Assembly: GCA_903851305.1 (NCBI GenBank)
Contig: CAINNX010000184.1
Span: 1 to 58,806, forward strand
Length of the DNA stretch: 58,806 nucleotides
DNA from: an uncultured Hyphomicrobiales bacterium
GTDB lineage: Bacteria > Pseudomonadota > Alphaproteobacteria > Rhizobiales > Beijerinckiaceae
Direction of reading: 5' to 3'
The position numbers and the translations under genes are program-made. The notes under the pieces were generated by a model. That model saw only the letters and a program-made list of their open reading frames with translations, made no database searches and was not told the DNA's origin. How positions within the stretch are numbered: the stretch's first letter is position 1; each line of letters starts with the position of its first letter. Of this stretch, positions 1-58,806 are shown piece by piece.

Positions 1-255
1 CTTGCGCTTCATCAAGCCTTCGATGATGCGGATCAGATCGCCGCGCACGGTGCAGCAGATGCAGCCGTTGTTCATCTCAAAAACTTCTTCGTCAGCACCC
101 ACGATCAGATCATTGTCGATGCCGATCTCGCCGAATTCATTGACGATGACCGCATAGCGCTGGCCGTGCTGCTCGGAGAGAATGCGGTTGAGCAGCGTGG
201 TCTTGCCGGCACCGAGATAGCCGGTAAGCACGGTGACGGGTGTCTTCTGCGACAT
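1..255 (-). CDS. CobW/P47K-family metal-chaperone GTPase, N-terminal part
   Basis: The gene runs off the left edge, so only its first 85 codons are present. The protein begins MSQKTPVTVLTGYLGAGKTT, a P-loop (GYLGAGKTT) at residues 11-19 typical of the COG0523/CobW family. Around residues 63-66 it carries the CICC motif of that family, which binds zinc or another metal. The start is an ATG at 255 with GGAG upstream. Family members are cytosolic GTPases that deliver zinc, cobalt or nickel to target enzymes. The metal specificity cannot be read from this fragment. There is no obvious regulatory site in the 100 bases before it. Confidence 0.9.
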   Translation of the reverse strand, partial: MSQKTPVTVLTGYLGAGKTTLLNRILSEQHGQRYAVIVNEFGEIGIDNDLIVGADEEVFEMNNGCICCTVRGDLIRIIEGLMKRK

Positions 256-354
256 GTCGGTCTCCGAAATAGGGGGTGGCGGGCAGCAAGGCCCGCAAAA
301 GGGTCGAGGGACATGTGACGATGCACCCCCGCCCGGTCAAGGGGTTCTGGGGAT

Positions 355-1584
355 TTACATCAGCGCCAGCGCGTCGCGGGCGGCTTTTTCACCGCTCTCC
401 CATGCGCCATGGGCGGTGGAGAAGAAATGGGGCGAAACTGCCTCCCCCGCAAAAAACAGGCGCCCGACCGGGGCCGCCAGCTTTGCCCGTGCCCCTGCGT
501 GTCCCGGCAGAGCATGGGAATAAGAGCCCTGCGCCCAAGGGTCCCGTGCCCAGCTTGAGGCGGCAAGCGGGCGCAGGCGGGCCCGGAAATCCGAGCCCAT
601 GACAGCAACCAGCTGCTCAATAGCGAAATCGGCAAAGGCTGCCAGCCCGCCGATTTCCAATTCGCGCGCGCATTGGCCGCCGAAATAGGCCTCGATCATC
701 GGGCGCCCGAAAGGCCGCACATGATAATTGGCCGTGCCGACACGATCCGTCGCACCATAGATGCGCGAGTCGACCTCAAATTCCTCGGCTGCATCCAGCG
801 CCAGGAAGAGCTTGTCCGCCACACCCAGTGGCAAGACGCTCGCTGCTTCCACATGGTCTGGCAAAGCAGGCGAGAAGCGCAAAGCGCCTGCGGCAAGCAC
901 CGATGTCGGCACGCTCACAATCACACTGCGCGCGCTAAGCGTGCCTTTGCTCGTCTCAACCCGCATGGGGCTTGCGCCATGATCGACAAGCCGCGCCTGC
1001 ACACCCAAACGAATATCGAGCCCGTGTGCGAGAGCGCCCATCAAAGCGCCGTAACCTGCAGGCAGGCGCCAATTCACTTGCGTATCTTCATAAGCATCAA
1101 AATCAATCAGCGAGAGGCGGTCCGTCTCCGTGCCGTTCACATAAGTGGACATAGCCTCGATCAATGGTGTCCATCGACCAGCGCAATCCAGCAGTCGCGC
1201 AACAGGATAATCGACCCCCTTGCGCGCTTCTTCTTCGACGCGCGCAAAAAAGCGGCCCATTTCCGCACGATAGGCGCGCTGGTCCTCGCGCGAAAAACCC
1301 CGATCATCGGCGTTCTTCTGCCAAGGCGGCGTTTCGCGGTTCAACTCGAAACCATTCTCTGTCGCAAGCGGCACGAGCACATTGCGATCTGCCGAATGGA
1401 GCCAACCGCAACCCAGATCGAGCGGATGACCGGCAGCCTCTTGCGTGAAGGCACGCCCGCCGATGCGCGCACGTGCTTCCAGCACGCAAACCTTGCGCCC
1501 TGCACGGAACAAAGTGCGTGCCGCCGCAACGCCTGCAGCGCCTGCGCCAACCACCACCACGTCAAATTCAGCAGAAGAAGCCAT
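355..1584 (-). CDS. FAD-dependent amine oxidase (flavin monoamine oxidase family)
   Basis: A 409-residue flavoprotein. It opens with a dinucleotide-binding motif, VVVVGAGAAGVAAARTL, followed by the EARARIGGRA segment that contacts FAD. Near the C-terminus FFAGEAVSPHFFSTAHGA matches the conserved FAD-contact region of amine oxidases. Family members oxidise primary or polyamine-type amines to aldehyde and hydrogen peroxide; the substrate is not evident. The open frame extends 50 codons further upstream, but the ATG at 1584 directly precedes the flavin fold, and the longer version would run up to the divergent gene at 1695. No signal peptide is seen, so it is probably cytosolic. Confidence 0.85.
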   Translation of the reverse strand: MASSAEFDVVVVGAGAAGVAAARTLFRAGRKVCVLEARARIGGRAFTQEAAGHPLDLGCGWLHSADRNVLVPLATENGFELNRETPPWQKNADDRGFSREDQRAYRAEMGRFFARVEEEARKGVDYPVARLLDCAGRWTPLIEAMSTYVNGTETDRLSLIDFDAYEDTQVNWRLPAGYGALMGALAHGLDIRLGVQARLVDHGASPMRVETSKGTLSARSVIVSVPTSVLAAGALRFSPALPDHVEAASVLPLGVADKLFLALDAAEEFEVDSRIYGATDRVGTANYHVRPFGRPMIEAYFGGQCARELEIGGLAAFADFAIEQLVAVMGSDFRARLRPLAASSWARDPWAQGSYSHALPGHAGARAKLAAPVGRLFFAGEAVSPHFFSTAHGAWESGEKAARDALALM

Positions 1585-1694
1585 GAGAATGCACATAGGA
1601 CGCGCCAGCGCGTTCGTCCAGCGCCGGCATTGCCCGATGCCAGAAAAGCGCGCTAGCATAGGGCTAACCGGCACGAGACCGGGCCGGAGGAGAC

Positions 1695-2222
1695 ATGCAG
1701 GCCGACACCCCACAAGCCCCTTTGCAAGGCGCAAGCATCATTGCCGCGGTCAAACAGGCAGGCGTTGATTACATCCTCTCTGTGCCCGATCTCCACACCA
1801 GCAATGGCTTGCTCAAACCCATTGCGCAGGACAAAGAGCTGACACTCATCCGCACCTGCAAGGAAGATGAGACGCTGGGCCTTGCCGCGGGCCTCTCTTA
1901 TGGCAACAAGCGCGCGCTGATCCTCATTCAATGGACCGGCTTTCTCTATGCGATGAATGCCATTCGCGCGATGGCGTGCGATCAATCCATGCCGATGTGC
2001 ATGATGATCGGCCTGCTCGGCAAAGAACCAGATGTCCCTTCACGCCAATCCGCGCGCTTTGGCGTGCGTGTGGTGGAACCCATTCTCGATGTGATGGGCA
2101 TTGCCTATCACCGCATCAGTGAGGATGCCGATGCAGCGCTCATCGCGCCAGCGATTGAGCAGGCCTATGCGCAATCCAAACCGATTGCCTTTCTCATCGA
2201 ACGCCGCCCGGTGCACGCATGA
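1695..2222 (+). CDS. comD: ThDP-dependent decarboxylase, alpha subunit (sulfopyruvate/phosphonopyruvate decarboxylase type)
   Basis: A 175-residue protein corresponding only to the pyrimidine-binding (N-terminal) domain of a thiamine-diphosphate enzyme. It contains CKEDETLGLAAGLSYG, where the glutamate is placed to activate ThDP. The matching pyrophosphate-binding domain is the next gene, which overlaps it by 4 bases (ATGA), so the two are translated together and surely form one enzyme. This split arrangement is known from sulfopyruvate decarboxylase (ComD/ComE) and phosphonopyruvate decarboxylase. The true 2-oxoacid is uncertain, because no coenzyme M or phosphonate-synthesis genes are adjacent. 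It is divergent from the amine oxidase. Confidence 0.7.
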   Translation: MQADTPQAPLQGASIIAAVKQAGVDYILSVPDLHTSNGLLKPIAQDKELTLIRTCKEDETLGLAAGLSYGNKRALILIQWTGFLYAMNAIRAMACDQSMPMCMMIGLLGKEPDVPSRQSARFGVRVVEPILDVMGIAYHRISEDADAALIAPAIEQAYAQSKPIAFLIERRPVHA

Positions 2223-2782
2223 TCGACCGCAAGCAAGCCTGGGCCGCACTCGCCCGCCACATCATGGATGAAATCGTTGTTGCGACTTATTCGTCTGCCA
2301 CCGACTGGATTGCGACGGTTGATCGCCCGCTCAATTATTTTGCCTTCGGTGCGATGGGGCTTGCCTCATCCCACGCGCTGGGTCTGGCGCTAGCGCGGCC
2401 TGACAAGCGGGTGCTTGTGCTTGATGGCGATGGCAGCCTGCTCATGAATCTCGGCACACTCGTCACCATTGGTGCCGTGGCTCCGAAAAACTTCACCCAT
2501 ATTGTTGGGCACAATGGCTCTTATGAAGCCAATGGCGGACATCCAATCCCGAACCGGCAGACCGATTTTGCCGGCATTGCGCGTTCATCAGGCATTGCCA
2601 AGGCGCAGCGCATTGATCAGCTGGCTGATTTCGAGCGCGCCATTCCAGGCCTGCTCAAGGATGAAGGCCCGCTGTTTGTGGATCTCATGATCGAACAGGG
2701 AGAATTGGGCCCGCGCTCCTACAAAGACATGTATAGCCGCACGCGACGCGAGGCGTTCAGGCAGGCTTTACAGGCGGGATAA
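2219..2782 (+). CDS. comE: ThDP-dependent decarboxylase, beta subunit
   Basis: A 187-residue protein with the ThDP pyrophosphate and magnesium motif: LVLDGDGSLLMNLGTL (GDGS followed by N) at about residues 75-90, and then GHNGSYEANGGHP. It completes the enzyme begun by the preceding gene, with which it shares a 4-base ATGA overlap. The expected reaction is decarboxylation of a 3-sulfo- or 3-phosphono-2-oxopropanoate or a similar 2-oxoacid to the aldehyde. Relatives annotated as ComE are of this size. The assignment to sulfopyruvate is by family and split architecture only. Confidence 0.7.
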   Translation: MIDRKQAWAALARHIMDEIVVATYSSATDWIATVDRPLNYFAFGAMGLASSHALGLALARPDKRVLVLDGDGSLLMNLGTLVTIGAVAPKNFTHIVGHNGSYEANGGHPIPNRQTDFAGIARSSGIAKAQRIDQLADFERAIPGLLKDEGPLFVDLMIEQGELGPRSYKDMYSRTRREAFRQALQAG

Positions 2783-2784
2783 GT

Positions 2785-3018
2785 TTAGCCGCGGATGGGC
2801 TCGACCTTTAGCGCAGCGCGCACGAAGTAATAGACAAGCAAAAGGCCCAGACCCGCGCCCAGAATTTCCACGCCACGGCTGACGAGCGGCGGCAGGCCCA
2901 TCAGGCCACCCAGTGCCCAGCCGGCCGCCCAAGAGATACCAACCAGCTCGGTGCCAACGAGAATCGCGACACTGATCACGGTGATGGCATTGTCCCAATG
3001 GATTGGCTTCTGGCTCAT
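2785..3018 (-). CDS. Small hypothetical membrane protein
   Basis: A 77-residue protein starting MSQKPIHWDNAITVISVA from an ATG at 3018. It has two to three hydrophobic stretches (about residues 10-35 and 50-70) and a charged C-terminus ending KVEPIRG. I do not recognise the family. It lies convergent to and only 2 bases from the decarboxylase beta gene. It is downstream of, and possibly co-transcribed with, the NicO exporter gene on the same strand. The size and topology suggest an inner-membrane protein. Confidence 0.6.
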   Translation of the reverse strand: MSQKPIHWDNAITVISVAILVGTELVGISWAAGWALGGLMGLPPLVSRGVEILGAGLGLLLVYYFVRAALKVEPIRG

Positions 3019-3082
3019 GGAACTCGGGTCCGTTGTTGTCTGAACAGAAGCAGAATTACCCCATCGCCCGCATCGAGGCAAA

Positions 3083-4039
3083 TCAGGCCGCCAGCAACAA
3101 TCCGATCCCCAGCAGCAGGACAGCCACAGCTGCCACCAGCTCAAGCCCGCACAAGAGCTTCAGCGCAGCGCTGGAGCGCAGAGTGGCAAAGCGACTGGCT
3201 TGTGTCTTGGCATAGACCGCCAGCGCGGCAATGGCACAAGTGGTGATCGCCGTGCCCGCGGCCATGGCGAGCGTGGCAGCAATACCCACCAGAACAATCC
3301 CCTGTGCTCCAGCAAAGACCAGAACAAGTATCGCACCCGAACAAGGGCGAAGGCCCGCGGCAATCACCGTTCCTGCCGCATCACGCCAATTAAATGCGCC
3401 ATCAAGCTTGGCGGGATCGGGCATATGCACATGCCCGCAATCTGGCCCATGCACATGGGCGGCATCATCACCGCCATCACAAACAAAACGCGAGGCGATC
3501 TGCGGCTGGCTTTGCATCACGCCGACAAATGCCTTGCCTTTGCGCCACACAAGGGCTGCACCCACCAGAGCAATCGCGGCATAGGAGGCGAGCTCCACCC
3601 ATTGCGCGGCATCACGCAAATGACGCGCGGTTACGCCAAGTAAAGTGGTCAGCCCCACTACCAATGCAATCGCCACAAGCGCCTGCAAGAGAGCCGCAAG
3701 CGCCGCCATCACCAGACCGCGCTTGAGCGCACGCTCATTGGCAACAAGATAAGCTGCCAGCACCGCCTTGCCATGTCCAGGGCCCGCCGCATGAAAGACG
3801 CCATAGGCAAAGGCCAGCCCGACCAGACTCCAGAACGCGGAAGCATCCGTGCGGATGGCGCGCACAGCCTCGCGCATCAACAGATCGAAATGCTGTTGCT
3901 GCGCTAAAATCCAACCGACAAGCCCAGACGCCGAACCGCCACCTTCAGAAATGCCGACAGAGAAAGGATTGCGCGCCTGCGCGAAAGCATCGGGCGCCAA
4001 CAGCGCCAGACAGAGAAGAACAAAGACGATGCGCCTCAC
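3083..4039 (-). CDS. NicO/RcnA-type nickel/cobalt exporter
   Basis: A 318-residue polytopic membrane protein with a cleavable-looking leader (MRRIVFVLLCLALLAPDAFA). GPGHGKAVLAAYLVAN at about residues 87-102 is the histidine motif of the NicO (HupE/UreH/RcnA) superfamily. A cytosolic or periplasmic loop rich in histidine (AHVHGPDCGHVHMPD) follows at around residue 195, as in RcnA-like exporters. A second conserved segment, GLRPCSGAILVLVFA, is also present. It overlaps the DUF1007 gene upstream by 4 bases, a very common pairing in proteobacteria. It probably exports Ni2+ or Co2+. No RcnR-type regulator is adjacent. Confidence 0.87.
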   Translation of the reverse strand: MRRIVFVLLCLALLAPDAFAQARNPFSVGISEGGGSASGLVGWILAQQQHFDLLMREAVRAIRTDASAFWSLVGLAFAYGVFHAAGPGHGKAVLAAYLVANERALKRGLVMAALAALLQALVAIALVVGLTTLLGVTARHLRDAAQWVELASYAAIALVGAALVWRKGKAFVGVMQSQPQIASRFVCDGGDDAAHVHGPDCGHVHMPDPAKLDGAFNWRDAAGTVIAAGLRPCSGAILVLVFAGAQGIVLVGIAATLAMAAGTAITTCAIAALAVYAKTQASRFATLRSSAALKLLCGLELVAAVAVLLLGIGLLLAA

Positions 4040-4674
4040 GGACAGGCCACAGTCGCACGGCTGGCGAGCTTGATGCCGAAATCGGCACCCGGAGACAGCC
4101 CGGAGAAAAAGGCCTCATTCAAACGATTGGCTTCGCTCTCGCCCAAAGGCGCGGGTTGCGTCACCGAGACCGAACAACCAGACGGTGCACCCTTCATCGT
4201 CACGCCATTTTTAGCAAAATCAAACGACACGAAATAGGTCGGATCATAGACTTGCAACGTGAAAGCCTTGTCGGCTTTCACCGGCTGCTTCAGAGGCAGG
4301 ATGAACGTCAGCGTGACGAGTTTCTTGTCGTCTTCGCGCATGACAATGGCTTGTGGTTTGGCAAATTCGATCTTTTGGCCAGGCACTTTCACAATGGTGA
4401 AATAGCCATATTCGGCAAGGTCGGAGACATTCTGCTCAGCCAAGGGCTGCAATTGCTCAGCACTGACCGGCTTGCCCTCCTCACTTGCACCTGTGGTGAC
4501 GAAAGCGGAATACATCTCGTCAAAGATCCAAGATTGACTGACGCCGGTAACACGCCCCTGTGCATCGAAGATGACTTCACTGGTGACCACCACAAAGACA
4601 TGCGGATGTGCCAACGCGGGGCCGGCACAGGCCATCGCAAGGATTACAAAAGCGGCGTGAATGATTCTCTTCAT
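4036..4674 (-). CDS. DUF1007 periplasmic protein, partner of the NicO transporter
   Basis: A 212-residue secreted protein with a signal peptide ending near ALA at residue 22, followed at once by HPHVFVVV. This His-Pro-His start of the mature chain is characteristic of DUF1007 (COG3683) and is likely to bind metal at the new N-terminus. The gene sits directly upstream of the NicO exporter with a 4-base overlap, so the two are co-translated. The family is thought to act as the extracytoplasmic component of the Ni/Co transporter. That role is inferred from gene pairing. Confidence 0.85.
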   Translation of the reverse strand: MKRIIHAAFVILAMACAGPALAHPHVFVVVTSEVIFDAQGRVTGVSQSWIFDEMYSAFVTTGASEEGKPVSAEQLQPLAEQNVSDLAEYGYFTIVKVPGQKIEFAKPQAIVMREDDKKLVTLTFILPLKQPVKADKAFTLQVYDPTYFVSFDFAKNGVTMKGAPSGCSVSVTQPAPLGESEANRLNEAFFSGLSPGADFGIKLASRATVACP

Positions 4675-4725
4675 GACGGGATCATCACTCGCCGCAAACT
4701 TTGGCGCAAGAATGGCAGCGGCTTT

Positions 4726-4751
4726 CCCTTCTCCCGCTTGCGGGAGAGGGG
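4726..4751. repeat. Short GC palindrome in intergenic space
   Basis: A near-perfect inverted repeat, arms CCCTTCTCCCGC and GCGGGAGAGGGG around TT, between the DUF1007 and homospermidine synthase genes. Following bases are not T-rich on either strand, so it looks more like a dispersed palindrome than a classic terminator, though it could end the homospermidine operon transcript. A similar element is at 21252-21275. Confidence 0.6.
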
Positions 4752-4764
4752 AAGATGCAGCTGC

Positions 4765-6198
4765 TTAGCGCACGATCACATTCTTGAACTGCCACGGATC
4801 GCTGGTGTCCAGATCTTCAGGAAACAGCACGCTGCGATCATCGAGCGGGGTCCAGCTGGTATATTCGCCGATCACTGGCCCGAGATAGGGACGCTGCACG
4901 TCGAGGCAGCGGCGGAAGTCGATCTCGTCGGCTTCCACAATGCCGGCATTGGGGTTTTCCAATGCCCAGACCATGCCAGCCAGCACCGCACTCGTCACCT
5001 GAAGGCCGGTGGCATTCTGATAGGGCGCAATGCGGCGTGTCTCTTCAATCGACAGCTGCGAGCCATACCAATAAGCGTTCTTTTTGTGGCCATAGAGCAG
5101 CACGCCAAGCTCATCGATGCCATCGACAATTTCCGTCTCGTCGAGAATCTTCGATTCCTTCTGCTGCTTCCAGCCAGAACCTGCCATTTCATGCAGCGAG
5201 AGAACCGCATCATTGGCCGGGTGATAGGCGTAGTGACAGGTCGGACGATAGGCCGCCTTGCCGCCTTCATAGACGGTCAGATAATCGGCAATCGAAATCG
5301 ATTCATTGTGTGTCACCAGAAACGCATGCTGCGCACGCGCGGTCGGCGTCCATGAGCGCACTTTGGTGCCCGCACCCGGGCGCATCAGATAGATGGCGGC
5401 ATTGGAGCCGAAATCATGCTCGCGACCCTCAGGCGGCAGCGCCTTTTCATGCGTGCCCCAGCCGAGTTCCGCAGGCTGCAAACCTTCCGACACAAAACCT
5501 TCGACCGACCAGGTGTTGACGAAAACACCCATGGGCTTGGGATCGCGCGCGCGCTGCGTGTCGCGCTCGGCGATGTGAATACCCTTCACGCCGGCCTTTT
5601 GCGCCAGACGCGCCCATTCCTCGCGGTTGCGCGGCTCTGGCATATCAACGCCGCAATCAGCCGCCACATTGAGCAGCGCCTGCTTCACAAACCACGACAC
5701 CATGCCAGGGTTGGCACCACAGCACGACACAGCGGTTGGGCCGCCTGTTGGCAAATCATCGCGCAGATCAAGCACGACTTCGCGCAAAGCATAATTGGAA
5801 CGCTGCGACGCGGAGAGCGATGTGTCGGTGTAAAAACCCTTCCAAGGCTCGGCCACTGTGTCGATGTAGAGCGCGCCAATCTCGTGGCACAGCTTCATAA
5901 TGGCGGTCGAGGACACCTCCACCGACAGATTGACAACAAAGGCCTGACCCTTGCCTTCCGTCAGCAAGGGCTTCAGCAGCTCGATGTAATTGTCTTCGCG
6001 CACGCTGTCTTTGATAAAGCGGATGCGGCGCTCGTCACACAGACCACGACCCGCATCATCCGGATCGATCACGGTGAAGCGCTTCTTGTCGAATTTGAAA
6101 TGGCGCTCGATGAGCGGCAGCGTGCCGCGACCAATCGAGCCAAAGCCGATCATGACGATGGGACCAGTAATCGTGCCATGCACGGGCCATTGCGACAT
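4765..6198 (-). CDS. hss: Homospermidine synthase
   Basis: A 477-residue protein beginning MSQWPVHGTITGPIVMIGFG. It has the N-terminal NAD-binding glycine motif (GFGSIGRGT, residues 18-26) and the length of bacterial homospermidine synthase. The enzyme joins two putrescine molecules, or putrescine and spermidine, through NAD-dependent oxidation to give sym-homospermidine, the main polyamine of many rhizobia. Conserved family stretches include GANPGMVSWFVKQAL and TCHYAYHPANDAV. It is the last gene of an operon with an acetyltransferase and an ornithine decarboxylase, which supplies the putrescine. The start is an ATG with GGAG about 14 bases upstream. Confidence 0.95.
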   Translation of the reverse strand: MSQWPVHGTITGPIVMIGFGSIGRGTLPLIERHFKFDKKRFTVIDPDDAGRGLCDERRIRFIKDSVREDNYIELLKPLLTEGKGQAFVVNLSVEVSSTAIMKLCHEIGALYIDTVAEPWKGFYTDTSLSASQRSNYALREVVLDLRDDLPTGGPTAVSCCGANPGMVSWFVKQALLNVAADCGVDMPEPRNREEWARLAQKAGVKGIHIAERDTQRARDPKPMGVFVNTWSVEGFVSEGLQPAELGWGTHEKALPPEGREHDFGSNAAIYLMRPGAGTKVRSWTPTARAQHAFLVTHNESISIADYLTVYEGGKAAYRPTCHYAYHPANDAVLSLHEMAGSGWKQQKESKILDETEIVDGIDELGVLLYGHKKNAYWYGSQLSIEETRRIAPYQNATGLQVTSAVLAGMVWALENPNAGIVEADEIDFRRCLDVQRPYLGPVIGEYTSWTPLDDRSVLFPEDLDTSDPWQFKNVIVR

Positions 6199-6222
6199 TT
6201 CAGAGAACTCCAGAAAAACGGC

Positions 6223-6242
6223 GCCGCGCTAAAAAGCGCGGC
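6223..6242 (-). terminator. Hairpin between acetyltransferase and hss
   Basis: Perfect arms GCCGCGCT/AGCGCGGC with a short loop. Read on the minus strand it is followed after a few bases by TTTTT. It may be a partial terminator or attenuator that lowers hss expression relative to the upstream genes, or an RNA-stability element in the hss leader. Confidence 0.5.
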
Positions 6243-6288
6243 ACAAGGAAAGAACCGGCCTGCTTCAAAGCAAAGCCAGAGCGAATGA

Positions 6289-6879
6289 TCAAGCGGCCTG
6301 CGAGAAAACCTCCGCAACCGGCTTACGTACAATTGCGCGCGCCGGAGCACCGGTCGCTCGCACAAGACCCTTTGCGCCACTCAAAGCGCCGGGGACCAGT
6401 TCCAATCCCAGAAAACGCTCAACCTCAACGGGGCCAGGCATTGCCAGACCCCGTACGGATGCGCGCTCGAACCCAAGCGGATTGTAATAAGCGGCATCGC
6501 CAACAAGGATGACACCCTGATGACCACGCTGCACGGATCGGAAGAGACCCTCAGCGATCAGTTTCCGACCAATGCCAAGCGAGCGGAACCGCGAGTCCAC
6601 AGCCACTGGCCCGAGGAGGAGAGCCGCACGATCGCCAGCCTGGAGGTGCCAAAAGCGAATCGTGCCAACCAACTCCTCCCCGAGCACGGCGACCAGCGCG
6701 AGGCCAGCTGCAGGCGCACGTCCTTCGCGCAACCTTTCGCAGGTCTTGGTAAAGCGCGCGGGGCCGAAAGCCGCATCAAGCAAACGCTCACGCGCGGCAA
6801 CATCAAAACCGGCTTCATCACGGATCGCGAGCTGCGACTGAGCAACTTGCTGAAAATCTTGCATGCAGACATAGGTCAT
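6289..6879 (-). CDS. GNAT-family N-acetyltransferase
   Basis: A 196-residue protein with the GNAT acetyl-CoA-binding core: ALLLGPVAVDSRFRSLGIGR at about residues 85-104 (the R/Q-x-x-G-x-G/A type motif) and then GHQGVILVGDAAYYNPLGFE. The last segment, with D-x-x-Y-Y, is typical of the YhbS-like subfamily. It lies between ornithine decarboxylase and homospermidine synthase on the same strand, an arrangement I associate with alphaproteobacteria. It may acetylate a polyamine or an intermediate, but that is inference from position only. Confidence 0.85.
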   Translation of the reverse strand: MTYVCMQDFQQVAQSQLAIRDEAGFDVAARERLLDAAFGPARFTKTCERLREGRAPAAGLALVAVLGEELVGTIRFWHLQAGDRAALLLGPVAVDSRFRSLGIGRKLIAEGLFRSVQRGHQGVILVGDAAYYNPLGFERASVRGLAMPGPVEVERFLGLELVPGALSGAKGLVRATGAPARAIVRKPVAEVFSQAA

Positions 6880-6971
6880 CGCGGCCTCCTCAAAGGCTCA
6901 GGCGCGACCCTCGCACCAGATACACACTCGCGCGTGCACCGGCCGTCCGGGACTCTTCAAAGTGGATGAAA

Positions 6972-6993
6972 GACGCCGCGCGCACGCGGCGTC
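6972..6993 (-). terminator. Hairpin after ornithine decarboxylase
   Basis: Nine-base-pair GC stem (GACGCCGCG/CGCGGCGTC) with a 4-base loop, directly after the decarboxylase stop codon on the minus strand. It is followed by only TTTC, so it may be a weak terminator or a processing site within the operon. Confidence 0.5.
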
Positions 6994-7000
6994 GAAAGGC

Positions 7001-8143
7001 TCAGATCACGTAGGATTTGAGCGGCGGGAAGCCGTTGAACTCGACCGCTGAATAGGTGGTCGTGTAAGCGCCGGTTCCCTCGATCAGCACTTTCGCGCCA
7101 ATCTCGAGGCTGACAGGAAGGAGATAGGGCTCCTTCTCATACAACACGTCGACCGAGTCACAGGTTGGACCTGCAAGCACGCAAGGCTCCAGCTCGTCAC
7201 CATCATAGGCGGTGCGGATCGGATAACGGATCATTTCATCCATGGTTTCGGCCAGACCATTGAACTTGCCGATGTCGAGATAGACCCATTTCACCGTGTC
7301 ATCGTCTGCCTTCTTGGAGATCAGAACGACTTCGGCTTCGATCACGCCGGCATTGCCAACCATGCCGCGACCCGGCTCGATGATGGTTTCAGGAATGGCA
7401 TTGCCGAAATGCTTGCGCAGCGACTTGAAGATCGACTGTCCATAGGCTTTCACCGCTGGCACGTCCTTGAGATATTTGGTCGGGAAACCACCGCCGAGAT
7501 TGACCATCGACAGGTGAATGCCACGCTCTGCAAGATCGCGGAAAATATCAGCCGATGACTTCAGAGCTGCGTCCCACATGCGCGGGTTGCGCTGCTGCGA
7601 GCCGACATGGAAGGACAGACCATAAGCAACAAGGCCGAGACGATGGGCGTGTTCGAGCACGCGGCCAGCCATCTCAGGCACGCAACCGAATTTGCGCGAC
7701 AGGGGCCATTCAGCGCCTTCACCATCACAGAGGATGCGGCAGAACACGCGCGAACCAGGAGCGGCACGCGCAATCTTCTCGACTTCGGCTTCGCAATCAA
7801 CTGCGAAGAGGCGAATGCCGAGCTCGTAAGCGCGCGCAATATCGCGTTCTTTCTTGATCGTATTACCGAAAGACACACGGTCTGGCGAAGCGCCAGCGGC
7901 CAGAGCCTGCTGGATTTCAACCACAGAGGCCGTGTCGAAGCACGAGCCGAGAGCTGCCAAGAGCTTCAGCACATCGGGAGAAGGGTTGGCCTTGACGGCG
8001 TAAAAGACGCGTGTGTCCGGCAATGCCTTGGCGAAGGCATTGTAATTGTCGCGCACGACGTTGAGGTCGAGGACCATGCACGGTCCATCATCCTGTCCCT
8101 TTTCGCGTCGGTCGCGCAGGAAATCCATAATACGGTCGGTCAT
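7001..8143 (-). CDS. Ornithine/lysine decarboxylase, alanine-racemase-fold type
   Basis: A 380-residue PLP enzyme of group IV decarboxylases. FYAVKANPSPDVL near residue 50 contains the lysine that binds PLP. GLSFHVGSQQRNP and NLGGGFPTKY contact the cofactor phosphate. CDSVDVLYEKEPYLLP near the C-terminus holds the catalytic cysteine and aspartate. It makes putrescine from ornithine, possibly also cadaverine from lysine. The ATG at 8143 is preferred over an upstream in-frame GTG-type extension to 8257, because it is preceded by GAAGGGA 8 bases before it and homologues begin just before MDFL. First gene of the operon leading to homospermidine. Its Shine-Dalgarno lies inside a palindrome (see the leader entry). 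Confidence 0.93.
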   Translation of the reverse strand: MTDRIMDFLRDRREKGQDDGPCMVLDLNVVRDNYNAFAKALPDTRVFYAVKANPSPDVLKLLAALGSCFDTASVVEIQQALAAGASPDRVSFGNTIKKERDIARAYELGIRLFAVDCEAEVEKIARAAPGSRVFCRILCDGEGAEWPLSRKFGCVPEMAGRVLEHAHRLGLVAYGLSFHVGSQQRNPRMWDAALKSSADIFRDLAERGIHLSMVNLGGGFPTKYLKDVPAVKAYGQSIFKSLRKHFGNAIPETIIEPGRGMVGNAGVIEAEVVLISKKADDDTVKWVYLDIGKFNGLAETMDEMIRYPIRTAYDGDELEPCVLAGPTCDSVDVLYEKEPYLLPVSLEIGAKVLIEGTGAYTTTYSAVEFNGFPPLKSYVI

Positions 8144-8640
8144 CGCGGCATCCCTTCGAAGGGCGCGCAACTGTTGGCGCGCCGATACGAGTTGACTTCG
8201 TGGATGGCAACGACCCTCCCCGCGCGTTGGAGACGCGGAAGCGGAATCGGCAACCATCCGTGACCTGTGCCGCCTGACTGAACCATTTCAGCCAGACAAA
8301 CACTGGTCGGGTGCTGCGCCGTAGGACACGTCCACCCCAGAGCAGCATGATGCTGTCCAAGGGATCAGTGGCCATCGATTGGATGGGATGAGCTCCCGTC
8401 CGCACGTGCGGCAAGAAAGACAAGCCTCTTCGGTACGCCAGCCTTTGGAGGGCTGACAGAGACGAAAAAGCCCGGTCCGTCGTTGCTTTAAGTCGCGTCC
8501 CCCGTTTGGCGGGGTTCGCCGGTTCGCTCCGGCTGCCGGTTTTTTACTGACGAGTGACCGGCCTCTTGTCCGGATCCCCGCCAACCGACACACGACCACA
8601 GGCACGTGCGATTTGGGCAAGGCGGAAAATATGTATTTTT
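8144..8640 (-). promoter_or_regulatory. Long structured 5' leader of the polyamine operon (speF-leader candidate)
   Basis: About 640 bases separate the decarboxylase from the divergent opgG gene and hold no convincing gene. On the minus strand the part near the decarboxylase is rich in strong hairpins: GCCGG/CCGGC (about 8519-8535), CCCCG/CGGGG, CAGCA/TGCTG (about 8344-8356), and GGCGCGC/GCGCGCC (8162-8183). The last partly overlaps a second palindrome, CCCTTCGAAGGG (8152-8163), which contains the Shine-Dalgarno, so the two folds compete. A known RNA family, the alphaproteobacterial speF leader, sits upstream of ornithine decarboxylase genes in this group. I infer membership from position and structure, not from an alignment. 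A possible upstream reading frame starts at 8375 (MATDPLDSIMLLWGG) and overlaps the decarboxylase start out of frame. Confidence 0.5.
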
Positions 8641-8787
8641 CAGGGGGGTGCAAGTGTTTTTTTAGACTCTGCAGATGAATCTGCGCAGATCCTTTCCATC
8701 CTGTTGCAAAAATCACAGCAACCCGCCACGCAAAGGCTGCTTGCAGCCCCGCTCAAACGGGCTTAACCGATTTCTGAAGGCGCGCTT

Positions 8788-10365
8788 GTGCGCCAGCACA
8801 TGAAGGCAAACATGCCGCATTTGACCCGCCGCGGACTTTCATCGCTGCTCGCTGGCACAGCACTTAGCCTGCCGGCCATGCCACGTGCCTTCGCGCAGGC
8901 ACCCCAGCAAAAGCCCGCCCGCTTTGCCTTTGAAGATGTCCAGCGGCGTGCCCGGGAGCTGTCCACAGCGCCCTTTGCGCCAGCGCCTGCTTTGCCAGAT
9001 GCCATTCAGAAGCTTGATTACGAGACTTGGCGCGACATCCGTTTCAAGCCGGACCGCGCAGCCCTTGGCGGCTCCGCCTTCCGCCTGCAGACCTTTCACT
9101 TGGGCCATCTTTACCGCCGCCCTGTAACGGTCAATCTGATCCGCGAGGGAATTGCGACACCGATTCCCTATTCGCAGGGGCTGTTCGATTATGGCCGGGC
9201 CAAATTCGACAAGCCATTGCCCGTCAATCTCGGCTTTGCGGGCTTTCGTCTGCATTATGCGCTGAATGACCCGCGCGTCTTTGACGAGGCTATTTCATTT
9301 CTAGGCAGCAACGCCTTCCGCCTGCTTGGCCGCGGCCAACGCTACGGATCGTCAGCCCAGGGCTTGGCGGTCAACGGCGGCCTGGAGACAGAAGAAAATC
9401 CACAGTTCATTGAATTCTGGGTCGAGACACCCGAAGCCAATGCTGAGCGCCTGACATTTTATGCCCTGCTCGATGGCGAATCCGTCACGGGCGCTTTCCG
9501 CTTTGATTTAACGCCGGGCATTGATTCGGCGGTGGATGTCTCTGCGACGCTGCACCCACGCCGGACGATCCAAAAGCTTGGACTGGCACCGCTCTCCTCC
9601 ATGTTCCTGACCGGCGAGAATGATCGGCGCATTTCGGGCGACTGGCGCCCAGAATTGCATGACGCCGATGGCTTGCTCATCAATACCGGCTCCAGCGAAT
9701 GGCTGTGGCGGCCACTGCGCAATCCAGCGCGACAGGAAATCTCATCCTTCGTCGATCGCGATGTGAAGGGCTTTGGCCTGATGCAGCGCGACCGGACATT
9801 TGAACATTATCAAGACCTCGACTTGTCCTATGAATTGCGCCCCTCTTATTGGATCGAGCCGCGCGAGGGTTGGGGCGAGGGCCGCATTGAACTGATCGAG
9901 TCGCCAGCCAAAGATGATACGCAAAACAATATCTGGGCAGCATGGGTGCCCAATGCGCCTGTAGAGCCGGGCAAGCCGATCACTTTGTCTTGGCGCGTCA
10001 CTTCAAGCTTCGACATGCGCCGCCTATCGCCCAATGGCCGCGCCATCTCGACCTTCCCGACACCGCCGCGCGCCTTTGGCTCATCCGAGCCCGTGCTGCC
10101 GGGCTCGCGCCGTTTCCTCATCGATTTCGCTGGCGGTGAATTGCGCTATTACCAGACTCAGCCGGACGTGGTGGAAATTGTGCCCTCCACCACAAGCGGC
10201 GAGATCACGCGCGCCTTTGTGCAAGCCAATCCGCAAACCGGTGGCTTCCGCGCCGCCTTTGATGTGCAACTCGCACCTGGACAAAGCACCGATCTGCGCG
10301 CTTTTCTGCGTACAGGCTCACGCGCTTTGACCGAAACATGGACATTCCCGTGGCGCGCGGAATAA
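8788..10365 (+). CDS. opgG: Periplasmic glucan biosynthesis protein, MdoG/OpgG family
   Basis: A 525-residue exported protein. Its leader has a twin-arginine-like RRGLSSLLAGTALSLPA segment and ends at AFAQA. The mature part begins with the family opening FAFEDVQRRARELS and includes YETWRDIRFKPD and FHLGHLYRRPV, as in MdoG/OpgD. The role is building or modifying osmoregulated periplasmic (cyclic or linear) beta-glucans. The GTG at 8788 follows TGAAGG by 7 bases; an ATG at 8800 is the alternative. No mdoH glucosyltransferase is adjacent in this window. The gene is divergent from the polyamine operon. Confidence 0.92.
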   Translation: MRQHMKANMPHLTRRGLSSLLAGTALSLPAMPRAFAQAPQQKPARFAFEDVQRRARELSTAPFAPAPALPDAIQKLDYETWRDIRFKPDRAALGGSAFRLQTFHLGHLYRRPVTVNLIREGIATPIPYSQGLFDYGRAKFDKPLPVNLGFAGFRLHYALNDPRVFDEAISFLGSNAFRLLGRGQRYGSSAQGLAVNGGLETEENPQFIEFWVETPEANAERLTFYALLDGESVTGAFRFDLTPGIDSAVDVSATLHPRRTIQKLGLAPLSSMFLTGENDRRISGDWRPELHDADGLLINTGSSEWLWRPLRNPARQEISSFVDRDVKGFGLMQRDRTFEHYQDLDLSYELRPSYWIEPREGWGEGRIELIESPAKDDTQNNIWAAWVPNAPVEPGKPITLSWRVTSSFDMRRLSPNGRAISTFPTPPRAFGSSEPVLPGSRRFLIDFAGGELRYYQTQPDVVEIVPSTTSGEITRAFVQANPQTGGFRAAFDVQLAPGQSTDLRAFLRTGSRALTETWTFPWRAE

Positions 10366-10814
10366 AGGCGAAAGCCACAATCCGGAAAGCGCGCCTTGCC
10401 GATCTCGACCGCGTGGAAGAGATCGAGTGGAGCGTGTTCAATTCCGACCAACTCTCGCGCCAATCTCTGCGCCGCTATATGCAGGTCACCTCTACAGCGA
10501 TGGTCGTCGCGCAAGAAGGCAAAACCATCACAGGCTATGCGTTGGTGGGGTTTCGCAAAGGTTCGAACATCGGGCGGCTTTATTCCATCGCCGTTGATAA
10601 AGCTTGCGCTGGGCGCGGCGTGGGCCGCCTCCTGCTCGATGCCAGCGAACGGGCGGCGAAAAAGCGCAAATGCACGCTCTTTGCTTTGGAAGTGCGTGCT
10701 GACAACAAGCGCGCGATCAAACTCTACAAGAAGAATGATTATATGCTGATCGGGCGTGAAGATGATTGGTATGAAGATGGTGGTGCGGCGCTGAAATTCG
10801 AGAAAGCGCTTTAA
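10338..10814 (+). CDS. GNAT acetyltransferase, RimI-like
   Basis: A 158-residue protein overlapping the end of opgG by 28 bases in another frame. GRLYSIAVDKACAGRGVGR (about residues 76-94) is the acetyl-CoA motif A. LEVRADNKRAIKLYKKNDY is the RimI-type motif B. It ends in a short acidic and aromatic stretch (DDWYEDGGAALKFEKAL). Such proteins acetylate protein N-termini, amino acids or peptides; the target is not evident. Because the ATG at 10338 lies within opgG it depends on translational coupling. Confidence 0.82.
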   Translation: MDIPVARGIKAKATIRKARLADLDRVEEIEWSVFNSDQLSRQSLRRYMQVTSTAMVVAQEGKTITGYALVGFRKGSNIGRLYSIAVDKACAGRGVGRLLLDASERAAKKRKCTLFALEVRADNKRAIKLYKKNDYMLIGREDDWYEDGGAALKFEKAL

Positions 10815-11617
10815 TCGAGCGGGCCGTCTGCCAGACGCGCAAGATCGAAAGCCTCGATATCTTGCAGCAATTCAATGAAAGCGGTTGCGCCATAATCAGC
10901 GCACGCTTCACCTTTCTCGAGACTGGCTGCTTGCGCATTGCCCATCGCGCCTGAGTGCGACAAATCCTGCGACATCCAGCCAAAACCCACACCGTGATGG
11001 GCGCGCAGCCATGTGAACGAGCGCTCCATTTCAGCATTGGTGCTAGGAAAATCAGCCAGCTCTTCATCGCGCACCAGATCAGGGCGATAAGCCATCATCA
11101 ATGAGGTTTCGATATCGCCGCCATGAATGCCATGCGCGCGCTCTGGCTCAGTGAAGAGATCGTCGGGGTAGCCAAAGCGCGTCCAGGAGCAAATCACGAC
11201 CAACATGGTAAAGCGGCGGCGCAATTCGCGCGCAACATGATCCATCACCGCGACGTTGCCGCCATGCGAATTGAGCAAGACCATTTTGCGCACACCCGCG
11301 CGATGCAGGCTCTCGCCGAGCTCGATCCAGGCGCGGGTCGCAGTTTCTGCCGAGAGAGTCAGCGTGCCAGGGAATGAATTATGCTCGTCCGACTTGCCGA
11401 TGGTCTGGATGGGCAGGAAGAGCACGGGCGATTCATCTGGCAAACGGTGGATGACCCGCTCCAGATAGCCCTCCATGATGAACGTATCGGTGCCCAGCGG
11501 CAGATGCGGCCCGTGCTGTTCGACGGCCGCCACCGGCAAGACAGCGATGAGCTTTTCCCGGTCGAGGAGCTCGAAATCGGTCCAGGCAAGTTCGGTCCAG
11601 AAATGAGTCGGCAGCAT
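10811..11617 (-). CDS. Creatininase-family amidohydrolase
   Basis: A 268-residue protein from an ATG at 11617. It has the creatininase metal motifs: LPVAAVEQHGPHLPLGTDT (Glu and His-x-x-x-x-x-x-x-Asp) near residues 28-46, NSHGGN at about 118, and HGIHGGDIETS at about 160. Family members hydrolyse creatinine, N-formyl or other cyclic amides, or mature peptides (MftE). The substrate here is open. The upstream in-frame stretch to 11878 is the antisense of a palindromic repeat and is not part of the gene. It is divergent from the ABC importer at 11796, with the repeat between them. Confidence 0.85.
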   Translation of the reverse strand: MLPTHFWTELAWTDFELLDREKLIAVLPVAAVEQHGPHLPLGTDTFIMEGYLERVIHRLPDESPVLFLPIQTIGKSDEHNSFPGTLTLSAETATRAWIELGESLHRAGVRKMVLLNSHGGNVAVMDHVARELRRRFTMLVVICSWTRFGYPDDLFTEPERAHGIHGGDIETSLMMAYRPDLVRDEELADFPSTNAEMERSFTWLRAHHGVGFGWMSQDLSHSGAMGNAQAASLEKGEACADYGATAFIELLQDIEAFDLARLADGPLD

Positions 11618-11657
11618 GAGCGGGTGACCTTTCGGGCGAGAAATTAGCCCAGTCCCG

Positions 11658-11745
11658 CCGTCATTGCGAGGAGCAAAGCGACGAAGCAATCCAGGGGCCT
11701 CACGCGAGGCTTCTGGATTGCTTCGGCTCACGCTCGCAATGACGG
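11658..11745. repeat. Long palindromic intergenic repeat, copy 1
   Basis: An imperfect 88-base palindrome. The outer arms are CCGTCATTGCGAG and CTCGCAATGACGG; the inner arms contain GAAGCAATCCAG and CTGGATTGCTTC. It sits between the divergent creatininase and ABC importer genes. A second copy is at 22294-22382. Such elements are widespread in Hyphomicrobiales intergenic regions and fold into long hairpins in RNA or single-stranded DNA. Confidence 0.85.
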
Positions 11746-11795
11746 GTGGACTTTGCGGCCCGGAACGCCACATTAGGGAGATGACGGAGAGATCT

Positions 11796-12782
11796 ATGCA
11801 GACGGCATTACGAGCACTGGTGGTTTTTCTGGCTGGCAGCCTATCTGCCCAAGCAGCCGACAAAGTGCGCTTCGGCACGAATTGGCTGGCACAGGCCGAA
11901 CATGGTGGCTTTTATCAAGCCTTGGCAGATGGCACTTATGCCAAATACGGGCTGGATGTGGAGATCGTCCAAGGCGGTCCACAATCCAACACGCGCCTCA
12001 TGCTGCCCACAGGCCGCCTCGAATTTGTCATGGGCGGCAATATGATTCAGGCCTTTGCCGCCGTTGAACAAGATGTGCCGACGATCGTCGTCGCCGCCAT
12101 GTTCCAGAAAGATCCGCAAGTTTTCATGTCGCATCCGGGCCAAGTCCGCGACACATTCAAGGAACTCGTCGGCGCGCCCATCTATCTCGGCAAGGATTTT
12201 GTGGCCGCATCTTTTCCATGGTTCAAAATGGAATATGGATTCCGCGATGCCGATCTGCGCCCGTATAACTTCAACGCCGGGCCCTTCATCGCCAATCAGC
12301 AATCGGTGCAGCAAGGTTATGTGACCGCCGAGCCCTTCGCGATTGAAAAGCAGGCGGGTTTCAAGCCCAATGTGTTTCTGCTCGCCGATTATGGATTTGA
12401 CACTTATTCCACCACCATTGAAACACGCGCCGATCTGATCGCCAAAAACCCCGATCTCGTGCAGCGCTTTGTCGATGCCTCCATTATCGGCTGGGTGAAT
12501 TATCTCAAAGGCGACAATGAAAAAGCCAATGCGCTCATCCGCCGCGACAATCCCGACATGAGCGCCGAGCAGATCGCTTATTCCATCGCCAAGATGAAGG
12601 AATATGGCATTGTCGATTCCGGCGACAGCAAGACGCTGGGCGTGGGCGCGATGACAGACGAGCGGCAGAAAAGCTTTTTCGACAAAATGGTGAAATCGGG
12701 CGTGGTGAAAGCCTCGCTTGATTATCGCCGCGCCTATACATTGCGCTTTGTCAACAAAAGCGTCGGTGTGGAGACGAAGTGA
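11796..12782 (+). CDS. ABC transporter substrate-binding protein, NMT1/THI5-like (NitT/TauT type)
   Basis: A 328-residue protein with a signal peptide (MQTALRALVVFLAGSLSAQA) and mature start DKVRFGTNWLAQAEHGGFY, the typical opening of the NMT1/THI5-like periplasmic binding family. Members bind pyrimidines, sulfonates, nitrate or related small molecules. It is the first gene of a tight three-gene ABC importer; its TGA overlaps the GTG of the ATPase. The ATG at 11796 is preceded by GGAGAG; an in-frame ATG at 11781 is possible. The ligand cannot be told from sequence alone. Confidence 0.87.
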   Translation: MQTALRALVVFLAGSLSAQAADKVRFGTNWLAQAEHGGFYQALADGTYAKYGLDVEIVQGGPQSNTRLMLPTGRLEFVMGGNMIQAFAAVEQDVPTIVVAAMFQKDPQVFMSHPGQVRDTFKELVGAPIYLGKDFVAASFPWFKMEYGFRDADLRPYNFNAGPFIANQQSVQQGYVTAEPFAIEKQAGFKPNVFLLADYGFDTYSTTIETRADLIAKNPDLVQRFVDASIIGWVNYLKGDNEKANALIRRDNPDMSAEQIAYSIAKMKEYGIVDSGDSKTLGVGAMTDERQKSFFDKMVKSGVVKASLDYRRAYTLRFVNKSVGVETK

Positions 12783-13522
12783 GTTTGCTCTCTCTCAAGC
12801 AAATCAGCAAAACATTTGCCAATGGCACACGCGCGCTGGGCCAACTCGATCTCAGCGTTGCGCGCGGTGAATTCATTTCACTGCTTGGCCCCTCAGGCTG
12901 TGGCAAATCAACAGCGTTGCGTCTGATAGCAGGCCTTGATCAAACTGACAGCGGCTCCCTCACATGGAATGAGGCCAGGCCCGACATTGGCTTTGTCTTT
13001 CAAGATCCGACCCTGATGCCTTGGACCAATGTCTTCGACAATGTCTATCTGCCGCTACGGCTCAAAGGTGTAACGCGCACAGAGGCGACGCCCAAAATCA
13101 TGGACGTGCTGACGCGTGTCGGCTTGAGAGATTTTGCCCAAAGTTTTCCGCGTGAATTGTCCGGCGGCATGAAAATGCGCGCGTCCATTGCGCGCGCTCT
13201 GGTGTTGCGTCCAGCTCTCCTGCTGATGGACGAGCCCTTTGCAGCGCTGGATGAAATTACCCGCCTCAAACTCAATCGTGATCTGCTGGAGTTGCAAGCC
13301 GAGCTTGGTATGACCGTGATCTTTGTCACGCATTCGGTCTATGAGAGTGCTTATCTGTCGAGCCGCATCTGCGTCTTCTCGCATCGGCCGGGACGGATCA
13401 TCGAGTCCATTGATGTCGGACCTTCAGGCCCGCGTGACGATGCGTTTCGTTTGACCAGCGCCTATCTCGAAACCTGCCAGCGCGCCTCAACGGCCCTTCA
13501 AAATGCCATGGAGCGTGCATGA
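12779..13522 (+). CDS. ABC transporter ATPase (NitT/TauT type)
   Basis: A 247-residue nucleotide-binding subunit. Walker A is GPSGCGKST, the Q-loop lies in FVFQDPTLMPWTNV, the signature is LSGGMKMRASIARAL and Walker B is LLLMDEPFAALD. The FQDPTLMPW segment is typical of SsuB/TauB/NrtD-like ATPases. The GTG start overlaps the stop of the binding-protein gene (GTGA), and its own end overlaps the permease start (ATGA). The three genes therefore form one translationally coupled importer. Confidence 0.93.
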   Translation: MSLLSLKQISKTFANGTRALGQLDLSVARGEFISLLGPSGCGKSTALRLIAGLDQTDSGSLTWNEARPDIGFVFQDPTLMPWTNVFDNVYLPLRLKGVTRTEATPKIMDVLTRVGLRDFAQSFPRELSGGMKMRASIARALVLRPALLLMDEPFAALDEITRLKLNRDLLELQAELGMTVIFVTHSVYESAYLSSRICVFSHRPGRIIESIDVGPSGPRDDAFRLTSAYLETCQRASTALQNAMERA

Positions 13523-14292
13523 GATCCGCACGCCTCCTGCCACTCCTCACATTCGCAGCCCTCTTGCTTGGCTGGGAAGCGCTTGTGCAAATCCAGAACA
13601 TTCCACCCTATGTGCTGCCCGCACCCACACGCATCCTCGTCACCTTACGCGAAGACTGTGCGCTTTTGTCAGCTGCACTTTTGGTGACGTTGAAGATCAC
13701 AGTTCTGGCACTGGCACTCGCCACCAGCATTGGCGTGGCGCTGGCTATTTTGTTTGCGCAATGGAGCTGGCTCGAGCGCACCTTCTTTCCCATCGCTGTC
13801 ATTTTGCAGGTGACGCCGATCATTGCCATTGCGCCTTTGCTGCTGATTTATCTGGATGCCGATACAGCGGTGCTGGCTTGCGCTTTTCTCGTCGCGTTCT
13901 TTCCAATTCTCTCCAACACGGCACTGGGCCTGTCATCGACCGATCACAATCTGCGCGATCTGTTTGATCTCTACGGCGCCTCGCCTTGGCAGCAGATGTA
14001 CCTGTTGCGGCTGCCCTCGGCGCTTCCCTATTTTCTGGGTGGACTGCGCATCGCAGGTGGACTGGCGCTGATTGGTGCCATTGCCGCCGAAATTGCAGCA
14101 GGCGCATCAGGCCAGGGTGCGGGGCTTGCCTATCGTATTGTGGAAGCGGGCTACCGGCTCAATATCCCGCGCATGTTTGCAGCCCTTGTGCTGATCTCGG
14201 TGGCGGGCATTTCTATCTGGCTTGTTCTCGAACTTGTGACCAACCAATTGCTGAAGCGGTGGCATGATTCGGCGCGTGACCTGAGCCGATAA
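13519..14292 (+). CDS. ABC transporter permease (NitT/TauT type)
   Basis: A 257-residue inner-membrane protein with about six hydrophobic segments. The coupling-helix motif region around DLFDLYGASPWQQMYLLRLP resembles the EAA loop (EAAxxxGAsxwq) that docks on the ATPase. It is the last gene of the importer beginning at 11796. A 71-base gap without a clear terminator separates it from the Bug protein gene, so read-through is possible. Confidence 0.9.
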   Translation: MRSARLLPLLTFAALLLGWEALVQIQNIPPYVLPAPTRILVTLREDCALLSAALLVTLKITVLALALATSIGVALAILFAQWSWLERTFFPIAVILQVTPIIAIAPLLLIYLDADTAVLACAFLVAFFPILSNTALGLSSTDHNLRDLFDLYGASPWQQMYLLRLPSALPYFLGGLRIAGGLALIGAIAAEIAAGASGQGAGLAYRIVEAGYRLNIPRMFAALVLISVAGISIWLVLELVTNQLLKRWHDSARDLSR

Positions 14293-14363
14293 AACCGGCA
14301 TTTGCACAGACGCGCACTTTGTGGTGCGCTGGCAAGAGACACACAGCTTGGGAGACGCCCTGC

Positions 14364-15344
14364 ATGGTTCGCCAATTTAACCGTCGCCATTTTACCGCCC
14401 TGCTGGGCGCTGCCGCTGTCAGCGCCCCTGCTCTCGCGCAATCGTCACCTTGGCCCACACGGCCCATCCGCTTGATCCTGCCCTTTGGCGCGGGCGGCGT
14501 GGCCGATATTACTGCCCGCGTTGTGACAGAACGTCTGGGCGATAAACTCGGCCAGCGTTTCGTGATTGAAAATCAGCCCGGCCCCGGTGGCATCAATGCT
14601 GCGCGCTCGGTTCTGTCGGGCGGCACCGATGGTTACACATTGGCACTCTTTTCCAATGGCACGGCTGTCAGCGTGAACATGTTCAAAGATCTGCGCTTTG
14701 ATCCGGTCAAAGATTTCACGCCAGTCTCAACGCTGGGTTTCTTTGATTTCATTCTGGCGACAGACGCCAAGTCACGCTACCAGACGCTGAAAGATTTCAT
14801 CGATTACGGCAAAGCCAATCCGGGCAAGATGAATGTCGGTACGGTCATTGTCGGCTCGACACAAAATCTGTCGGCTGAATTGCTGAAGTCCATGACGGGC
14901 CTCGACTTCCGCATCGTGCCCTTCCGCAACACACCTGATTTGATGATATCGTTGACGCGCGGTGACGTCGATTTGATGATTGATTCCTATTCCGCGCTGA
15001 AAAGCATGATTGATGACAATCAAGTGCGTGCACTGGCCTCCTCCGGTCCGGTGCGCTCGTCCGTCACACCCAAACTGCCCACAGCCGCAGAGGCTGGCGT
15101 ACCTGGCTATGATGCCACGTCGTGGAATGCCATCTTTGCTCCCGCAGGTACACCCACCGATGTGATTGCCAAAATGCAAAAGGCCATTGCTGAAGTGCTG
15201 GCGGAAGAAGAAATCAAGCGCAAACTTCTGGAACTGGGCATTGAAGCGCGAGCCACAGCAGGTGCTGGTTTGGCCAGTCAGCTTGATGCTGACATTGTCA
15301 AATGGGGCGAGGTGATCGCCAAAGCCAATATTCCGAAAAACTAA
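14364..15344 (+). CDS. Bug-family (tripartite tricarboxylate transporter) binding protein
   Basis: A 326-residue exported protein with a twin-arginine-like leader (RRHFTALLGAAAVSAPALA). WPTRPIRLILPFGAGGVADI and VIENQPGPGGINAARSV are the hallmark ligand-loop motifs of Bug/TctC proteins, which bind carboxylates such as citrate, aromatic acids or amino acids. No TctA/TctB membrane subunits are near, as is common for orphan Bug proteins. The ATG at 14364 follows GGGAG at 9 bases. The next gene, a 2-hydroxyacid dehydrogenase, is 30 bases away and may use the imported acid. Confidence 0.9.
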   Translation: MVRQFNRRHFTALLGAAAVSAPALAQSSPWPTRPIRLILPFGAGGVADITARVVTERLGDKLGQRFVIENQPGPGGINAARSVLSGGTDGYTLALFSNGTAVSVNMFKDLRFDPVKDFTPVSTLGFFDFILATDAKSRYQTLKDFIDYGKANPGKMNVGTVIVGSTQNLSAELLKSMTGLDFRIVPFRNTPDLMISLTRGDVDLMIDSYSALKSMIDDNQVRALASSGPVRSSVTPKLPTAAEAGVPGYDATSWNAIFAPAGTPTDVIAKMQKAIAEVLAEEEIKRKLLELGIEARATAGAGLASQLDADIVKWGEVIAKANIPKN

Positions 15345-15374
15345 AACGATCAGAGACGGGACAGAGAGACACAC

Positions 15375-16361
15375 ATGACTGAACTTCTGATGCCTGTGCG
15401 TCTCTCTGAATCCATCACCGCCTTGCTGGACACGCGCTACAGGCTCCATCATTTGTGGGAGGCCACAGATCCCGAAGCGCTGATCAACGAAATGGCGCCG
15501 CGCATTGAGGTGATTGTGACCGCAGGCTCCATTCTGGCAAGCGGCATGTCCTTTATCATCGATGCGGCTTTCATTGCGCGTTTTCCCAATCTGAAACTCA
15601 TCGCCAACCATGGCGTAGGCTATGACACGATCGACGCCGGCTTTGCGGCCACACGCGGGATCATGGTCACCAACACACCTGATGTGCTGACAGATGAAAC
15701 GGCCGATACAGCCTTTGGTCTTGTGCTGAACACGGTGCGCGAGTTTCCGTCAGCCGAGCGCTATTTGCGTGCGGGCCAATGGCTCAGCGGTCCCTATCGG
15801 CTCACCGCCAGTCTGCGTGGCAAGACGATGGGGATTCTGGGTCTGGGGCGGATTGGCAAAGCCATTGCCAAGCGCGGTGAAGCTTTTGGGCTGGCCATCG
15901 CTTATTGTGGGCGCAACAGGCAGACAGATGTGCCCTATGCCTATTACGCCACGCCTCAGGCGCTTGCAGGGGCTTGCGACATTCTGGTTGTGGCGGCACC
16001 GGGCGGCGCGCAGACGCGCAACATCATCAACAATGACGTCCTCAAAGCGCTAGGGCCCAGCGGATTCCTGATCAATATCGCACGCGGCTCGTTGATCGAC
16101 GAACCGGCCTTGATCTTGGCCTTGCGCAACGGCACGATTGCTGGCGCCGGGCTTGATGTGTTTGCGCAGGAGCCCAAAGTGCCGGGGGATTTCCTCGCCC
16201 TCGACAATGTCGTGTTGCTGCCTCATGTCGGCTCAGCCAGCCACGAAACAAGACAGGCTATGGCCAATTTGCTGGTCGCAAATATCGACGCTTATGCGAC
16301 GGGAGGCCAATTGCTGACACCCGTGGCAGAGTGCATGCTTGCTCGACCGCCTGCGCAATGA
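15375..16361 (+). CDS. D-2-hydroxyacid dehydrogenase
   Basis: A 328-residue NAD(P)-dependent enzyme. GKTMGILGLGRIGKAIAKR (about residues 148-166) is the Rossmann glycine motif. LINIARGSLIDEPAL carries the catalytic arginine, DVFAQEPKVP the glutamate, and LPHVGSASHETRQAM the catalytic histidine. It resembles glyoxylate/hydroxypyruvate reductases. It lies directly downstream of a Bug binding protein, which fits reduction or oxidation of an imported 2-oxo or 2-hydroxy acid. Confidence 0.92.
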   Translation: MTELLMPVRLSESITALLDTRYRLHHLWEATDPEALINEMAPRIEVIVTAGSILASGMSFIIDAAFIARFPNLKLIANHGVGYDTIDAGFAATRGIMVTNTPDVLTDETADTAFGLVLNTVREFPSAERYLRAGQWLSGPYRLTASLRGKTMGILGLGRIGKAIAKRGEAFGLAIAYCGRNRQTDVPYAYYATPQALAGACDILVVAAPGGAQTRNIINNDVLKALGPSGFLINIARGSLIDEPALILALRNGTIAGAGLDVFAQEPKVPGDFLALDNVVLLPHVGSASHETRQAMANLLVANIDAYATGGQLLTPVAECMLARPPAQ

Positions 16362-16404
16362 TAGCGCACAGTTAAATATGCTCACGCTTCCGGAGATCTG
16401 CATC

Positions 16405-16887
16405 ATGACATTGGCAAGCCCAAGCGCTTTGTATGCCGCGCTGTTCTCGGCTGCCCTTTTGTCGACCCCGGCGCAGGCGCAGAATTTTCTCAACGCCGAC
16501 CCGAAAGTGCCCCCCGCTGAAATGCGTGTTGGAGCGCCCCCCAATGGCGTAACAGAGGTGGCAGCGCCATCGCCAACGCCGGCTCCCGCCCCAGCTCAGG
16601 TCAATGTCACCGTCAATGATCCACCCGGCCGCTACGCCCCGCTGCGCGAGGGCAAGAAGGATACGGGCTGCATGATCACGCTGGAGGCCAGCCGCAAAGC
16701 CCTGTTGGCGCCAGCCTGCAGAGATCAGGGGCTCGTCGTATTTGATCCTGTGAACTGGCAGCTGGAGCGCGGCCGCTTGGGGCTGACTGCCCGCAAAGGC
16801 CACAAGGCCTGGTTCGACCGCCAGAGCGATGGGACCTGGCTGCGCGACCCGAAAGATGGAAAAACCTTGATTTTGCGGCTCATTTGA
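16405..16887 (+). CDS. Secreted AprI/Inh-type protease inhibitor domain protein (Omp19-like)
   Basis: A 160-residue protein with a signal peptide ending at AQA and then a proline/alanine-rich linker (APSPTPAPAPAQ). The C-terminal domain of about 90 residues has the two cysteines and final tryptophan-rich strand pattern of the AprI/Inh family, as in Brucella Omp19: a Cys in DTGCMITLEASRK and another in LLAPACRDQGLVVF. Such proteins inhibit proteases in the periplasm or outside the cell. The ATG at 16405 follows CCGGAG. No lipobox cysteine is seen, so unlike Omp19 it is probably soluble. Confidence 0.75.
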   Translation: MTLASPSALYAALFSAALLSTPAQAQNFLNADPKVPPAEMRVGAPPNGVTEVAAPSPTPAPAPAQVNVTVNDPPGRYAPLREGKKDTGCMITLEASRKALLAPACRDQGLVVFDPVNWQLERGRLGLTARKGHKAWFDRQSDGTWLRDPKDGKTLILRLI

Positions 16888-17088
16888 AAAGTTAACACGC
16901 AAAATCAGGCATTTCTTACTACTTTCAGTCATTTAGCCCAATAACCAGAGGGTCTGCGTTAAAGATATGGGCATTTTTGGCTCATAAATCCTTCTCCGCG
17001 ACCCATTCCTGCCTTTTTCTCGCCGCACCGCACAATGAAAAGCCTGCTCGCAGACCACGTGATGGCCTGATTGAGCCCAGGAGTTCCA

Positions 17089-17463
17089 TTGAAACCGATT
17101 TTGCGCGCGGCCTTGGTTTCGGCCGCAATCTTTGCCCCCGTTTTTTTGAACGGGGCCGCCCATGCGGAGAGCTGGACCGGCAAGGCATCTTTTTATTCTC
17201 ACGGCACTCGCACAGCGAGCGGATCTCGTTTTCAACCAAATGCTTTGACAGCCGCGCATCGCAGCCTGCCTTTTGGCACGGTGTTGCGCGTCACCAATCT
17301 CGCCAACCAGCGCAGCATTCTTGTCACCGTGAACGATCGCGGTCCCTATTTGCGCAGCCGTATTCTTGATGTGTCATCGGGTGCTGCTGATGCACTGGGT
17401 TTTCGCGGCGCTGGCATCGCGCAGGTGCGCATTGAAAAAGTCGATCGCACCGCATCGCTTTAA
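17089..17463 (+). CDS. rlpA: RlpA-like double-psi beta-barrel protein
   Basis: A 124-residue exported protein with a signal peptide (VSAAIFAPVFLNGAAHA) followed by SWTGKASFYSHGTRTASG. FQPNALTAAHRSLPFGTVLR and VTVNDRGPYLRSRILDVS are the core motifs of the RlpA barrel, including the DRGP element with the catalytic aspartate. RlpA proteins are lytic transglycosylases that cut denuded glycan at the septum. There is no SPOR domain, as in short alphaproteobacterial forms. I chose the TTG at 17089 because AGGAG lies 6 bases before it; the open frame continues to 17071 without a better signal. Confidence 0.88.
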   Translation: MKPILRAALVSAAIFAPVFLNGAAHAESWTGKASFYSHGTRTASGSRFQPNALTAAHRSLPFGTVLRVTNLANQRSILVTVNDRGPYLRSRILDVSSGAADALGFRGAGIAQVRIEKVDRTASL

Positions 17464-17470
17464 AATACAA

Positions 17471-17500
17471 ACAGCCCCTCATGGTTTCATGAGGGGCTGT
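17471..17500. terminator. Bidirectional intrinsic terminator
   Basis: Perfect 13-base-pair hairpin with arms ACAGCCCCTCATG and CATGAGGGGCTGT and a 4-base loop, between the convergent rlpA and SsuA-like genes. T-rich runs follow on both strands. Confidence 0.9.
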
Positions 17501-17507
17501 GCTTGTT

Positions 17508-18527
17508 TTAGCGTTTGAGCAGCTTATCGCACCAACGCGGATCAAAAAGTCCATCGGTTGGTGGTGCTGTCTGGAAATCACCAATTTCAACCTGATAAGC
17601 CAGCATGGCTTTGGTGGGCGCTTCAATCAGGCGGATATCAAAAATAAAATCAACCGCAGGTGATTTCAGCGCTGTCTGCATGGTCGCTGCATCGACAAGA
17701 CCGCCCCCTAAAACAGCCTCGACATATTTGGCCGCCTCCGCAGGATTTTTGCGGATGAGCTCTGTCGCGCGCGCAAACAAGCCAACCATTTTCTCGAGGG
17801 CATCAGGCGAGGCTTTTTCAAAGGCGCCAGCGGCTGCCATCACGACACCGGGAATCTCGGGAAACATGTCACGCGCAGTCACCAACATTTTCAGCTTCGG
17901 ATTACGCTGCAAAACGATTGTTGCTGAGGGCTCAAGCACGGTCGCGCCATCAACCGTGCCTGACAGCACAGCCTGCTGGACCGCATCAATGCCCATGGCA
18001 ATAATCTCGACATCATCTTTGGAGACTTTGCCGACCTTCCAAAGCCAGTGATGTAGCGCGACTGTCGGCACGCCGCCCGGCGGCAGAGTTGCAAGCTTGG
18101 CTTTGCGCCCTTGCGACTTGGCAAAAGCTGCAAAAGCGACGGCTGGGACCTTATTGGCCGCAAAACTTGCAGCCAGCGCCTCTGAGGCCACAAAGCCAGA
18201 GCCACCAGACCCTGCTGCCGCAACCACTTTCACATCGAGCCCACGCGCACGCGCCACCGCCACGGGTGCAACACCAATGGCCAGCATATCAAGCGTGCCA
18301 GACGACAAAGCCTGAATGGCGGAAGGACCTGAATCAAATCGCACCAGCTTCAGATCAAGACCTGCTTGGCGTGCCCAGCCCGATTGATCGGCCACATAAA
18401 GAGCGGAGGCGCCGATCACCGGCACATAACCAATGCGCACAGGCGTGAGTGTTTGCGCCCAAGATGGCTGAGCAAGAACAAGCGCGGGCGCGGCTGCAAA
18501 CATCTGACGACGCGAAAAAGACACCAT
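17508..18527 (-). CDS. ABC transporter substrate-binding protein, SsuA/sulfonate-like
   Basis: A 339-residue exported protein. Its leader MVSFSRRQMFAAAPALVLA ends near SWA, and the mature start TPVRIGYVPVIGASALYVAD is typical of SsuA/NrtA-type binding proteins. SSGTLDMLAIGVAPVAVARA is the conserved ligand-site segment. It stands alone, without permease or ATPase genes next to it, and may share a transporter encoded elsewhere or the one at 12779-14292. The ligand is unknown. Confidence 0.87.
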   Translation of the reverse strand: MVSFSRRQMFAAAPALVLAQPSWAQTLTPVRIGYVPVIGASALYVADQSGWARQAGLDLKLVRFDSGPSAIQALSSGTLDMLAIGVAPVAVARARGLDVKVVAAAGSGGSGFVASEALAASFAANKVPAVAFAAFAKSQGRKAKLATLPPGGVPTVALHHWLWKVGKVSKDDVEIIAMGIDAVQQAVLSGTVDGATVLEPSATIVLQRNPKLKMLVTARDMFPEIPGVVMAAAGAFEKASPDALEKMVGLFARATELIRKNPAEAAKYVEAVLGGGLVDAATMQTALKSPAVDFIFDIRLIEAPTKAMLAYQVEIGDFQTAPPTDGLFDPRWCDKLLKR

Positions 18528-18617
18528 GACTCAAACTCCATTTTCGACAATCTCTTTAGCACAAGAAGGCTGTACTGGCCCTGCGACTAGGAGATGAAAA
18601 TTCTTTCACGAGGCCCA

Positions 18618-18646
18618 AAAAGAAAACGGGCGCCTCTCGGCGCCCG
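18618..18646 (-). terminator. Terminator of the alcohol dehydrogenase gene
   Basis: Hairpin CGGGCGCC/GGCGCCCG (18627-18646) followed on the minus strand by TTTTCTTTTT, 28 bases after the dehydrogenase stop codon. Confidence 0.85.
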
Positions 18647-18673
18647 CTCTGTCTAAACAATGGGTGATCTGAA

Positions 18674-19789
18674 TTACAGATCCATCCATGGCATCAGCGA
18701 GACGTGGATCACATCCGGTGCACCCATGCCGCCCACTGACTTGATCGCATATTCAGCGTCTTTCAGACCGAAGCGATGCGTTGTCATCATGTCGATCGGG
18801 AAGCGCTTTGACGCCAATTGTTCCAGCGCCAATTCGCAAGCCTTGTAGGAATGGCCGCGCGCCGACTTCAGCGTGATGTATTTCACGGTCATCTTGCCGA
18901 CCGGGAAGTTCGGGAAGTCAGCCATTTCACCCTGGATGATCATCGTGCCGCCCTTGCGCTTCAGGGCTTCGATGCCCAGCAGGATCGGTGCGGTGCCAGC
19001 GCCCGCCGTGCAATCGAGCACGACATCAACGCCCTTACCGCCGGTGATTTCCTTGATGCGCTCAACCGGATCTTCTTCCTGCACGTTGATAACGTAATCA
19101 GCGCCCATGATCTTGGCGCAATCAAGACGCGCCTTGTCCTTGTTGGTGCCGGTGACGATGATCAGCGACGCACCCGCCTGCTTGCAGGCGATGGTCTGTG
19201 ACAGGCCCTGCTGGCCGGGGCCCTGGATGAGCACGGTCGAGTTGTAACCAACGCCGCAATCCATCAGCGCCCATTCAATGCCGTTGGCCATAGGTGTGAC
19301 GAGACCGGCGAGTTCCGGTGTCACGCCCTTGGGGACGTGATGAACAACCGAATTCCACGGCAGGTAAACATATTGAGCAAAGCCGCCCCACAGATGCGGA
19401 GGGTTGTCGCAAGTCGTGTAGCCGTAGCGAATGCCGTTAGGGTTGTAGCGCCAGTCAGTCGCCTCGCAATGGCGGTATTGACCCAGATGGCACCATTCGC
19501 ACTTGCCGCAGGAGACATAATGCTCAACGAAGACCAGATCGCCTTCCTTGAAGCCCTTGCGGTTGGTGAATTCACGACCTGCCTTGGCGATATAGCCGAT
19601 GTTTTCATGACCCATGATGACCGGACCGCCCTTGAGCGGGTCCTTGAACATTTTCACGTCCGTGCCGCAGATGCCCGCGACTTCCATCTTCATAAGCGCG
19701 CCGTCGATCGGAATCTCCGGCATGGGGAACTCACGGATTTCCAGCTTGCTCGCGCCTGTTTTAACCGAAGCAAGTACCTTCTCGACCAT
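18674..19789 (-). CDS. Zinc-dependent medium-chain alcohol dehydrogenase
   Basis: A 371-residue MDR enzyme. Catalytic zinc ligands are in GICGTDVKMF (Cys about 41) and MGHENIG (His, Glu). The four structural-zinc cysteines are in CGKCEWCHLGQYRHC. The NAD(P) site is VLIQGPGQQGLSQTIA. It oxidises an alcohol or diol, or reduces the aldehyde; the substrate is unknown. It lies at the left end of the catabolic island, divergent from the genes at 19894-22240. Confidence 0.92.
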   Translation of the reverse strand: MVEKVLASVKTGASKLEIREFPMPEIPIDGALMKMEVAGICGTDVKMFKDPLKGGPVIMGHENIGYIAKAGREFTNRKGFKEGDLVFVEHYVSCGKCEWCHLGQYRHCEATDWRYNPNGIRYGYTTCDNPPHLWGGFAQYVYLPWNSVVHHVPKGVTPELAGLVTPMANGIEWALMDCGVGYNSTVLIQGPGQQGLSQTIACKQAGASLIIVTGTNKDKARLDCAKIMGADYVINVQEEDPVERIKEITGGKGVDVVLDCTAGAGTAPILLGIEALKRKGGTMIIQGEMADFPNFPVGKMTVKYITLKSARGHSYKACELALEQLASKRFPIDMMTTHRFGLKDAEYAIKSVGGMGAPDVIHVSLMPWMDL

Positions 19790-19893
19790 GATATTCCCCT
19801 TTCGTTGTAGATGCGGACTTCGTATCTTGCGGAAAGCGGGACGGTCAAGCGGGTTTTGCCTTTAAAATCCGAGACTCGCGACTTGGAGAGATT

Positions 19894-20244
19894 ATGTCGA
19901 GCGATGCTGCACCGCAACAAAGCCCAAGCCAGAGCGGATCATTCCGCCTGGGGGTGAGCGCGCGCCCGGCCGAGAACCGCGACGCCATCTTGCGTGTGAA
20001 GCAATATGTTCGCACCCGTTTCCGATTGGCGGAGGATGATGTGGTCATGGTAACCGAGCTGGAGTGCGGCCTTCCGGGCTGTCCGCCGCTGGAGACTGTC
20101 ATCGCCTTCTGGACGCAGGACGAGCAGCGGCGCCATTACAAGGTTTTCAAACCGGTGGCAGAGGTCGTCGAAGATGATTTGCCGCCATGGTGGATGAAAA
20201 ATGCATTGATCGTGCCCGAGGGTACCGGCTGCGATTGTTGTTAA
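19894..20244 (+). CDS. Conserved hypothetical protein with cysteine pairs
   Basis: A 116-residue soluble protein that I recognise only as a conserved unknown of Hyphomicrobiales. The core reads VTELECGLPGCPPLETVIAF, with two cysteines four residues apart, and the protein ends in EGTGCDCC. The cysteine arrangement could bind a metal or iron-sulfur cluster, but no known motif matches. It lies 15 bases upstream of a Pht5-like gene on the same strand, so the two are probably co-transcribed. Confidence 0.7.
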   Translation: MSSDAAPQQSPSQSGSFRLGVSARPAENRDAILRVKQYVRTRFRLAEDDVVMVTELECGLPGCPPLETVIAFWTQDEQRRHYKVFKPVAEVVEDDLPPWWMKNALIVPEGTGCDCC

Positions 20245-20259
20245 GAGAGGAAAAGAAAC

Positions 20260-21234
20260 TTGGCCAAGAAAATCCCGCTCAAACTCGCCATTGCCGAATA
20301 TCCCCACACATCCAAGATCCGCGATGGATCGATTGAGATTGAGGGGATCGAGCCGGAGTTTATCACTGTCAATCCGCAGATCGCCGCCTATCGCCGCATG
20401 GTGCGGCAGGTCGAGTTTGATGTCTGCGAAATCGCACCCACCACTTACATGATCGCGCGTGCCTATGGTGCACCATTCGTTGCGCTGCCTATTTTCGTCA
20501 CGCGCCATTTCCATCACGGCGGCCTGCTGGTGCGCCCCGAGCTTGGCATCAAGCACCCCAAAGACCTTGAAGGCAAAAAGGTCGGCGTGCGCGCTTATTC
20601 TGTGACCACAGGCGTGTGGACGCGCGGTATTTTCATCGATGAATTCGGCATGGACACAAGCAAGGTGACATGGGTCGTTGATGATGAAGAACATGTGCAG
20701 CAGCTGAAGCTACCCGAGAACGTCATTCACACGCAGGGGAAATCGCTCTTCCAGATGATGAAAGATGGCGAGCTAGCCGCAGGCTTTGCCGCCAATGCCG
20801 GCATTGGTCGCTCAGGCGATCCCGCTGGTGGCTGGAAGACAGAAGACACATCGATGTGGCCCGATCTCTTTCCCAACGCGCATGATCTTGAAGCCGAATG
20901 GTATAAGCGCACCGGCATTTATCCGATGCACGCGACCATCGTGGTGAAAGATTCGGTGCTGGCCGAACATCCTTGGGTGGCCCGCTCGCTGTATGATGCG
21001 TTCGAGACTGCCAAGCGCGATTGGATGGCACGCATGAATGCGGGCGAGCTCGATGGGGGCAATGAGAAAAAATACAAGAAGATCATGAAAATCGTGGGCG
21101 ATGATCCGCTCCCCCACGGCATGGAATTCAACATGCCGACGATTCTCAAGCTCGAAGACACAGCTTTCAAACAAGGCATGATCCCGCAGCGCGTGCCGCT
21201 GGACAAGGCCTGGGTTGATCCGCTGAAGGTTTGA
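20260..21234 (+). CDS. 4,5-dihydroxyphthalate decarboxylase (Pht5)-like protein, paralogue 1
   Basis: A 324-residue protein with the type-2 periplasmic-binding fold pattern but no signal peptide: it starts MAKKIPLKLAIAEYPHTSKI. GKKVGVRAYSVTTGVWTRGI is shared almost unchanged with the paralogues at 21305 and 29701. This is the family of Pht5, which decarboxylates 4,5-dihydroxyphthalate to protocatechuate; members are often mislabelled as ABC binding proteins. The TTG start follows AGAGAGGA by 8 bases. The lack of an export signal favours a cytosolic enzyme. The substrate is inferred only as an aromatic or pyrone carboxylate. Confidence 0.75.
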   Translation: MAKKIPLKLAIAEYPHTSKIRDGSIEIEGIEPEFITVNPQIAAYRRMVRQVEFDVCEIAPTTYMIARAYGAPFVALPIFVTRHFHHGGLLVRPELGIKHPKDLEGKKVGVRAYSVTTGVWTRGIFIDEFGMDTSKVTWVVDDEEHVQQLKLPENVIHTQGKSLFQMMKDGELAAGFAANAGIGRSGDPAGGWKTEDTSMWPDLFPNAHDLEAEWYKRTGIYPMHATIVVKDSVLAEHPWVARSLYDAFETAKRDWMARMNAGELDGGNEKKYKKIMKIVGDDPLPHGMEFNMPTILKLEDTAFKQGMIPQRVPLDKAWVDPLKV

Positions 21235-21251
21235 AACAACACGCGTCGCGT

Positions 21252-21275
21252 CCCCCTCCCCCTTGTGGGGAGGGG
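21252..21275. repeat. Short GC palindrome
   Basis: Inverted repeat with CCCCTCCCC and GGGGAGGGG around a short loop, between two paralogous genes on the same strand. It resembles the palindrome at 4726-4751. No T-run follows, so it is not a standard terminator. Confidence 0.55.
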
Positions 21276-21304
21276 AGTCAAATCCCGACTGGAAGGAAAA
21301 CAAG

Positions 21305-22240
21305 ATGAAACTGCATACCGCACTCCAGACGCTCGGCCATACGCAAGCGCTGAAAGACGGCTCGATCCGTCCTGAAACCTTCGACTTCGAATTCGAAGAA
21401 GTGCCGGCCATTATTCAGGCCTTCCGCCGCATGGTGCGTGGCCTTGAATTTGATATTTCGGAAATGGCCATCACGACCTATCTCTGCGCCAAAGCGCATG
21501 GCAAAAAGTTCACCGCCATTCCGGTGTTCCCGTTCCGCGCCTTTCATCATGGCGCGATTGTCACCAACACCAAGCTTGGCATCACGGATCCGAAACAGCT
21601 GGAAGGCAAGAAAGTCGGCGTCAATCGCGGCTATACGGTGACGGCGGGTGTCTGGGCACGCTCCATTCTGCAGCATGATTATGGCGTTGATCTCTCCAAG
21701 ATCACGTGGGTGCTGTCGGGCGATGAACATGTCGCTGAATATAAGGCGCCCTCCAATGTCGTGCCGGTGGAAGCTGGCAAGAAGGTCGAAGAGATGCTGC
21801 TGTCAGGCGATTTGGCTGCAGCCTCCGGCGTTGTGATCGATCATCCCGATATCAAGCCGCTGATCCCCAATCCGGCACAAGCTGGCTTCGAGGCTCTGCG
21901 CACGCGCGGCCATTATCCGATCAATCACACATTGGTTGTGAAGGATGAATTGCTCGAAGCGCATCCGGGTCTCGCAAAAGATATTTTCGAGACGTTTGCG
22001 AAAGCCAAGCGCGCTTACGTCGAGACGCTGAAGGCTGGCATTGCCGAGCCGACCAAGAACGACCAGACCGCCATGAAGATCATGGAGATCACGGGCAAAG
22101 ACCCGATGCCCTTTGGTGTCGAGCCCAACCGCGCCATGATCGAAGCGATCAATCAATATGCGACCGAACAGCAGATCATCCCGCGCCCGTTCAAGATGGA
22201 CGAGATCTGGGCCAAGGGCACGCTCGATCTGGTAGGGTAA
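21305..22240 (+). CDS. Pht5-like decarboxylase family protein, paralogue 2
   Basis: A 311-residue protein starting MKLHTALQTLGHTQALKDGS after a clear GGAAGGAAAA ribosome site. It has no signal peptide. GKKVGVNRGYTVTAGVWARS matches the family segment of the neighbours, and FDISEMAITTYLCAK is the other shared block. It probably decarboxylates a hydroxylated aromatic diacid or related compound. It follows paralogue 1 in tandem, with only the short palindrome between them, and ends at an intrinsic terminator, so the unit is 19894-22240. Confidence 0.75.
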   Translation: MKLHTALQTLGHTQALKDGSIRPETFDFEFEEVPAIIQAFRRMVRGLEFDISEMAITTYLCAKAHGKKFTAIPVFPFRAFHHGAIVTNTKLGITDPKQLEGKKVGVNRGYTVTAGVWARSILQHDYGVDLSKITWVLSGDEHVAEYKAPSNVVPVEAGKKVEEMLLSGDLAAASGVVIDHPDIKPLIPNPAQAGFEALRTRGHYPINHTLVVKDELLEAHPGLAKDIFETFAKAKRAYVETLKAGIAEPTKNDQTAMKIMEITGKDPMPFGVEPNRAMIEAINQYATEQQIIPRPFKMDEIWAKGTLDLVG

Positions 22241-22260
22241 GTTTGCGCAGCATCGAAAAG

Positions 22261-22288
22261 AAAAGGCGGCCAAACGGCCACCTTTTTT
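22261..22288 (+). terminator. Intrinsic terminator
   Basis: Hairpin AAGGCGGCC/GGCCACCTT with an AAAC loop and a TTTTTT tail, 20 bases after the paralogue 2 stop codon. Confidence 0.85.
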
Positions 22289-22293
22289 AGTGT

Positions 22294-22382
22294 CGTCCTT
22301 GCGAGGAGCCGCAGGCGACGCGGCAATCCACAAGGCCGCGCGTGCAGCTTTCTGGATTGCTTCGCTTCGCTCGCAATGACGA
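22294..22382. repeat. Long palindromic intergenic repeat, copy 2
   Basis: Same family as 11658-11745: outer arms CGTCCTTGCGAG and CTCGCAATGACG with one mismatch, and an inner TCTGGATTGCTTCGC arm. It lies between convergent genes, directly after the terminator. The central loop differs from copy 1 while the arms are conserved. Confidence 0.85.
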
Positions 22383-22386
22383 GCTG

Positions 22387-23235
22387 TTAGATACTGCCCA
22401 GAAACTCCAGCAGTTCCTTGCGGGTCGCCTCTTCGCTCTGTCCAGCTGTCGCCATATCCCAATAGCGTGCGTTTGGCAGGCATTCCTGCAGATAGCGCGC
22501 GGCGGACGTCGAGTGGAAATTATCTGCGCCCGGCACGATCAGCGCAGGCAAATCAGAGCGCATCATATCTTCGGGCTCAGCACCGGGTGCCGTGTCGCGG
22601 TCCATCAGACCGCGCACCATGCCGACCACGACATGCTTGTATTTCTCGACATCGAGCTGCGCATAGGTTTCGGCAAACGCCTCATCCGACTTGATGGTCG
22701 ATGCCCATGGGCCCCCGCGTGGATCAGCGCCAAAGGCCTTGCCATCGCGCTTCACCAGATCAACCACCGCCTGCATGCCATTCTGATGCACAAAGGCCAG
22801 ATGCTCGGCAAAACGCTGGTGGCTCGACATGCGATATTTGGGGCCGCCCACAGGCCAATAGATCACCATGGAGGAGACGCGCTCGGGCGCCTGCGTGCCC
22901 ATGGCAATGACTGGCGAGCAACCCATGCAGCCGCCCATGATATGGGCCTTGTCGATTTTCAGATGATCGAGCAGCGCGACGCCCTGGCGGACAAAATGCG
23001 CCCAGGTAACGCGCTCGACGCGCCCACCCGACTGGCCGCATTCGCGCCGGTCAAACAGGATGACCTGATAATGCTGGGTGAGATACTCGAGCGGCTTGGT
23101 CTTGGCATAAATGCCCAGCGACGACCATTTCTCGATCGTGGCGTCAAAACCACCTGGCGAAAACATGAGCAGCGGCGGCCCGTCTCCCCGGACTTCATAG
23201 CGGGTGGAAATGCCGTCGAGGAGCGCTGTGGCCAT
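22387..23235 (-). CDS. Alpha/beta hydrolase with cysteine in the nucleophile position
   Basis: A 282-residue protein from an ATG at 23235. The oxyanion region is MFSPGGFD, and LFDRRECGQSGG follows strand 4. The nucleophile elbow reads IMGGCMGCSPV, so Cys103 stands where serine is usual (G-x-S-x-G). An aspartate is available in PGADNFH, but the usual late GH of the catalytic triad is replaced by AGQ. It may be a C-C hydrolase, lactonase or dienelactone-hydrolase-like enzyme using cysteine, or be altered in activity. It is divergent from ligJ (197 bases between starts), and so is probably controlled with it. Confidence 0.8.
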   Translation of the reverse strand: MATALLDGISTRYEVRGDGPPLLMFSPGGFDATIEKWSSLGIYAKTKPLEYLTQHYQVILFDRRECGQSGGRVERVTWAHFVRQGVALLDHLKIDKAHIMGGCMGCSPVIAMGTQAPERVSSMVIYWPVGGPKYRMSSHQRFAEHLAFVHQNGMQAVVDLVKRDGKAFGADPRGGPWASTIKSDEAFAETYAQLDVEKYKHVVVGMVRGLMDRDTAPGAEPEDMMRSDLPALIVPGADNFHSTSAARYLQECLPNARYWDMATAGQSEEATRKELLEFLGSI

Positions 23236-23432
23236 GTCGTTTCCTGCTTGTTTCTTGAAGATAAATGGCTCGGTGGTTGCGCAGAATTCATACCCCGCCA
23301 GAGTTTTGTCAATGGTAGCCGGAGAAAGGCATCCAAACGTCTGGCAAACGTCTTGCCATGGGCGCGGTGCTCTGTTTAAGAGGACGGGAAGAGCCCAAAA
23401 GGGCTGGAGCTTCAGGAGAGGGCGATCAGACA

Positions 23433-24458
23433 ATGATCATCGATATTCACGGCCATTACACCACTGAACCGCAGTCGCTGTTCGCTTTCCGCGACAAGCA
23501 GCTCGCTGGTCTCGTCGATGCGACGCGCAAGCCGGCCACCAATGATCTGGGCATCACCGATGAACAGCTCGTGCAATCTGTGCAGCGCCAGCTGGCGTTC
23601 CAGAAAGAGCGAGGCTCGGACATCACCATCTTCTCACCGCGCGCCTCGGGCATGGGTCACCATGTCGGCCCTGAATGGGTCAGCCAGGAATGGACGCGGA
23701 TGAACAATGATCTCATCCATCGCATCTGCTCGCTGCTGCCGGACAACTTCATCGGCGTCGGCCAGCTGCCGCAGTCGCCCGGCGTTGATCCGCGCAAATG
23801 CCTTCCTGAACTGGAACGCATGGTCAACGAGCTCGGCTTTGTGGGCGTGAACCTCAATCCCGATCCGTCGGGCGGCTATTGGACGGATCCGCCGATGACG
23901 GATCGCTACTGGTATCCGATTTACGAAAAGCTCGTTGAGCTTGACGTGCCGGCCATGATCCATGTGACGGGTTCATGCAACCCGAACTTCCATGCCACGG
24001 GTGCGCATTACATCAATGCCGACACGACCGTGTTCATGCAGCTCATCCAAGGCAATCTGTTCAAGGATTTCCCGACGCTGAAGTTTGTCATTCCCCATGG
24101 CGGCGGCGCTGTGCCCTATCATTGGGGTCGCTATCGCGGCCTGTCGATGATGATGAAGAAGCCCCCGCTCGTCGAATATCTAATGAAGAATGTCTATTTC
24201 GACACCTGCGTCTATCACCAGCCAGGCATTGATCTGCTCGCCAAGGTGATCCCGGTCGAGAACATTCTCTTCGCCTCGGAAATGATTGGCGCTGTGCAGG
24301 GCATTGATCCTGAAACAGGCCATTATTTCGATGACACGCGCCGCTATGTGGATGCGGCCAAGAACCTGTCTGACGATGATCGCTACAAGATCTTTGAAGG
24401 CAATGCGCGCACGGTCTATCCGCGTCTCGACGCGATCCTCAAGAAGCGCGGCCTTTAA
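23433..24458 (+). CDS. ligJ: 4-oxalomesaconate hydratase-type amidohydrolase
   Basis: A 341-residue metal-dependent protein of the amidohydrolase superfamily. It opens with MIIDIHGHYTTEP (H-x-H), and contains TIFSPRASGMGHHVG, CVNELGF-like VNELGFVGVNLNPDPSGG, MIHVTGSCNPNFHATGAHY, IPHGGGAVPYHWGR and DTCVYHQPGIDLL. These match from memory the LigJ enzyme of Sphingobium SYK-6 block by block. LigJ hydrates 4-oxalomesaconate to 4-carboxy-4-hydroxy-2-oxoadipate in protocatechuate 4,5-cleavage. The start at 23433 follows AGGAG at some distance. The next gene is an aldolase that could cleave the product. Confidence 0.85.
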   Translation: MIIDIHGHYTTEPQSLFAFRDKQLAGLVDATRKPATNDLGITDEQLVQSVQRQLAFQKERGSDITIFSPRASGMGHHVGPEWVSQEWTRMNNDLIHRICSLLPDNFIGVGQLPQSPGVDPRKCLPELERMVNELGFVGVNLNPDPSGGYWTDPPMTDRYWYPIYEKLVELDVPAMIHVTGSCNPNFHATGAHYINADTTVFMQLIQGNLFKDFPTLKFVIPHGGGAVPYHWGRYRGLSMMMKKPPLVEYLMKNVYFDTCVYHQPGIDLLAKVIPVENILFASEMIGAVQGIDPETGHYFDDTRRYVDAAKNLSDDDRYKIFEGNARTVYPRLDAILKKRGL

Positions 24459-24470
24459 TTCATCCCTGCA

Positions 24471-24500
24471 GGGCGGCGATTTTTCGCCGCCCTTTCCTTT
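24471..24500 (+). terminator. Terminator after ligJ
   Basis: Perfect hairpin GGGCGGCGA/TCGCCGCCC with loop TTTT, then TTTCCTTTT. It separates ligJ from the aldolase gene, so the aldolase may depend on read-through or on its own promoter. Confidence 0.85.
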
Positions 24501-24527
24501 TGACGTTATGTTTGACCGGAGACCGAC

Positions 24528-25382
24528 ATGTCCCTGCCCCGCCTCAACGGCATTATTCGCGCACTGGAAAACGGCCAGCATGCGCTCTCGTCTTTCCAGC
24601 CCATCGACATCAATGTCGCGGTGGAACTGACGCAATCCAATTATGATGGCATCGTGCTTGAAGGCGAGCATCAGGGCTGGGACATCACGACGATGCGCCA
24701 TGCTTTGCAGTATATGCTCAATCGTAGCCACATCGCCAAGAACGGCATTGCGCCGAAAGTCACGCCGATGGCGCGCGTGCCCTCCAATGGCGTCGAGAAG
24801 AATCAATTCTTGGCCAAGCAGGCGCTTGACATTGGTTGCTATGGCATCGTCTTCCCGCATATCTCTACGGTTGAAGAAGCCTACAACGCCATCTCCGCTT
24901 GCCGCTATGCCCGCCTGAAAGACAAGCCGCTGTATGAGCCGCAAGGCATTCGTGGCGATGGCCCGATGCAGGCATGCCGCTATTGGGGCCTCAGCCAAGC
25001 TGAATATTACGAAGTGGCTGAAGTCTGGCCGCTCGCGCCCAAGGGCGAGCTGTTCATCATCTTGCAGATTGAAGATACAGCCGGCATCGAAAACCTCGAT
25101 GACATTCTCAAGAACGTGCCCGGTATTGGCGCGATTCTGATTGGCGAAGGCGATCTCTCACAAGAACTCGGCTATCCGCGCCAGACCGAGCATCCGGTTG
25201 TGCTCGATGCAATGGCGAAGGTCGTCGACACTTGCAAGCGTCACGGCGTGATTGTTGGTCATCCGCATGTGTCAGGCGCTAATGCAGAGCGCGTCATTTC
25301 GGAAGGCTATCGCTTCCTGATGTGCGCAGCACCGCGCAGCTATGGCACACTCGATAACACACGCAAGCTGATTGGTCGCTGA
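24528..25382 (+). CDS. HpcH/HpaI-family aldolase
   Basis: A 284-residue protein of the HpcH/HpaI aldolase and citrate-lyase superfamily. YDGIVLEGEHQGWDI corresponds to the family's D-x-E-H active-site segment, and IGCYGIVFPHISTVEEA and FIILQIEDTAGIEN (metal-binding glutamate) follow. Family enzymes cleave 4-hydroxy-2-oxoacids to pyruvate or oxaloacetate in a metal-dependent class II reaction. Following ligJ, it could split 4-carboxy-4-hydroxy-2-oxoadipate, a step usually done by the unrelated LigK/GalC (RraA fold); that is inference. The ATG is preceded by CCGGAGA. Confidence 0.87.
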   Translation: MSLPRLNGIIRALENGQHALSSFQPIDINVAVELTQSNYDGIVLEGEHQGWDITTMRHALQYMLNRSHIAKNGIAPKVTPMARVPSNGVEKNQFLAKQALDIGCYGIVFPHISTVEEAYNAISACRYARLKDKPLYEPQGIRGDGPMQACRYWGLSQAEYYEVAEVWPLAPKGELFIILQIEDTAGIENLDDILKNVPGIGAILIGEGDLSQELGYPRQTEHPVVLDAMAKVVDTCKRHGVIVGHPHVSGANAERVISEGYRFLMCAAPRSYGTLDNTRKLIGR

Positions 25383-25415
25383 GACACCCACATGCGGACC
25401 CTGCCTGAATAAACG

Positions 25416-25444
25416 AAAAGCCCCGGTTCATCCGGGGCTTTTTT
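25416..25444 (+). terminator. Intrinsic terminator
   Basis: Hairpin AAAAGCCCCGG/CCGGGGCTTTT with a TTCAT loop and T-run, 34 bases after the aldolase stop. Confidence 0.92.
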
Positions 25445-25523
25445 ATGAGCCTGGCTTGAGCTTAGCCTTAATTGAGGCCGCAATTTCAAAAAACAAAACA
25501 CCCATCTGGCGCATATTCGTGAC

Positions 25524-26870
25524 ATGCTGGCTTGGGGAGAAAAGCTTTTGACGCGAAACAAACACTCACACACCCAAGACAATCCGGACCCCGAAGGCGA
25601 AAGCCCCGTTGTTGGGTCTTCACGCCCTCGCATGCTGGGCATTTTGGGACCAGGCTTGATCACGGGCGCGTCTGATGATGACCCCAGCGGCATTGCAACC
25701 TATTCACAAGCTGGCGCGCAATATGGCTATGGTCTGGCGTGGACACTTTTACTGACCTATCCGCTCATGTCGGCTGTGCAAATTATTTCTGCCCGCATCG
25801 GCCGCACAACCGGCCACGGCATTGCAGGCATTTTGCGCCGCTTTTATCCCAACTGGCTTTTGCAGATTCTCGTCTTCCTGCTGGTCAGCGCCAATACGAT
25901 TAATCTGGGCGCCGATCTTGGCGCCATGGCAGAAGCTTTTGTGCTGGTCGTGCCTGGCCCGCCGAAATGGTTGCTCATTCTTTTCTTCGCAGCCGCCTGC
26001 GTCTATGCGCAAGTCTTCCTGCAATACACTCGCTATGTGGCTGTACTGAAATGGCTGACACTGGCACTCTTTGCTTATTTTGCTGCGCTGCTCACAACCC
26101 ACATTGATGGAAAAGCCTTGTGGCTCGGGCTTATCTGGCCACAGCTTGAATGGTCGAGCACTTATCTCACGACTGTTGTCGCCGTGTTCGGGACAACGAT
26201 CAGCCCCTATCTCTTCTTCTGGCAGGCCTCACAAGAGGTGGAAGATATTCATGCCTATCGCGAACGCCACAGCCTTGCCCTATCTCCCCGGCAAGGAAAA
26301 TCGGCCTTGCACCGGATTGATGTCGATACATTGGTCGGTATGGGTTTTTCAAATCTGGTCGCGCTGGCCATTGTCATAACCACTGCAGCGACACTCAATA
26401 AGCAAGGCATCACTGATATCCAGACATCTGCACAAGCCGCAGAAGCTTTGCGTCCCATTGCGGGCGAATTTGCCTTTCTGGTTTTTGCCCTTGGCATCAT
26501 CGGCACAGGCTTGCTGGCCGTGCCTGTGCTGGCAGGCTCGGCCGCCTATGCTTTGGGTGAAGCACGCCAATGGCCGGTCGGTTTTTCGCGCAAATGGCAG
26601 GAGGCGAAAGCCTTCTATGGCACTGTCGCTCTGGCCACTCTGGTCGGCATGATTCTCAACTTTACCGATATTGACCCGATCAAGGCGCTTTACTGGAGCG
26701 CCGTCATCAACGGGATCACATCTGTTCCCGTTCTCATCACCATGATGCTCATCGGTCGACGGACCGATATTCTGGGTCCCTTCACTCTTGGCAAAACACT
26801 CACAATTCTTGGCTGGTGCGCCACGGGCCTGATGGCCGTGACGGTCCTTGCCATGGTGCTTGTGTCGTAA
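25524..26870 (+). CDS. Nramp-like metal transporter, non-canonical metal site
   Basis: A 448-residue polytopic membrane protein with the Nramp (SLC11) layout of about eleven helices. TM1 reads GASDDDPSGIATYSQAG, giving DPSG (residues 53-56) instead of DPGN. TM6 reads FGTTISPYLFFWQASQEVED, giving SPY in place of the usual MPH. Loss of the TM6 methionine is a feature of Nramp-related magnesium or other transporters, so a Mn/Fe role should not be assumed. An in-frame TTG at 25548 has a stronger ribosome site (GGGGAG) and may be the true start. Confidence 0.83.
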   Translation: MLAWGEKLLTRNKHSHTQDNPDPEGESPVVGSSRPRMLGILGPGLITGASDDDPSGIATYSQAGAQYGYGLAWTLLLTYPLMSAVQIISARIGRTTGHGIAGILRRFYPNWLLQILVFLLVSANTINLGADLGAMAEAFVLVVPGPPKWLLILFFAAACVYAQVFLQYTRYVAVLKWLTLALFAYFAALLTTHIDGKALWLGLIWPQLEWSSTYLTTVVAVFGTTISPYLFFWQASQEVEDIHAYRERHSLALSPRQGKSALHRIDVDTLVGMGFSNLVALAIVITTAATLNKQGITDIQTSAQAAEALRPIAGEFAFLVFALGIIGTGLLAVPVLAGSAAYALGEARQWPVGFSRKWQEAKAFYGTVALATLVGMILNFTDIDPIKALYWSAVINGITSVPVLITMMLIGRRTDILGPFTLGKTLTILGWCATGLMAVTVLAMVLVS

Positions 26871-26906
26871 CTGTCCAAGGGGTGATCTACAAGATCAGCC
26901 CTTATC

Positions 26907-28550
26907 TCAGGCTTCTTTGACAAGCAGCAACAGCTGGCCGCCCTCGACCAGCGAATTGCCAAGCGGCTGCGTTGCATCATAAACGAAATGCGCCTGCACA
27001 ACGACCATCAAGACGCGCACACCTGCGCGATACCAGGATGCATCCTTGAACAGATCGGTCACATCAAGCACGCCTGATGTTTCCTTGTCATCGACAAAGG
27101 GCGCTACAGGCGGCGTATATTGTCCGCCCACCACATCACCAAACAAAGCCGGATCGAATTTGGTGACAATGACAAAAGCACCAGTTTGCGTGTCATAAGA
27201 CCAGATCTTGCCATTATGGCGGCTATTGCCCGGATCTTCACACAGATAGATGACACCATCATCACCGATGGTGACATTATCAAACATGTCACCCCCTTCT
27301 GTGCCGTCGAGCAGCATTTCAATGCGCCCGACTGGAGCACCATCGGTCGCGAGGCTTGCCACATCATCAAACGTCACGGCCCAAAGACGGCTGCGCCCGA
27401 TTTGTGTGACATCCTGCCCCTCACGCACCGTGCCATCAGCCGCAAAATTATTGCGGTCTGTTGTCACAAAATAATATCGGTTGGCATTGCGCGGGTCCCA
27501 GGCGCCATCTTCGGGACGCAAGAAACTGGTGCCCTTGTTGACATCTGCAAGGCTGACAGATTTAACCGCGCCCTTGCCAACAAGGCTCTTTTCAAGACCC
27601 ACATTGGTGTTGCGATTTTCTGCACTCACACCTGACACAGCGAGCGCGTAAATCTTGCCCCCAGCCAGACCAGCGCGCTCAATCGGCGAGCCTTCGCGCG
27701 TCTTGCGGCCAATATAGAGATGAACCTGATTGCTTCCGCCATCCGAATTGGCTGCAACTATGGTCGTGTCGCTGATGACGGGATTAACGAGCAGATTTTC
27801 CCACGATGGTGGCAAATTTTTCTCGTCATTAGGCACGCCAAAACCAAAGCCCGGAAGCTCATAAGCCTCGCTTGTCTCTGCGACAAAAGCAAAGGCGCGA
27901 TTGGCATGGGTGCCGCCGCCCTCTTCACCATTGAGGAACATGCGACCCTGATACCCAAGCCCGCTTCGCGGATTGAACAAGCCGGACATGGGCGCCAGAT
28001 CAGCCGAGCAGAAACGCGTGAAGTCGCGCAATTTAGCAGGCAGTGCGTCGGCGCTCTTCCAGCCATCACCAGTCCACAGATGCAGCCTGGACGGACTCGT
28101 CACAAAATCCTGTCCTGCCAATACCTGCAGATTGTCTTTGTCGAGATGCCAGCGCGAGACGAATGCACCCTTGCCACCGTGACCGCGCTCCGGGCCTTTG
28201 CCGGCGGCCAATTCATGATTCATCAGGATCGTCAGCGTGCGGTCTGCATTGGCAAAAACGCCAAGACCATCGGGAATACCAGCCATATGATAGCCGCCAA
28301 TGTTATTGCCAGTTGTCAGCAAGGAGACCACACGCCAGCCTTTGGCAACAGGAGACAGATAAGGCGCACCCGACGCGGACGGGGTTGCGCCTACAGCTGC
28401 GACGTCGAGGCTGGATGGGCCCCGGCTAACGAGCTGCGCAAAAGGGTTGAAGGCGGCAGCAAGGGCCGGGCGACAAAAACTTGCACCCAAGGTCGCGATG
28501 GCCGTGCCAGCCAGAAAACTGCGGCGATCAAAGGAAAAATGCGCGGCCAT
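26907..28550 (-). CDS. PhoX-like (DUF839) exported protein
   Basis: A 547-residue protein with a twin-arginine leader (DRRSFLAGTAIATLGASF) ending near ALA. Segments ILMNHEL, FLNGEEGGGTHANRAF, RPEDGAWDPRNANRYYFVTT and YLCEDPGNSRHNGKIW match the beta-propeller metal-site motifs of PhoX alkaline phosphatases and DUF839 relatives, which are exported folded with calcium and iron. The ATG at 28550 follows GGAGG. It could be a phosphatase or a related propeller enzyme; I cannot confirm the full PhoX active site. It is convergent with the Nramp gene. Confidence 0.82.
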   Translation of the reverse strand: MAAHFSFDRRSFLAGTAIATLGASFCRPALAAAFNPFAQLVSRGPSSLDVAAVGATPSASGAPYLSPVAKGWRVVSLLTTGNNIGGYHMAGIPDGLGVFANADRTLTILMNHELAAGKGPERGHGGKGAFVSRWHLDKDNLQVLAGQDFVTSPSRLHLWTGDGWKSADALPAKLRDFTRFCSADLAPMSGLFNPRSGLGYQGRMFLNGEEGGGTHANRAFAFVAETSEAYELPGFGFGVPNDEKNLPPSWENLLVNPVISDTTIVAANSDGGSNQVHLYIGRKTREGSPIERAGLAGGKIYALAVSGVSAENRNTNVGLEKSLVGKGAVKSVSLADVNKGTSFLRPEDGAWDPRNANRYYFVTTDRNNFAADGTVREGQDVTQIGRSRLWAVTFDDVASLATDGAPVGRIEMLLDGTEGGDMFDNVTIGDDGVIYLCEDPGNSRHNGKIWSYDTQTGAFVIVTKFDPALFGDVVGGQYTPPVAPFVDDKETSGVLDVTDLFKDASWYRAGVRVLMVVVQAHFVYDATQPLGNSLVEGGQLLLLVKEA

Positions 28551-28570
28551 GCGTGCCTCCAACAAACAAT

Positions 28571-28605
28571 AAAAAGGGCTGCCATAGCGTTCACCATGGC
28601 AGCCC
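28571..28605 (-). terminator. Intrinsic terminator after the Bug gene
   Basis: Hairpin AGGGCTGCCAT/ATGGCAGCCCT, read on the minus strand and followed by TTTTT. It ends transcription from the gene group 28649-31462 before the PhoX-like gene. Confidence 0.9.
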
Positions 28606-28648
28606 TCAGATTGCGGAGGAATATGACAGGGAGATGAAACTCTCTGTC

Positions 28649-29662
28649 TCAGCCCTTGAAAGCCTGTGCGGCTTTTTCAACCACGTCTGCCGGTGTCTTC
28701 ACGATGGCATCGGAATAGCCCTGCACGACCTTGCCCGGCGCGGGGTCGAGCTCAAGTGCGCGCTTGTTGGCCATTTCGATCATCGCGGGATCTGCCACCA
28801 TCTTGTCGAAGGTTGCGCGCAAATATTCGATGCGGTCAGCCGGAATGCCGGGAGGCGCCAGCAATGCGCGACCAATCATGGCACCAGCCGAGGCGAATTC
28901 GATCACGCGCTTGGCCACCGGATCATCGACCAGCTCCTGCATAAGCGGCACATTCTGCAATTCGCGGTTACGCTTCAGGCCGGTCTGGATGACAGCGACC
29001 AACTCACCGCTATCTAGCTGGCGCTTATGCGTCACGCGCCATGAATTCCAAGCAGACGAGACAAGGTCAATCTCGCCACGCTCCAGCGCGATGGAATATT
29101 CATTTGCACCCGGATAGCCGCAGATCATCTTGTATTTATAGCCAGCCAAAACTTTCAGCAGTGCAGGATATTGATAGGACTGTGCGGTTGTCCCCGTGCA
29201 GCCCACAATAGTTTCCTGACGCTTCATATCTTCTGGTGCTTTGGAAGGAGAATCCTTCCGGCGCACGAAAGCCGTGTTCACCGGCGAGAACGAGCCGATG
29301 TAGCGCATATCTTCGACCTTCCACTTGCCCACGTCCGGCTCAAGCACCTGCGTATTGGCAATAGTCTCAGGCAGAACGCCCATCACAGTGCCATCACGTG
29401 GCGCCTGCGCATAAAGATAAGCCGTCGCCAGAAGACCACCGCCACCGGGCTTGTTTTCAACAATCACCGCGCCAGCTTGGGGCAAATACACGCGCAGCAT
29501 GTCGGCGGCGAGGCGCGCATAAAAGTCATAGGAACCACCGGGCGGATGGCCAACCATGACCTTCACAGTTTTGCCCTTGAAAAATTCGTCCGGCGTTTGT
29601 GCCAGAGCCGGCACGCTAGCCAGCGCGCAGGCCGCAAGAAGAAGAGAGCGCAGCTTCATCAT
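28649..29662 (-). CDS. Bug-family (tripartite tricarboxylate transporter) binding protein
   Basis: A 337-residue exported protein: signal peptide MMKLRSLLLAACALASVPA up to LAQ, then VKVMVGHPPGGSYDFYARL and VIVENKPGGGGLLATAYLYA, the two ligand loops of the Bug/TctC family. It differs from the copy at 14364 in the loop sequences, so the ligand is probably different. It is the last gene of a minus-strand group with a Pht5-like gene and a LigI-like amidohydrolase, which suggests it captures an aromatic or polycarboxylate substrate for them. Confidence 0.9.
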   Translation of the reverse strand: MMKLRSLLLAACALASVPALAQTPDEFFKGKTVKVMVGHPPGGSYDFYARLAADMLRVYLPQAGAVIVENKPGGGGLLATAYLYAQAPRDGTVMGVLPETIANTQVLEPDVGKWKVEDMRYIGSFSPVNTAFVRRKDSPSKAPEDMKRQETIVGCTGTTAQSYQYPALLKVLAGYKYKMICGYPGANEYSIALERGEIDLVSSAWNSWRVTHKRQLDSGELVAVIQTGLKRNRELQNVPLMQELVDDPVAKRVIEFASAGAMIGRALLAPPGIPADRIEYLRATFDKMVADPAMIEMANKRALELDPAPGKVVQGYSDAIVKTPADVVEKAAQAFKG

Positions 29663-29700
29663 GACATGTCCTCCATGGCCTCGGGGGCCTGATAAAATCT

Positions 29701-30594
29701 TCAGACGCCCAGAATGGCGCGTGATTCTTTAAACAGATCGTCAAGCGCATAACGCTCGGGAATGATCTTCTGCTCGTAGGCGAGTTGCACGACAAGCTCA
29801 AGCGAGGGTGCGATCACATCATAGCCAACAGGGCGCATATCGATGGCACCCGCAGCAACCGGTGCCGCTTCTTTGCTTTTGACAAAGAGATCATAAATCT
29901 CGCGCACAGTCTCAGGTTGCGACTGAAGCAGCTCGCGCTTGACGCACAGAATATGATTGATCGGCAATAGGCCGGTCTTCTTGTGCCAAGCAAGACCCGC
30001 GTTTTTAGCATCCGGAATAACCGCCTTGATCTTGGGATCGTCAGGCAAATCATTGCCCAGAATACCCGCATCGATCTCACCCGACATCAGCATCGGCAAT
30101 AGTTTTGTGCCGGCAGGTGCACGCGTGACGAAGGACGGCTCCTGATATTCGGCCAGATGCGCGCCTTCGAAAATCGTCCAGTCCACGCTCTCCAGATCGA
30201 GCCCGTGCTCTTGCGAGAGAATGTTGCGCACCCATGCGCCTGTCGTCTGCGTATAGGCGCGCACACCAACCTTTTTGCCCGGCAGCATGTCGGGTGTCAG
30301 CTCTTTGTGAAAGTCTGTGTTGTAAACGATGCAGCCGTGCTGGAAACGCGAAGCCAGCACGACGGGCAGCATGACAATCGGCTTTTTGTAGGCATAGGCC
30401 TGCAAGAAGGTGAAGACGGCCATTTCACTGACATCGAACTTTTGTTCACGCGCCATCGGCTTGAAGGCATCATGAATGGGTTCGATCTCGTGAAACTCGA
30501 AATCAAAATTGGCCGACTTCACCGTGCCATTCAGCAAAGCTTCGGTCGTGGCATAGCGCTTGAGCGCGCAAGAAAGTGTCATATTGCTCATCAC
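29701..30594 (-). CDS. Pht5-like decarboxylase family protein, paralogue 3
   Basis: A 297-residue protein with no signal peptide (MMSNMTLSCALKRYATTEAL). It shares FDVSEMAVFTFLQAYAYKKP and GKKVGVRAYTQTTGAWVRNI with the paralogues at 20260 and 21305, but is clearly diverged elsewhere. It ends EQKIIPERYALDDLF, the same tail pattern (IIPxR) as paralogue 2. It lies 4 bases downstream of the LigI-like gene, so the two are co-transcribed. It probably acts as a cytosolic decarboxylase or ligand-binding enzyme on a carboxylated intermediate. Confidence 0.75.
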   Translation of the reverse strand: MMSNMTLSCALKRYATTEALLNGTVKSANFDFEFHEIEPIHDAFKPMAREQKFDVSEMAVFTFLQAYAYKKPIVMLPVVLASRFQHGCIVYNTDFHKELTPDMLPGKKVGVRAYTQTTGAWVRNILSQEHGLDLESVDWTIFEGAHLAEYQEPSFVTRAPAGTKLLPMLMSGEIDAGILGNDLPDDPKIKAVIPDAKNAGLAWHKKTGLLPINHILCVKRELLQSQPETVREIYDLFVKSKEAAPVAAGAIDMRPVGYDVIAPSLELVVQLAYEQKIIPERYALDDLFKESRAILGV

Positions 30595-30598
30595 GGAC

Positions 30599-31462
30599 TC
30601 ACTTCAGGCTTGGATAAAGTTCAAGCGCTGTGCCTGACAAGATCTGCGCGCGATCAGCATCCGAAACGGAGGCCAACACATGCATGGTCTCGTCGACAAT
30701 GTTTTTCAGCGTGTCGTCATGGGCCGGATAATTCGAACCCCACAGAACGCGGCTCGCACCAAAGGTCGACAAAACCTTGTCCATGAAGGCCGCAGGCGTC
30801 GAGGCGCCCTGCTGGCAATGTTCCACCGTGCGGCTGGTGAGCTTGAGATAGATGTTCTTGTAACCCGCAATGTCCCACAGGCTTTGGGCCTTCGCATAAG
30901 GCGCACCATCATTGATGACGGGGCGCGCCAGATGGTCGAGCAAGAAATTCGTCTGCGGAAAGGCCTTCACGATTTTCAGCAAAAGCGGAATGCCTTCGGC
31001 GGTCATCTGCATGGCAATCGGCAGCTTCAAGGCGCCGGCCTTTTCCCAAACCGGGAAAGCGCGCTCATCATCCAGCCACGTCTGCTGGCCAGGCATGGTG
31101 GAACCCGTGGTGAACACGCGCATGCCGGTCATGCCGCGCGACACCCAATGATCCATCTGCTCAAGAGCTTTCGGGTCGAGGGGATCAAGCGAGAAGACGC
31201 CCGTGAAACGCTTGGGGAATTTGACGATGCTGTCGGCCAGATAAGACGAATTATGGCCATAGGCAGTCGAGGCCTGGACCACGGCGGCCTTATCGACGCC
31301 CGCCTCATCCATCGCAGCAATCAGCTGCTCGGGCGTTGTGGGGCGCTCAGATGACCAATCGGACTGTTTGCCACCAATCGGCGCAAGGGGATATTTTTCG
31401 CGATCCGGCGACACCACATGGCAATGGACATCGATGATCATTGGCTTCTGGCCGCCCGCCAT
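30599..31462 (-). CDS. LigI-like metal-dependent hydrolase (amidohydrolase 2 family)
   Basis: A 287-residue TIM-barrel protein. PMIIDVHCHVVSPD near the start gives the H-x-H metal motif. AAVVQASTAYGHNSSYLAD, NFLLDHLARPVIN and VLWGSNYPAHDD (terminal Asp region) match the COG3618 group that includes 2-pyrone-4,6-dicarboxylate lactonase LigI. It may open a lactone ring in the same pathway as the ligJ gene. The ATG at 31462 follows AAGGAG, so the upstream 12 codons are not part of it. It is divergent from the LysR gene. Confidence 0.83.
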   Translation of the reverse strand: MAGGQKPMIIDVHCHVVSPDREKYPLAPIGGKQSDWSSERPTTPEQLIAAMDEAGVDKAAVVQASTAYGHNSSYLADSIVKFPKRFTGVFSLDPLDPKALEQMDHWVSRGMTGMRVFTTGSTMPGQQTWLDDERAFPVWEKAGALKLPIAMQMTAEGIPLLLKIVKAFPQTNFLLDHLARPVINDGAPYAKAQSLWDIAGYKNIYLKLTSRTVEHCQQGASTPAAFMDKVLSTFGASRVLWGSNYPAHDDTLKNIVDETMHVLASVSDADRAQILSGTALELYPSLK

Positions 31463-31625
31463 TTGAAACTCCTTGGTCTTTCCTCGTGAGAAGCGCATCG
31501 CGCACGCTTTGACCCACGTTATGCGATGGCGGGGCAGCTGCCCCTATTCAAACCGCGGAAGACGGTATAAATTTTTCCTAAACTCATCCGGCCTAAGGCC
31601 TTACGCAGTCCATGAGCCTTTTCGC

Positions 31626-32831
31626 ATGAGCCCTATCGAACCCGTACCGAGCCTGCGCCGCCTGCGCGCCTTTGAGGCCGTTGCCCGCCTGTCCTCCTTA
31701 TCAGCAGCCGCGCAAGTGCTACGCCTGACCCAGCCAGCACTCACCCATTCCATCGGCCAGCTGGAGGCCGAGATCGGGACGCGACTTTTTGAACGCAAAC
31801 CCGAGGGCTCGTTTCTGACCGAGGCGGGACACAGTTTTCACCGGCGCACGCTGCGCTTTTTTGCCCAAGTCGAAGACGCGCTCTGGCGCGCGACCGGGCA
31901 AACGGGTGAAGCTGTGCAAGGGCTCGCCATGCGCCTTGGCAGCGCGCATTTGCGCAACCTGTTAGCGATCTGGCGGACCGGCTCGTTCCGTGCGGCGGCG
32001 CAGTCGCTCGGCATTTCTGAGCCCAGCCTGCAGCGCCCGGCACGCGACATGGAGCAGTTGCTCGCCATCACATTGTTTCGTCGTGCTGCAGCGGGCTGGA
32101 CAGTCACCGAGACGGGCGACGATCTCGCCCGCCGCATGTCTCTGGCCATGGGCGAAATTCGCTCTGGCGCTCTGGAAGCGGGCGGGCGGCAAGAAAACCG
32201 GCCGCATCTACGCATCGGTGTGCTGGCGCTTGCCCCGCGCATTCTGGTGACAAAGGCCAGCGCTTTTTTACTGACCCACTACCCCCACCACCGGATCGAA
32301 ATTGTTGAAGGCCCCTATGAACGATTGGCGCGTGATCTCAATGATGGATTGCTGGATATCCTGATCGGCGCCTTGCGCGCGCCATCATCCTACCCCGAGC
32401 TTGGCGAAGAAATTTTCTTTGAAGATCCTTATCAGCTCGCTTGCCGCAAAGATCACCCCATGACACAGCAAGTGCCTGCCAAACCGGAACATCTGAACGG
32501 TTTTAATTGGATTTTTCCAACATCCGAACTGCCGCGACGCGCTGTGCTCGACACGCTCATCAGCGATTGGGCACTCACAGCACCCGTCCAGTTCGAGACC
32601 AATTGCCTGACAACCATTACAGCCTTGCTGGCAGATAGCGACCGCTTGTCCATTCTCTCACGCGGGCACATTGCCTTGGACAGCAGGCTGGCCGGAATAG
32701 ATCTGGCGTTGCCGCATCCACCGCGCCATGTCGGCCTGACCTTACGACGCAATTGGTTGCCAACCGCAGTGCAAGACACCTTTTTGCGCGAATTACGCAA
32801 AGCTGCCAAAAGCCTCTCTGTTCAGCAGTGA
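31626..32831 (+). CDS. LysR-family regulator with two tandem DNA-binding domains
   Basis: A 401-residue protein, about 100 longer than usual LysR regulators. The first winged helix-turn-helix spans about residues 9-70 (AFEAVARLSSLSAAAQVLRL, then LTQPALTHSIGQLE). A second, diverged copy follows at about 100-165 (LAIWRTGSFRAAAQSLGISE, then RLFERKP-equivalent TLFRRAAAGWTVTETG). The effector domain begins near residue 195 (PHLRIGVLALAPRIL). It is divergent from the LigI/Pht5/Bug group and probably controls it in response to a pathway acid. The start is the ATG at 31626; no strong ribosome site is visible there. Confidence 0.9.
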   Translation: MSPIEPVPSLRRLRAFEAVARLSSLSAAAQVLRLTQPALTHSIGQLEAEIGTRLFERKPEGSFLTEAGHSFHRRTLRFFAQVEDALWRATGQTGEAVQGLAMRLGSAHLRNLLAIWRTGSFRAAAQSLGISEPSLQRPARDMEQLLAITLFRRAAAGWTVTETGDDLARRMSLAMGEIRSGALEAGGRQENRPHLRIGVLALAPRILVTKASAFLLTHYPHHRIEIVEGPYERLARDLNDGLLDILIGALRAPSSYPELGEEIFFEDPYQLACRKDHPMTQQVPAKPEHLNGFNWIFPTSELPRRAVLDTLISDWALTAPVQFETNCLTTITALLADSDRLSILSRGHIALDSRLAGIDLALPHPPRHVGLTLRRNWLPTAVQDTFLRELRKAAKSLSVQQ

Positions 32832-32869
32832 GAATCTGCGCTAGTCTTTTAAAAAAAGGGGAGGCTGAT

Positions 32870-33454
32870 ATGAAACGCGCAGCACTTGCATTGACTTTCT
32901 TGAGCCTGACCCTGAGCACAAGTTTCGCCCAGCAGACCCAAAACATCCGCGGCCTTATTCAAGCCTTCGACGGGCAGAAGCTTGAGGTCGAGACATTTGA
33001 CGGGCGCAAGGTTTCGATTGGCGTGCCTGCCGATCTGCGCGTCACCACCACCAAGCCTTTCTCGCTATCCGAAGTGAAGCCCGGCATGAAGCTGGGCGTA
33101 ACCACGTTGAAGGCACCCAACGGCCAGACCATTGCCATTGATGTGCGCCCCATTTCAGCCACGGCGAATGAGGGCTTGTCGCCTTACGATTTGAAGCCCG
33201 ATTCCGTCATGACCAATGGCATTGTCGAGGCAACTGTCTCCTCCGCTCAAGGACCAGAGCTGACACTCAACTACAAGACCGGCACAGTCAAAGTGCTGGT
33301 GCCAGCCGAAGCCACGCTGTCGCAGCCAGGCCCTGGTACTTTGAGCGACCTGAAGCCGGGCGAGACGATCTTTGTGGCCGTCTCGCACGAGGGAGACAAG
33401 CTGACCGCCTTGCGGGCGCAAGTCAGCAAGGATGGCGTCAAGCCAACCCAATAA
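32870..33454 (+). CDS. Secreted hypothetical protein
   Basis: A 194-residue exported protein with a signal peptide ending SFAQQ and a strong ribosome site (GGGGAGG). The mature chain is predicted to be mostly beta strand: NIRGLIQAFDGQKLEVETFD is followed by a pattern that repeats near residue 115 (NGIVEATVSSAQGPELTLNY). This suggests two related OB-like domains. I do not recognise a named function. It lies 38 bases after the LysR gene on the same strand. Confidence 0.75.
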   Translation: MKRAALALTFLSLTLSTSFAQQTQNIRGLIQAFDGQKLEVETFDGRKVSIGVPADLRVTTTKPFSLSEVKPGMKLGVTTLKAPNGQTIAIDVRPISATANEGLSPYDLKPDSVMTNGIVEATVSSAQGPELTLNYKTGTVKVLVPAEATLSQPGPGTLSDLKPGETIFVAVSHEGDKLTALRAQVSKDGVKPTQ

Positions 33455-33580
33455 GCCGCGGCAAGATCAGATACGGCTTGGCAAATGGTCGTTGTGCCGC
33501 TTATGATTTGCACCAAGAAATCCCAACAAAAAGGGGTTTCACCGTGCGCTTGAGAACACGCAAGACAGGGACGGACAACC

Positions 33581-34171
33581 ATGAGCACCGCCGCCATTCA
33601 CGACACCACCAAAGCCCGCCGCGAAGATGTCTACGATCGCGAAGGCCCGTTTCATCCTGAAACCTATGTCGGCACTTCACCCATCAAGCCCAACAAGCTG
33701 GGACATTTTGTCTATGAAGTGAGCGACGTCGAACGCACCGCCAAATTCTGGACGGAAGTGATGGGCTTTGTGGAAACCGACCGCAACAAGCACGGCATGA
33801 TTTTTTTCCGCTGCGGCAAGGATCATCACGGCATTGGCCTGAAGCCCATGGCCAAAGGCAAAATGCCCAAGCGCGACATTCACGGCTCGCTTCAGATGGA
33901 GCATCTCGCCATTGAAGTCGACAGCACCGAGACGCTGCGTCTGGCGAAGGAGTTTTTCCTGGCCAACAAAATTCCGATCGTCTTCGAAGGCCGCAAGGGT
34001 GCGGGCTGCAACATCAGCATCAACTTCCTTGATCCCGATGGCTACGAATTCGAAATCTACACAGACATGGATCAGATCGGCCCCGATGGCCGCCTGCGAC
34101 CACCCTCTCTCTATAAGCCGCGTAATCCGCTTGAAGATGCGATCAGAGATCCCGTCGAGAAGAAGTGGTAA
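33581..34171 (+). CDS. VOC-family protein, extradiol-dioxygenase-like
   Basis: A 196-residue protein of the vicinal-oxygen-chelate superfamily. The three expected metal ligands are visible: His in LGHFVYEVSDVERT, His in MEHLAIEVDS and Glu in YEFEIYTDMD. It resembles single-domain catechol 2,3-dioxygenases, but the family also includes glyoxalases and epimerases. In this catabolic setting ring cleavage or isomerisation of a ring-derived acid is plausible. It ends at a strong bidirectional terminator. Confidence 0.85.
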   Translation: MSTAAIHDTTKARREDVYDREGPFHPETYVGTSPIKPNKLGHFVYEVSDVERTAKFWTEVMGFVETDRNKHGMIFFRCGKDHHGIGLKPMAKGKMPKRDIHGSLQMEHLAIEVDSTETLRLAKEFFLANKIPIVFEGRKGAGCNISINFLDPDGYEFEIYTDMDQIGPDGRLRPPSLYKPRNPLEDAIRDPVEKKW

Positions 34172-34180
34172 CACACAAAA

Positions 34181-34206
34181 AAAGCCGCCCTTCGGGGCGG
34201 CTTTTT
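34181..34206. terminator. Bidirectional intrinsic terminator
   Basis: Hairpin AAAAGCCGCCC/GGGCGGCTTTT with a stable TTCG tetraloop, between the VOC gene and the convergent small secreted protein gene. Confidence 0.95.
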
Positions 34207-34227
34207 CTTGAACTGGTGAAGGTGTAA

Positions 34228-34536
34228 TCAATCTGCCAACGTTGCTTTGAGCTTGAGCACTTTGTCGTTGCAGAAATTATACATACGCGGCTCGACCGAT
34301 TCCCCATCGGCAAAATCAAACGCGATTTGTACTTTGCAAGCCTTACCGATGTTGACCTTGACCGACTTGCCGGGCGCCAAAGCATCCTTGAGCAAATTCA
34401 CATCTACCCCCGCTGAGAAAAAGATCACCGGCGATGAAGTTTGATTGGTCAGCGTCACAACATGCCCACCTGCAGCTTGCGCAGGCAGCGCGGTCAAGAT
34501 GAGCACAGAAAAAGCATATGTCTGGATCAATTTCAT
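34228..34536 (-). CDS. Small secreted hypothetical protein
   Basis: A 102-residue protein with a signal peptide (MKLIQTYAFSVLILTALPA, cleavage near AQA). The mature part of about 80 residues begins GGHVVTLTNQTSSPVIFF and has two cysteines (GKACKVQIAF and MYNFCNDKV) that could form a disulfide. The pattern suggests a small periplasmic beta-sandwich. No named family is recognised. Immediately upstream on the same strand is the Cys-repeat peptide gene. Confidence 0.7.
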   Translation of the reverse strand: MKLIQTYAFSVLILTALPAQAAGGHVVTLTNQTSSPVIFFSAGVDVNLLKDALAPGKSVKVNIGKACKVQIAFDFADGESVEPRMYNFCNDKVLKLKATLAD

Positions 34537-34626
34537 CGGCGAGCCACTATCGCTTTGGTTGCTCTTCTTTCAGACAACCTGCACCATGCTGACCTGCAGT
34601 CCAAAAAAAGACAATTGGCGCAAGGT

Positions 34627-34932
34627 TTAAAAGCGACAATAGCCAGATCCCGCATGGGATGACCCTGATGGACACGAGCCATTGTGGGCGGGGATGTAAC
34701 GCTGCCCACCACTCGCGCGACAATATCCGCTGCCTGCATGCGAAGTGCCCGAGGGACAAGAATTGTTGATAGCTGGAATATAAGTATCCGACGATGTGGT
34801 GCGGCAATAACCGCTCCCCGCGTGAGACGTGCCAGAGGGGCATGAGTTATTGATGGCAGGCACCATGCCTTGGGCTTGAGCAACGCTCACCAAAGCCATC
34901 CATGCACACAGTGAAACGGGAAGAACCTTCAT
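34627..34932 (-). CDS. Secreted cysteine-rich three-repeat peptide
   Basis: A 101-residue exported protein. After a signal peptide ending AQA it consists of three near-identical units built on NNSCPSGTSHAGSGYCR, each with two cysteines 12 residues apart, joined by short linkers such as TTSSDTYIPAI. The ATG at 34932 is chosen because GGGAG lies 7 bases upstream; two in-frame ATGs lie before it. I do not know its function. Regular cysteine spacing suggests one disulfide or metal site per unit in the periplasm. Confidence 0.75.
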   Translation of the reverse strand: MKVLPVSLCAWMALVSVAQAQGMVPAINNSCPSGTSHAGSGYCRTTSSDTYIPAINNSCPSGTSHAGSGYCRASGGQRYIPAHNGSCPSGSSHAGSGYCRF

Positions 34933-34944
34933 TTTCATCTCCCA

Positions 34945-34981
34945 TAAAAAAAACGCCCCGAACCCAGAGGGTCCGAGGCGC
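34945..34981 (-). terminator. Terminator of the FAH-family gene
   Basis: Imperfect hairpin (GCGCCTCGGACCC / GGGTTCGGGGCG) followed on the minus strand by eight T residues, about 25 bases after the stop at 35006. Confidence 0.85.
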
Positions 34982-35005
34982 TGCAAAATGTTACCCCGCC
35001 AAGCT

Positions 35006-35851
35006 TCAGGCCTCGTTGGCGATTGTATTCTTCAACAGGCCAACGCCCGTGATCTCGACTTCAACCACATCGCCCGCCTTCATATAGAGTGGGGGCTTGC
35101 GACGATCACCCACGCCACCCGGCGTGCCAGTGACGAGCACGTCGCCGGTTTCCAGCGTTGTGAAACGCGAGACATATTCAATGATGTCTTCAATCGAGAA
35201 AATCATCTGGGCCAGAACGGCCTTCTGAACTTCCTGACCGTTGAGACGCGTGATCAGCGTGGTTGTCTTGCGATCCGTGATCACGTCGGGCGAGACGAGA
35301 TAGGGCCCAAAAGCGCCTGTCTTGTCGAAATTCTTGCCCGGTGTGTATTGATGCGTGTGACGCTGGTAATCGCGGATCGTCGCATCATTGTAGCAGGAAT
35401 AGCCCGCGACATGCTTGAGCGCGTCTTCGCGCTTGATGTTGCGACCGCCCTGGCCGATGACCAGTGCGAGCTCGCCTTCATAATCGAGGCAATCGGAATG
35501 AGCCGTCTTCAAGATAGGCTGATCATGCGCCACTTGTGATGTGGCGACGCGCAAGAAGAGCACGGGGAATTCCGAATCCGAGCGACCCGTTTCCTTGATG
35601 TGCTCACCGTAGTTGAGGCCGACGCAGACAATCTTGCCCGGATCGGTAATGACGGGAAGCAGCTTGATACCTGAGAGCGCGTAATCCTGGCCCTTGGCGG
35701 CCACTGTGCCGGATTTGAATTCATCCGTGGCCAGAAAAGCTTTCAGGGTCGGGGCGTGCGGACGATCTGCACCCAGATCAATCACGCGGTCGCCTTCGAC
35801 CAGACCATATGTCGCCTTGCCGGCGGGCGTCACGAAGCTAGCGAGTTTCAT
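35006..35851 (-). CDS. Fumarylacetoacetate hydrolase-family protein
   Basis: A 281-residue protein. KIVCVGLNYGEHIKETG is the family start of the catalytic domain, LDYEGELALVIG holds two metal-binding glutamates, and VLVTGTPGGVGDRRKPP is the closing loop. The N-terminal 70 residues match the short cap found in 5-oxopent-3-ene-tricarboxylate decarboxylase and ureidoglycolate-lyase-like members. It probably hydrolyses, decarboxylates or isomerises a ring-cleavage product. It is divergent from the dehydrogenase at 36052. Confidence 0.9.
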   Translation of the reverse strand: MKLASFVTPAGKATYGLVEGDRVIDLGADRPHAPTLKAFLATDEFKSGTVAAKGQDYALSGIKLLPVITDPGKIVCVGLNYGEHIKETGRSDSEFPVLFLRVATSQVAHDQPILKTAHSDCLDYEGELALVIGQGGRNIKREDALKHVAGYSCYNDATIRDYQRHTHQYTPGKNFDKTGAFGPYLVSPDVITDRKTTTLITRLNGQEVQKAVLAQMIFSIEDIIEYVSRFTTLETGDVLVTGTPGGVGDRRKPPLYMKAGDVVEVEITGVGLLKNTIANEA

Positions 35852-36051
35852 ATCCTGCCCTTGCGTTCAATGTGAGAATTGTGGGACCGAAACGATCGTT
35901 CTTGGACATATAGCCATTTCCGGAGGGGGTAAAGACAGCCTAGCTGAGCAAAAGTTTGTGGCCACAGGCGAGTTTGGCTTAAACTGCGGTCAGGATTTAC
36001 ATCCCCCCCCTCTAAACGGGGGCACGAAGAACAATAACGAGGAAACAGATC

Positions 36052-36930
36052 ATGAAGACCATCGGATTTATCGGCACGGGCGGCATGGGCGTTGGCATGG
36101 CGGCCAACCTGATCAAAGCGGGCTATAGCCTGGTTGTGACAGACCTGCGCCGCGAACAGGCTCAGCCCCTCGAGGTGCTTGGCGCTATCTTCAAGAACAG
36201 CCCGAAGGAAGTTGCCGAATCCTGCGAGATCGTTCTGTCCATGCTGCCGCATAATGATGCGGTGACAGCGGTCGCGCTTGGCAAAGGCGGCTTGATTGAG
36301 GCCACCAGCGGCGCCAAGACCTGGATCGACTTCAGCAGCATCGACAAAGACACTATCGTCAAAGCCACCGCCGAATTGACGAAGAAAGGTTGGCATATTG
36401 CTGACGCATCTGCGGGCGGCGTGGAAGAAGTGGCGGCAGCTGGACAATTGGCGCTGTGGATCTCAGGCCCGCAATCTTTGTTTGATGAGCATCAGCCTAT
36501 CTACAAGGCGATGGGCAAATCCGTTTTGCAGGTCGGTGAACTCGGCAATGCGAAAATGGTGAAAAACGCCATGGCCATGCTGGCCGCTGTGCAGCATATG
36601 AGCATTGTTGAAATCGGCTCCTGGCTCAAAAAAGGCGGCCTGACGGACGCCACTTTCCAGACCGTGCTGGAAAATTCGCAGCAAGATTCGGTTGCCACGC
36701 GCCGCATCATGGATGTGGTGGTGAGCCGCAAGTTCAAGCCGCGCAAGTCGTGGATGCCGAAAGACGTCAGCTTCGGCCTTGATATGGCACGCGAGATGGA
36801 AGTGCCCATGCCCTTCGTCAGCCTTGCCTATCAGATGTTTTCGATTGCACAGGCCACCGGCCAGGATGGCTATGAAGCCACCGGCATTGCCTGCAATGTT
36901 TACGACGTCATCTGCGGCGTAAAAAAATAA
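36052..36930 (+). CDS. NAD(P)-dependent beta-hydroxyacid dehydrogenase
   Basis: A 292-residue protein of the 3-hydroxyisobutyrate/tartronate-semialdehyde reductase family. IGFIGTGGMGVGMAANL is the NAD(P) motif. DASAGGVEEVAAAGQLALW corresponds to the substrate loop (canonical DAPVSGG). GNAKMVKNAMAM carries the catalytic lysine. The DASAGGVEE variant suggests a substrate other than 3-hydroxyisobutyrate. It follows GAGGAAACAG and ends before a terminator. Confidence 0.9.
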   Translation: MKTIGFIGTGGMGVGMAANLIKAGYSLVVTDLRREQAQPLEVLGAIFKNSPKEVAESCEIVLSMLPHNDAVTAVALGKGGLIEATSGAKTWIDFSSIDKDTIVKATAELTKKGWHIADASAGGVEEVAAAGQLALWISGPQSLFDEHQPIYKAMGKSVLQVGELGNAKMVKNAMAMLAAVQHMSIVEIGSWLKKGGLTDATFQTVLENSQQDSVATRRIMDVVVSRKFKPRKSWMPKDVSFGLDMAREMEVPMPFVSLAYQMFSIAQATGQDGYEATGIACNVYDVICGVKK

Positions 36931-36957
36931 GCACAACATATATCTTATTAAAAAGAT

Positions 36958-36989
36958 GCCCCGTGAGCTTTTCACTCACGGGGCGTTTT
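36958..36989. terminator. Bidirectional intrinsic terminator
   Basis: Hairpin GCCCCGTGAG/CTCACGGGGC with a 7-base loop. TTTT follows on the plus strand and TTTTT on the minus strand. It separates the dehydrogenase from the convergent guanidine operon. Confidence 0.93.
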
Positions 36990-37043
36990 GTATTTTTAGA
37001 TTTGGTTGCGGGGGGCCGCAACCATCAATAGCTATGTATTCGA

Positions 37044-37508
37044 TCACACCGATATTTTTTTTGATTGCTCCAGGTTAAGAAGCCGGAGATTTTGGCCGTC
37101 AAAATAGACAAACTTGAGTGATTTTCGCCGTGAATTCAGCCGCCCCGGCAGCGGATCATAATGATAGCCGCCGCCAATCGTGGGAGCGAGCACGCCCACA
37201 TCCGTCCGATCATCAATTTCGACGCGGAGCAATTGTAGCGTTGCTCCATCAGGTGCGCGGCCGCAGAACGGGATACCTGCGAGACGCAGAAAACTCACAG
37301 GATCGGCGACCGCAGGAAATGTTTCGACAAAACTTGTCTCGACGAGATCAAGATCGGTCTCCGTTGCTGCTGGCGTCGGTGACGCAGTGCCCCCTGCCAG
37401 ATGAGGTGTCTGCCATTGGGCAGCGCCCTGGCCACCATTGTGCCCCATATGGACATGGGCACCGGGTGCGCCGCCGTCATCGTGATGGTGATCATGTCCG
37501 CGATGCAT
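37044..37508 (-). CDS. Histidine-rich protein at the end of the guanidine operon
   Basis: A 154-residue protein that I do not recognise. The first 24 residues (MHRGHDHHHDDGG, then HVHMGHNGG) hold eight histidines, which looks like a nickel or other metal store. A low-complexity linker to about residue 50 is followed by a folded-looking domain (FLRLAGIPFCGRAPDGATLQ, LPGRLNSRRKSLKFVYFDGQ). Its ATG, with GAGAGGA before it, is 15 bases after the guanidine hydrolase stop, so it is the fifth gene of the riboswitch-controlled operon. A role in giving nickel to GdmH is an inference; HypA/HypB-like accessory genes, known from other guanidine hydrolase loci, are absent here. Confidence 0.75.
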   Translation of the reverse strand: MHRGHDHHHDDGGAPGAHVHMGHNGGQGAAQWQTPHLAGGTASPTPAATETDLDLVETSFVETFPAVADPVSFLRLAGIPFCGRAPDGATLQLLRVEIDDRTDVGVLAPTIGGGYHYDPLPGRLNSRRKSLKFVYFDGQNLRLLNLEQSKKISV

Positions 37509-37523
37509 CGCAGATCCTCTCGT

Positions 37524-38735
37524 TTAGAATTGAACGGGCTTGTCGATGAGTGAGCGATGCGAGCCAAGCTTGCCATTGGCAACCATGGAGCCCAAAGCTT
37601 CGACCACGACACGCGTGCCAAACAAAGCCGTGATGTCTGATGTGTCGTAAGGCGGTGAGACTTCGACCACCTCAAGACCGCAAAGTCCTTCTGCGGCCAC
37701 GAGCCCCAGAATCTTCAGTGCTTCGCGCGGCAAGAACCCGCCCGGTTCTGGCCAGCCGGTGCCGGGCACGAAGCCGCAATCAATCGAATCCACATCGAAA
37801 GAGATATAGACCGCATCCGCGTCTTTCCATGCGAGCTCCAGCGCGATCTCTGCCGTTTTTTCGAGGCCGATGCGTTCAATATCTGCAATCGTGAGCACAT
37901 TGGTGTTGCGATCACGCGCAACTTGCACACCGGCACGCGGCACTTGCCAGCCACCAATGCCCAGCTGCACGAGATTGGTCGGCTTTACATTGGGAAGATT
38001 GGTCGCATGGAACCACGGCGTCGTGTGCATGCGCTCATCGAGATCGCGTTCCTGAATATCAATGTGGCGATCAAAATGAATGATGCCAATACGCTTCGAC
38101 GTGCATTCGGCAATGCCACGCACGCAGGGGAAGCCGATGGAGTGATCGCCACCAAGCATGATGGGCAAAGCCCCTGACGAGAAGACATGCGAGACGCCGC
38201 GCGAAATCTGGTCAAAGCTTTTTTCGAGATTGCCCGGAATGGTAAAAACATCTCCCGCGTCACACAACGTCATCTGTTCGCGCAGGTCCACGCCCAGCTC
38301 ATAATTGTAAGGTGTATAGAGTGCCGAAATGCGCCGGATGCCCTGCGGCCCAAAGCGCGTACCCGGCCGATAGGTGGTGCCGGAATCAAACGGAATACCC
38401 AGCACCGCCGCGTCATATTTGGCGACATCTCGGACATTTTCGACATAGGGCGCTTTGAGAAACGTATTGATGCCCGCAAAATGGGGGAGTTCACCGCGCG
38501 AGAATGTCGGAATGGATTTGTCGGTTAGACTCTCAGCGCCAGGCAAGCCCATATCGAGTGCCCACTGCTGCTCACGCTTCCAGCCATCTTCAGAAAGCTT
38601 TCCCTCGGCATCCAGCGCCCGCCAGCCCTGCGTCTCCATTTTGGAAAAATCAGGATGGTGGAATCTTTTGCGCTTCTGGTGGGATACCAGACCGGCATGA
38701 CGATGGTGGCGCGCAGGGCGGTGCGAAAACAGCAT
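37524..38735 (-). CDS. gdmH: Guanidine hydrolase (nickel-type ureohydrolase)
   Basis: A 403-residue ureohydrolase with the long N-terminal extension of GdmH (GWRALDAEGKLSEDGWKREQ). Metal motifs are GGDHSIG, IHFDRHIDIQ (Arg where agmatinases have Ala), and SFDVDSID. VPGTGWPEPGG has Trp where agmatinases usually have Thr, which fits a small substrate pocket. The expected reaction is guanidine plus water to urea and ammonia, with Ni2+. Operon context agrees: a guanidine-I riboswitch and an importer lie upstream. The first 30 residues are rich in His and Arg (HRPARHHRHAG, KRFHHPDF). The start has GAGGAG 8 bases before it. Confidence 0.9.
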   Translation of the reverse strand: MLFSHRPARHHRHAGLVSHQKRKRFHHPDFSKMETQGWRALDAEGKLSEDGWKREQQWALDMGLPGAESLTDKSIPTFSRGELPHFAGINTFLKAPYVENVRDVAKYDAAVLGIPFDSGTTYRPGTRFGPQGIRRISALYTPYNYELGVDLREQMTLCDAGDVFTIPGNLEKSFDQISRGVSHVFSSGALPIMLGGDHSIGFPCVRGIAECTSKRIGIIHFDRHIDIQERDLDERMHTTPWFHATNLPNVKPTNLVQLGIGGWQVPRAGVQVARDRNTNVLTIADIERIGLEKTAEIALELAWKDADAVYISFDVDSIDCGFVPGTGWPEPGGFLPREALKILGLVAAEGLCGLEVVEVSPPYDTSDITALFGTRVVVEALGSMVANGKLGSHRSLIDKPVQF

Positions 38736-38751
38736 GGACTTTTCTCCTCAG

Positions 38752-39525
38752 CTATTGAAACAGCGACGCATCAGGGCGCGGCTGGGGTTTATGGGCCGAT
38801 ATGATCGGATCATTCATCGGAATGTCGTAAGTGATGGTTGCACCATAGCGCTCGGGCGCATGCGGATCGCGCCGCGGACGATCAAAGGTGATCACGCGTG
38901 TTCCAAGCTCAAAGGCCTCGCGAATGTCATGCGTCACCATGACTATTGTCATGGCATTTGTTTTCCAGAGATGGCGCACCAGCTCGTGCATCTGGCTTTT
39001 GGTACCCGGATCAAGCGCTCCGAATGGCTCATCCAGCAAAAGGATTTTCGGATTTTTGGCCAAAGCTTGCGCAATGGCGAGGCGTTGCTGCATGCCCCCC
39101 GACAAGGCGCGGGGGAATTTGTCAGCATGTTCTGACAAGCCAACTTGGGCGAGTAGTGCGCGGCATTGCTCAAGCGCCTCTTCGCGGGCCAAGCCACGCA
39201 GCACACCCGAAAAAGAGGCTGCTGCGAGCTCGAAACCGATCAGCACATTTTCAATGACAGTCAGATGCGGGAATACAGAATAGCGTTGAAACACCACACC
39301 ACGATCAGGCCCGGGCTCACGCGGGATAGGTTTGCCATCGAGCAAAATATCGCCGCGTGTGGGCTGCTCTTGTCCCAAAATCATCCGCAAAAACGTCGTC
39401 TTGCCGCAACCTGACGGACCCACCAGCGAGACAAAACTTCCGGCCGGCAAGTGCAGATTGATCCGCTCCAGCACGATCTGCGCGCCATATTCTTTCCAGA
39501 CATTGCGAATGAGAAGCTCGCTCAT
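38752..39525 (-). CDS. ABC importer ATPase, predicted for guanidine
   Basis: A 257-residue ATPase. Walker A is GPSGCGKTT, the signature is [15 protein letters not shown] and Walker B is ILLLDEPFGALD. It belongs to the NitT/TauT group. It overlaps the permease gene by 4 bases upstream and lies 16 bases from gdmH downstream. Similar importer genes accompany guanidine hydrolase in cyanobacteria (the sll1077-sll1082 region of Synechocystis). The guanidine assignment rests on that context and the riboswitch. Confidence 0.9.
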   Translation of the reverse strand: MSELLIRNVWKEYGAQIVLERINLHLPAGSFVSLVGPSGCGKTTFLRMILGQEQPTRGDILLDGKPIPREPGPDRGVVFQRYSVFPHLTVIENVLIGFELAAASFSGVLRGLAREEALEQCRALLAQVGLSEHADKFPRALSGGMQQRLAIAQALAKNPKILLLDEPFGALDPGTKSQMHELVRHLWKTNAMTIVMVTHDIREAFELGTRVITFDRPRRDPHAPERYGATITYDIPMNDPIISAHKPQPRPDASLFQ

Positions 39526-40346
39526 GTCGAGGGCTCCTCATCATGCGCCCATGGATAAAGTTTGCGCGACAGAGCGCCAAGCAACAGATCGCTGATGAAG
39601 GCAATGAGCGTGATCCAGATCACGTAAGGAATGATCACATCCATGGCGAGATAACGGCGCACGAGAAAGATACGATAACCAAGGCCGGATTCTGCAGCAA
39701 TCGCTTCGGCGGAGATGAGAAAGAGCCAGGCCGGGCCCAAGGATAGCCGTGTCGACTGGATGAGCTTTGGCAAGGTCTGGGGCAGCGCGACACGCACAAT
39801 ATACTGCCATGTCGAGGCGCCTAATGTTTGCGCCTTGATGAATTGCTCAACCGGAATGGATTGCACATGATGGGTCAGATCGCGCATCAGAAAAGGTGCT
39901 AGCCCAATCACGATCAAAGCAATTTTTGAGACTTCGCCAAGCCCAAAGATGATGAAGAGAATGGGCAGGAGCGCCATCGGCGGTACAACGGACACAATAG
40001 AAATGAGCGGCGCAAAGCCTGCGCGGATCAACGGGATTACACCAAGCAAGAGCCCAACCGCGAGAGCCGCACACACGGATATCGCAAGACCTTGGAAGAG
40101 ACGGATCAGACTGGCGCCTGTGTCTTTCCACAAAAGCACATCACCTGTGCGCGCATCCGCCGTGAAAGCATAGCGCACAATGGCATCACCCATCGAGGCG
40201 AGTGAGGGCATGAGTTTGTCGGCGGGGTTCAGCAACAAACGCTCATGCGACATCATCACATAGAGGAGGATCACGAGGCCGATGGGCGCGAGGCCAAGCA
40301 CCAGCTTTGTGACGCGGTCAGGGTTTACATTCATGATGCGCCGCAT
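39522..40346 (-). CDS. ABC importer permease, predicted for guanidine
   Basis: A 274-residue inner-membrane protein with six hydrophobic segments. QFIKAQTLGASTWQYIVRVA is the EAA-type coupling loop. It overlaps the ATPase start by 4 bases and lies 29 bases after the binding-protein gene. The start at 40346 follows CGAGG; a second ATG four codons later is possible. It is the second gene of the guanidine operon. Confidence 0.9.
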   Translation of the reverse strand: MRRIMNVNPDRVTKLVLGLAPIGLVILLYVMMSHERLLLNPADKLMPSLASMGDAIVRYAFTADARTGDVLLWKDTGASLIRLFQGLAISVCAALAVGLLLGVIPLIRAGFAPLISIVSVVPPMALLPILFIIFGLGEVSKIALIVIGLAPFLMRDLTHHVQSIPVEQFIKAQTLGASTWQYIVRVALPQTLPKLIQSTRLSLGPAWLFLISAEAIAAESGLGYRIFLVRRYLAMDVIIPYVIWITLIAFISDLLLGALSRKLYPWAHDEEPST

Positions 40347-40375
40347 CGGAATGCCTCGTGATCCTCAGGTTCAGA

Positions 40376-41449
40376 TTAGAGCTTGCCGGCCGCAGCCATT
40401 TCCATGAAGCTTGAGTCAAACCGCAACTTCACGTTTTTGGCATTGCCCAAGGTCTTCCCTCCTGGGAAAGCAATGCCAATCACATCGACGGATTTGGCGC
40501 CTTCACCCAACAGCCCATGCGCGAAGGAGAACTTGCGCACATTGTCCATGGTGGTGACCAGCCCCGCACTTTTGGTGAATTCCACAGCCTCTTTGGCATC
40601 ATAGAACATGCGCGTGGTCTTGAGCTGGTCATCAAAACCGGCGAGGTCCGTTCCAGAAGCTTTGGCCATGGATTCGCGTGCTGTCACGCCTTCCTTGTCC
40701 TTTGCCATAATCGCAATGGTTTCATACCAAATACCGGTTAGCGCTTTGGCAAAATCAGGATTGTCCTTGAGCACATCGCCACGCACGATGGTCGTGTCGA
40801 TGATTTCGCCTGGAATCTTGCTCGAGTCGAAGACCAAATTGGCGCCCTTGAGGGCCTTGGCTTCGCTCAACTGCGGGTTCCAGGTGACGACCGCTTTTGA
40901 ATCAGCCGAGCTGAAGGCAGCCACAATATCCGCATCAGACGTATTGACCGTCTTCACATCCTTTTCCTTCAGACCAACGGTCGAAAGTGCGCGCGCCAGA
41001 AGGTAATGCGAGACGGACATTTCAACGAGATTGACCTTGCGCCCCTTGATGTCCGAGAGCTTGGAGGTGCCCTTCAGCACAATGCCGTCATTGCCGTTCG
41101 AAAAGTCGCCAACGATGACGACACTTGTGTCGACACCACCAGCGGCAGGAATGGTCAGCGCATCCATATTGGCAGCGGTCACCGCATCTACTTTGCCGGC
41201 GGTGAATTGATTGATGGATTCGACATAATCATTGACCTGAACGACATCGATTTTAATGCCATATTTATCGGCCCATTTTTTGACGATGCTGGCTTCAGCC
41301 GCATAGGGCCAAGGCATCCACCCGACATAGACCGTCCAAGCAAGAGTGAATTTTTTTTTGGCTTGCGCCAGCGATGGCGACACGGTGGCGCTGAAAGACG
41401 CGACCACAAGCGCCGAAAGTGTGAAAAGTTTAACGAGCACAGTTCGCAT
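40376..41449 (-). CDS. Substrate-binding protein of the guanidine importer
   Basis: A 357-residue exported protein: leader LFTLSALVVASFSATVSPSL ends near LAQA, then FTLAWTVYVGWMPWPYAAEA. QFTAGKVDAVTAANMDALTI is the NitT/TauT ligand-site segment. GVDTSVVIVGDFSNGNDGIV follows, with acidic and aromatic residues suited to a cation. It is the first gene behind the guanidine-I riboswitch. Its GGAGGTGG ribosome site and ATG can pair with upstream sequence (see the expression-platform entry). Confidence 0.9.
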   Translation of the reverse strand: MRTVLVKLFTLSALVVASFSATVSPSLAQAKKKFTLAWTVYVGWMPWPYAAEASIVKKWADKYGIKIDVVQVNDYVESINQFTAGKVDAVTAANMDALTIPAAGGVDTSVVIVGDFSNGNDGIVLKGTSKLSDIKGRKVNLVEMSVSHYLLARALSTVGLKEKDVKTVNTSDADIVAAFSSADSKAVVTWNPQLSEAKALKGANLVFDSSKIPGEIIDTTIVRGDVLKDNPDFAKALTGIWYETIAIMAKDKEGVTARESMAKASGTDLAGFDDQLKTTRMFYDAKEAVEFTKSAGLVTTMDNVRKFSFAHGLLGEGAKSVDVIGIAFPGGKTLGNAKNVKLRFDSSFMEMAAAGKL

Positions 41450-41487
41450 CTGACCACCTCCGTTAAGGACGCTTCGGTGAACAGATG
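41447..41487 (-). promoter_or_regulatory. Riboswitch expression platform: start-codon sequestering hairpin
   Basis: On the minus strand CATCTGTTCACC (41487-41476) can pair with GGTGGTCAGATG (41458-41447), the segment that holds the Shine-Dalgarno and the ATG of the first operon gene. Ten Watson-Crick pairs and one wobble form, with one mismatch and a 17-base loop. No U-run terminator is visible between the aptamer and the gene. This indicates control at translation start. Ligand binding should favour the open form, since guanidine switches turn genes on. Confidence 0.75.
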
Positions 41488-41523
41488 GTGGACGGGAGAG
41501 TGCCCGCCGCAGCCGATATGCCG

Positions 41524-41620
41524 CCGGAGCCTCCCGGGTTTTTATCCCTCCGTGAACCCGATTAGGTCGGGCTGTCCCTCTCGGACCAGACGCTACAAAG
41601 CCGGAACCCTAGGGACACAC
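41524..41620 (-). ncRNA. Guanidine-I (ykkC) riboswitch aptamer
   Basis: Read on the minus strand, the conserved segments appear in order and in the right spacing: CCTAGGGTTCCGG at the 5' end, CTGGTCCGAGAGGGACAG in the middle, then ACGGAGGGATAAAAACCCGG and GAGGCTCCGG. These are the invariant parts of the guanidine-I aptamer, recognised from memory of the family. It lies 75 bases before the importer operon that includes guanidine hydrolase, exactly the gene class this riboswitch controls. The promoter should lie between 41621 and about 41700. Confidence 0.95.
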
Positions 41621-41706
41621 AAGACTACTCATGGGGCCGTAAAATTCGGAAGATTCAACTTCAGGCTTTGTGCACTTATTGGCCGCAGGCTGATTAATAA
41701 AAAAGC

Positions 41707-41743
41707 AAAAACGTCCCTGAGTTTATGATTCAAGGGGCGTTTT
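41707..41743 (-). terminator. Terminator pointing at the riboswitch promoter region
   Basis: Imperfect hairpin AAAACGCCCCTTGA/TCAGGGACGTTTT with an ATAAAC-type loop. On the minus strand it ends in TTTTTGCTTTTTT, so it should stop a minus-strand transcript coming from 41744-41850. This implies a small transcription unit there (see next entry). Confidence 0.7.
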
Positions 41744-41760
41744 GATAAGCGCTTTAGGAT

Positions 41761-41832
41761 TTAGCTGCAGGCAGGCGCTGTAACTTCCACCAGACACAGC
41801 TCACCCACCGGGCATAGCTTGGCTTTTGTCAT
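41761..41832 (-). CDS. Possible 23-residue cysteine-containing peptide
   Basis: A minus-strand frame from ATG at 41832 to TAA encodes a 23-residue peptide that starts MTKAKLCPVGELC and ends EVTAPACS, with three cysteines. The only support is its position just before an intrinsic terminator on the same strand that serves no other visible gene. The ribosome site is poor. It could instead be a noncoding RNA or chance. No known family is recognised. The rest of 41744-41898 shows nothing else apart from the leader of the phytase-like gene. Confidence 0.3.
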   Translation of the reverse strand: MTKAKLCPVGELCLVEVTAPACS

Positions 41833-41898
41833 TGGGATGTCACGAACACAGGCCCAAAAAAGGCCCCATCGCGTGATATCGCAACCTGAAGGTGGCCT

Positions 41899-43233
41899 AT
41901 GCTTTTTCGATCCGCCCTTCTTATCGGCCTCATGGCCGCAGCCCCAGCCAGCGTCTGCGCACAGGGCGTCCAGTTCATCGGTTCGGCTTATCTGGATGGC
42001 AAAGGCACGGATAAATCCGGCCTGCCCGCCTCTCAGCTCGAAGACGGCGTTTCACCCATGAACGGACTGAACGGCATTGGCTCGGGCATGGCATATACCG
42101 GCTTCCAGAACCGATTTATTCTCCTGCCCGATCGCGGCCCCAACAAGATCGAATACAAGGGCGGCGCCGAGGTGGATTTCACCACTTCCTATCCCAACCG
42201 GATCCAGACCTTCGATATCAAAGTCGTTCAAGACACGACGCGGCCGACCGGATGGCGTGTCGATCTCTCGCATGTCGCGACAACCTTGCTGAAAAACACT
42301 GTAGGCGAACAATATATCGGGATATCGACAGCATTTGCAGCGGAGGGCAAAGCCAACCACCGCCTCGATTCTGAGGGTGTAGGTGTCGCTCCTGACGGCA
42401 CGTTCTGGGTGTCGGACGAATATGGACCACATATTTTGCAATTTGACCAGACGGGTCGCCAGATCGGCATGCTCAAGGCCCCTGACGGATTTGAAATTGC
42501 AACGCCTGGCCCCAATCTGAAAACAGAAATGCAGACCAACAAAATTGGTCGCGCTACCAATCGCGGCGCCGAAGGCCTTACCATTACACCGAGCGGTCGT
42601 TATCTGGCGATAGCTATGCAAAGTCCGCTCATTCAGGACGGCGGTCAAAAGGGCTTAAACAGCCGCATCGTGATTTATGACCTGCAGAACAAGGCGACAG
42701 TGCCACGTCAGTTCATCTATCCTTTCGATGATACGAAAATGGGTATCAGCGAAATCCTCGCTGTCGATGAGACACGTTTCCTCGTCGATGAACGCGATGC
42801 CGCAGCAGGAACCAATGGTCGTAAACTTCTTTATCTTGTCGACATCAATCAAGAAGAAAAGCCGACTGACCTTGCGACAGCAGGCTATGTGGGCACACAT
42901 GGCAAGACATTGCCCGAGACAGGTTTGCCTGAAGGCTTTGTGGCATTGAAAAAGACGCTCTTCGTCGACATTGGGAAGCTGCTCAACCAAGCGCAGGGAG
43001 ACGGGAAAGGCGCCTTCGCCAATGCGCGTGGCCTACCTGATAAAATTGAAGGCTATGCTTGGGGCCCAGATCTGCCCAATGGCGACCACCTCTTGCTTGC
43101 CTGCAACGACAATGATTTCGACTCGCTGGAAACAGGCTTTCCCAATTATATCTGGGCTTTCGCAGTTTCGCCTTCTGTGCTGCCTGGCGTTAAAATCAAT
43201 CGGCTTAATGATGGTATCAAATTTGGACCTTGA
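41899..43233 (+). CDS. Secreted phytase-like esterase domain protein
   Basis: A 444-residue exported protein with a signal peptide ending VCAQG. The mature chain matches the phytase-like beta-propeller domain (esterase-like activity of phytase family): GIGSGMAYTGFQNRFILLPD, DSEGVGVAPDGTFWVSDEYG with the D-E-G and S-D-E-Y-G metal segments, and GRATNRGAEGLTITPSGR. Such proteins hydrolyse phosphate or other esters outside the membrane; the substrate is unproven. The start follows GAAGGTGG. The arsC gene follows 43 bases later. Confidence 0.87.
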   Translation: MLFRSALLIGLMAAAPASVCAQGVQFIGSAYLDGKGTDKSGLPASQLEDGVSPMNGLNGIGSGMAYTGFQNRFILLPDRGPNKIEYKGGAEVDFTTSYPNRIQTFDIKVVQDTTRPTGWRVDLSHVATTLLKNTVGEQYIGISTAFAAEGKANHRLDSEGVGVAPDGTFWVSDEYGPHILQFDQTGRQIGMLKAPDGFEIATPGPNLKTEMQTNKIGRATNRGAEGLTITPSGRYLAIAMQSPLIQDGGQKGLNSRIVIYDLQNKATVPRQFIYPFDDTKMGISEILAVDETRFLVDERDAAAGTNGRKLLYLVDINQEEKPTDLATAGYVGTHGKTLPETGLPEGFVALKKTLFVDIGKLLNQAQGDGKGAFANARGLPDKIEGYAWGPDLPNGDHLLLACNDNDFDSLETGFPNYIWAFAVSPSVLPGVKINRLNDGIKFGP

Positions 43234-43276
43234 GAGATCCAGCGTAAAAAGAAATGCTCGAGAAAGGGGCCGCACC

Positions 43277-43699
43277 ATGAATATCGTTGTCTACCATAAT
43301 CCAGACTGCGGAACTTCGCGCAATACAATCTCGATCATTCAGGCAGCCGGATACGAACCAACGATTATCGAATATTTGCAAGCAGGATGGACAAATGCAC
43401 AGCTTCTAGGTCTGTTTGCAGCAGCAGACCTGACGCCAAAGACAGCCCTGCGCATCTCGAAATCACCGGCTGAAGCTCTAGGCCTCACGGACCCCAACAT
43501 ATCCGACGAGCAGCTTCTTGCAGCTATGGTCGAACACCCGATCCTTGTTAATCGGCCGATTGTCTGCACACCCAAGGGCGTGCGCCTGTGCCGCCCGAGC
43601 GATGCCGTCCTTGACCTGCTCGAGCAATGGCCCCAAGGGCCATTTTTCAAAGAAGATGGCTCTGTGCTGATTGACGAAAACGGTCGGCGTGCGGACTAA
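43277..43699 (+). CDS. arsC: Arsenate reductase, glutaredoxin-dependent
   Basis: A 140-residue protein of the ArsC (thioredoxin-fold) family. YHNPDCGTSRNT has the catalytic cysteine (residue 11) that attacks arsenate. HPILVNRPIVCTPKGVRLCRP carries the conserved arginines. It reduces arsenate to arsenite with glutathione and glutaredoxin. It is not next to arsB or arsR, so it may act with distant genes. The start at 43277 has GGGGC upstream. It ends at a bidirectional terminator. Confidence 0.93.
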   Translation: MNIVVYHNPDCGTSRNTISIIQAAGYEPTIIEYLQAGWTNAQLLGLFAAADLTPKTALRISKSPAEALGLTDPNISDEQLLAAMVEHPILVNRPIVCTPKGVRLCRPSDAVLDLLEQWPQGPFFKEDGSVLIDENGRRAD

Positions 43700-43710
43700 A
43701 ACAAAAAAAG

Positions 43711-43738
43711 AAAAAGCCGCTGGGTAAGAGGCTTTTTT
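43711..43738. terminator. Bidirectional intrinsic terminator
   Basis: Hairpin AAAAAGCC/GGCTTTTT with an 11-base loop and T-runs on both strands, between arsC and the convergent small gene. Confidence 0.85.
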
Positions 43739-43743
43739 AATGT

Positions 43744-43944
43744 CTACTGCCCCACCGCATTGCTCGTCGTCTCAATCTTGACGACCATTTCTGCGACCTT
43801 ATTCCAAACATCATCGCCTTCGTGATCTCCATGACGCTGACAGGAGACCGCGCGTTCGCGTGCATAATGCTCCGCCCTTCCACCATGGCTCATGCGCAAT
43901 GCCTTGGCATGAATTTCAATAGCTTCGTCGAGAGAAATATTCAT
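43744..43944 (-). CDS. Small conserved hypothetical protein
   Basis: A 66-residue protein starting MNISLDEAIEIHAKALRM from ATG at 43944, 7 bases after GGGG. It continues HGGRAEHYARERAVSC and contains HGDHEGDDVWNKVAEMV. The pattern is a short helical protein seen as an unnamed family in Hyphomicrobiales. No function is known to me. The open frame extends 20 codons further upstream, but the family start fits 43944. It is divergent from the CorA gene. Confidence 0.6.
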   Translation of the reverse strand: MNISLDEAIEIHAKALRMSHGGRAEHYARERAVSCQRHGDHEGDDVWNKVAEMVVKIETTSNAVGQ

Positions 43945-44129
43945 AAAAGACCCCAAACTCTGGCTTACAATTTCCTCGGGCGCCCACATTTTTATTATCT
44001 TCAATTTTTAACCCATCGGCACTAACGTGTCACGTGGTAGCAACGATTGAATTACGATTGTCATAAAAATGTCATTAGTCTCATATAGCCCTCTGATTAT
44101 TCAATTTATATGAAAGCTGCGAGGGCGCC

Positions 44130-45155
44130 ATGTCAGTCATGGACAAGGATTTTTCCATGCTCGGCAACCCCAATGAGCAGAAGGGATTGCTCTTCGCGTT
44201 TCATTTTTCAGAAAAAAACCGGGGTCATTATCAAACCGTTCCAGACTATCAGGCTATTGCGGCGGGTGACGGCTTCTGGTGGGTCCATGCGCATCTGACT
44301 GACACGCGTTGCCGGGAATGGATTTCCTCACAAGAGTGGCTAACCGACGAGGCGCGTGAAATTCTTCTTTCGCATGAGTTGCACGACCGCGTTGAGACGA
44401 ATGAAGGCCAATTGGCAGGCGTTTTCGTGGACGCCAAACTCGACTTTGATGGCGAAGACGAAGAAATGGCAGAGCTTCGCTTCGTGCTCGCCGACCGTAT
44501 TCTTCTGACCGGCCGCCGTCGTTCCTTGCGTTCCGTTGAAAATACAAGCATTGCCATTGAGCGGGGCAAAGCGATTGAATCTCCGCTCGAGCTTCTCGAA
44601 GAGATTGTTGATCGTGAGGCTGATTACATGGCCAAAGCAGCCAGCGACCTAGGCCATGCGGTTGATGCCATTGAAGATAAAATTATGGCTGGTTATGTGA
44701 ATGATGCACGCGCACAAACGCCTCGCGTGCGGCGCCATGCCATCAAGCTGCATCGACAAATGTCTCGCCTGCTCGTTCTGTTTCGTCGCGTCGAGCGGGC
44801 GCCAGCAACCCGCCTGCCTGCTGATCTGCGCGATGCAGCGGGGCGCATCGCGCAACGGCTGGAATCGATCTATCAGGAAGTCCATTCCTCACAAGACCGC
44901 GCACGACTATTGCAAGATGAAGTCTCGGCCTACCTTGCCAATGAGACCAATAAACAGCTCTATGTCTTGTCGATGCTGACCGCTCTCTTCCTGCCCGCGA
45001 CCTTGGTCTCGGGCTTTTTCGGCATGAACACGAAGGGCCTGCCCTTTGCAGAAGACGATTACGGTTTTTGGTACGCGTTCGGCATAGCCGCTGTCGCGGC
45101 TTTGCTCACCTATTTGGCGCTAGCCTATATTTTGCGGCAGCGTTCGGTCGAATAA
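44130..45155 (+). CDS. CorA/ZntB-family divalent cation transporter
   Basis: A 341-residue protein with a long soluble N-terminal part (about 280 residues, with helices such as VDREADYMAKAASDLGHAVD) and two C-terminal membrane helices. LVSGFFGMNTKGLPF contains the GMN signature at the pore mouth. It forms pentameric channels for Mg2+ or, in the ZntB branch, Zn2+. The acidic segment DGEDEEMAELRF and WWVHAHLTDTRCREW fit the ZntB branch somewhat better, but metal choice is not settled. Confidence 0.9.
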   Translation: MSVMDKDFSMLGNPNEQKGLLFAFHFSEKNRGHYQTVPDYQAIAAGDGFWWVHAHLTDTRCREWISSQEWLTDEAREILLSHELHDRVETNEGQLAGVFVDAKLDFDGEDEEMAELRFVLADRILLTGRRRSLRSVENTSIAIERGKAIESPLELLEEIVDREADYMAKAASDLGHAVDAIEDKIMAGYVNDARAQTPRVRRHAIKLHRQMSRLLVLFRRVERAPATRLPADLRDAAGRIAQRLESIYQEVHSSQDRARLLQDEVSAYLANETNKQLYVLSMLTALFLPATLVSGFFGMNTKGLPFAEDDYGFWYAFGIAAVAALLTYLALAYILRQRSVE

Positions 45156-45911
45156 TCACGCGCGCACCAGGACCGGAGGTCGCTCAGCTTCTGCAAAGGC
45201 ACGCACCCACATGGCGCAAATACCTGATCGCACCACGTCATCGACTGAAAATTCGACAACAGGCACCGGCAAATCTTTTCGAACGACAAGCTCGATTGCC
45301 ATACGCAAACCTGAATCGCGCTCCAGATCACATTGGGCGACATCGCCATTAATGACTGTCAGGCAATTTTCGCCAATGCGCGTCAAAAACATCTTCATCT
45401 CAACCGTCGATGTATTTTGCGCTTCATCAAGCAATACAAAAGCATCTTTCCATGTCCGACCGCGCATGACCTCAAAGGGTACGACTTCAATGTCACCATT
45501 TTTCAGCGCCAAATCGTAGACGGCCTCACCCAGACGATCACAAATAGCATCTGTCACCGGCACAGCCCAAGGCGCGAATTTTTTCTCCAAGGAGCCCGGG
45601 AAAAAGCCGAGCGACCGACCGCATGGAACATTGGGACGCGTCAGGATGATTTTTCGCACCGAACCCAAACGATAGAGGTCCGCTGCATAAGTAGCAGCCA
45701 GCCAAGTCTTGCCCGTGCCTGCAGGCCCGAGAACAAAAACCTGCTCTGATGTTCTTAAATGGCCAAGATATTCTGCTTGCCGGCGGTTCATGGCGATAAT
45801 GGGCGGCGGGGACCGCTGTTCCGCAAATTTCGTTTTTTTCTTTTTGTTCAGATGAATTACTTTGGCTTCTTCATTTTCACGCAGACGACGCTTTTCCCGG
45901 TTCTTGGCCAT
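45156..45911 (-). CDS. PhoH-family ATPase
   Basis: A 251-residue protein with a basic N-terminus (MAKNREKRRLRENEEAKVIH, then a run of lysines) and a PhoH core: VLGPAGTGKTWLAATYA (Walker A), RPNVPCGRSLGFFPGSLEKK and FVLLDEAQNTSTVEMKMFL (Walker B). The PhoH family is an RNA-linked ATPase of uncertain duty. The basic tail would suit nucleic-acid binding. A start 5 codons upstream (45926) is also possible. Its stop abuts the convergent CorA stop. Confidence 0.88.
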   Translation of the reverse strand: MAKNREKRRLRENEEAKVIHLNKKKKTKFAEQRSPPPIIAMNRRQAEYLGHLRTSEQVFVLGPAGTGKTWLAATYAADLYRLGSVRKIILTRPNVPCGRSLGFFPGSLEKKFAPWAVPVTDAICDRLGEAVYDLALKNGDIEVVPFEVMRGRTWKDAFVLLDEAQNTSTVEMKMFLTRIGENCLTVINGDVAQCDLERDSGLRMAIELVVRKDLPVPVVEFSVDDVVRSGICAMWVRAFAEAERPPVLVRA

Positions 45912-46146
45912 TGCCGCGAGTCCCATGGGTTAGGCCGGTCGGTGGCCCGCCCGGTCGATGGAAAAAAATGCGCGAGGAGAATCGCCGGGGGACGAGCCGG
46001 ATAGGCCGGATTGGGTGCGAGCGGACAAAACCGAACATGAAACCCACAAGAACCGCGACGAAACAGATGGAAGAGAACTGATTCCTGTGACGATTTGGTG
46101 ACCTGGTCCGCAACCGGTTAAAATGAAAATACAAGGAGACGCCCAC

Positions 46147-46698
46147 ATGACGAAATTATCGGGTGAAGTCATTTGTGTTGCTACTCACCCCACACATGCC
46201 TTTAGCAAAACACCCACGCAACAGATCGAGCTCATCAAGGGCATGGGTGTAGCAGGTGATGCGCATTGTGGTGAAACCGTCAAACATCGCTCCCGCGTGG
46301 CAGCAAATCCGCACCAACCCAATTTGCGACAGGTTCATCTTTTTACGGCCGAAATGCTGGATGAAGTTTTAGCACAGGGCTTTGCAGTGAAGCCTGCGGA
46401 ACTGGGCGAAAACATTACCACCCGAGGTCTAGACCTGATCAACTTGCCACTCGGCACACAATTGCAAATCGGCAGAGAAACTCTCGTCGAGCTGACAGGC
46501 CTGCGTAACCCTTGCAAACAAATCGACCGCTTTCAAAAAGGACTGATGCAAGCCGTACTCGGGCGCGATGAAAACGATCAATTGCTGCTGCGTGCCGGCG
46601 TCATGGCAATTGTTCTGAAAAGTGGTTCTGTTCGCACAGGCGACACCATCACCGCAAAGCTGCCAGCCTTACCCCACACAAAACTTGAGCGCGTTTAA
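46147..46698 (+). CDS. MOSC-domain protein
   Basis: A 183-residue protein consisting of one MOSC (molybdenum cofactor sulfurase C-terminal) domain. MGVAGDAHCGETVKHRSRV and LGENITTRGLDLINLPLGTQ are family blocks. LTGLRNPCKQID carries the conserved cysteine thought to hold a sulfur or Moco ligand. It resembles YiiM-type reductases acting on hydroxylated nitrogen compounds. AAGGAG lies 8 bases before the ATG. The stop overlaps the end of the convergent acetyltransferase. Confidence 0.88.
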   Translation: MTKLSGEVICVATHPTHAFSKTPTQQIELIKGMGVAGDAHCGETVKHRSRVAANPHQPNLRQVHLFTAEMLDEVLAQGFAVKPAELGENITTRGLDLINLPLGTQLQIGRETLVELTGLRNPCKQIDRFQKGLMQAVLGRDENDQLLLRAGVMAIVLKSGSVRTGDTITAKLPALPHTKLERV

Positions 46699-47318
46699 GT
46701 GCACTCATATTTATCCAAGAAAGCTTCAATGGGCAGATTGCGGAAATCACTGAGCCTTGCGTGCAAGGTCGAATGATCCCAATCCCACCAAGCCAGCGCC
46801 TGTAGACGATCTGCAATAGACACCGGGAAGCGTCGACCGATCACCTTGGCTGGAACACCACCAACAATCGTATAGGGCTCTACATCTTTCGAGACCACTG
46901 CGCCCGATCCAATCACCGCACCCGTCCCGATGTTACGCCCCGCCAGTACCGTCACGCCGTGACCAATCCAGACATCATGTCCGATCGTCACATGGTGCTC
47001 GCGGCGCCAATCAAAGAACGAAGCCTCATCCGCCTCGCCTTCAAAATAGGCGCTAGCACGATAGGTAAAATGTGATTGCGACGCGCGCCACATAGGGTGA
47101 TTGCCTGGATTGATCCGGACCTGCGCTGCAATCGAACAGAACTTTCCAATTGTCGTATAAATGACATCTCCGTCATTCACGATATAGGAATAGTCGCCCA
47201 TATTGGTCTCTGCCATTTTGGTGCGCGCACCCACTTCACTATAGCGGCCGAGAACACAATCCCTGACCAGGGCTGTCGGGTCGATAACAGGTTCAAGTCC
47301 GAGATTCTTTGCAGCCAT
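46695..47318 (-). CDS. Phosphonate-locus hexapeptide acetyltransferase
   Basis: A 207-residue left-handed beta-helix transferase. Hexapeptide repeats are visible in IDPTALVRDCVLGRYSEVGA and VTIGHDVWIGHGVTVLAGRN, and IVGGVPAKVIGRRFP closes the helix. It matches the phosphonate-associated subfamily (chloramphenicol-acetyltransferase-like, often in phn clusters). The acceptor is unknown. GGAGAGG precedes the ATG. Its start codon overlaps that of the divergent phnN by two bases. Confidence 0.88.
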   Translation of the reverse strand: MAAKNLGLEPVIDPTALVRDCVLGRYSEVGARTKMAETNMGDYSYIVNDGDVIYTTIGKFCSIAAQVRINPGNHPMWRASQSHFTYRASAYFEGEADEASFFDWRREHHVTIGHDVWIGHGVTVLAGRNIGTGAVIGSGAVVSKDVEPYTIVGGVPAKVIGRRFPVSIADRLQALAWWDWDHSTLHARLSDFRNLPIEAFLDKYECT

Positions 47319-47895
47319 GTCAGCCTCTCCAGATCAATCACTTGCTCACCAAGGGTGTCTTGTCCTCGTCGTGGGACCATCGGGCGCTGGCAAGGATGCT
47401 CTGCTTGAGCGTGCCAAACTCGCTTTCGCCAGTGACAAGCGCTTTGTTTTCGCCCGCCGTATCGTTACGCGTGCAGCCATGGCTGAAGATCACGACACAC
47501 TCGATACGAGCGCTTTCGATGAAGCTGAAGCACGCGGCGCCTATTTGCTGTCCTGGCATGCGCATGATCTTGGCTATGGGGTGCCGATTGAATTGCGCGC
47601 TGATCTCGAACAAGGCCGCATTGTCATTGCCAATGTGTCGCGTGGCGTAATATTGCAGGCGGAGGCCCTGGGCTTTCGTGTGCATGTGCTGCATGTCATA
47701 GCCGATCCTGTCATTTTGGCAGCCCGCATTGCTGCGCGCGGACGTGAAAGCATGGCCGAAGTGCGTGCACGGCTTGGCCGCATCGCACCTCTCCAGTGGC
47801 GACACGCCAAGGTTATCGAAATTCGCAATGAAGGCTCGCTCGAACACGGAGCAGAGCTTTTTATCAACGCACTGCAGCATTGCGCGGAGCCATAA
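47317..47895 (+). CDS. phnN: Ribose 1,5-bisphosphate phosphokinase PhnN
   Basis: A 192-residue guanylate-kinase-like protein with Walker A VVGPSGAGKDALL. RRIVTRAAMAEDHDTLD and LLSWHAHDLGYGVP match PhnN, which makes PRPP from ribose 1,5-bisphosphate at the end of the C-P lyase pathway. It is divergent from the acetyltransferase with overlapping ATGs, and its 3' end overlaps the DUF1045 gene on the other strand by 32 bases. No ribosome site is clear, so its translation may be weak or the start may differ slightly. Confidence 0.92.
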   Translation: MSASPDQSLAHQGCLVLVVGPSGAGKDALLERAKLAFASDKRFVFARRIVTRAAMAEDHDTLDTSAFDEAEARGAYLLSWHAHDLGYGVPIELRADLEQGRIVIANVSRGVILQAEALGFRVHVLHVIADPVILAARIAARGRESMAEVRARLGRIAPLQWRHAKVIEIRNEGSLEHGAELFINALQHCAEP

Positions 47896-48589
47896 GCGGA
47901 GCACGGCGCGCAATTCTGAAGCGACCGTCACGACGATCCTGCCGAAACAAAGCGATCGAATCGATTGCGACCGACCCCGGACCAACGGATGCCATAAACA
48001 GACCTTTCAATACGCGCGCAGCCCTCACACATTCATCAGGGGCAAGCGTGCCTGTCAGAGTCATATGAAATCGAAAATCCTCAAACACATAAGGGTAACC
48101 CCAGGTTTGAAGATGTTCCTTCTGGCGATCTGTCAAAGGACTTTTAAGGCGCCGTGCCAGATCAATTTCGCTCAGAGGCGCGCGTAAATGATCAAAGGCA
48201 CAAACAGTTTTTGCAGCGAGCCGATTGAGCTTTGTAGCGTCCCCAATGGGCACAAGAGCCACGAATGACCCAAGACAAGAGACACGCAATCCCTCGATCA
48301 TAAATGGCTTTTGCAGCGCCGCAAATGCGTCGAACGCATCAAATAAATCTTCTTCATGCACATCGTCACCGAGATGAAAGGGGGCCTTCAGCGTCGCGTG
48401 AAAGCCATAGCGGCGCGGCTCTTCTGTGCGATCCCACCATTCTTTCTCATTGCAAAATGAAGGCACAAGTGGATCACAACCCAATGCCAACGCAGCATCG
48501 TATGACAGACACGCACTGCCGAAGCGCCACAAAGCACTCGCCAGATCAGGCGCAAAATAAATTGCAAAGCGTGAGCCGCCATAAGGCAT
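47864..48589 (-). CDS. DUF1045 phosphonate-metabolism protein (2H phosphoesterase-like)
   Basis: A 241-residue protein beginning MPYGGSRFAIYFAPDL. It has two H-x-T motifs, GFHATLKAPFHL near residue 65 and FHMTLTGTLAP near residue 175, which mark the 2H phosphoesterase superfamily. In rhizobial phn operons it follows phnM, as here; the phnM stop overlaps this start (TGATG). It probably opens or clears a cyclic phosphate, such as ribosyl 1,2-cyclic phosphate, in place of PhnP. That role is inferred from fold and absence of phnP in the window. Confidence 0.85.
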   Translation of the reverse strand: MPYGGSRFAIYFAPDLASALWRFGSACLSYDAALALGCDPLVPSFCNEKEWWDRTEEPRRYGFHATLKAPFHLGDDVHEEDLFDAFDAFAALQKPFMIEGLRVSCLGSFVALVPIGDATKLNRLAAKTVCAFDHLRAPLSEIDLARRLKSPLTDRQKEHLQTWGYPYVFEDFRFHMTLTGTLAPDECVRAARVLKGLFMASVGPGSVAIDSIALFRQDRRDGRFRIARRAPLMAPRNAAVR

Positions 48590-49734
48590 CAGAATGCTCG
48601 CTCTCCAGCGCACCACAAAGTCCGCACCAAAGGTGTCTGACCTATCAGACCAAAGCGCAGAATGTCGGCACGCAAGCCCACGCGTAAGCGACCACGATCA
48701 GTCAGACCCAGCATATCAGCCATATTACGTGTCACCATCGCCATGGCTTTGGGCATGGGCAAAGCGTGGTCAAAATGTAACCGCGTCACAGCTTGCAAGA
48801 GCGCACTTGGGACATAGTCGGATGACAACCCATCGAGAAGCCCGTCAAGCGTCAATTCTGTTGCAGAGACACCGCCAGAATGGGAACCGCCCCGTACGAC
48901 ATTCGGCGCACCAGCTACCGTGCGCATGCCTTTTGAGTGCGCATAGCGTGCAGCTTCCGGCGTGGTTGGAAATTCCGAAATCATGGCGCCCGCTGCAACA
49001 CCCAGATCGACATCCGCCTCTGTCGTATCGTCATGTGTTGCCAAAGGAATGCTGCGCGCTTTGAGCATGTCCACAACTATGGGCCAGTTTCTGGCAAAGA
49101 ACGCGGGGCCTGTTTCCATGCGGATTTTCACATCCGTCTCGAATTGCTCAAGCGTCTTTTCACCAGAGCCCAAATTATAAGTCTTCAAATGCTCGATATT
49201 GCGCCATTGGCGCTGGCCCGGGGTGTGATCCATAAGCGAAGCCAGTTTGACAATCGACTTACCAAGATGAGGTTCAAGATCCTCAACAATATTTTCGGCC
49301 GGCACCTCACAGCGTAGATGGATACAATGCTCAACGCGAAAGGCTTTGGAGGCAAGCCCCTGCTCAATGGCAGCAATCATGAGCGGGAAAATGGTGCGCC
49401 GATAATCCTTTGAACCATAAATTGAACCGCAGCAGATGGAATCATAGACTGTTGTAATGCCAGCTGACGCCATTTGCGCATCATGGGCAATGGCACCAGC
49501 CAGGGCATCTGGCCAGAATACTTTGGGGCGCGGCACGAAATGCTTTTCCATATTGTCGGTGTGCATTTCAATAATGCCAGGGGCAATGTAATCACCTGCC
49601 ACATCAATAGCACTAGACGCTTGCGAGCGACCGGAATCAACCGAGCGAATACCAGCTTGATCAAAGACGATAGATCCAGAAATGACTTCGTCTTCGAGAA
49701 TAATCCGGGCATTGGTCAGAATGGTCTCGCTCAT
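48589..49734 (-). CDS. phnM: Alpha-D-ribose 1-methylphosphonate 5-triphosphate diphosphatase PhnM
   Basis: A 381-residue amidohydrolase. YIAPGIIEMHTDNMEKHF has the H-x-D metal motif of PhnM. TTVYDSICCGSIYG, LMDHTPGQRQWRN and LATHDDTTEADVDLG hold further metal ligands. It removes diphosphate from the triphosphate made by PhnGHIL to give the 5-phosphate substrate of PhnJ. It is coupled to phnL upstream (4-base overlap) and DUF1045 downstream. Confidence 0.96.
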   Translation of the reverse strand: MSETILTNARIILEDEVISGSIVFDQAGIRSVDSGRSQASSAIDVAGDYIAPGIIEMHTDNMEKHFVPRPKVFWPDALAGAIAHDAQMASAGITTVYDSICCGSIYGSKDYRRTIFPLMIAAIEQGLASKAFRVEHCIHLRCEVPAENIVEDLEPHLGKSIVKLASLMDHTPGQRQWRNIEHLKTYNLGSGEKTLEQFETDVKIRMETGPAFFARNWPIVVDMLKARSIPLATHDDTTEADVDLGVAAGAMISEFPTTPEAARYAHSKGMRTVAGAPNVVRGGSHSGGVSATELTLDGLLDGLSSDYVPSALLQAVTRLHFDHALPMPKAMAMVTRNMADMLGLTDRGRLRVGLRADILRFGLIGQTPLVRTLWCAGERAF

Positions 49735-50435
49735 GCGGCCTCTGCAATTGTAAAGGACTGGATATCGATGCGACGTGTGGCAGCACGTTCGCGCACGAGC
49801 TCGTCATGGAAAATACCGATCAAGGCAGAGCCCGCTTTGCGCGCCTCCTCGATCAGCGAAATGACAACTTCACGATTTTCCGCGTCGAGCGAGGCTGTTG
49901 GCTCATCGAGTAACATGACAGGTGTGATGGAAATAAAACTGCGTGCGATATTCACGCGCTGCTGTTCACCGCCTGAGAATGTCGCAGGTGCCAAAGACCA
50001 CAGACGCTCAGGTATATTCAGCCGCGCCAACATATCGGCTGCGCGTGTAGCCGCCAGATTGTTCGCCATACCGCCCACTACCAGCGGCTCTTTGACAATA
50101 TCCAGGGCTGAGACACGCGGAATGACGCGCAGAAATTGGCTGACATAAGAAAGTGTGTGACGGCGCACTTCGAGCACTTCACGTGGATCAGCCGTGGCGA
50201 TATCGACCCAACGAGTTTGATGAAATATTTCAATTCGGCCTTCGCTGCATTTGTAATTTCCATAGAGCAAACGCAGCAGGGTTGATTTGCCCGCCCCCGA
50301 GGGACCATGCAGAACAAGGCATTCACCCGAGGCAATATTAAAACTCACCCCGCCCAGAACCGGCAGACAAACACCGCCCTGATTATGCAGCGTGAAGCTT
50401 TTGCCTAATTTGGTAACGCGAACGAGATCGGTCAT
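49731..50435 (-). CDS. phnL: Phosphonate C-P lyase system protein PhnL
   Basis: A 234-residue ABC-type ATPase with Walker A HGPSGAGKSTLLRLL, signature FSGGEQQRVNIARSF and Walker B VMLLDEPTASLD. With PhnG, H and I it takes part in the first step, attaching methylphosphonate to ribose of ATP. The ATG at 50435 is chosen because GAGG precedes it; the GTG four codons upstream is within the phnK overlap. No transmembrane partner is expected, since PhnK and PhnL are not importers. Confidence 0.95.
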   Translation of the reverse strand: MTDLVRVTKLGKSFTLHNQGGVCLPVLGGVSFNIASGECLVLHGPSGAGKSTLLRLLYGNYKCSEGRIEIFHQTRWVDIATADPREVLEVRRHTLSYVSQFLRVIPRVSALDIVKEPLVVGGMANNLAATRAADMLARLNIPERLWSLAPATFSGGEQQRVNIARSFISITPVMLLDEPTASLDAENREVVISLIEEARKAGSALIGIFHDELVRERAATRRIDIQSFTIAEAA

Positions 50436-50443
50436 GGCGGGCC

Positions 50444-51253
50444 TCACGACAATACAGCAGAAGTCAGAAGCTGCGTATAGGCATGCTGGGGATCATCAAG
50501 CACCTGATCGGTGAGCCCCTGCTCAACCACGCACCCGCCCTTCATCACCATCAGACGATCTGTCAGCAAACGGGCAACGGCCAGATCATGGGTCACGATC
50601 ACAGCCGCAATATTGAGCTGACGGACAAGCGAGCGCAGAAGATCAAGCAATTTTGCCTGCACGGACACATCAAGCCCGCCGGTCGGCTCATCCATAAAGA
50701 CTAGTTTAGGCTCGCTCACCAGTACACGTGCAATTTGCAAACGCTGTTGCATACCGCCAGAAAATTGGCGCGGCAGATCATCAATGCGCGCCGGATCAAT
50801 TTCGACGCGGCGTAACCAATCGGAAGCCACACTGCGGATTTTTCCATAATGGCGCTCACCACGATCCATCAAACGCTCGCCGACATTACCGCCAGCTGAG
50901 ACATCCATACGCAAACCATCACGAGGATTTTGGTGAACAATACCCATTGAACGACGCATCAAGGCACGGCGCTGCTGCTCCGACAGGCCATGCAAGTCAA
51001 GGGTCATCCCTTCATCATCTAACATCACGCACCCACTGGAGGGCCGATCAAGACCTGCGAGGCAACGCAGCAAGGTCGACTTGCCTGAACCGGATTCACC
51101 AACTATGCCCAACACCTCACCGGGCCAGAGCTTGAAACTCACATCAGCGCAACCAATCCGCTCGCCATAAAGACGCGTCACATCGGTCACATTGAGAACA
51201 GGATGATCAGCGGCATGTAGCGCATGCTGCAAAAGTTCGAGTCCCGTGCTCAT
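50444..51253 (-). CDS. phnK: Phosphonate C-P lyase system protein PhnK
   Basis: A 269-residue ABC-type ATPase: Walker [32 protein letters not shown], signature [15 protein letters not shown] and Walker [13 protein letters not shown]. PhnK docks on the PhnGHIJ core complex. The GGLD and NPRDGLRM segments are PhnK-specific compared with importer ATPases. The ATG overlaps the phnJ stop by 4 bases. The open frame upstream to 51286 lies within phnJ and is not used. Confidence 0.95.
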
Positions 51254-52119
51254 GCGGCCTCTCCCGTATTGCGGCGACCCTCGCAATGATCTGTGTCTGA
51301 GCAGACAAACATGCGGGAGCCATGATCATCCGTAATGACTTCATCCAGATAAGAATCACGCGCACCACATAGTGCACAGGGCTGATCCCATTTCTGAACG
51401 GTGAAAGGATGATCTTCAAAATCGAGGCTCTTCACGCTTGTAAAGGGTGGAATGGCATAGATGCGCTTCTCGCGACCTGCACCAAACAATTGCAGTGCTG
51501 GCATCCGGTCCATTTTCGGATTGTCGAATTTGGGAATTGGCGTGGGCGAAGACACATACCGATTGTTGACCATGACCGGATAAGCATAAGTCGTTGCGAC
51601 ATGACCAAAACGCGCAATATCCTCATAGAGCCGAACCTGCATCAGCCCGTATTCTTCCCAGGCATGCATATTGCGTGTCTCGACTTCAGATGATTCCAAC
51701 TTGCGCAAAGGCTCGGGCTGAGGTACCTGGTAAACAAGGATCTGGTCTGCAGTCAGAGGTTTTTCTGGAATTCGGTGGCGCGTCTGGATGATCGTCGCAT
51801 CGGACACTTTTTGCGTTGTGGCAACACCTGTCACACGCGCAAAGAAATTACGGATTGAAACAGCATTGGTTGTGTCATCTGCGCCTTGATCGATCACTTT
51901 GAGACAATCGCGCGGGCCGATCAGGGAAGCGGTAATCTGGATGCCGCCTGTGCCCCAACCGCGCGCCAAAGGCATTTCACGCGAACCGAAGGGCACCTGA
52001 TAGCCCGGAACTGCAACAGCCTTGAGCAAAGCACGACGGATCATACGCTTTGTCTGTTCATCCAGATATCCGTAATTATAATTGGGATCGTGCGCCATCT
52101 GCTCTGCAATCTGGCTCAT
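51250..52119 (-). CDS. phnJ: Carbon-phosphorus lyase PhnJ
   Basis: A 289-residue radical SAM enzyme that breaks the C-P bond of ribose 1-methylphosphonate 5-phosphate, releasing methane from methylphosphonate. Four cysteines near the C-terminus follow the PhnJ spacing C-x2-C-x21-C-x5-C (PCALCGARDS ... FVCSDTDHCEG). YNYGYLDEQTKRMIRRALLK is the typical N-terminal block. It overlaps both phnI and phnK by 4 bases. Confidence 0.97.
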   Translation of the reverse strand: MSQIAEQMAHDPNYNYGYLDEQTKRMIRRALLKAVAVPGYQVPFGSREMPLARGWGTGGIQITASLIGPRDCLKVIDQGADDTTNAVSIRNFFARVTGVATTQKVSDATIIQTRHRIPEKPLTADQILVYQVPQPEPLRKLESSEVETRNMHAWEEYGLMQVRLYEDIARFGHVATTYAYPVMVNNRYVSSPTPIPKFDNPKMDRMPALQLFGAGREKRIYAIPPFTSVKSLDFEDHPFTVQKWDQPCALCGARDSYLDEVITDDHGSRMFVCSDTDHCEGRRNTGEAA

Positions 52120-53231
52120 GCGTCGGCTCCCTCGCGCTCGATTTGGGACTGTGCACGGCGCTCTTCCTGCTCACGACGAATTTTGCGAATGAGCTCCAGC
52201 TCACCCTGAAAATCTACATAATGCGGCAGTTTGAGATGTTCGACAAAGCCCGAAGCTTCAATCGTGTCGCAATGATAGAGAACAAATTCTTCCTGCTGAG
52301 CAGGATAAGTCGCGCCTTCACCAAATTCGCTCGACTTCAAGGCACGATCGACAATGGCCATAGACATGGCCTTGCGCTCACTTTGCCCAAAGGCCAGTCC
52401 ATAGCCGCGCGTGAATTGCGGCGGCACTTCGGCCGAGCCTGTAAACTGGTTGATCATCTGACATTCGGTCAGTGTGATGTCACCAATTTCAATCTCGAAC
52501 CCGAGTTCTTCAGGGCAAAAACCGACAGCCACTTCACCCATGCGGATCTCGCCAGCAAATGGATGATTGCCACCAAAACCGCGCTGCACGGAATAAGCGA
52601 GCCCCAGCAAGAAACCTTCATCCCCACGTGCGAGCATTTGCAGACGTGTGTCGCGATCCGCCGGAAATTCTGCCGGATCCCGCGTCACATCATTGGGAGC
52701 CGGATCACCCTCTGGGGCAATCTCTTCTTCCATTAAGCCTTCGCCACCCAGAATATCAGGAACGCGCGGCATATGCTGATCAAGCCCTTCTTGGGCCTCC
52801 GCGGCTTGAACAGGTGCGCCACCTTCTGCCGCGAGTGCAAAATCAAACAGACGATGCGTATAATCATAAGTTGGCCCAAGCACCTGCCCGCCGGGCAAAT
52901 CTTTAAACGCTGCTGAAATGCGGCGCCGAATGGCCATAGCGCCTGTATCGAGCGGCTGCGACGAACCAAAGCGCGGCAAGGTTGTGCGGTAGGCACGCAT
53001 CAGAAAGGCCGCTTCCACCGCGTCTCCTTGTGACTGTTTCAAGGCAAGCGCTGCGAGATCTTCATCATAGAGCGAGCCTTCATTCATCACGCGGGCTGTA
53101 GCGAGCTTCATTTGCTCGCGGATTTGCTTCACCCCGATCTCTGGCACGTTCGGATTGCCGCGGCGCGCCTGCGCCACAAGATCATGGGTTGCAGCAATAG
53201 CGGCCTCGCCGCCTTTGACCGCCACATACAT
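52116..53231 (-). CDS. phnI: Phosphonate C-P lyase system protein PhnI
   Basis: A 371-residue protein starting MYVAVKGGEAAIAATHDL, the standard PhnI opening. PhnI is the nucleosidase-like catalytic subunit that, with PhnG, H and L, displaces adenine of ATP by methylphosphonate. LPHYVDFQGELELIRKIR is the conserved C-terminal region. An acidic insert (EEIAPEGDPAPND) lies near residue 170. It shares one base with the phnH stop. Confidence 0.96.
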   Translation of the reverse strand: MYVAVKGGEAAIAATHDLVAQARRGNPNVPEIGVKQIREQMKLATARVMNEGSLYDEDLAALALKQSQGDAVEAAFLMRAYRTTLPRFGSSQPLDTGAMAIRRRISAAFKDLPGGQVLGPTYDYTHRLFDFALAAEGGAPVQAAEAQEGLDQHMPRVPDILGGEGLMEEEIAPEGDPAPNDVTRDPAEFPADRDTRLQMLARGDEGFLLGLAYSVQRGFGGNHPFAGEIRMGEVAVGFCPEELGFEIEIGDITLTECQMINQFTGSAEVPPQFTRGYGLAFGQSERKAMSMAIVDRALKSSEFGEGATYPAQQEEFVLYHCDTIEASGFVEHLKLPHYVDFQGELELIRKIRREQEERRAQSQIEREGADA

Positions 53232-53839
53232 CAGCGCGCCTCCGGAACAATGCGGGTCGTGCGCGGCAGGCCGGACACGGCATGACCAGCCACCAACAAA
53301 AAATCCAGACCCAGCGGATAAAGTGCGTGATTGGCCTGTGCCGCAGCCACAAATCCATCTGGCAGCCCCAGTGGCGCGATGCGGATGCTGCTTTCAATTC
53401 CCGGCCCATCAAGGATCAGGGGCGACCCTCCAGACAGGCTCTCGACACACACCAGCAAGGTCGTTGAGCGGTCAGGATAGCGTGGATCGCCGAGCGCGAA
53501 GTCGCATAACGCTGGATTTCCGGGACGATCGCGCAAAATGCCAAAGCTCGCACGAGATGGATCAGACGTGAGCAAACAATTGGCGTGAAAAGACAGCCAA
53601 CGCCCCACCGCATTGACGCGCAATTCGTCGTCAAGCCAGACAGGCGTATCCTGGTCACAAAGCGTCAACAAGATCGCCAGCACTTCAGGCGAAACAATAC
53701 TTGGCCCCTCAACACCCACTTCTGGAATTGCCTGAATCACACCAGGGCGCGAAAGCGCATTGAGGACAACTCGGAACATGGCCTGCGAGCCAAGTACGGG
53801 GTCGCGAAAACCGCGACCGGGAAGAAAAGGCGCGTTCAT
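53231..53839 (-). CDS. phnH: Phosphonate C-P lyase system protein PhnH
   Basis: A 202-residue subunit of the C-P lyase core. FLPGRGFRDPVLGSQAMFRV is the family start, and GPSIVSPEVLAILLTLCDQDTP-type sequence follows. The ATG at 53839 overlaps the phnG stop (TGATG), and its own TGA shares a base with the phnI start. Confidence 0.95.
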   Translation of the reverse strand: MNAPFLPGRGFRDPVLGSQAMFRVVLNALSRPGVIQAIPEVGVEGPSIVSPEVLAILLTLCDQDTPVWLDDELRVNAVGRWLSFHANCLLTSDPSRASFGILRDRPGNPALCDFALGDPRYPDRSTTLLVCVESLSGGSPLILDGPGIESSIRIAPLGLPDGFVAAAQANHALYPLGLDFLLVAGHAVSGLPRTTRIVPEAR

Positions 53840-54300
53840 CAATCCCCCCGAACCATGGTGAAAAATTCAACTTTTGTGGCGGCCGCACGGCGGCTTTCCG
53901 CCTCGCGCTTGCGGCTCTGAATCATCGCCAGAGGCGAGATGATGGCCTTCATGAGATAACTCTGCTGATCTGCATCCTGCAGAAGGCAATCAAGTGTTGC
54001 CGCCATGACCGCCTTGTCCTTGTCGCGCCCTAAAGCATAGGAAAAGCCGAGTGTCTCACCGACACGAACGATGCAGCGGGTCATGGTCGCTTCGCCTGCA
54101 TTGAAGCGACGCCCACCGCCCCCCGCACGACCCTCCAACATCAAAGTGCCGACCTCCGCAGGCTTGACGACTTCAACTGTGGGCCATTCGATCTGCGTCA
54201 AAGCCAATGCGGCACGCATTTCTTTGAGAGAAGCGTGCGCTAGCACGCCCATCCAGAACGCACGCCCCTCTTGGGGGCTTCCGATCCTGCAATCGTCCAT
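53839..54300 (-). CDS. phnG: Phosphonate C-P lyase system protein PhnG
   Basis: A 153-residue core subunit. FWMGVLAHASLKEMRAALAL and GTLMLEGRAGGGGRRFNAGE are PhnG blocks, and FSYALGRDKDKAVMAATLDC is the conserved C-terminal half. The ATG at 54300 is chosen because AGGTGAAAGC precedes it and it gives the family length; the frame stays open to 54345. It is the first gene of the run phnGHIJKLM-DUF1045. Confidence 0.95.
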   Translation of the reverse strand: MDDCRIGSPQEGRAFWMGVLAHASLKEMRAALALTQIEWPTVEVVKPAEVGTLMLEGRAGGGGRRFNAGEATMTRCIVRVGETLGFSYALGRDKDKAVMAATLDCLLQDADQQSYLMKAIISPLAMIQSRKREAESRRAAATKVEFFTMVRGD

Positions 54301-54334
54301 GCTTTCACCTGCATCATCGAACTGTCGCATTACT

Positions 54335-54344
54335 TGTCTAGACA
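54335..54344. promoter_or_regulatory. Probable PhnF operator
   Basis: Perfect 10-base palindrome TGTCTAGACA in the 66-base gap between the divergent phnG and phnF starts. It contains GT-C-TA-G-AC, which fits the GTnTAnAC core of HutC-subfamily GntR operators, the subfamily of PhnF. It is well placed to repress both directions. Confidence 0.75.
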
Positions 54345-54366
54345 TTTTCCGTGACGGGGTGATGAC

Positions 54367-55113
54367 ATGAACGACGGCGCGCTTGCGCAGCCAAATGAGG
54401 CGAATGAAATATCCACAACCTGGCGCCGCATCGCAGATGAAATCGCGAGCAGCCTAACGCATGGTTCTTGGTCATCGGGTGAGGCTTTGCCACCAGCACA
54501 AGATCTTGCCCGTCAGTATGGTGTTCATCGACATACAGTGCGACAAGCCTATCGACACTTGCAGGATTTGGGCCTCGTCAACATCCAGCAGGGGCGCGGA
54601 ACTTTTGTTGCCGACACGCCTCTCTCCTATCGTATTGGTCGTCGCGTCAGTTTTCGTGAAAATCTAAAGGCCTATGATTTGGAGGCCGAAAGCCGCATTG
54701 TGTCGAGCGATGTCATGACCGCTTCACAGGAGATCGGGCGCGAACTTGGGCTTATCTCTGGCACGAGCCTTTGGCGCATTCGATTGATCAATGAAGCGGG
54801 TCAGACGCCCGTCTCTTTCAGCACACATTATATGTCCTGCAAGGCCTTCCCGGACTTGCCCTATCAGCTGGAACAAGCGGAAGGCTCCTTTACCAAAACC
54901 TTCACCGCCTATGGAATCGGGGGCTACGAGCGGCAATCGACCCGCATTTCGGCCCGGCTGGCCACAGCCGAAGAGGCTGAATTGCTCGACATAGAGATGG
55001 GCAGCGCCCTGCTGACCGCCCGCGCCCTTGATTGCGTAGATGGAAAACCCCTGCAATGGGTAGAAACAGCCTTTCGATCCGACCAGATCGAACTCTTGGT
55101 CGAAAAAGACTGA
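54367..55113 (+). CDS. phnF: PhnF, GntR/HutC-family regulator
   Basis: A 248-residue regulator. The N-terminal winged helix (about residues 15-80) includes LPPAQDLARQYGVHRHTVRQ and AYRHLQDLGLVNIQQGRGTF. The C-terminal UTRA ligand domain spans about residues 95-245 (RRVSFRENL, ETAFRSDQIELLVE). PhnF represses phosphonate genes until the effector is present. Divergent from phnG, with the palindromic operator between them. Confidence 0.94.
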   Translation: MNDGALAQPNEANEISTTWRRIADEIASSLTHGSWSSGEALPPAQDLARQYGVHRHTVRQAYRHLQDLGLVNIQQGRGTFVADTPLSYRIGRRVSFRENLKAYDLEAESRIVSSDVMTASQEIGRELGLISGTSLWRIRLINEAGQTPVSFSTHYMSCKAFPDLPYQLEQAEGSFTKTFTAYGIGGYERQSTRISARLATAEEAELLDIEMGSALLTARALDCVDGKPLQWVETAFRSDQIELLVEKD

Positions 55114-55173
55114 TCATTTCACCAGATTGTCACAGAGGATGGGCAACGTAATCTTCTCAATCTGGGGGCAGTT

Positions 55174-56097
55174 ATGACCAATCGCACTGATCTGCGCGCC
55201 ATTCTCGCGCGCATGCATAATGAAATCGTCGATGGGCTCGATGAAGAGCTGGAAATGGAAATCGATGACGAGCGTTTAGACGCACTCATCAACCCCGATA
55301 CACGCCACGAAAAGCCCGGCACCGATATCGACCGCCATACCTATTTCAAAGAGCTATTGCGGCTCCAGAAGGAATTGGTAAAGCTGCAAGATTGGGTGCA
55401 GCACAAAAAGCTGAAAGTTGTTGTGCTCTTTGAGGGACGCGACGCGGCTGGCAAAGGTGGCGTCATCAAGCGCATCACCCAGCGACTCAACCCACGTGTG
55501 GCGCGCGTCGTTGCTCTTCCTGCCCCCAATGATCGCGAACGCACTCAATGGTACTTCCAGCGCTATGTGGCCCACCTGCCGGCTGCTGGCGAAATGGTTA
55601 TGTTCGACCGCTCCTGGTACAATCGTGCTGGTGTTGAACGCGTCATGGGCTTTGCTGACGAGCCTCAGGTTGAGGAATTTTTCCACGACGTTCCAGAATT
55701 TGAAAAAATGCTGGTGCGCTCAGGCATTGTGCTCGTCAAATATTGGTTTTCAATCACGGATGAAGAGCAGCAGGCGCGCTTCATCATGCGTATCACTGAC
55801 CCGCTGAAACAATGGAAACTCTCGCCCATGGATCTCCAGTCGCGGTCGCGCTGGGAAGCCTATACCAAGGCGAAAGAAGACATGCTGGAACGTACCCATA
55901 TTCCAGAGGCACCCTGGTGGATCGTCAATGCGGTCGACAAGAAAAAAGCGCGACTGAACTGCATCAATCATCTCCTGCAGCAAATTCCTTACGAGGAAAT
56001 TGCGCATGATATGCCTGAATTGCCACCACGCACGCGCAACCCAGAATATTATCGCGCACCAATTCCAAGCGAACTTTACGTGCCAGAAAATTACTGA
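55174..56097 (+). CDS. ppk2: Polyphosphate kinase 2
   Basis: A 307-residue PPK2 with Walker A VVLFEGRDAAGKGGVIKRIT, Walker B EMVMFDRSWYNRAGVERVMG and the lid region SPMDLQSRSRWEAYTKAKED. Class I PPK2s of this length phosphorylate nucleoside diphosphates using polyphosphate, or run in reverse. The first 50 residues are acidic (DGLDEELEMEIDDERLDAL). It sits between phnF and the phosphonate importer genes, 60 bases after phnF on the same strand, and links phosphonate use with phosphate storage. Confidence 0.95.
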   Translation: MTNRTDLRAILARMHNEIVDGLDEELEMEIDDERLDALINPDTRHEKPGTDIDRHTYFKELLRLQKELVKLQDWVQHKKLKVVVLFEGRDAAGKGGVIKRITQRLNPRVARVVALPAPNDRERTQWYFQRYVAHLPAAGEMVMFDRSWYNRAGVERVMGFADEPQVEEFFHDVPEFEKMLVRSGIVLVKYWFSITDEEQQARFIMRITDPLKQWKLSPMDLQSRSRWEAYTKAKEDMLERTHIPEAPWWIVNAVDKKKARLNCINHLLQQIPYEEIAHDMPELPPRTRNPEYYRAPIPSELYVPENY

Positions 56098-56127
56098 GAA
56101 GAAATAGGCGATCAGACAGATCACGCC

Positions 56128-56976
56128 TCAAACAGGCTTGGCCCCACTGATCGCCGCTCTCAGGCGTGATGAAACAAAATCAATCACAGCGACAACAACC
56201 AGCACCATCAACACCAGAAACGCGACGCGCTGCCATTCCAGCGTGCGAATTTGCTCCGACAGATGCAAGCCAATTCCGCCTGCGCCAACAATGCCAATAA
56301 TGGTAGCTGAGCGCGTGTTAGCTTCAAAATAATACAGAATTTGCCCAGCAATGACAGGCAAAATCTGGGGCAGAATGCCGAAGCGGAATTCCTGTGCGGC
56401 CGTTCCGCCGGTTGAGCGAATACCCTCCACCGGCTTGTGATCTGCTGCTTCAATCGTCTCGGAGAAGAGTTTTCCGAACGCGCCCAAATCCGCCGTTGCA
56501 ACTGCCAAAACGCCTGCAAAGGGGCCAAGCCCGACAACGCTGATCCAGATGAGCGCCCAGATCAAAGTATCCACGCCGCGGATCGTATCGAACGATCGCC
56601 GTAACGCAAAGCGTGTGATCCACAGGGGCAAAACATTGCGCGAGGCCAGAACAGCAATGGGAAAAGCCAGAACTGCCGCAATCAATGTACCAAGTAAAGC
56701 GATTGAAAGTGTCTCGCCCAGAGCATGAAGATAGGTTGCAAACAAAGGGCCAGGCTCTGGTGGAAACATCAAAACAGCAAAATCACCGAGCTTTCCCAGC
56801 CCCCCATAAATGCGACGCAGCGAAAATTCCGCTTCCATCAACCCAAAAATGAACAGCATCAAACCCATCAATGCGATAATAAAGATGATCTTACGCTGCA
56901 GATCACCCAACCTCATAGCCTCGACATGACGCGTTTTGATGGCAGGAAATCGCGCGGGATCAAATATCTGCGTCAT
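56128..56976 (-). CDS. phnE: Phosphonate ABC transporter permease PhnE, second copy
   Basis: A 282-residue inner-membrane protein. KPVEGIRSTGGTAAQEFRFG is the PhnE cytoplasmic loop, and YYFEANTRSATIIGIVGAGG the conserved end segment. It begins 2 bases after the first permease stop. Two PhnE-type permeases in tandem are common in alphaproteobacteria and probably form a heterodimer. Confidence 0.94.
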   Translation of the reverse strand: MTQIFDPARFPAIKTRHVEAMRLGDLQRKIIFIIALMGLMLFIFGLMEAEFSLRRIYGGLGKLGDFAVLMFPPEPGPLFATYLHALGETLSIALLGTLIAAVLAFPIAVLASRNVLPLWITRFALRRSFDTIRGVDTLIWALIWISVVGLGPFAGVLAVATADLGAFGKLFSETIEAADHKPVEGIRSTGGTAAQEFRFGILPQILPVIAGQILYYFEANTRSATIIGIVGAGGIGLHLSEQIRTLEWQRVAFLVLMVLVVVAVIDFVSSRLRAAISGAKPV

Positions 56977-56978
56977 GA

Positions 56979-57851
56979 TCAGCCGACCTTGTTCAAGCGC
57001 TTAAGGGCGATGCCGGTCAGAATATCCAGCACAAAGACGCTCACCACGATCATCATGAGAATAGCGCTGACATCGGGATAGTAGAATTTTCGGACCGCCG
57101 TCAGCAATTCTTGGCCGATGCCGCCTGCACCGACAAAGCCCATGATCGAGGCCCCACGAAAATTAATCTCAAAACGCAGAAGCGTGTAGGTGGCAAAACC
57201 AGACCAGACTTGCGGCAAAACACCATAGAAGATTGTCTCGGCGCGTGATCCGCCCGTTGAGATAATCCCCTCCACTGGCTTCATATCGATATTCTCGACG
57301 ATCTCAGTATAGAGCTTTCCCAGAGCACCCAGAGTGTGGATGGCTAACGCCAACACACCTGCCATTGGCCCTAGCCCGAAAGCCAAAACAAAAATCAAGG
57401 CAAAGACGATCTCGGGAACAGTGCGGCAAAACTCGAGAAGCCGGCGTGCGACCCAGCGCGTTTTGGCACCAGCTAGATTGGATGCGGCAGCAAAGCAGGC
57501 CAGAAATCCAACCAAGGCTCCAAGAATCGTGCCCGTATATGCGACGAGCAAAGTCTCACCGAGGAGCTTTACCCATTTGCCAAAACCCCAATACCATTCG
57601 AGCGGATCACTTAAGACAGGCTTACCGTCATCCAGCGTAAAAATGCGGCCGAAATAATTGGTGAATGTGCCAATCTTGGCGCTGAGTAGCCCGAGATCAA
57701 AACCCACCCACCAGGATGCCAAGGCAACGCACCCCAGCACAACCACAGCACTGATCACAAAACGCAACCGGCGCGCAAATACAGCTTCCCGATAGCTTTG
57801 CAGCAGAGGCGCAAGCTGGCGGTCGGGCAATGTCTGAATGGCTGCTGTCAT
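56979..57851 (-). CDS. phnE: Phosphonate ABC transporter permease PhnE, first copy
   Basis: A 290-residue inner-membrane protein with about six helices. MKPVEGIISTGGSRAETIFY and FRGASIMGFVGAGGIGQELL match those of the second copy, showing that the two arose by duplication. It lies 43 bases after the binding-protein gene. The ATPase gene phnC is not seen here and is expected beyond the right edge. Confidence 0.94.
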   Translation of the reverse strand: MTAAIQTLPDRQLAPLLQSYREAVFARRLRFVISAVVVLGCVALASWWVGFDLGLLSAKIGTFTNYFGRIFTLDDGKPVLSDPLEWYWGFGKWVKLLGETLLVAYTGTILGALVGFLACFAAASNLAGAKTRWVARRLLEFCRTVPEIVFALIFVLAFGLGPMAGVLALAIHTLGALGKLYTEIVENIDMKPVEGIISTGGSRAETIFYGVLPQVWSGFATYTLLRFEINFRGASIMGFVGAGGIGQELLTAVRKFYYPDVSAILMMIVVSVFVLDILTGIALKRLNKVG

Positions 57852-57894
57852 GGAGATGAAAAGGGGCCGGGCATGACACCCGGCCCGCTCTTGC

Positions 57895-58806
57895 TCAAGA
57901 CTTCTTGCGGCGCAGTGTGTCGACGAACTTCACCAGATCGACAACCGGCTTCCAATCTTCTGTCTTGGCTGCAGCCCAACCTTCACGGTCCAGCTTGCCG
58001 TCATAAATCTTATCGGCAGCAACCTTATCGTTCTTGCGAAGATTGAAGAAAGCATCCGCAATCTTGGCCTTCAAATCCGGCGGCAGATCTGACAGATATG
58101 CGAGCGGACCATTGAGGATCGGATCGGACTTGGCAATGATACGGAAGTCTTCATATTTCATCGGTGTGCCATCAGCATTTTTCAGCATGCCTTTGGTGAT
58201 CATGCGCATCAGGTAGGAATCATGATCATCTGTCCAGGCATTAGCGGCCACATCCACCGTGCCTTGAGACAGCGCAAGCACTGCATTTTCATGGCTGCCC
58301 GTGTAGACAACCTTGCTGAAATAGGCTTCCGGATCAATGCCCTTCTGGTCGAGCGTGAAACGCGGCACGTTGTTGCCAGATGTCGAATTGGGATCAACGA
58401 GACCAAGGTTCTTGCCCTTGAGATCTTCAATCGAATTATAGGGACTGTCCTTCTTGACATAGAAGACCGAGTAATACCCCTTAGAGCCGTCAGCATTGAT
58501 ATCAATGCCGAAAGCTTCGATTTTCACATCCGTAATCAAGGCGCGGGCGAAAGAGGCCGAGCCATAGCTTGCGATATGAATGTTGCCAGCACGCTGACCT
58601 TCAATCACGGCTGCATAATCATTGGCAACGCGTAGGTTGACCTTCACACCCAGCTGCTTGGACAGATAATCCATAAATGGCGTATAGCGCTCGATCACGC
58701 CGGTGGCGTTTTCTGCTGGAATAATAGCAAAGGTCAGCTCAGGATATTTGGCTTTCCAGTCCTGTGCCGAGGCGCCAAGTGTGGAAGCAAACAAAATGGC
58801 GGCAGC
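57895..58806 (-). CDS. phnD: Phosphonate ABC transporter binding protein PhnD, N-terminus cut by window edge
   Basis: About 303 residues are present; the start and part of the signal peptide (AAAILFASTLGASA) are beyond the edge. The mature chain begins QDWKAKYPELTFAIIPAENA. YTPFMDYLSKQLGVKVNLRV, NIHIASYGSASFARA and LVDPNSTSGNNVPRF are PhnD family ligand-site blocks; the last holds the conserved S-T-S-G. It delivers phosphonates to the PhnE pair. Confidence 0.94.
   Translation of the reverse strand, partial: AAAILFASTLGASAQDWKAKYPELTFAIIPAENATGVIERYTPFMDYLSKQLGVKVNLRVANDYAAVIEGQRAGNIHIASYGSASFARALITDVKIEAFGIDINADGSKGYYSVFYVKKDSPYNSIEDLKGKNLGLVDPNSTSGNNVPRFTLDQKGIDPEAYFSKVVYTGSHENAVLALSQGTVDVAANAWTDDHDSYLMRMITKGMLKNADGTPMKYEDFRIIAKSDPILNGPLAYLSDLPPDLKAKIADAFFNLRKNDKVAADKIYDGKLDREGWAAAKTEDWKPVVDLVKFVDTLRRKKS

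Follow-up and report, generated by a model that had tools for sequence, protein, structure and literature searches.

A histidine-rich protein family encoded beside guanidine hydrolase in Alphaproteobacteria: a candidate nickel accessory protein

The window, meaning the whole stretch of 58,806 nucleotides that was analysed, carries an operon on its reverse strand, in the order guanidine-I riboswitch, substrate-binding protein, permease, ATPase, arginase-family enzyme and a histidine-rich ORF (Table 1). The preliminary description had placed this ORF at the end of the operon and noted eight histidines within 24 residues; the gene, with 154 codons, proved to be genuine. It starts 15 nt past the gdmH stop codon, and an AGAGG sequence can be read upstream of its ATG. 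Eight histidines among the first 24 residues correspond to P ~ 2e-8 (a single-look value for an assumed histidine background of 2.1%). Compared with the homologous loci L031, L032 and L033, the gene showed dN/dS values of 0.05, 0.10 and 0.11, against 0.007 (partial gene), 0.013 and 0.036 for gdmH in the same three loci. These values indicate that the histidine-rich gene is under selection as a protein, changing faster than GdmH, yet constrained. Inspection of the protein by eye gave no signal peptide, membrane segment or P-loop motif. Terminator-like sites numbered 7 in the scan, and shuffled sequence gave 4.9 on average.

Two other features were noted elsewhere in the window. The ORF at 34627-34986 (-) encodes a small protein that is probably secreted and has three nearly identical repeats with Cys (YIPAINNSCPSGTSHAGSGYCR), and at 8323-8618 (-) an Rfam speF leader directly adjoins the alphaproteobacterial sRNA ar45.

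Table 1. Features of the guanidine operon and of its last gene product, in window coordinates
Feature	Position	Strand	Basis
Guanidine-I riboswitch	41529..41623	(-)	84.5 bits vs gathering score 63
ABC substrate-binding protein, presumably for guanidine	40376..41449	(-)	TIGR03427, 552.7 bits
ABC transporter permease	39522..40346	(-)	ORF and family models
ABC transporter ATPase	38752..39525	(-)	ORF and family models
gdmH, predicted guanidine hydrolase, 403 aa	37524..38735	(-)	metal ligands and specificity Thr, His, Trp
Histidine-rich protein gene, 154 aa, last of operon	37044..37508	(-)	ORF, dN/dS 0.05-0.11, homologues
N-terminal His-rich arm, residues 1-24, 8 His; length varies across family	37437..37508	(-)	sequence
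His23-Asn24 motif	37437..37442	(-)	His in 53/53, Asn in 52/53 sequences
His36	37401..37403	(-)	51/53 sequences; QWQTPH in subfamily 1, HLHSH in subfamily 2
C-terminal domain, residues 50-154 and stop	37044..37361	(-)	alpha/beta in low-confidence model; 7 invariant residues
Terminator-like hairpin, then T-rich stretch, past end of histidine-rich gene	36958..36984	(-)	pattern match only

The best PDB matches of the enzyme encoded directly upstream were 7esr/7oi1 and 9fek, which are the Synechocystis GdmH and the N. inopinata enzyme, respectively (PMC11410670). Among ureohydrolases, specificity for guanidine has been tied to a combination of Thr, His and Trp (PMC11410670). The enzyme of the window has H237, W328 and the six metal ligands together with T120 of a GTTYR motif, T120 and T121 being adjacent and the exact counterpart of Thr97 not fixed. 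By every test made, the neighbour is a guanidine hydrolase as judged from its sequence. GdmH is described as nickel-dependent (PMC10094980, PMC11271267, PMC12930504).

The preliminary description had called the histidine-rich protein unrecognised, and this holds for the family as a whole, which has no name: Pfam and NCBIfam searches with 34 members brought up nothing credible, the best being chance-level matches of single members (E 0.03 to 0.1). The window protein itself had 0 matches in the family libraries, a sequence search for solved relatives of the family profile returned none (best PDB E 0.97), and no prior description of the protein was found in the open-licence literature. Alignment of 53 members separated an arm averaging 36% histidine from a remainder with 2.5%. 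Between 5 and 25 histidines are found per member in the part reaching just past His36; a few members are poor in arm histidine, with 5 to 7 in the trimmed arm. Cysteine is near absent, with 6 residues in total over the 53 trimmed sequences. Seven positions are invariant in all 53 members (F60, F64, D69, L74, L93, P109 and P121). The family divides into two subfamilies, marked by QWQTPH and HLHSH, and this split has support 1.0 in the trees of the partner protein and of GdmH alike. An AlphaFold2 model of the protein, made with 4 sequences in the alignment, reached a mean pLDDT of 53.5 (61.4 for the trimmed domain), and Foldseek with such low-confidence models gave no match at E <= 0.001. In view of these poor models and the lack of a Foldseek match no fold is claimed, and a docking role of the C-terminal domain is suggested by its conservation alone. 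We regard the protein as the representative of a new family whose probable functional role is a known one.

The co-occurrence with gdmH that had been proposed as a check was determined, and homologues in genomes lacking gdmH were not found in the samples searched. In the sample of the own order, gdmH (E <= 1e-100, up to 6 candidates scored per genome) was present in 32 of 295 genomes and the histidine-rich gene in 31, all 31 with gdmH; the profile search behind the latter count (up to 12 candidates per genome) used a profile built from own-order matches and is therefore not independent. A single-sequence search found the gene in 30 of 297 genomes of the order. An independent count comes from a second alphaproteobacterial order (that of genome G506), presumably Rhodobacterales judging from its resemblance to named plasmids, where both genes were present in the same 16 of 148 genomes (gdmH at E <= 1e-90, up to 24 candidates per genome). 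In a phylum-wide sample (same gdmH threshold, up to 10 candidates) both occurred in the same 5 of 329 genomes, G543 being the only one new with respect to the other samples. Fisher P values for these co-occurrences ignore relatedness. Among 72,556 plasmid records the gene was found in 7 by either of two queries, and in all 7 gdmH adjoins it on the same strand. No match to the protein was obtained in phages and viral contigs.

The arrangement itself is equally constant, the histidine-rich gene lying just downstream of gdmH on the same strand in 53/53 loci. A guanidine-I riboswitch was detected in each of 10 further loci scanned, and ABC genes were located near gdmH in 47 or 48 of 54 loci (missing in 6 or 7, several of these at contig ends). 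Clustering of gene neighbours returned chiefly the five operon genes; many of the other clusters were overlapping frames and were given no weight. A minimal operon was found in genome G077 (L169, G077:C2, 6793-8855 (-)), consisting of guanidine-I riboswitch, gdmH and histidine-rich gene, with no ABC genes in the ~5 kb visible upstream. The histidine-rich gene thus tracks the enzyme and not the importer. The two proteins also share their history. Trees were compared over 50 taxa, leaving out three loci with truncated gdmH (L163, L167, L177). The partner tree has 18 splits with support >= 0.9, of which the GdmH tree reproduces 14. Of 47 splits the two trees have 22 in common; 200 label shuffles yielded at most 1 shared split. 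Distances, too, correlate between the C-terminal part and GdmH (r 0.86, a value reached in 0 of 2000 permutations). On these sequence comparisons, a partnership of the histidine-rich protein with GdmH in Alphaproteobacteria is well supported.

Only one own-order genome, G140, carries a gdmH-like gene (~55-57% identity) without the partner. In its product a Ser replaces the specificity Trp, no guanidine-I riboswitch scored above threshold in the 10 kb stretch, and a HupE/UreJ gene (PF04955, E 2.5e-51) lies directly downstream. This GdmH paralogue (L064, G140:C17:20000-30000, 3584-5508 (-)) carries histidine-rich sequence both in an N-terminal extension and in an internal loop. The Ser for Trp exchange, the missing riboswitch, the protein's own His-rich N-terminus and the HupE/UreJ gene indicate that it is probably no guanidine hydrolase; it apparently has a nickel arrangement of its own and is perhaps a nickel ureohydrolase for another substrate. 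A decaying locus was observed in G031 (L163, G031:C15, 6467-7981 (+)), where gdmH lacks its first 109 residues and the histidine-rich gene is intact; neither ABC genes nor a guanidine-I riboswitch were found there, and the genome had no urease match. Outside the Alphaproteobacteria, three of four actinobacterial plasmid loci have the specificity Trp, and none of the four has the partner within 6 kb. The comammox guanidinase has no chaperones nearby, and its chaperone-free production in E. coli gave an active enzyme with one Ni and one Mn (PMC11410670). GdmH-type enzymes without the partner in these groups imply that it is no general requirement of GdmH.

In Synechocystis, GhaA and GhaB are the nickel-delivery proteins of GdmH (PMC10094980, PMC12930504, PMC11271267), and metformin hydrolase, a relative, is reported to depend on co-expressed HypA/HypB (PMC11399263), although its MetAB chaperones, needed for growth, are described as not essential in vitro (PMC11271267). 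The absence of HypA/HypB-like genes asserted in the preliminary description applies to the own assembly, where HypA had no match and the HypB model gave a single match, below the cut-off, to the UreG of the urease cluster. HypA exceeded its cut-off in 11 of 49 gdmH genomes (7/34 and 4/15), never beside gdmH, and one more genome had a sub-threshold match; the nearest HypA sharing a contig with gdmH lies ~45 kb off (G600). The HypB model matched at E <= 0.001 in 33 of 34 genomes, above the cut-off in 6 and in none of these beside gdmH; the weak matches are taken as UreG-like, a reading checked in the own genome only. Most gdmH genomes examined are therefore without the known HypA/HypB pair, and the slot beside gdmH holds the histidine-rich protein. 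Urease was clearly present in 47 of the 49. The own genome has a full urease accessory set including UreG and a His-tailed UreE, the latter (L183, G000:C171:57000-69000, 6574-7110 (+)) with a Cys pair in its long His-rich C-terminal tail.

Identity of the histidine-rich protein with any of these chaperones was rejected. The HypA domain (PF01155) was found in 0 of 34 members, and hhalign against the G077 HypA gave a probability of 0.15%. For HypB/GhaB, the same 34 members showed no match to a G3E GTPase (TIGR00073, PF02492) in Pfam or NCBIfam. Neither UreE_N nor UreE_C was detected, and profile and BLASTP comparisons with UreE gave chance alignments of 1 column and 16 residues, whereas the own genome's UreE does match the UreE models.

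Likenesses of another kind exist. Like the histidine-rich gene, ghaA and ghaB of Synechocystis lie in a guanidine operon with GdmH and an ABC importer (PMC10094980), and they share its presumed job; they encode two proteins, HypB being a GTPase, whereas the histidine-rich protein is single and matches neither HypA nor HypB models. UreE resembles it in joining a globular part to a His-rich tail, but carries the tail at the opposite end. CooJ of Rhodospirillum rubrum, likened here by description, is small, binds nickel, has a His-rich region and is encoded together with a single nickel enzyme in one operon (PMC6006190); its histidine cluster is C-terminal and the enzyme it serves is CO dehydrogenase, whereas the arm described here is N-terminal. 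Two features of operon-encoded His-rich nickel accessory proteins are found in the family, a His-rich segment (36% histidine over 53 members) and a position beside the enzyme (53/53 loci).

The best explanation, to which we assign a probability of roughly 0.6, is that the histidine-rich protein is a nickel accessory protein dedicated to GdmH, acting in place of GhaA/GhaB. Guanidine would open the riboswitch, so that importer, GdmH and histidine-rich protein are produced at the same time. Ni(II) would be gathered by the flexible His-rich arm with its near-invariant His23-Asn24 and His36, and the conserved C-terminal domain may dock on GdmH. By raising the local nickel supply, the arm would let the dinuclear site of newly made GdmH take nickel and not manganese. 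In Alphaproteobacteria the protein would thereby hold the place of the cyanobacterial GhaA/GhaB, relatives of HypA/HypB. A nickel mechanism is likely, and within it we infer nickel as the metal, the docking on GdmH and the delivery. Several points count against it: arms rich in histidine bind Zn, Cu and Co as well; the His-tailed UreE of the own genome could supply nickel; no HypA/UreE-like fold was recognised by profile comparison or Foldseek; 11 of 49 genomes do carry HypA; a few members have an arm poor in histidine; and there are the GdmH-type enzymes that occur without the partner and the MetAB chaperones described as dispensable in vitro. A wider form of this explanation, in which a single small protein that lacks any nucleotide-binding domain stands in for the two-protein, GTPase-driven HypA/HypB system in loading a dinuclear nickel ureohydrolase throughout Alphaproteobacteria, as a new, NTP-free route to mature nickel enzymes, is put forward tentatively and is itself rather doubtful.

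The strict one-to-one linkage and co-inheritance with gdmH suit a lasting subunit as well as a chaperone. The protein could thus be a stabiliser or regulator of the GdmH hexamer, with the arm as a local metal buffer and no delivery; its conserved part is the C-terminal domain, and metformin hydrolase does require a second subunit (PMC11399263). That second subunit is a ureohydrolase itself, however, which the histidine-rich protein is not; the Synechocystis and N. inopinata enzymes are described as homohexamers (PMC11410670), and a subunit role needs no His-rich arm, so that we consider this unlikely. Still less probable is a metal store or detoxifier of the Hpn type that protects the cell as nickel demand rises and does not act on GdmH. 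The arm is very rich in histidine and variable, and Helicobacter is known to have nickel-binding proteins of this His-rich kind, but a general store would be expected with other nickel enzymes too, whereas the profile matches occurred solely with gdmH despite urease in 47 of 49 genomes; storage also leaves the conserved C-terminal domain unexplained. As GdmH makes urea, service to urease, or a sharing of nickel between the two enzymes, might be considered from that same frequency of urease and from the UreE and UreG of the own genome. It appears very improbable, since the gene stands beside gdmH in every locus examined and the own-genome urease has a full accessory set; G031 retains the gene without a urease match, a weak case because of the truncated gdmH there. 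A role in the importer (for example by binding the transporter) or in binding guanidine itself, suggested by the ABC genes near most loci, can be practically dismissed given the G077 operon, which retains gdmH and the histidine-rich gene under the riboswitch without ABC genes, and the lack of an apparent signal peptide or membrane segment.

As a candidate nickel accessory protein, the family bears on a gap in what is known of these enzymes: the comammox paper calls the mechanism of nickel loading unclear, as no chaperones were found (PMC11410670). The family provides a testable candidate for the nickel supply of GdmH in a whole bacterial class, including Sinorhizobium fredii NGR234, a strain that can be worked with in the laboratory. 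If the proposed function is correct, nickel-enzyme maturation, for which the use of NTP is described as the common point (PMC6006190), would gain a route that needs none, and it would aid the production of active GdmH in other hosts. It would also explain how guanidine, a residue of fertilisers and drugs, is turned into usable nitrogen in those bacteria.
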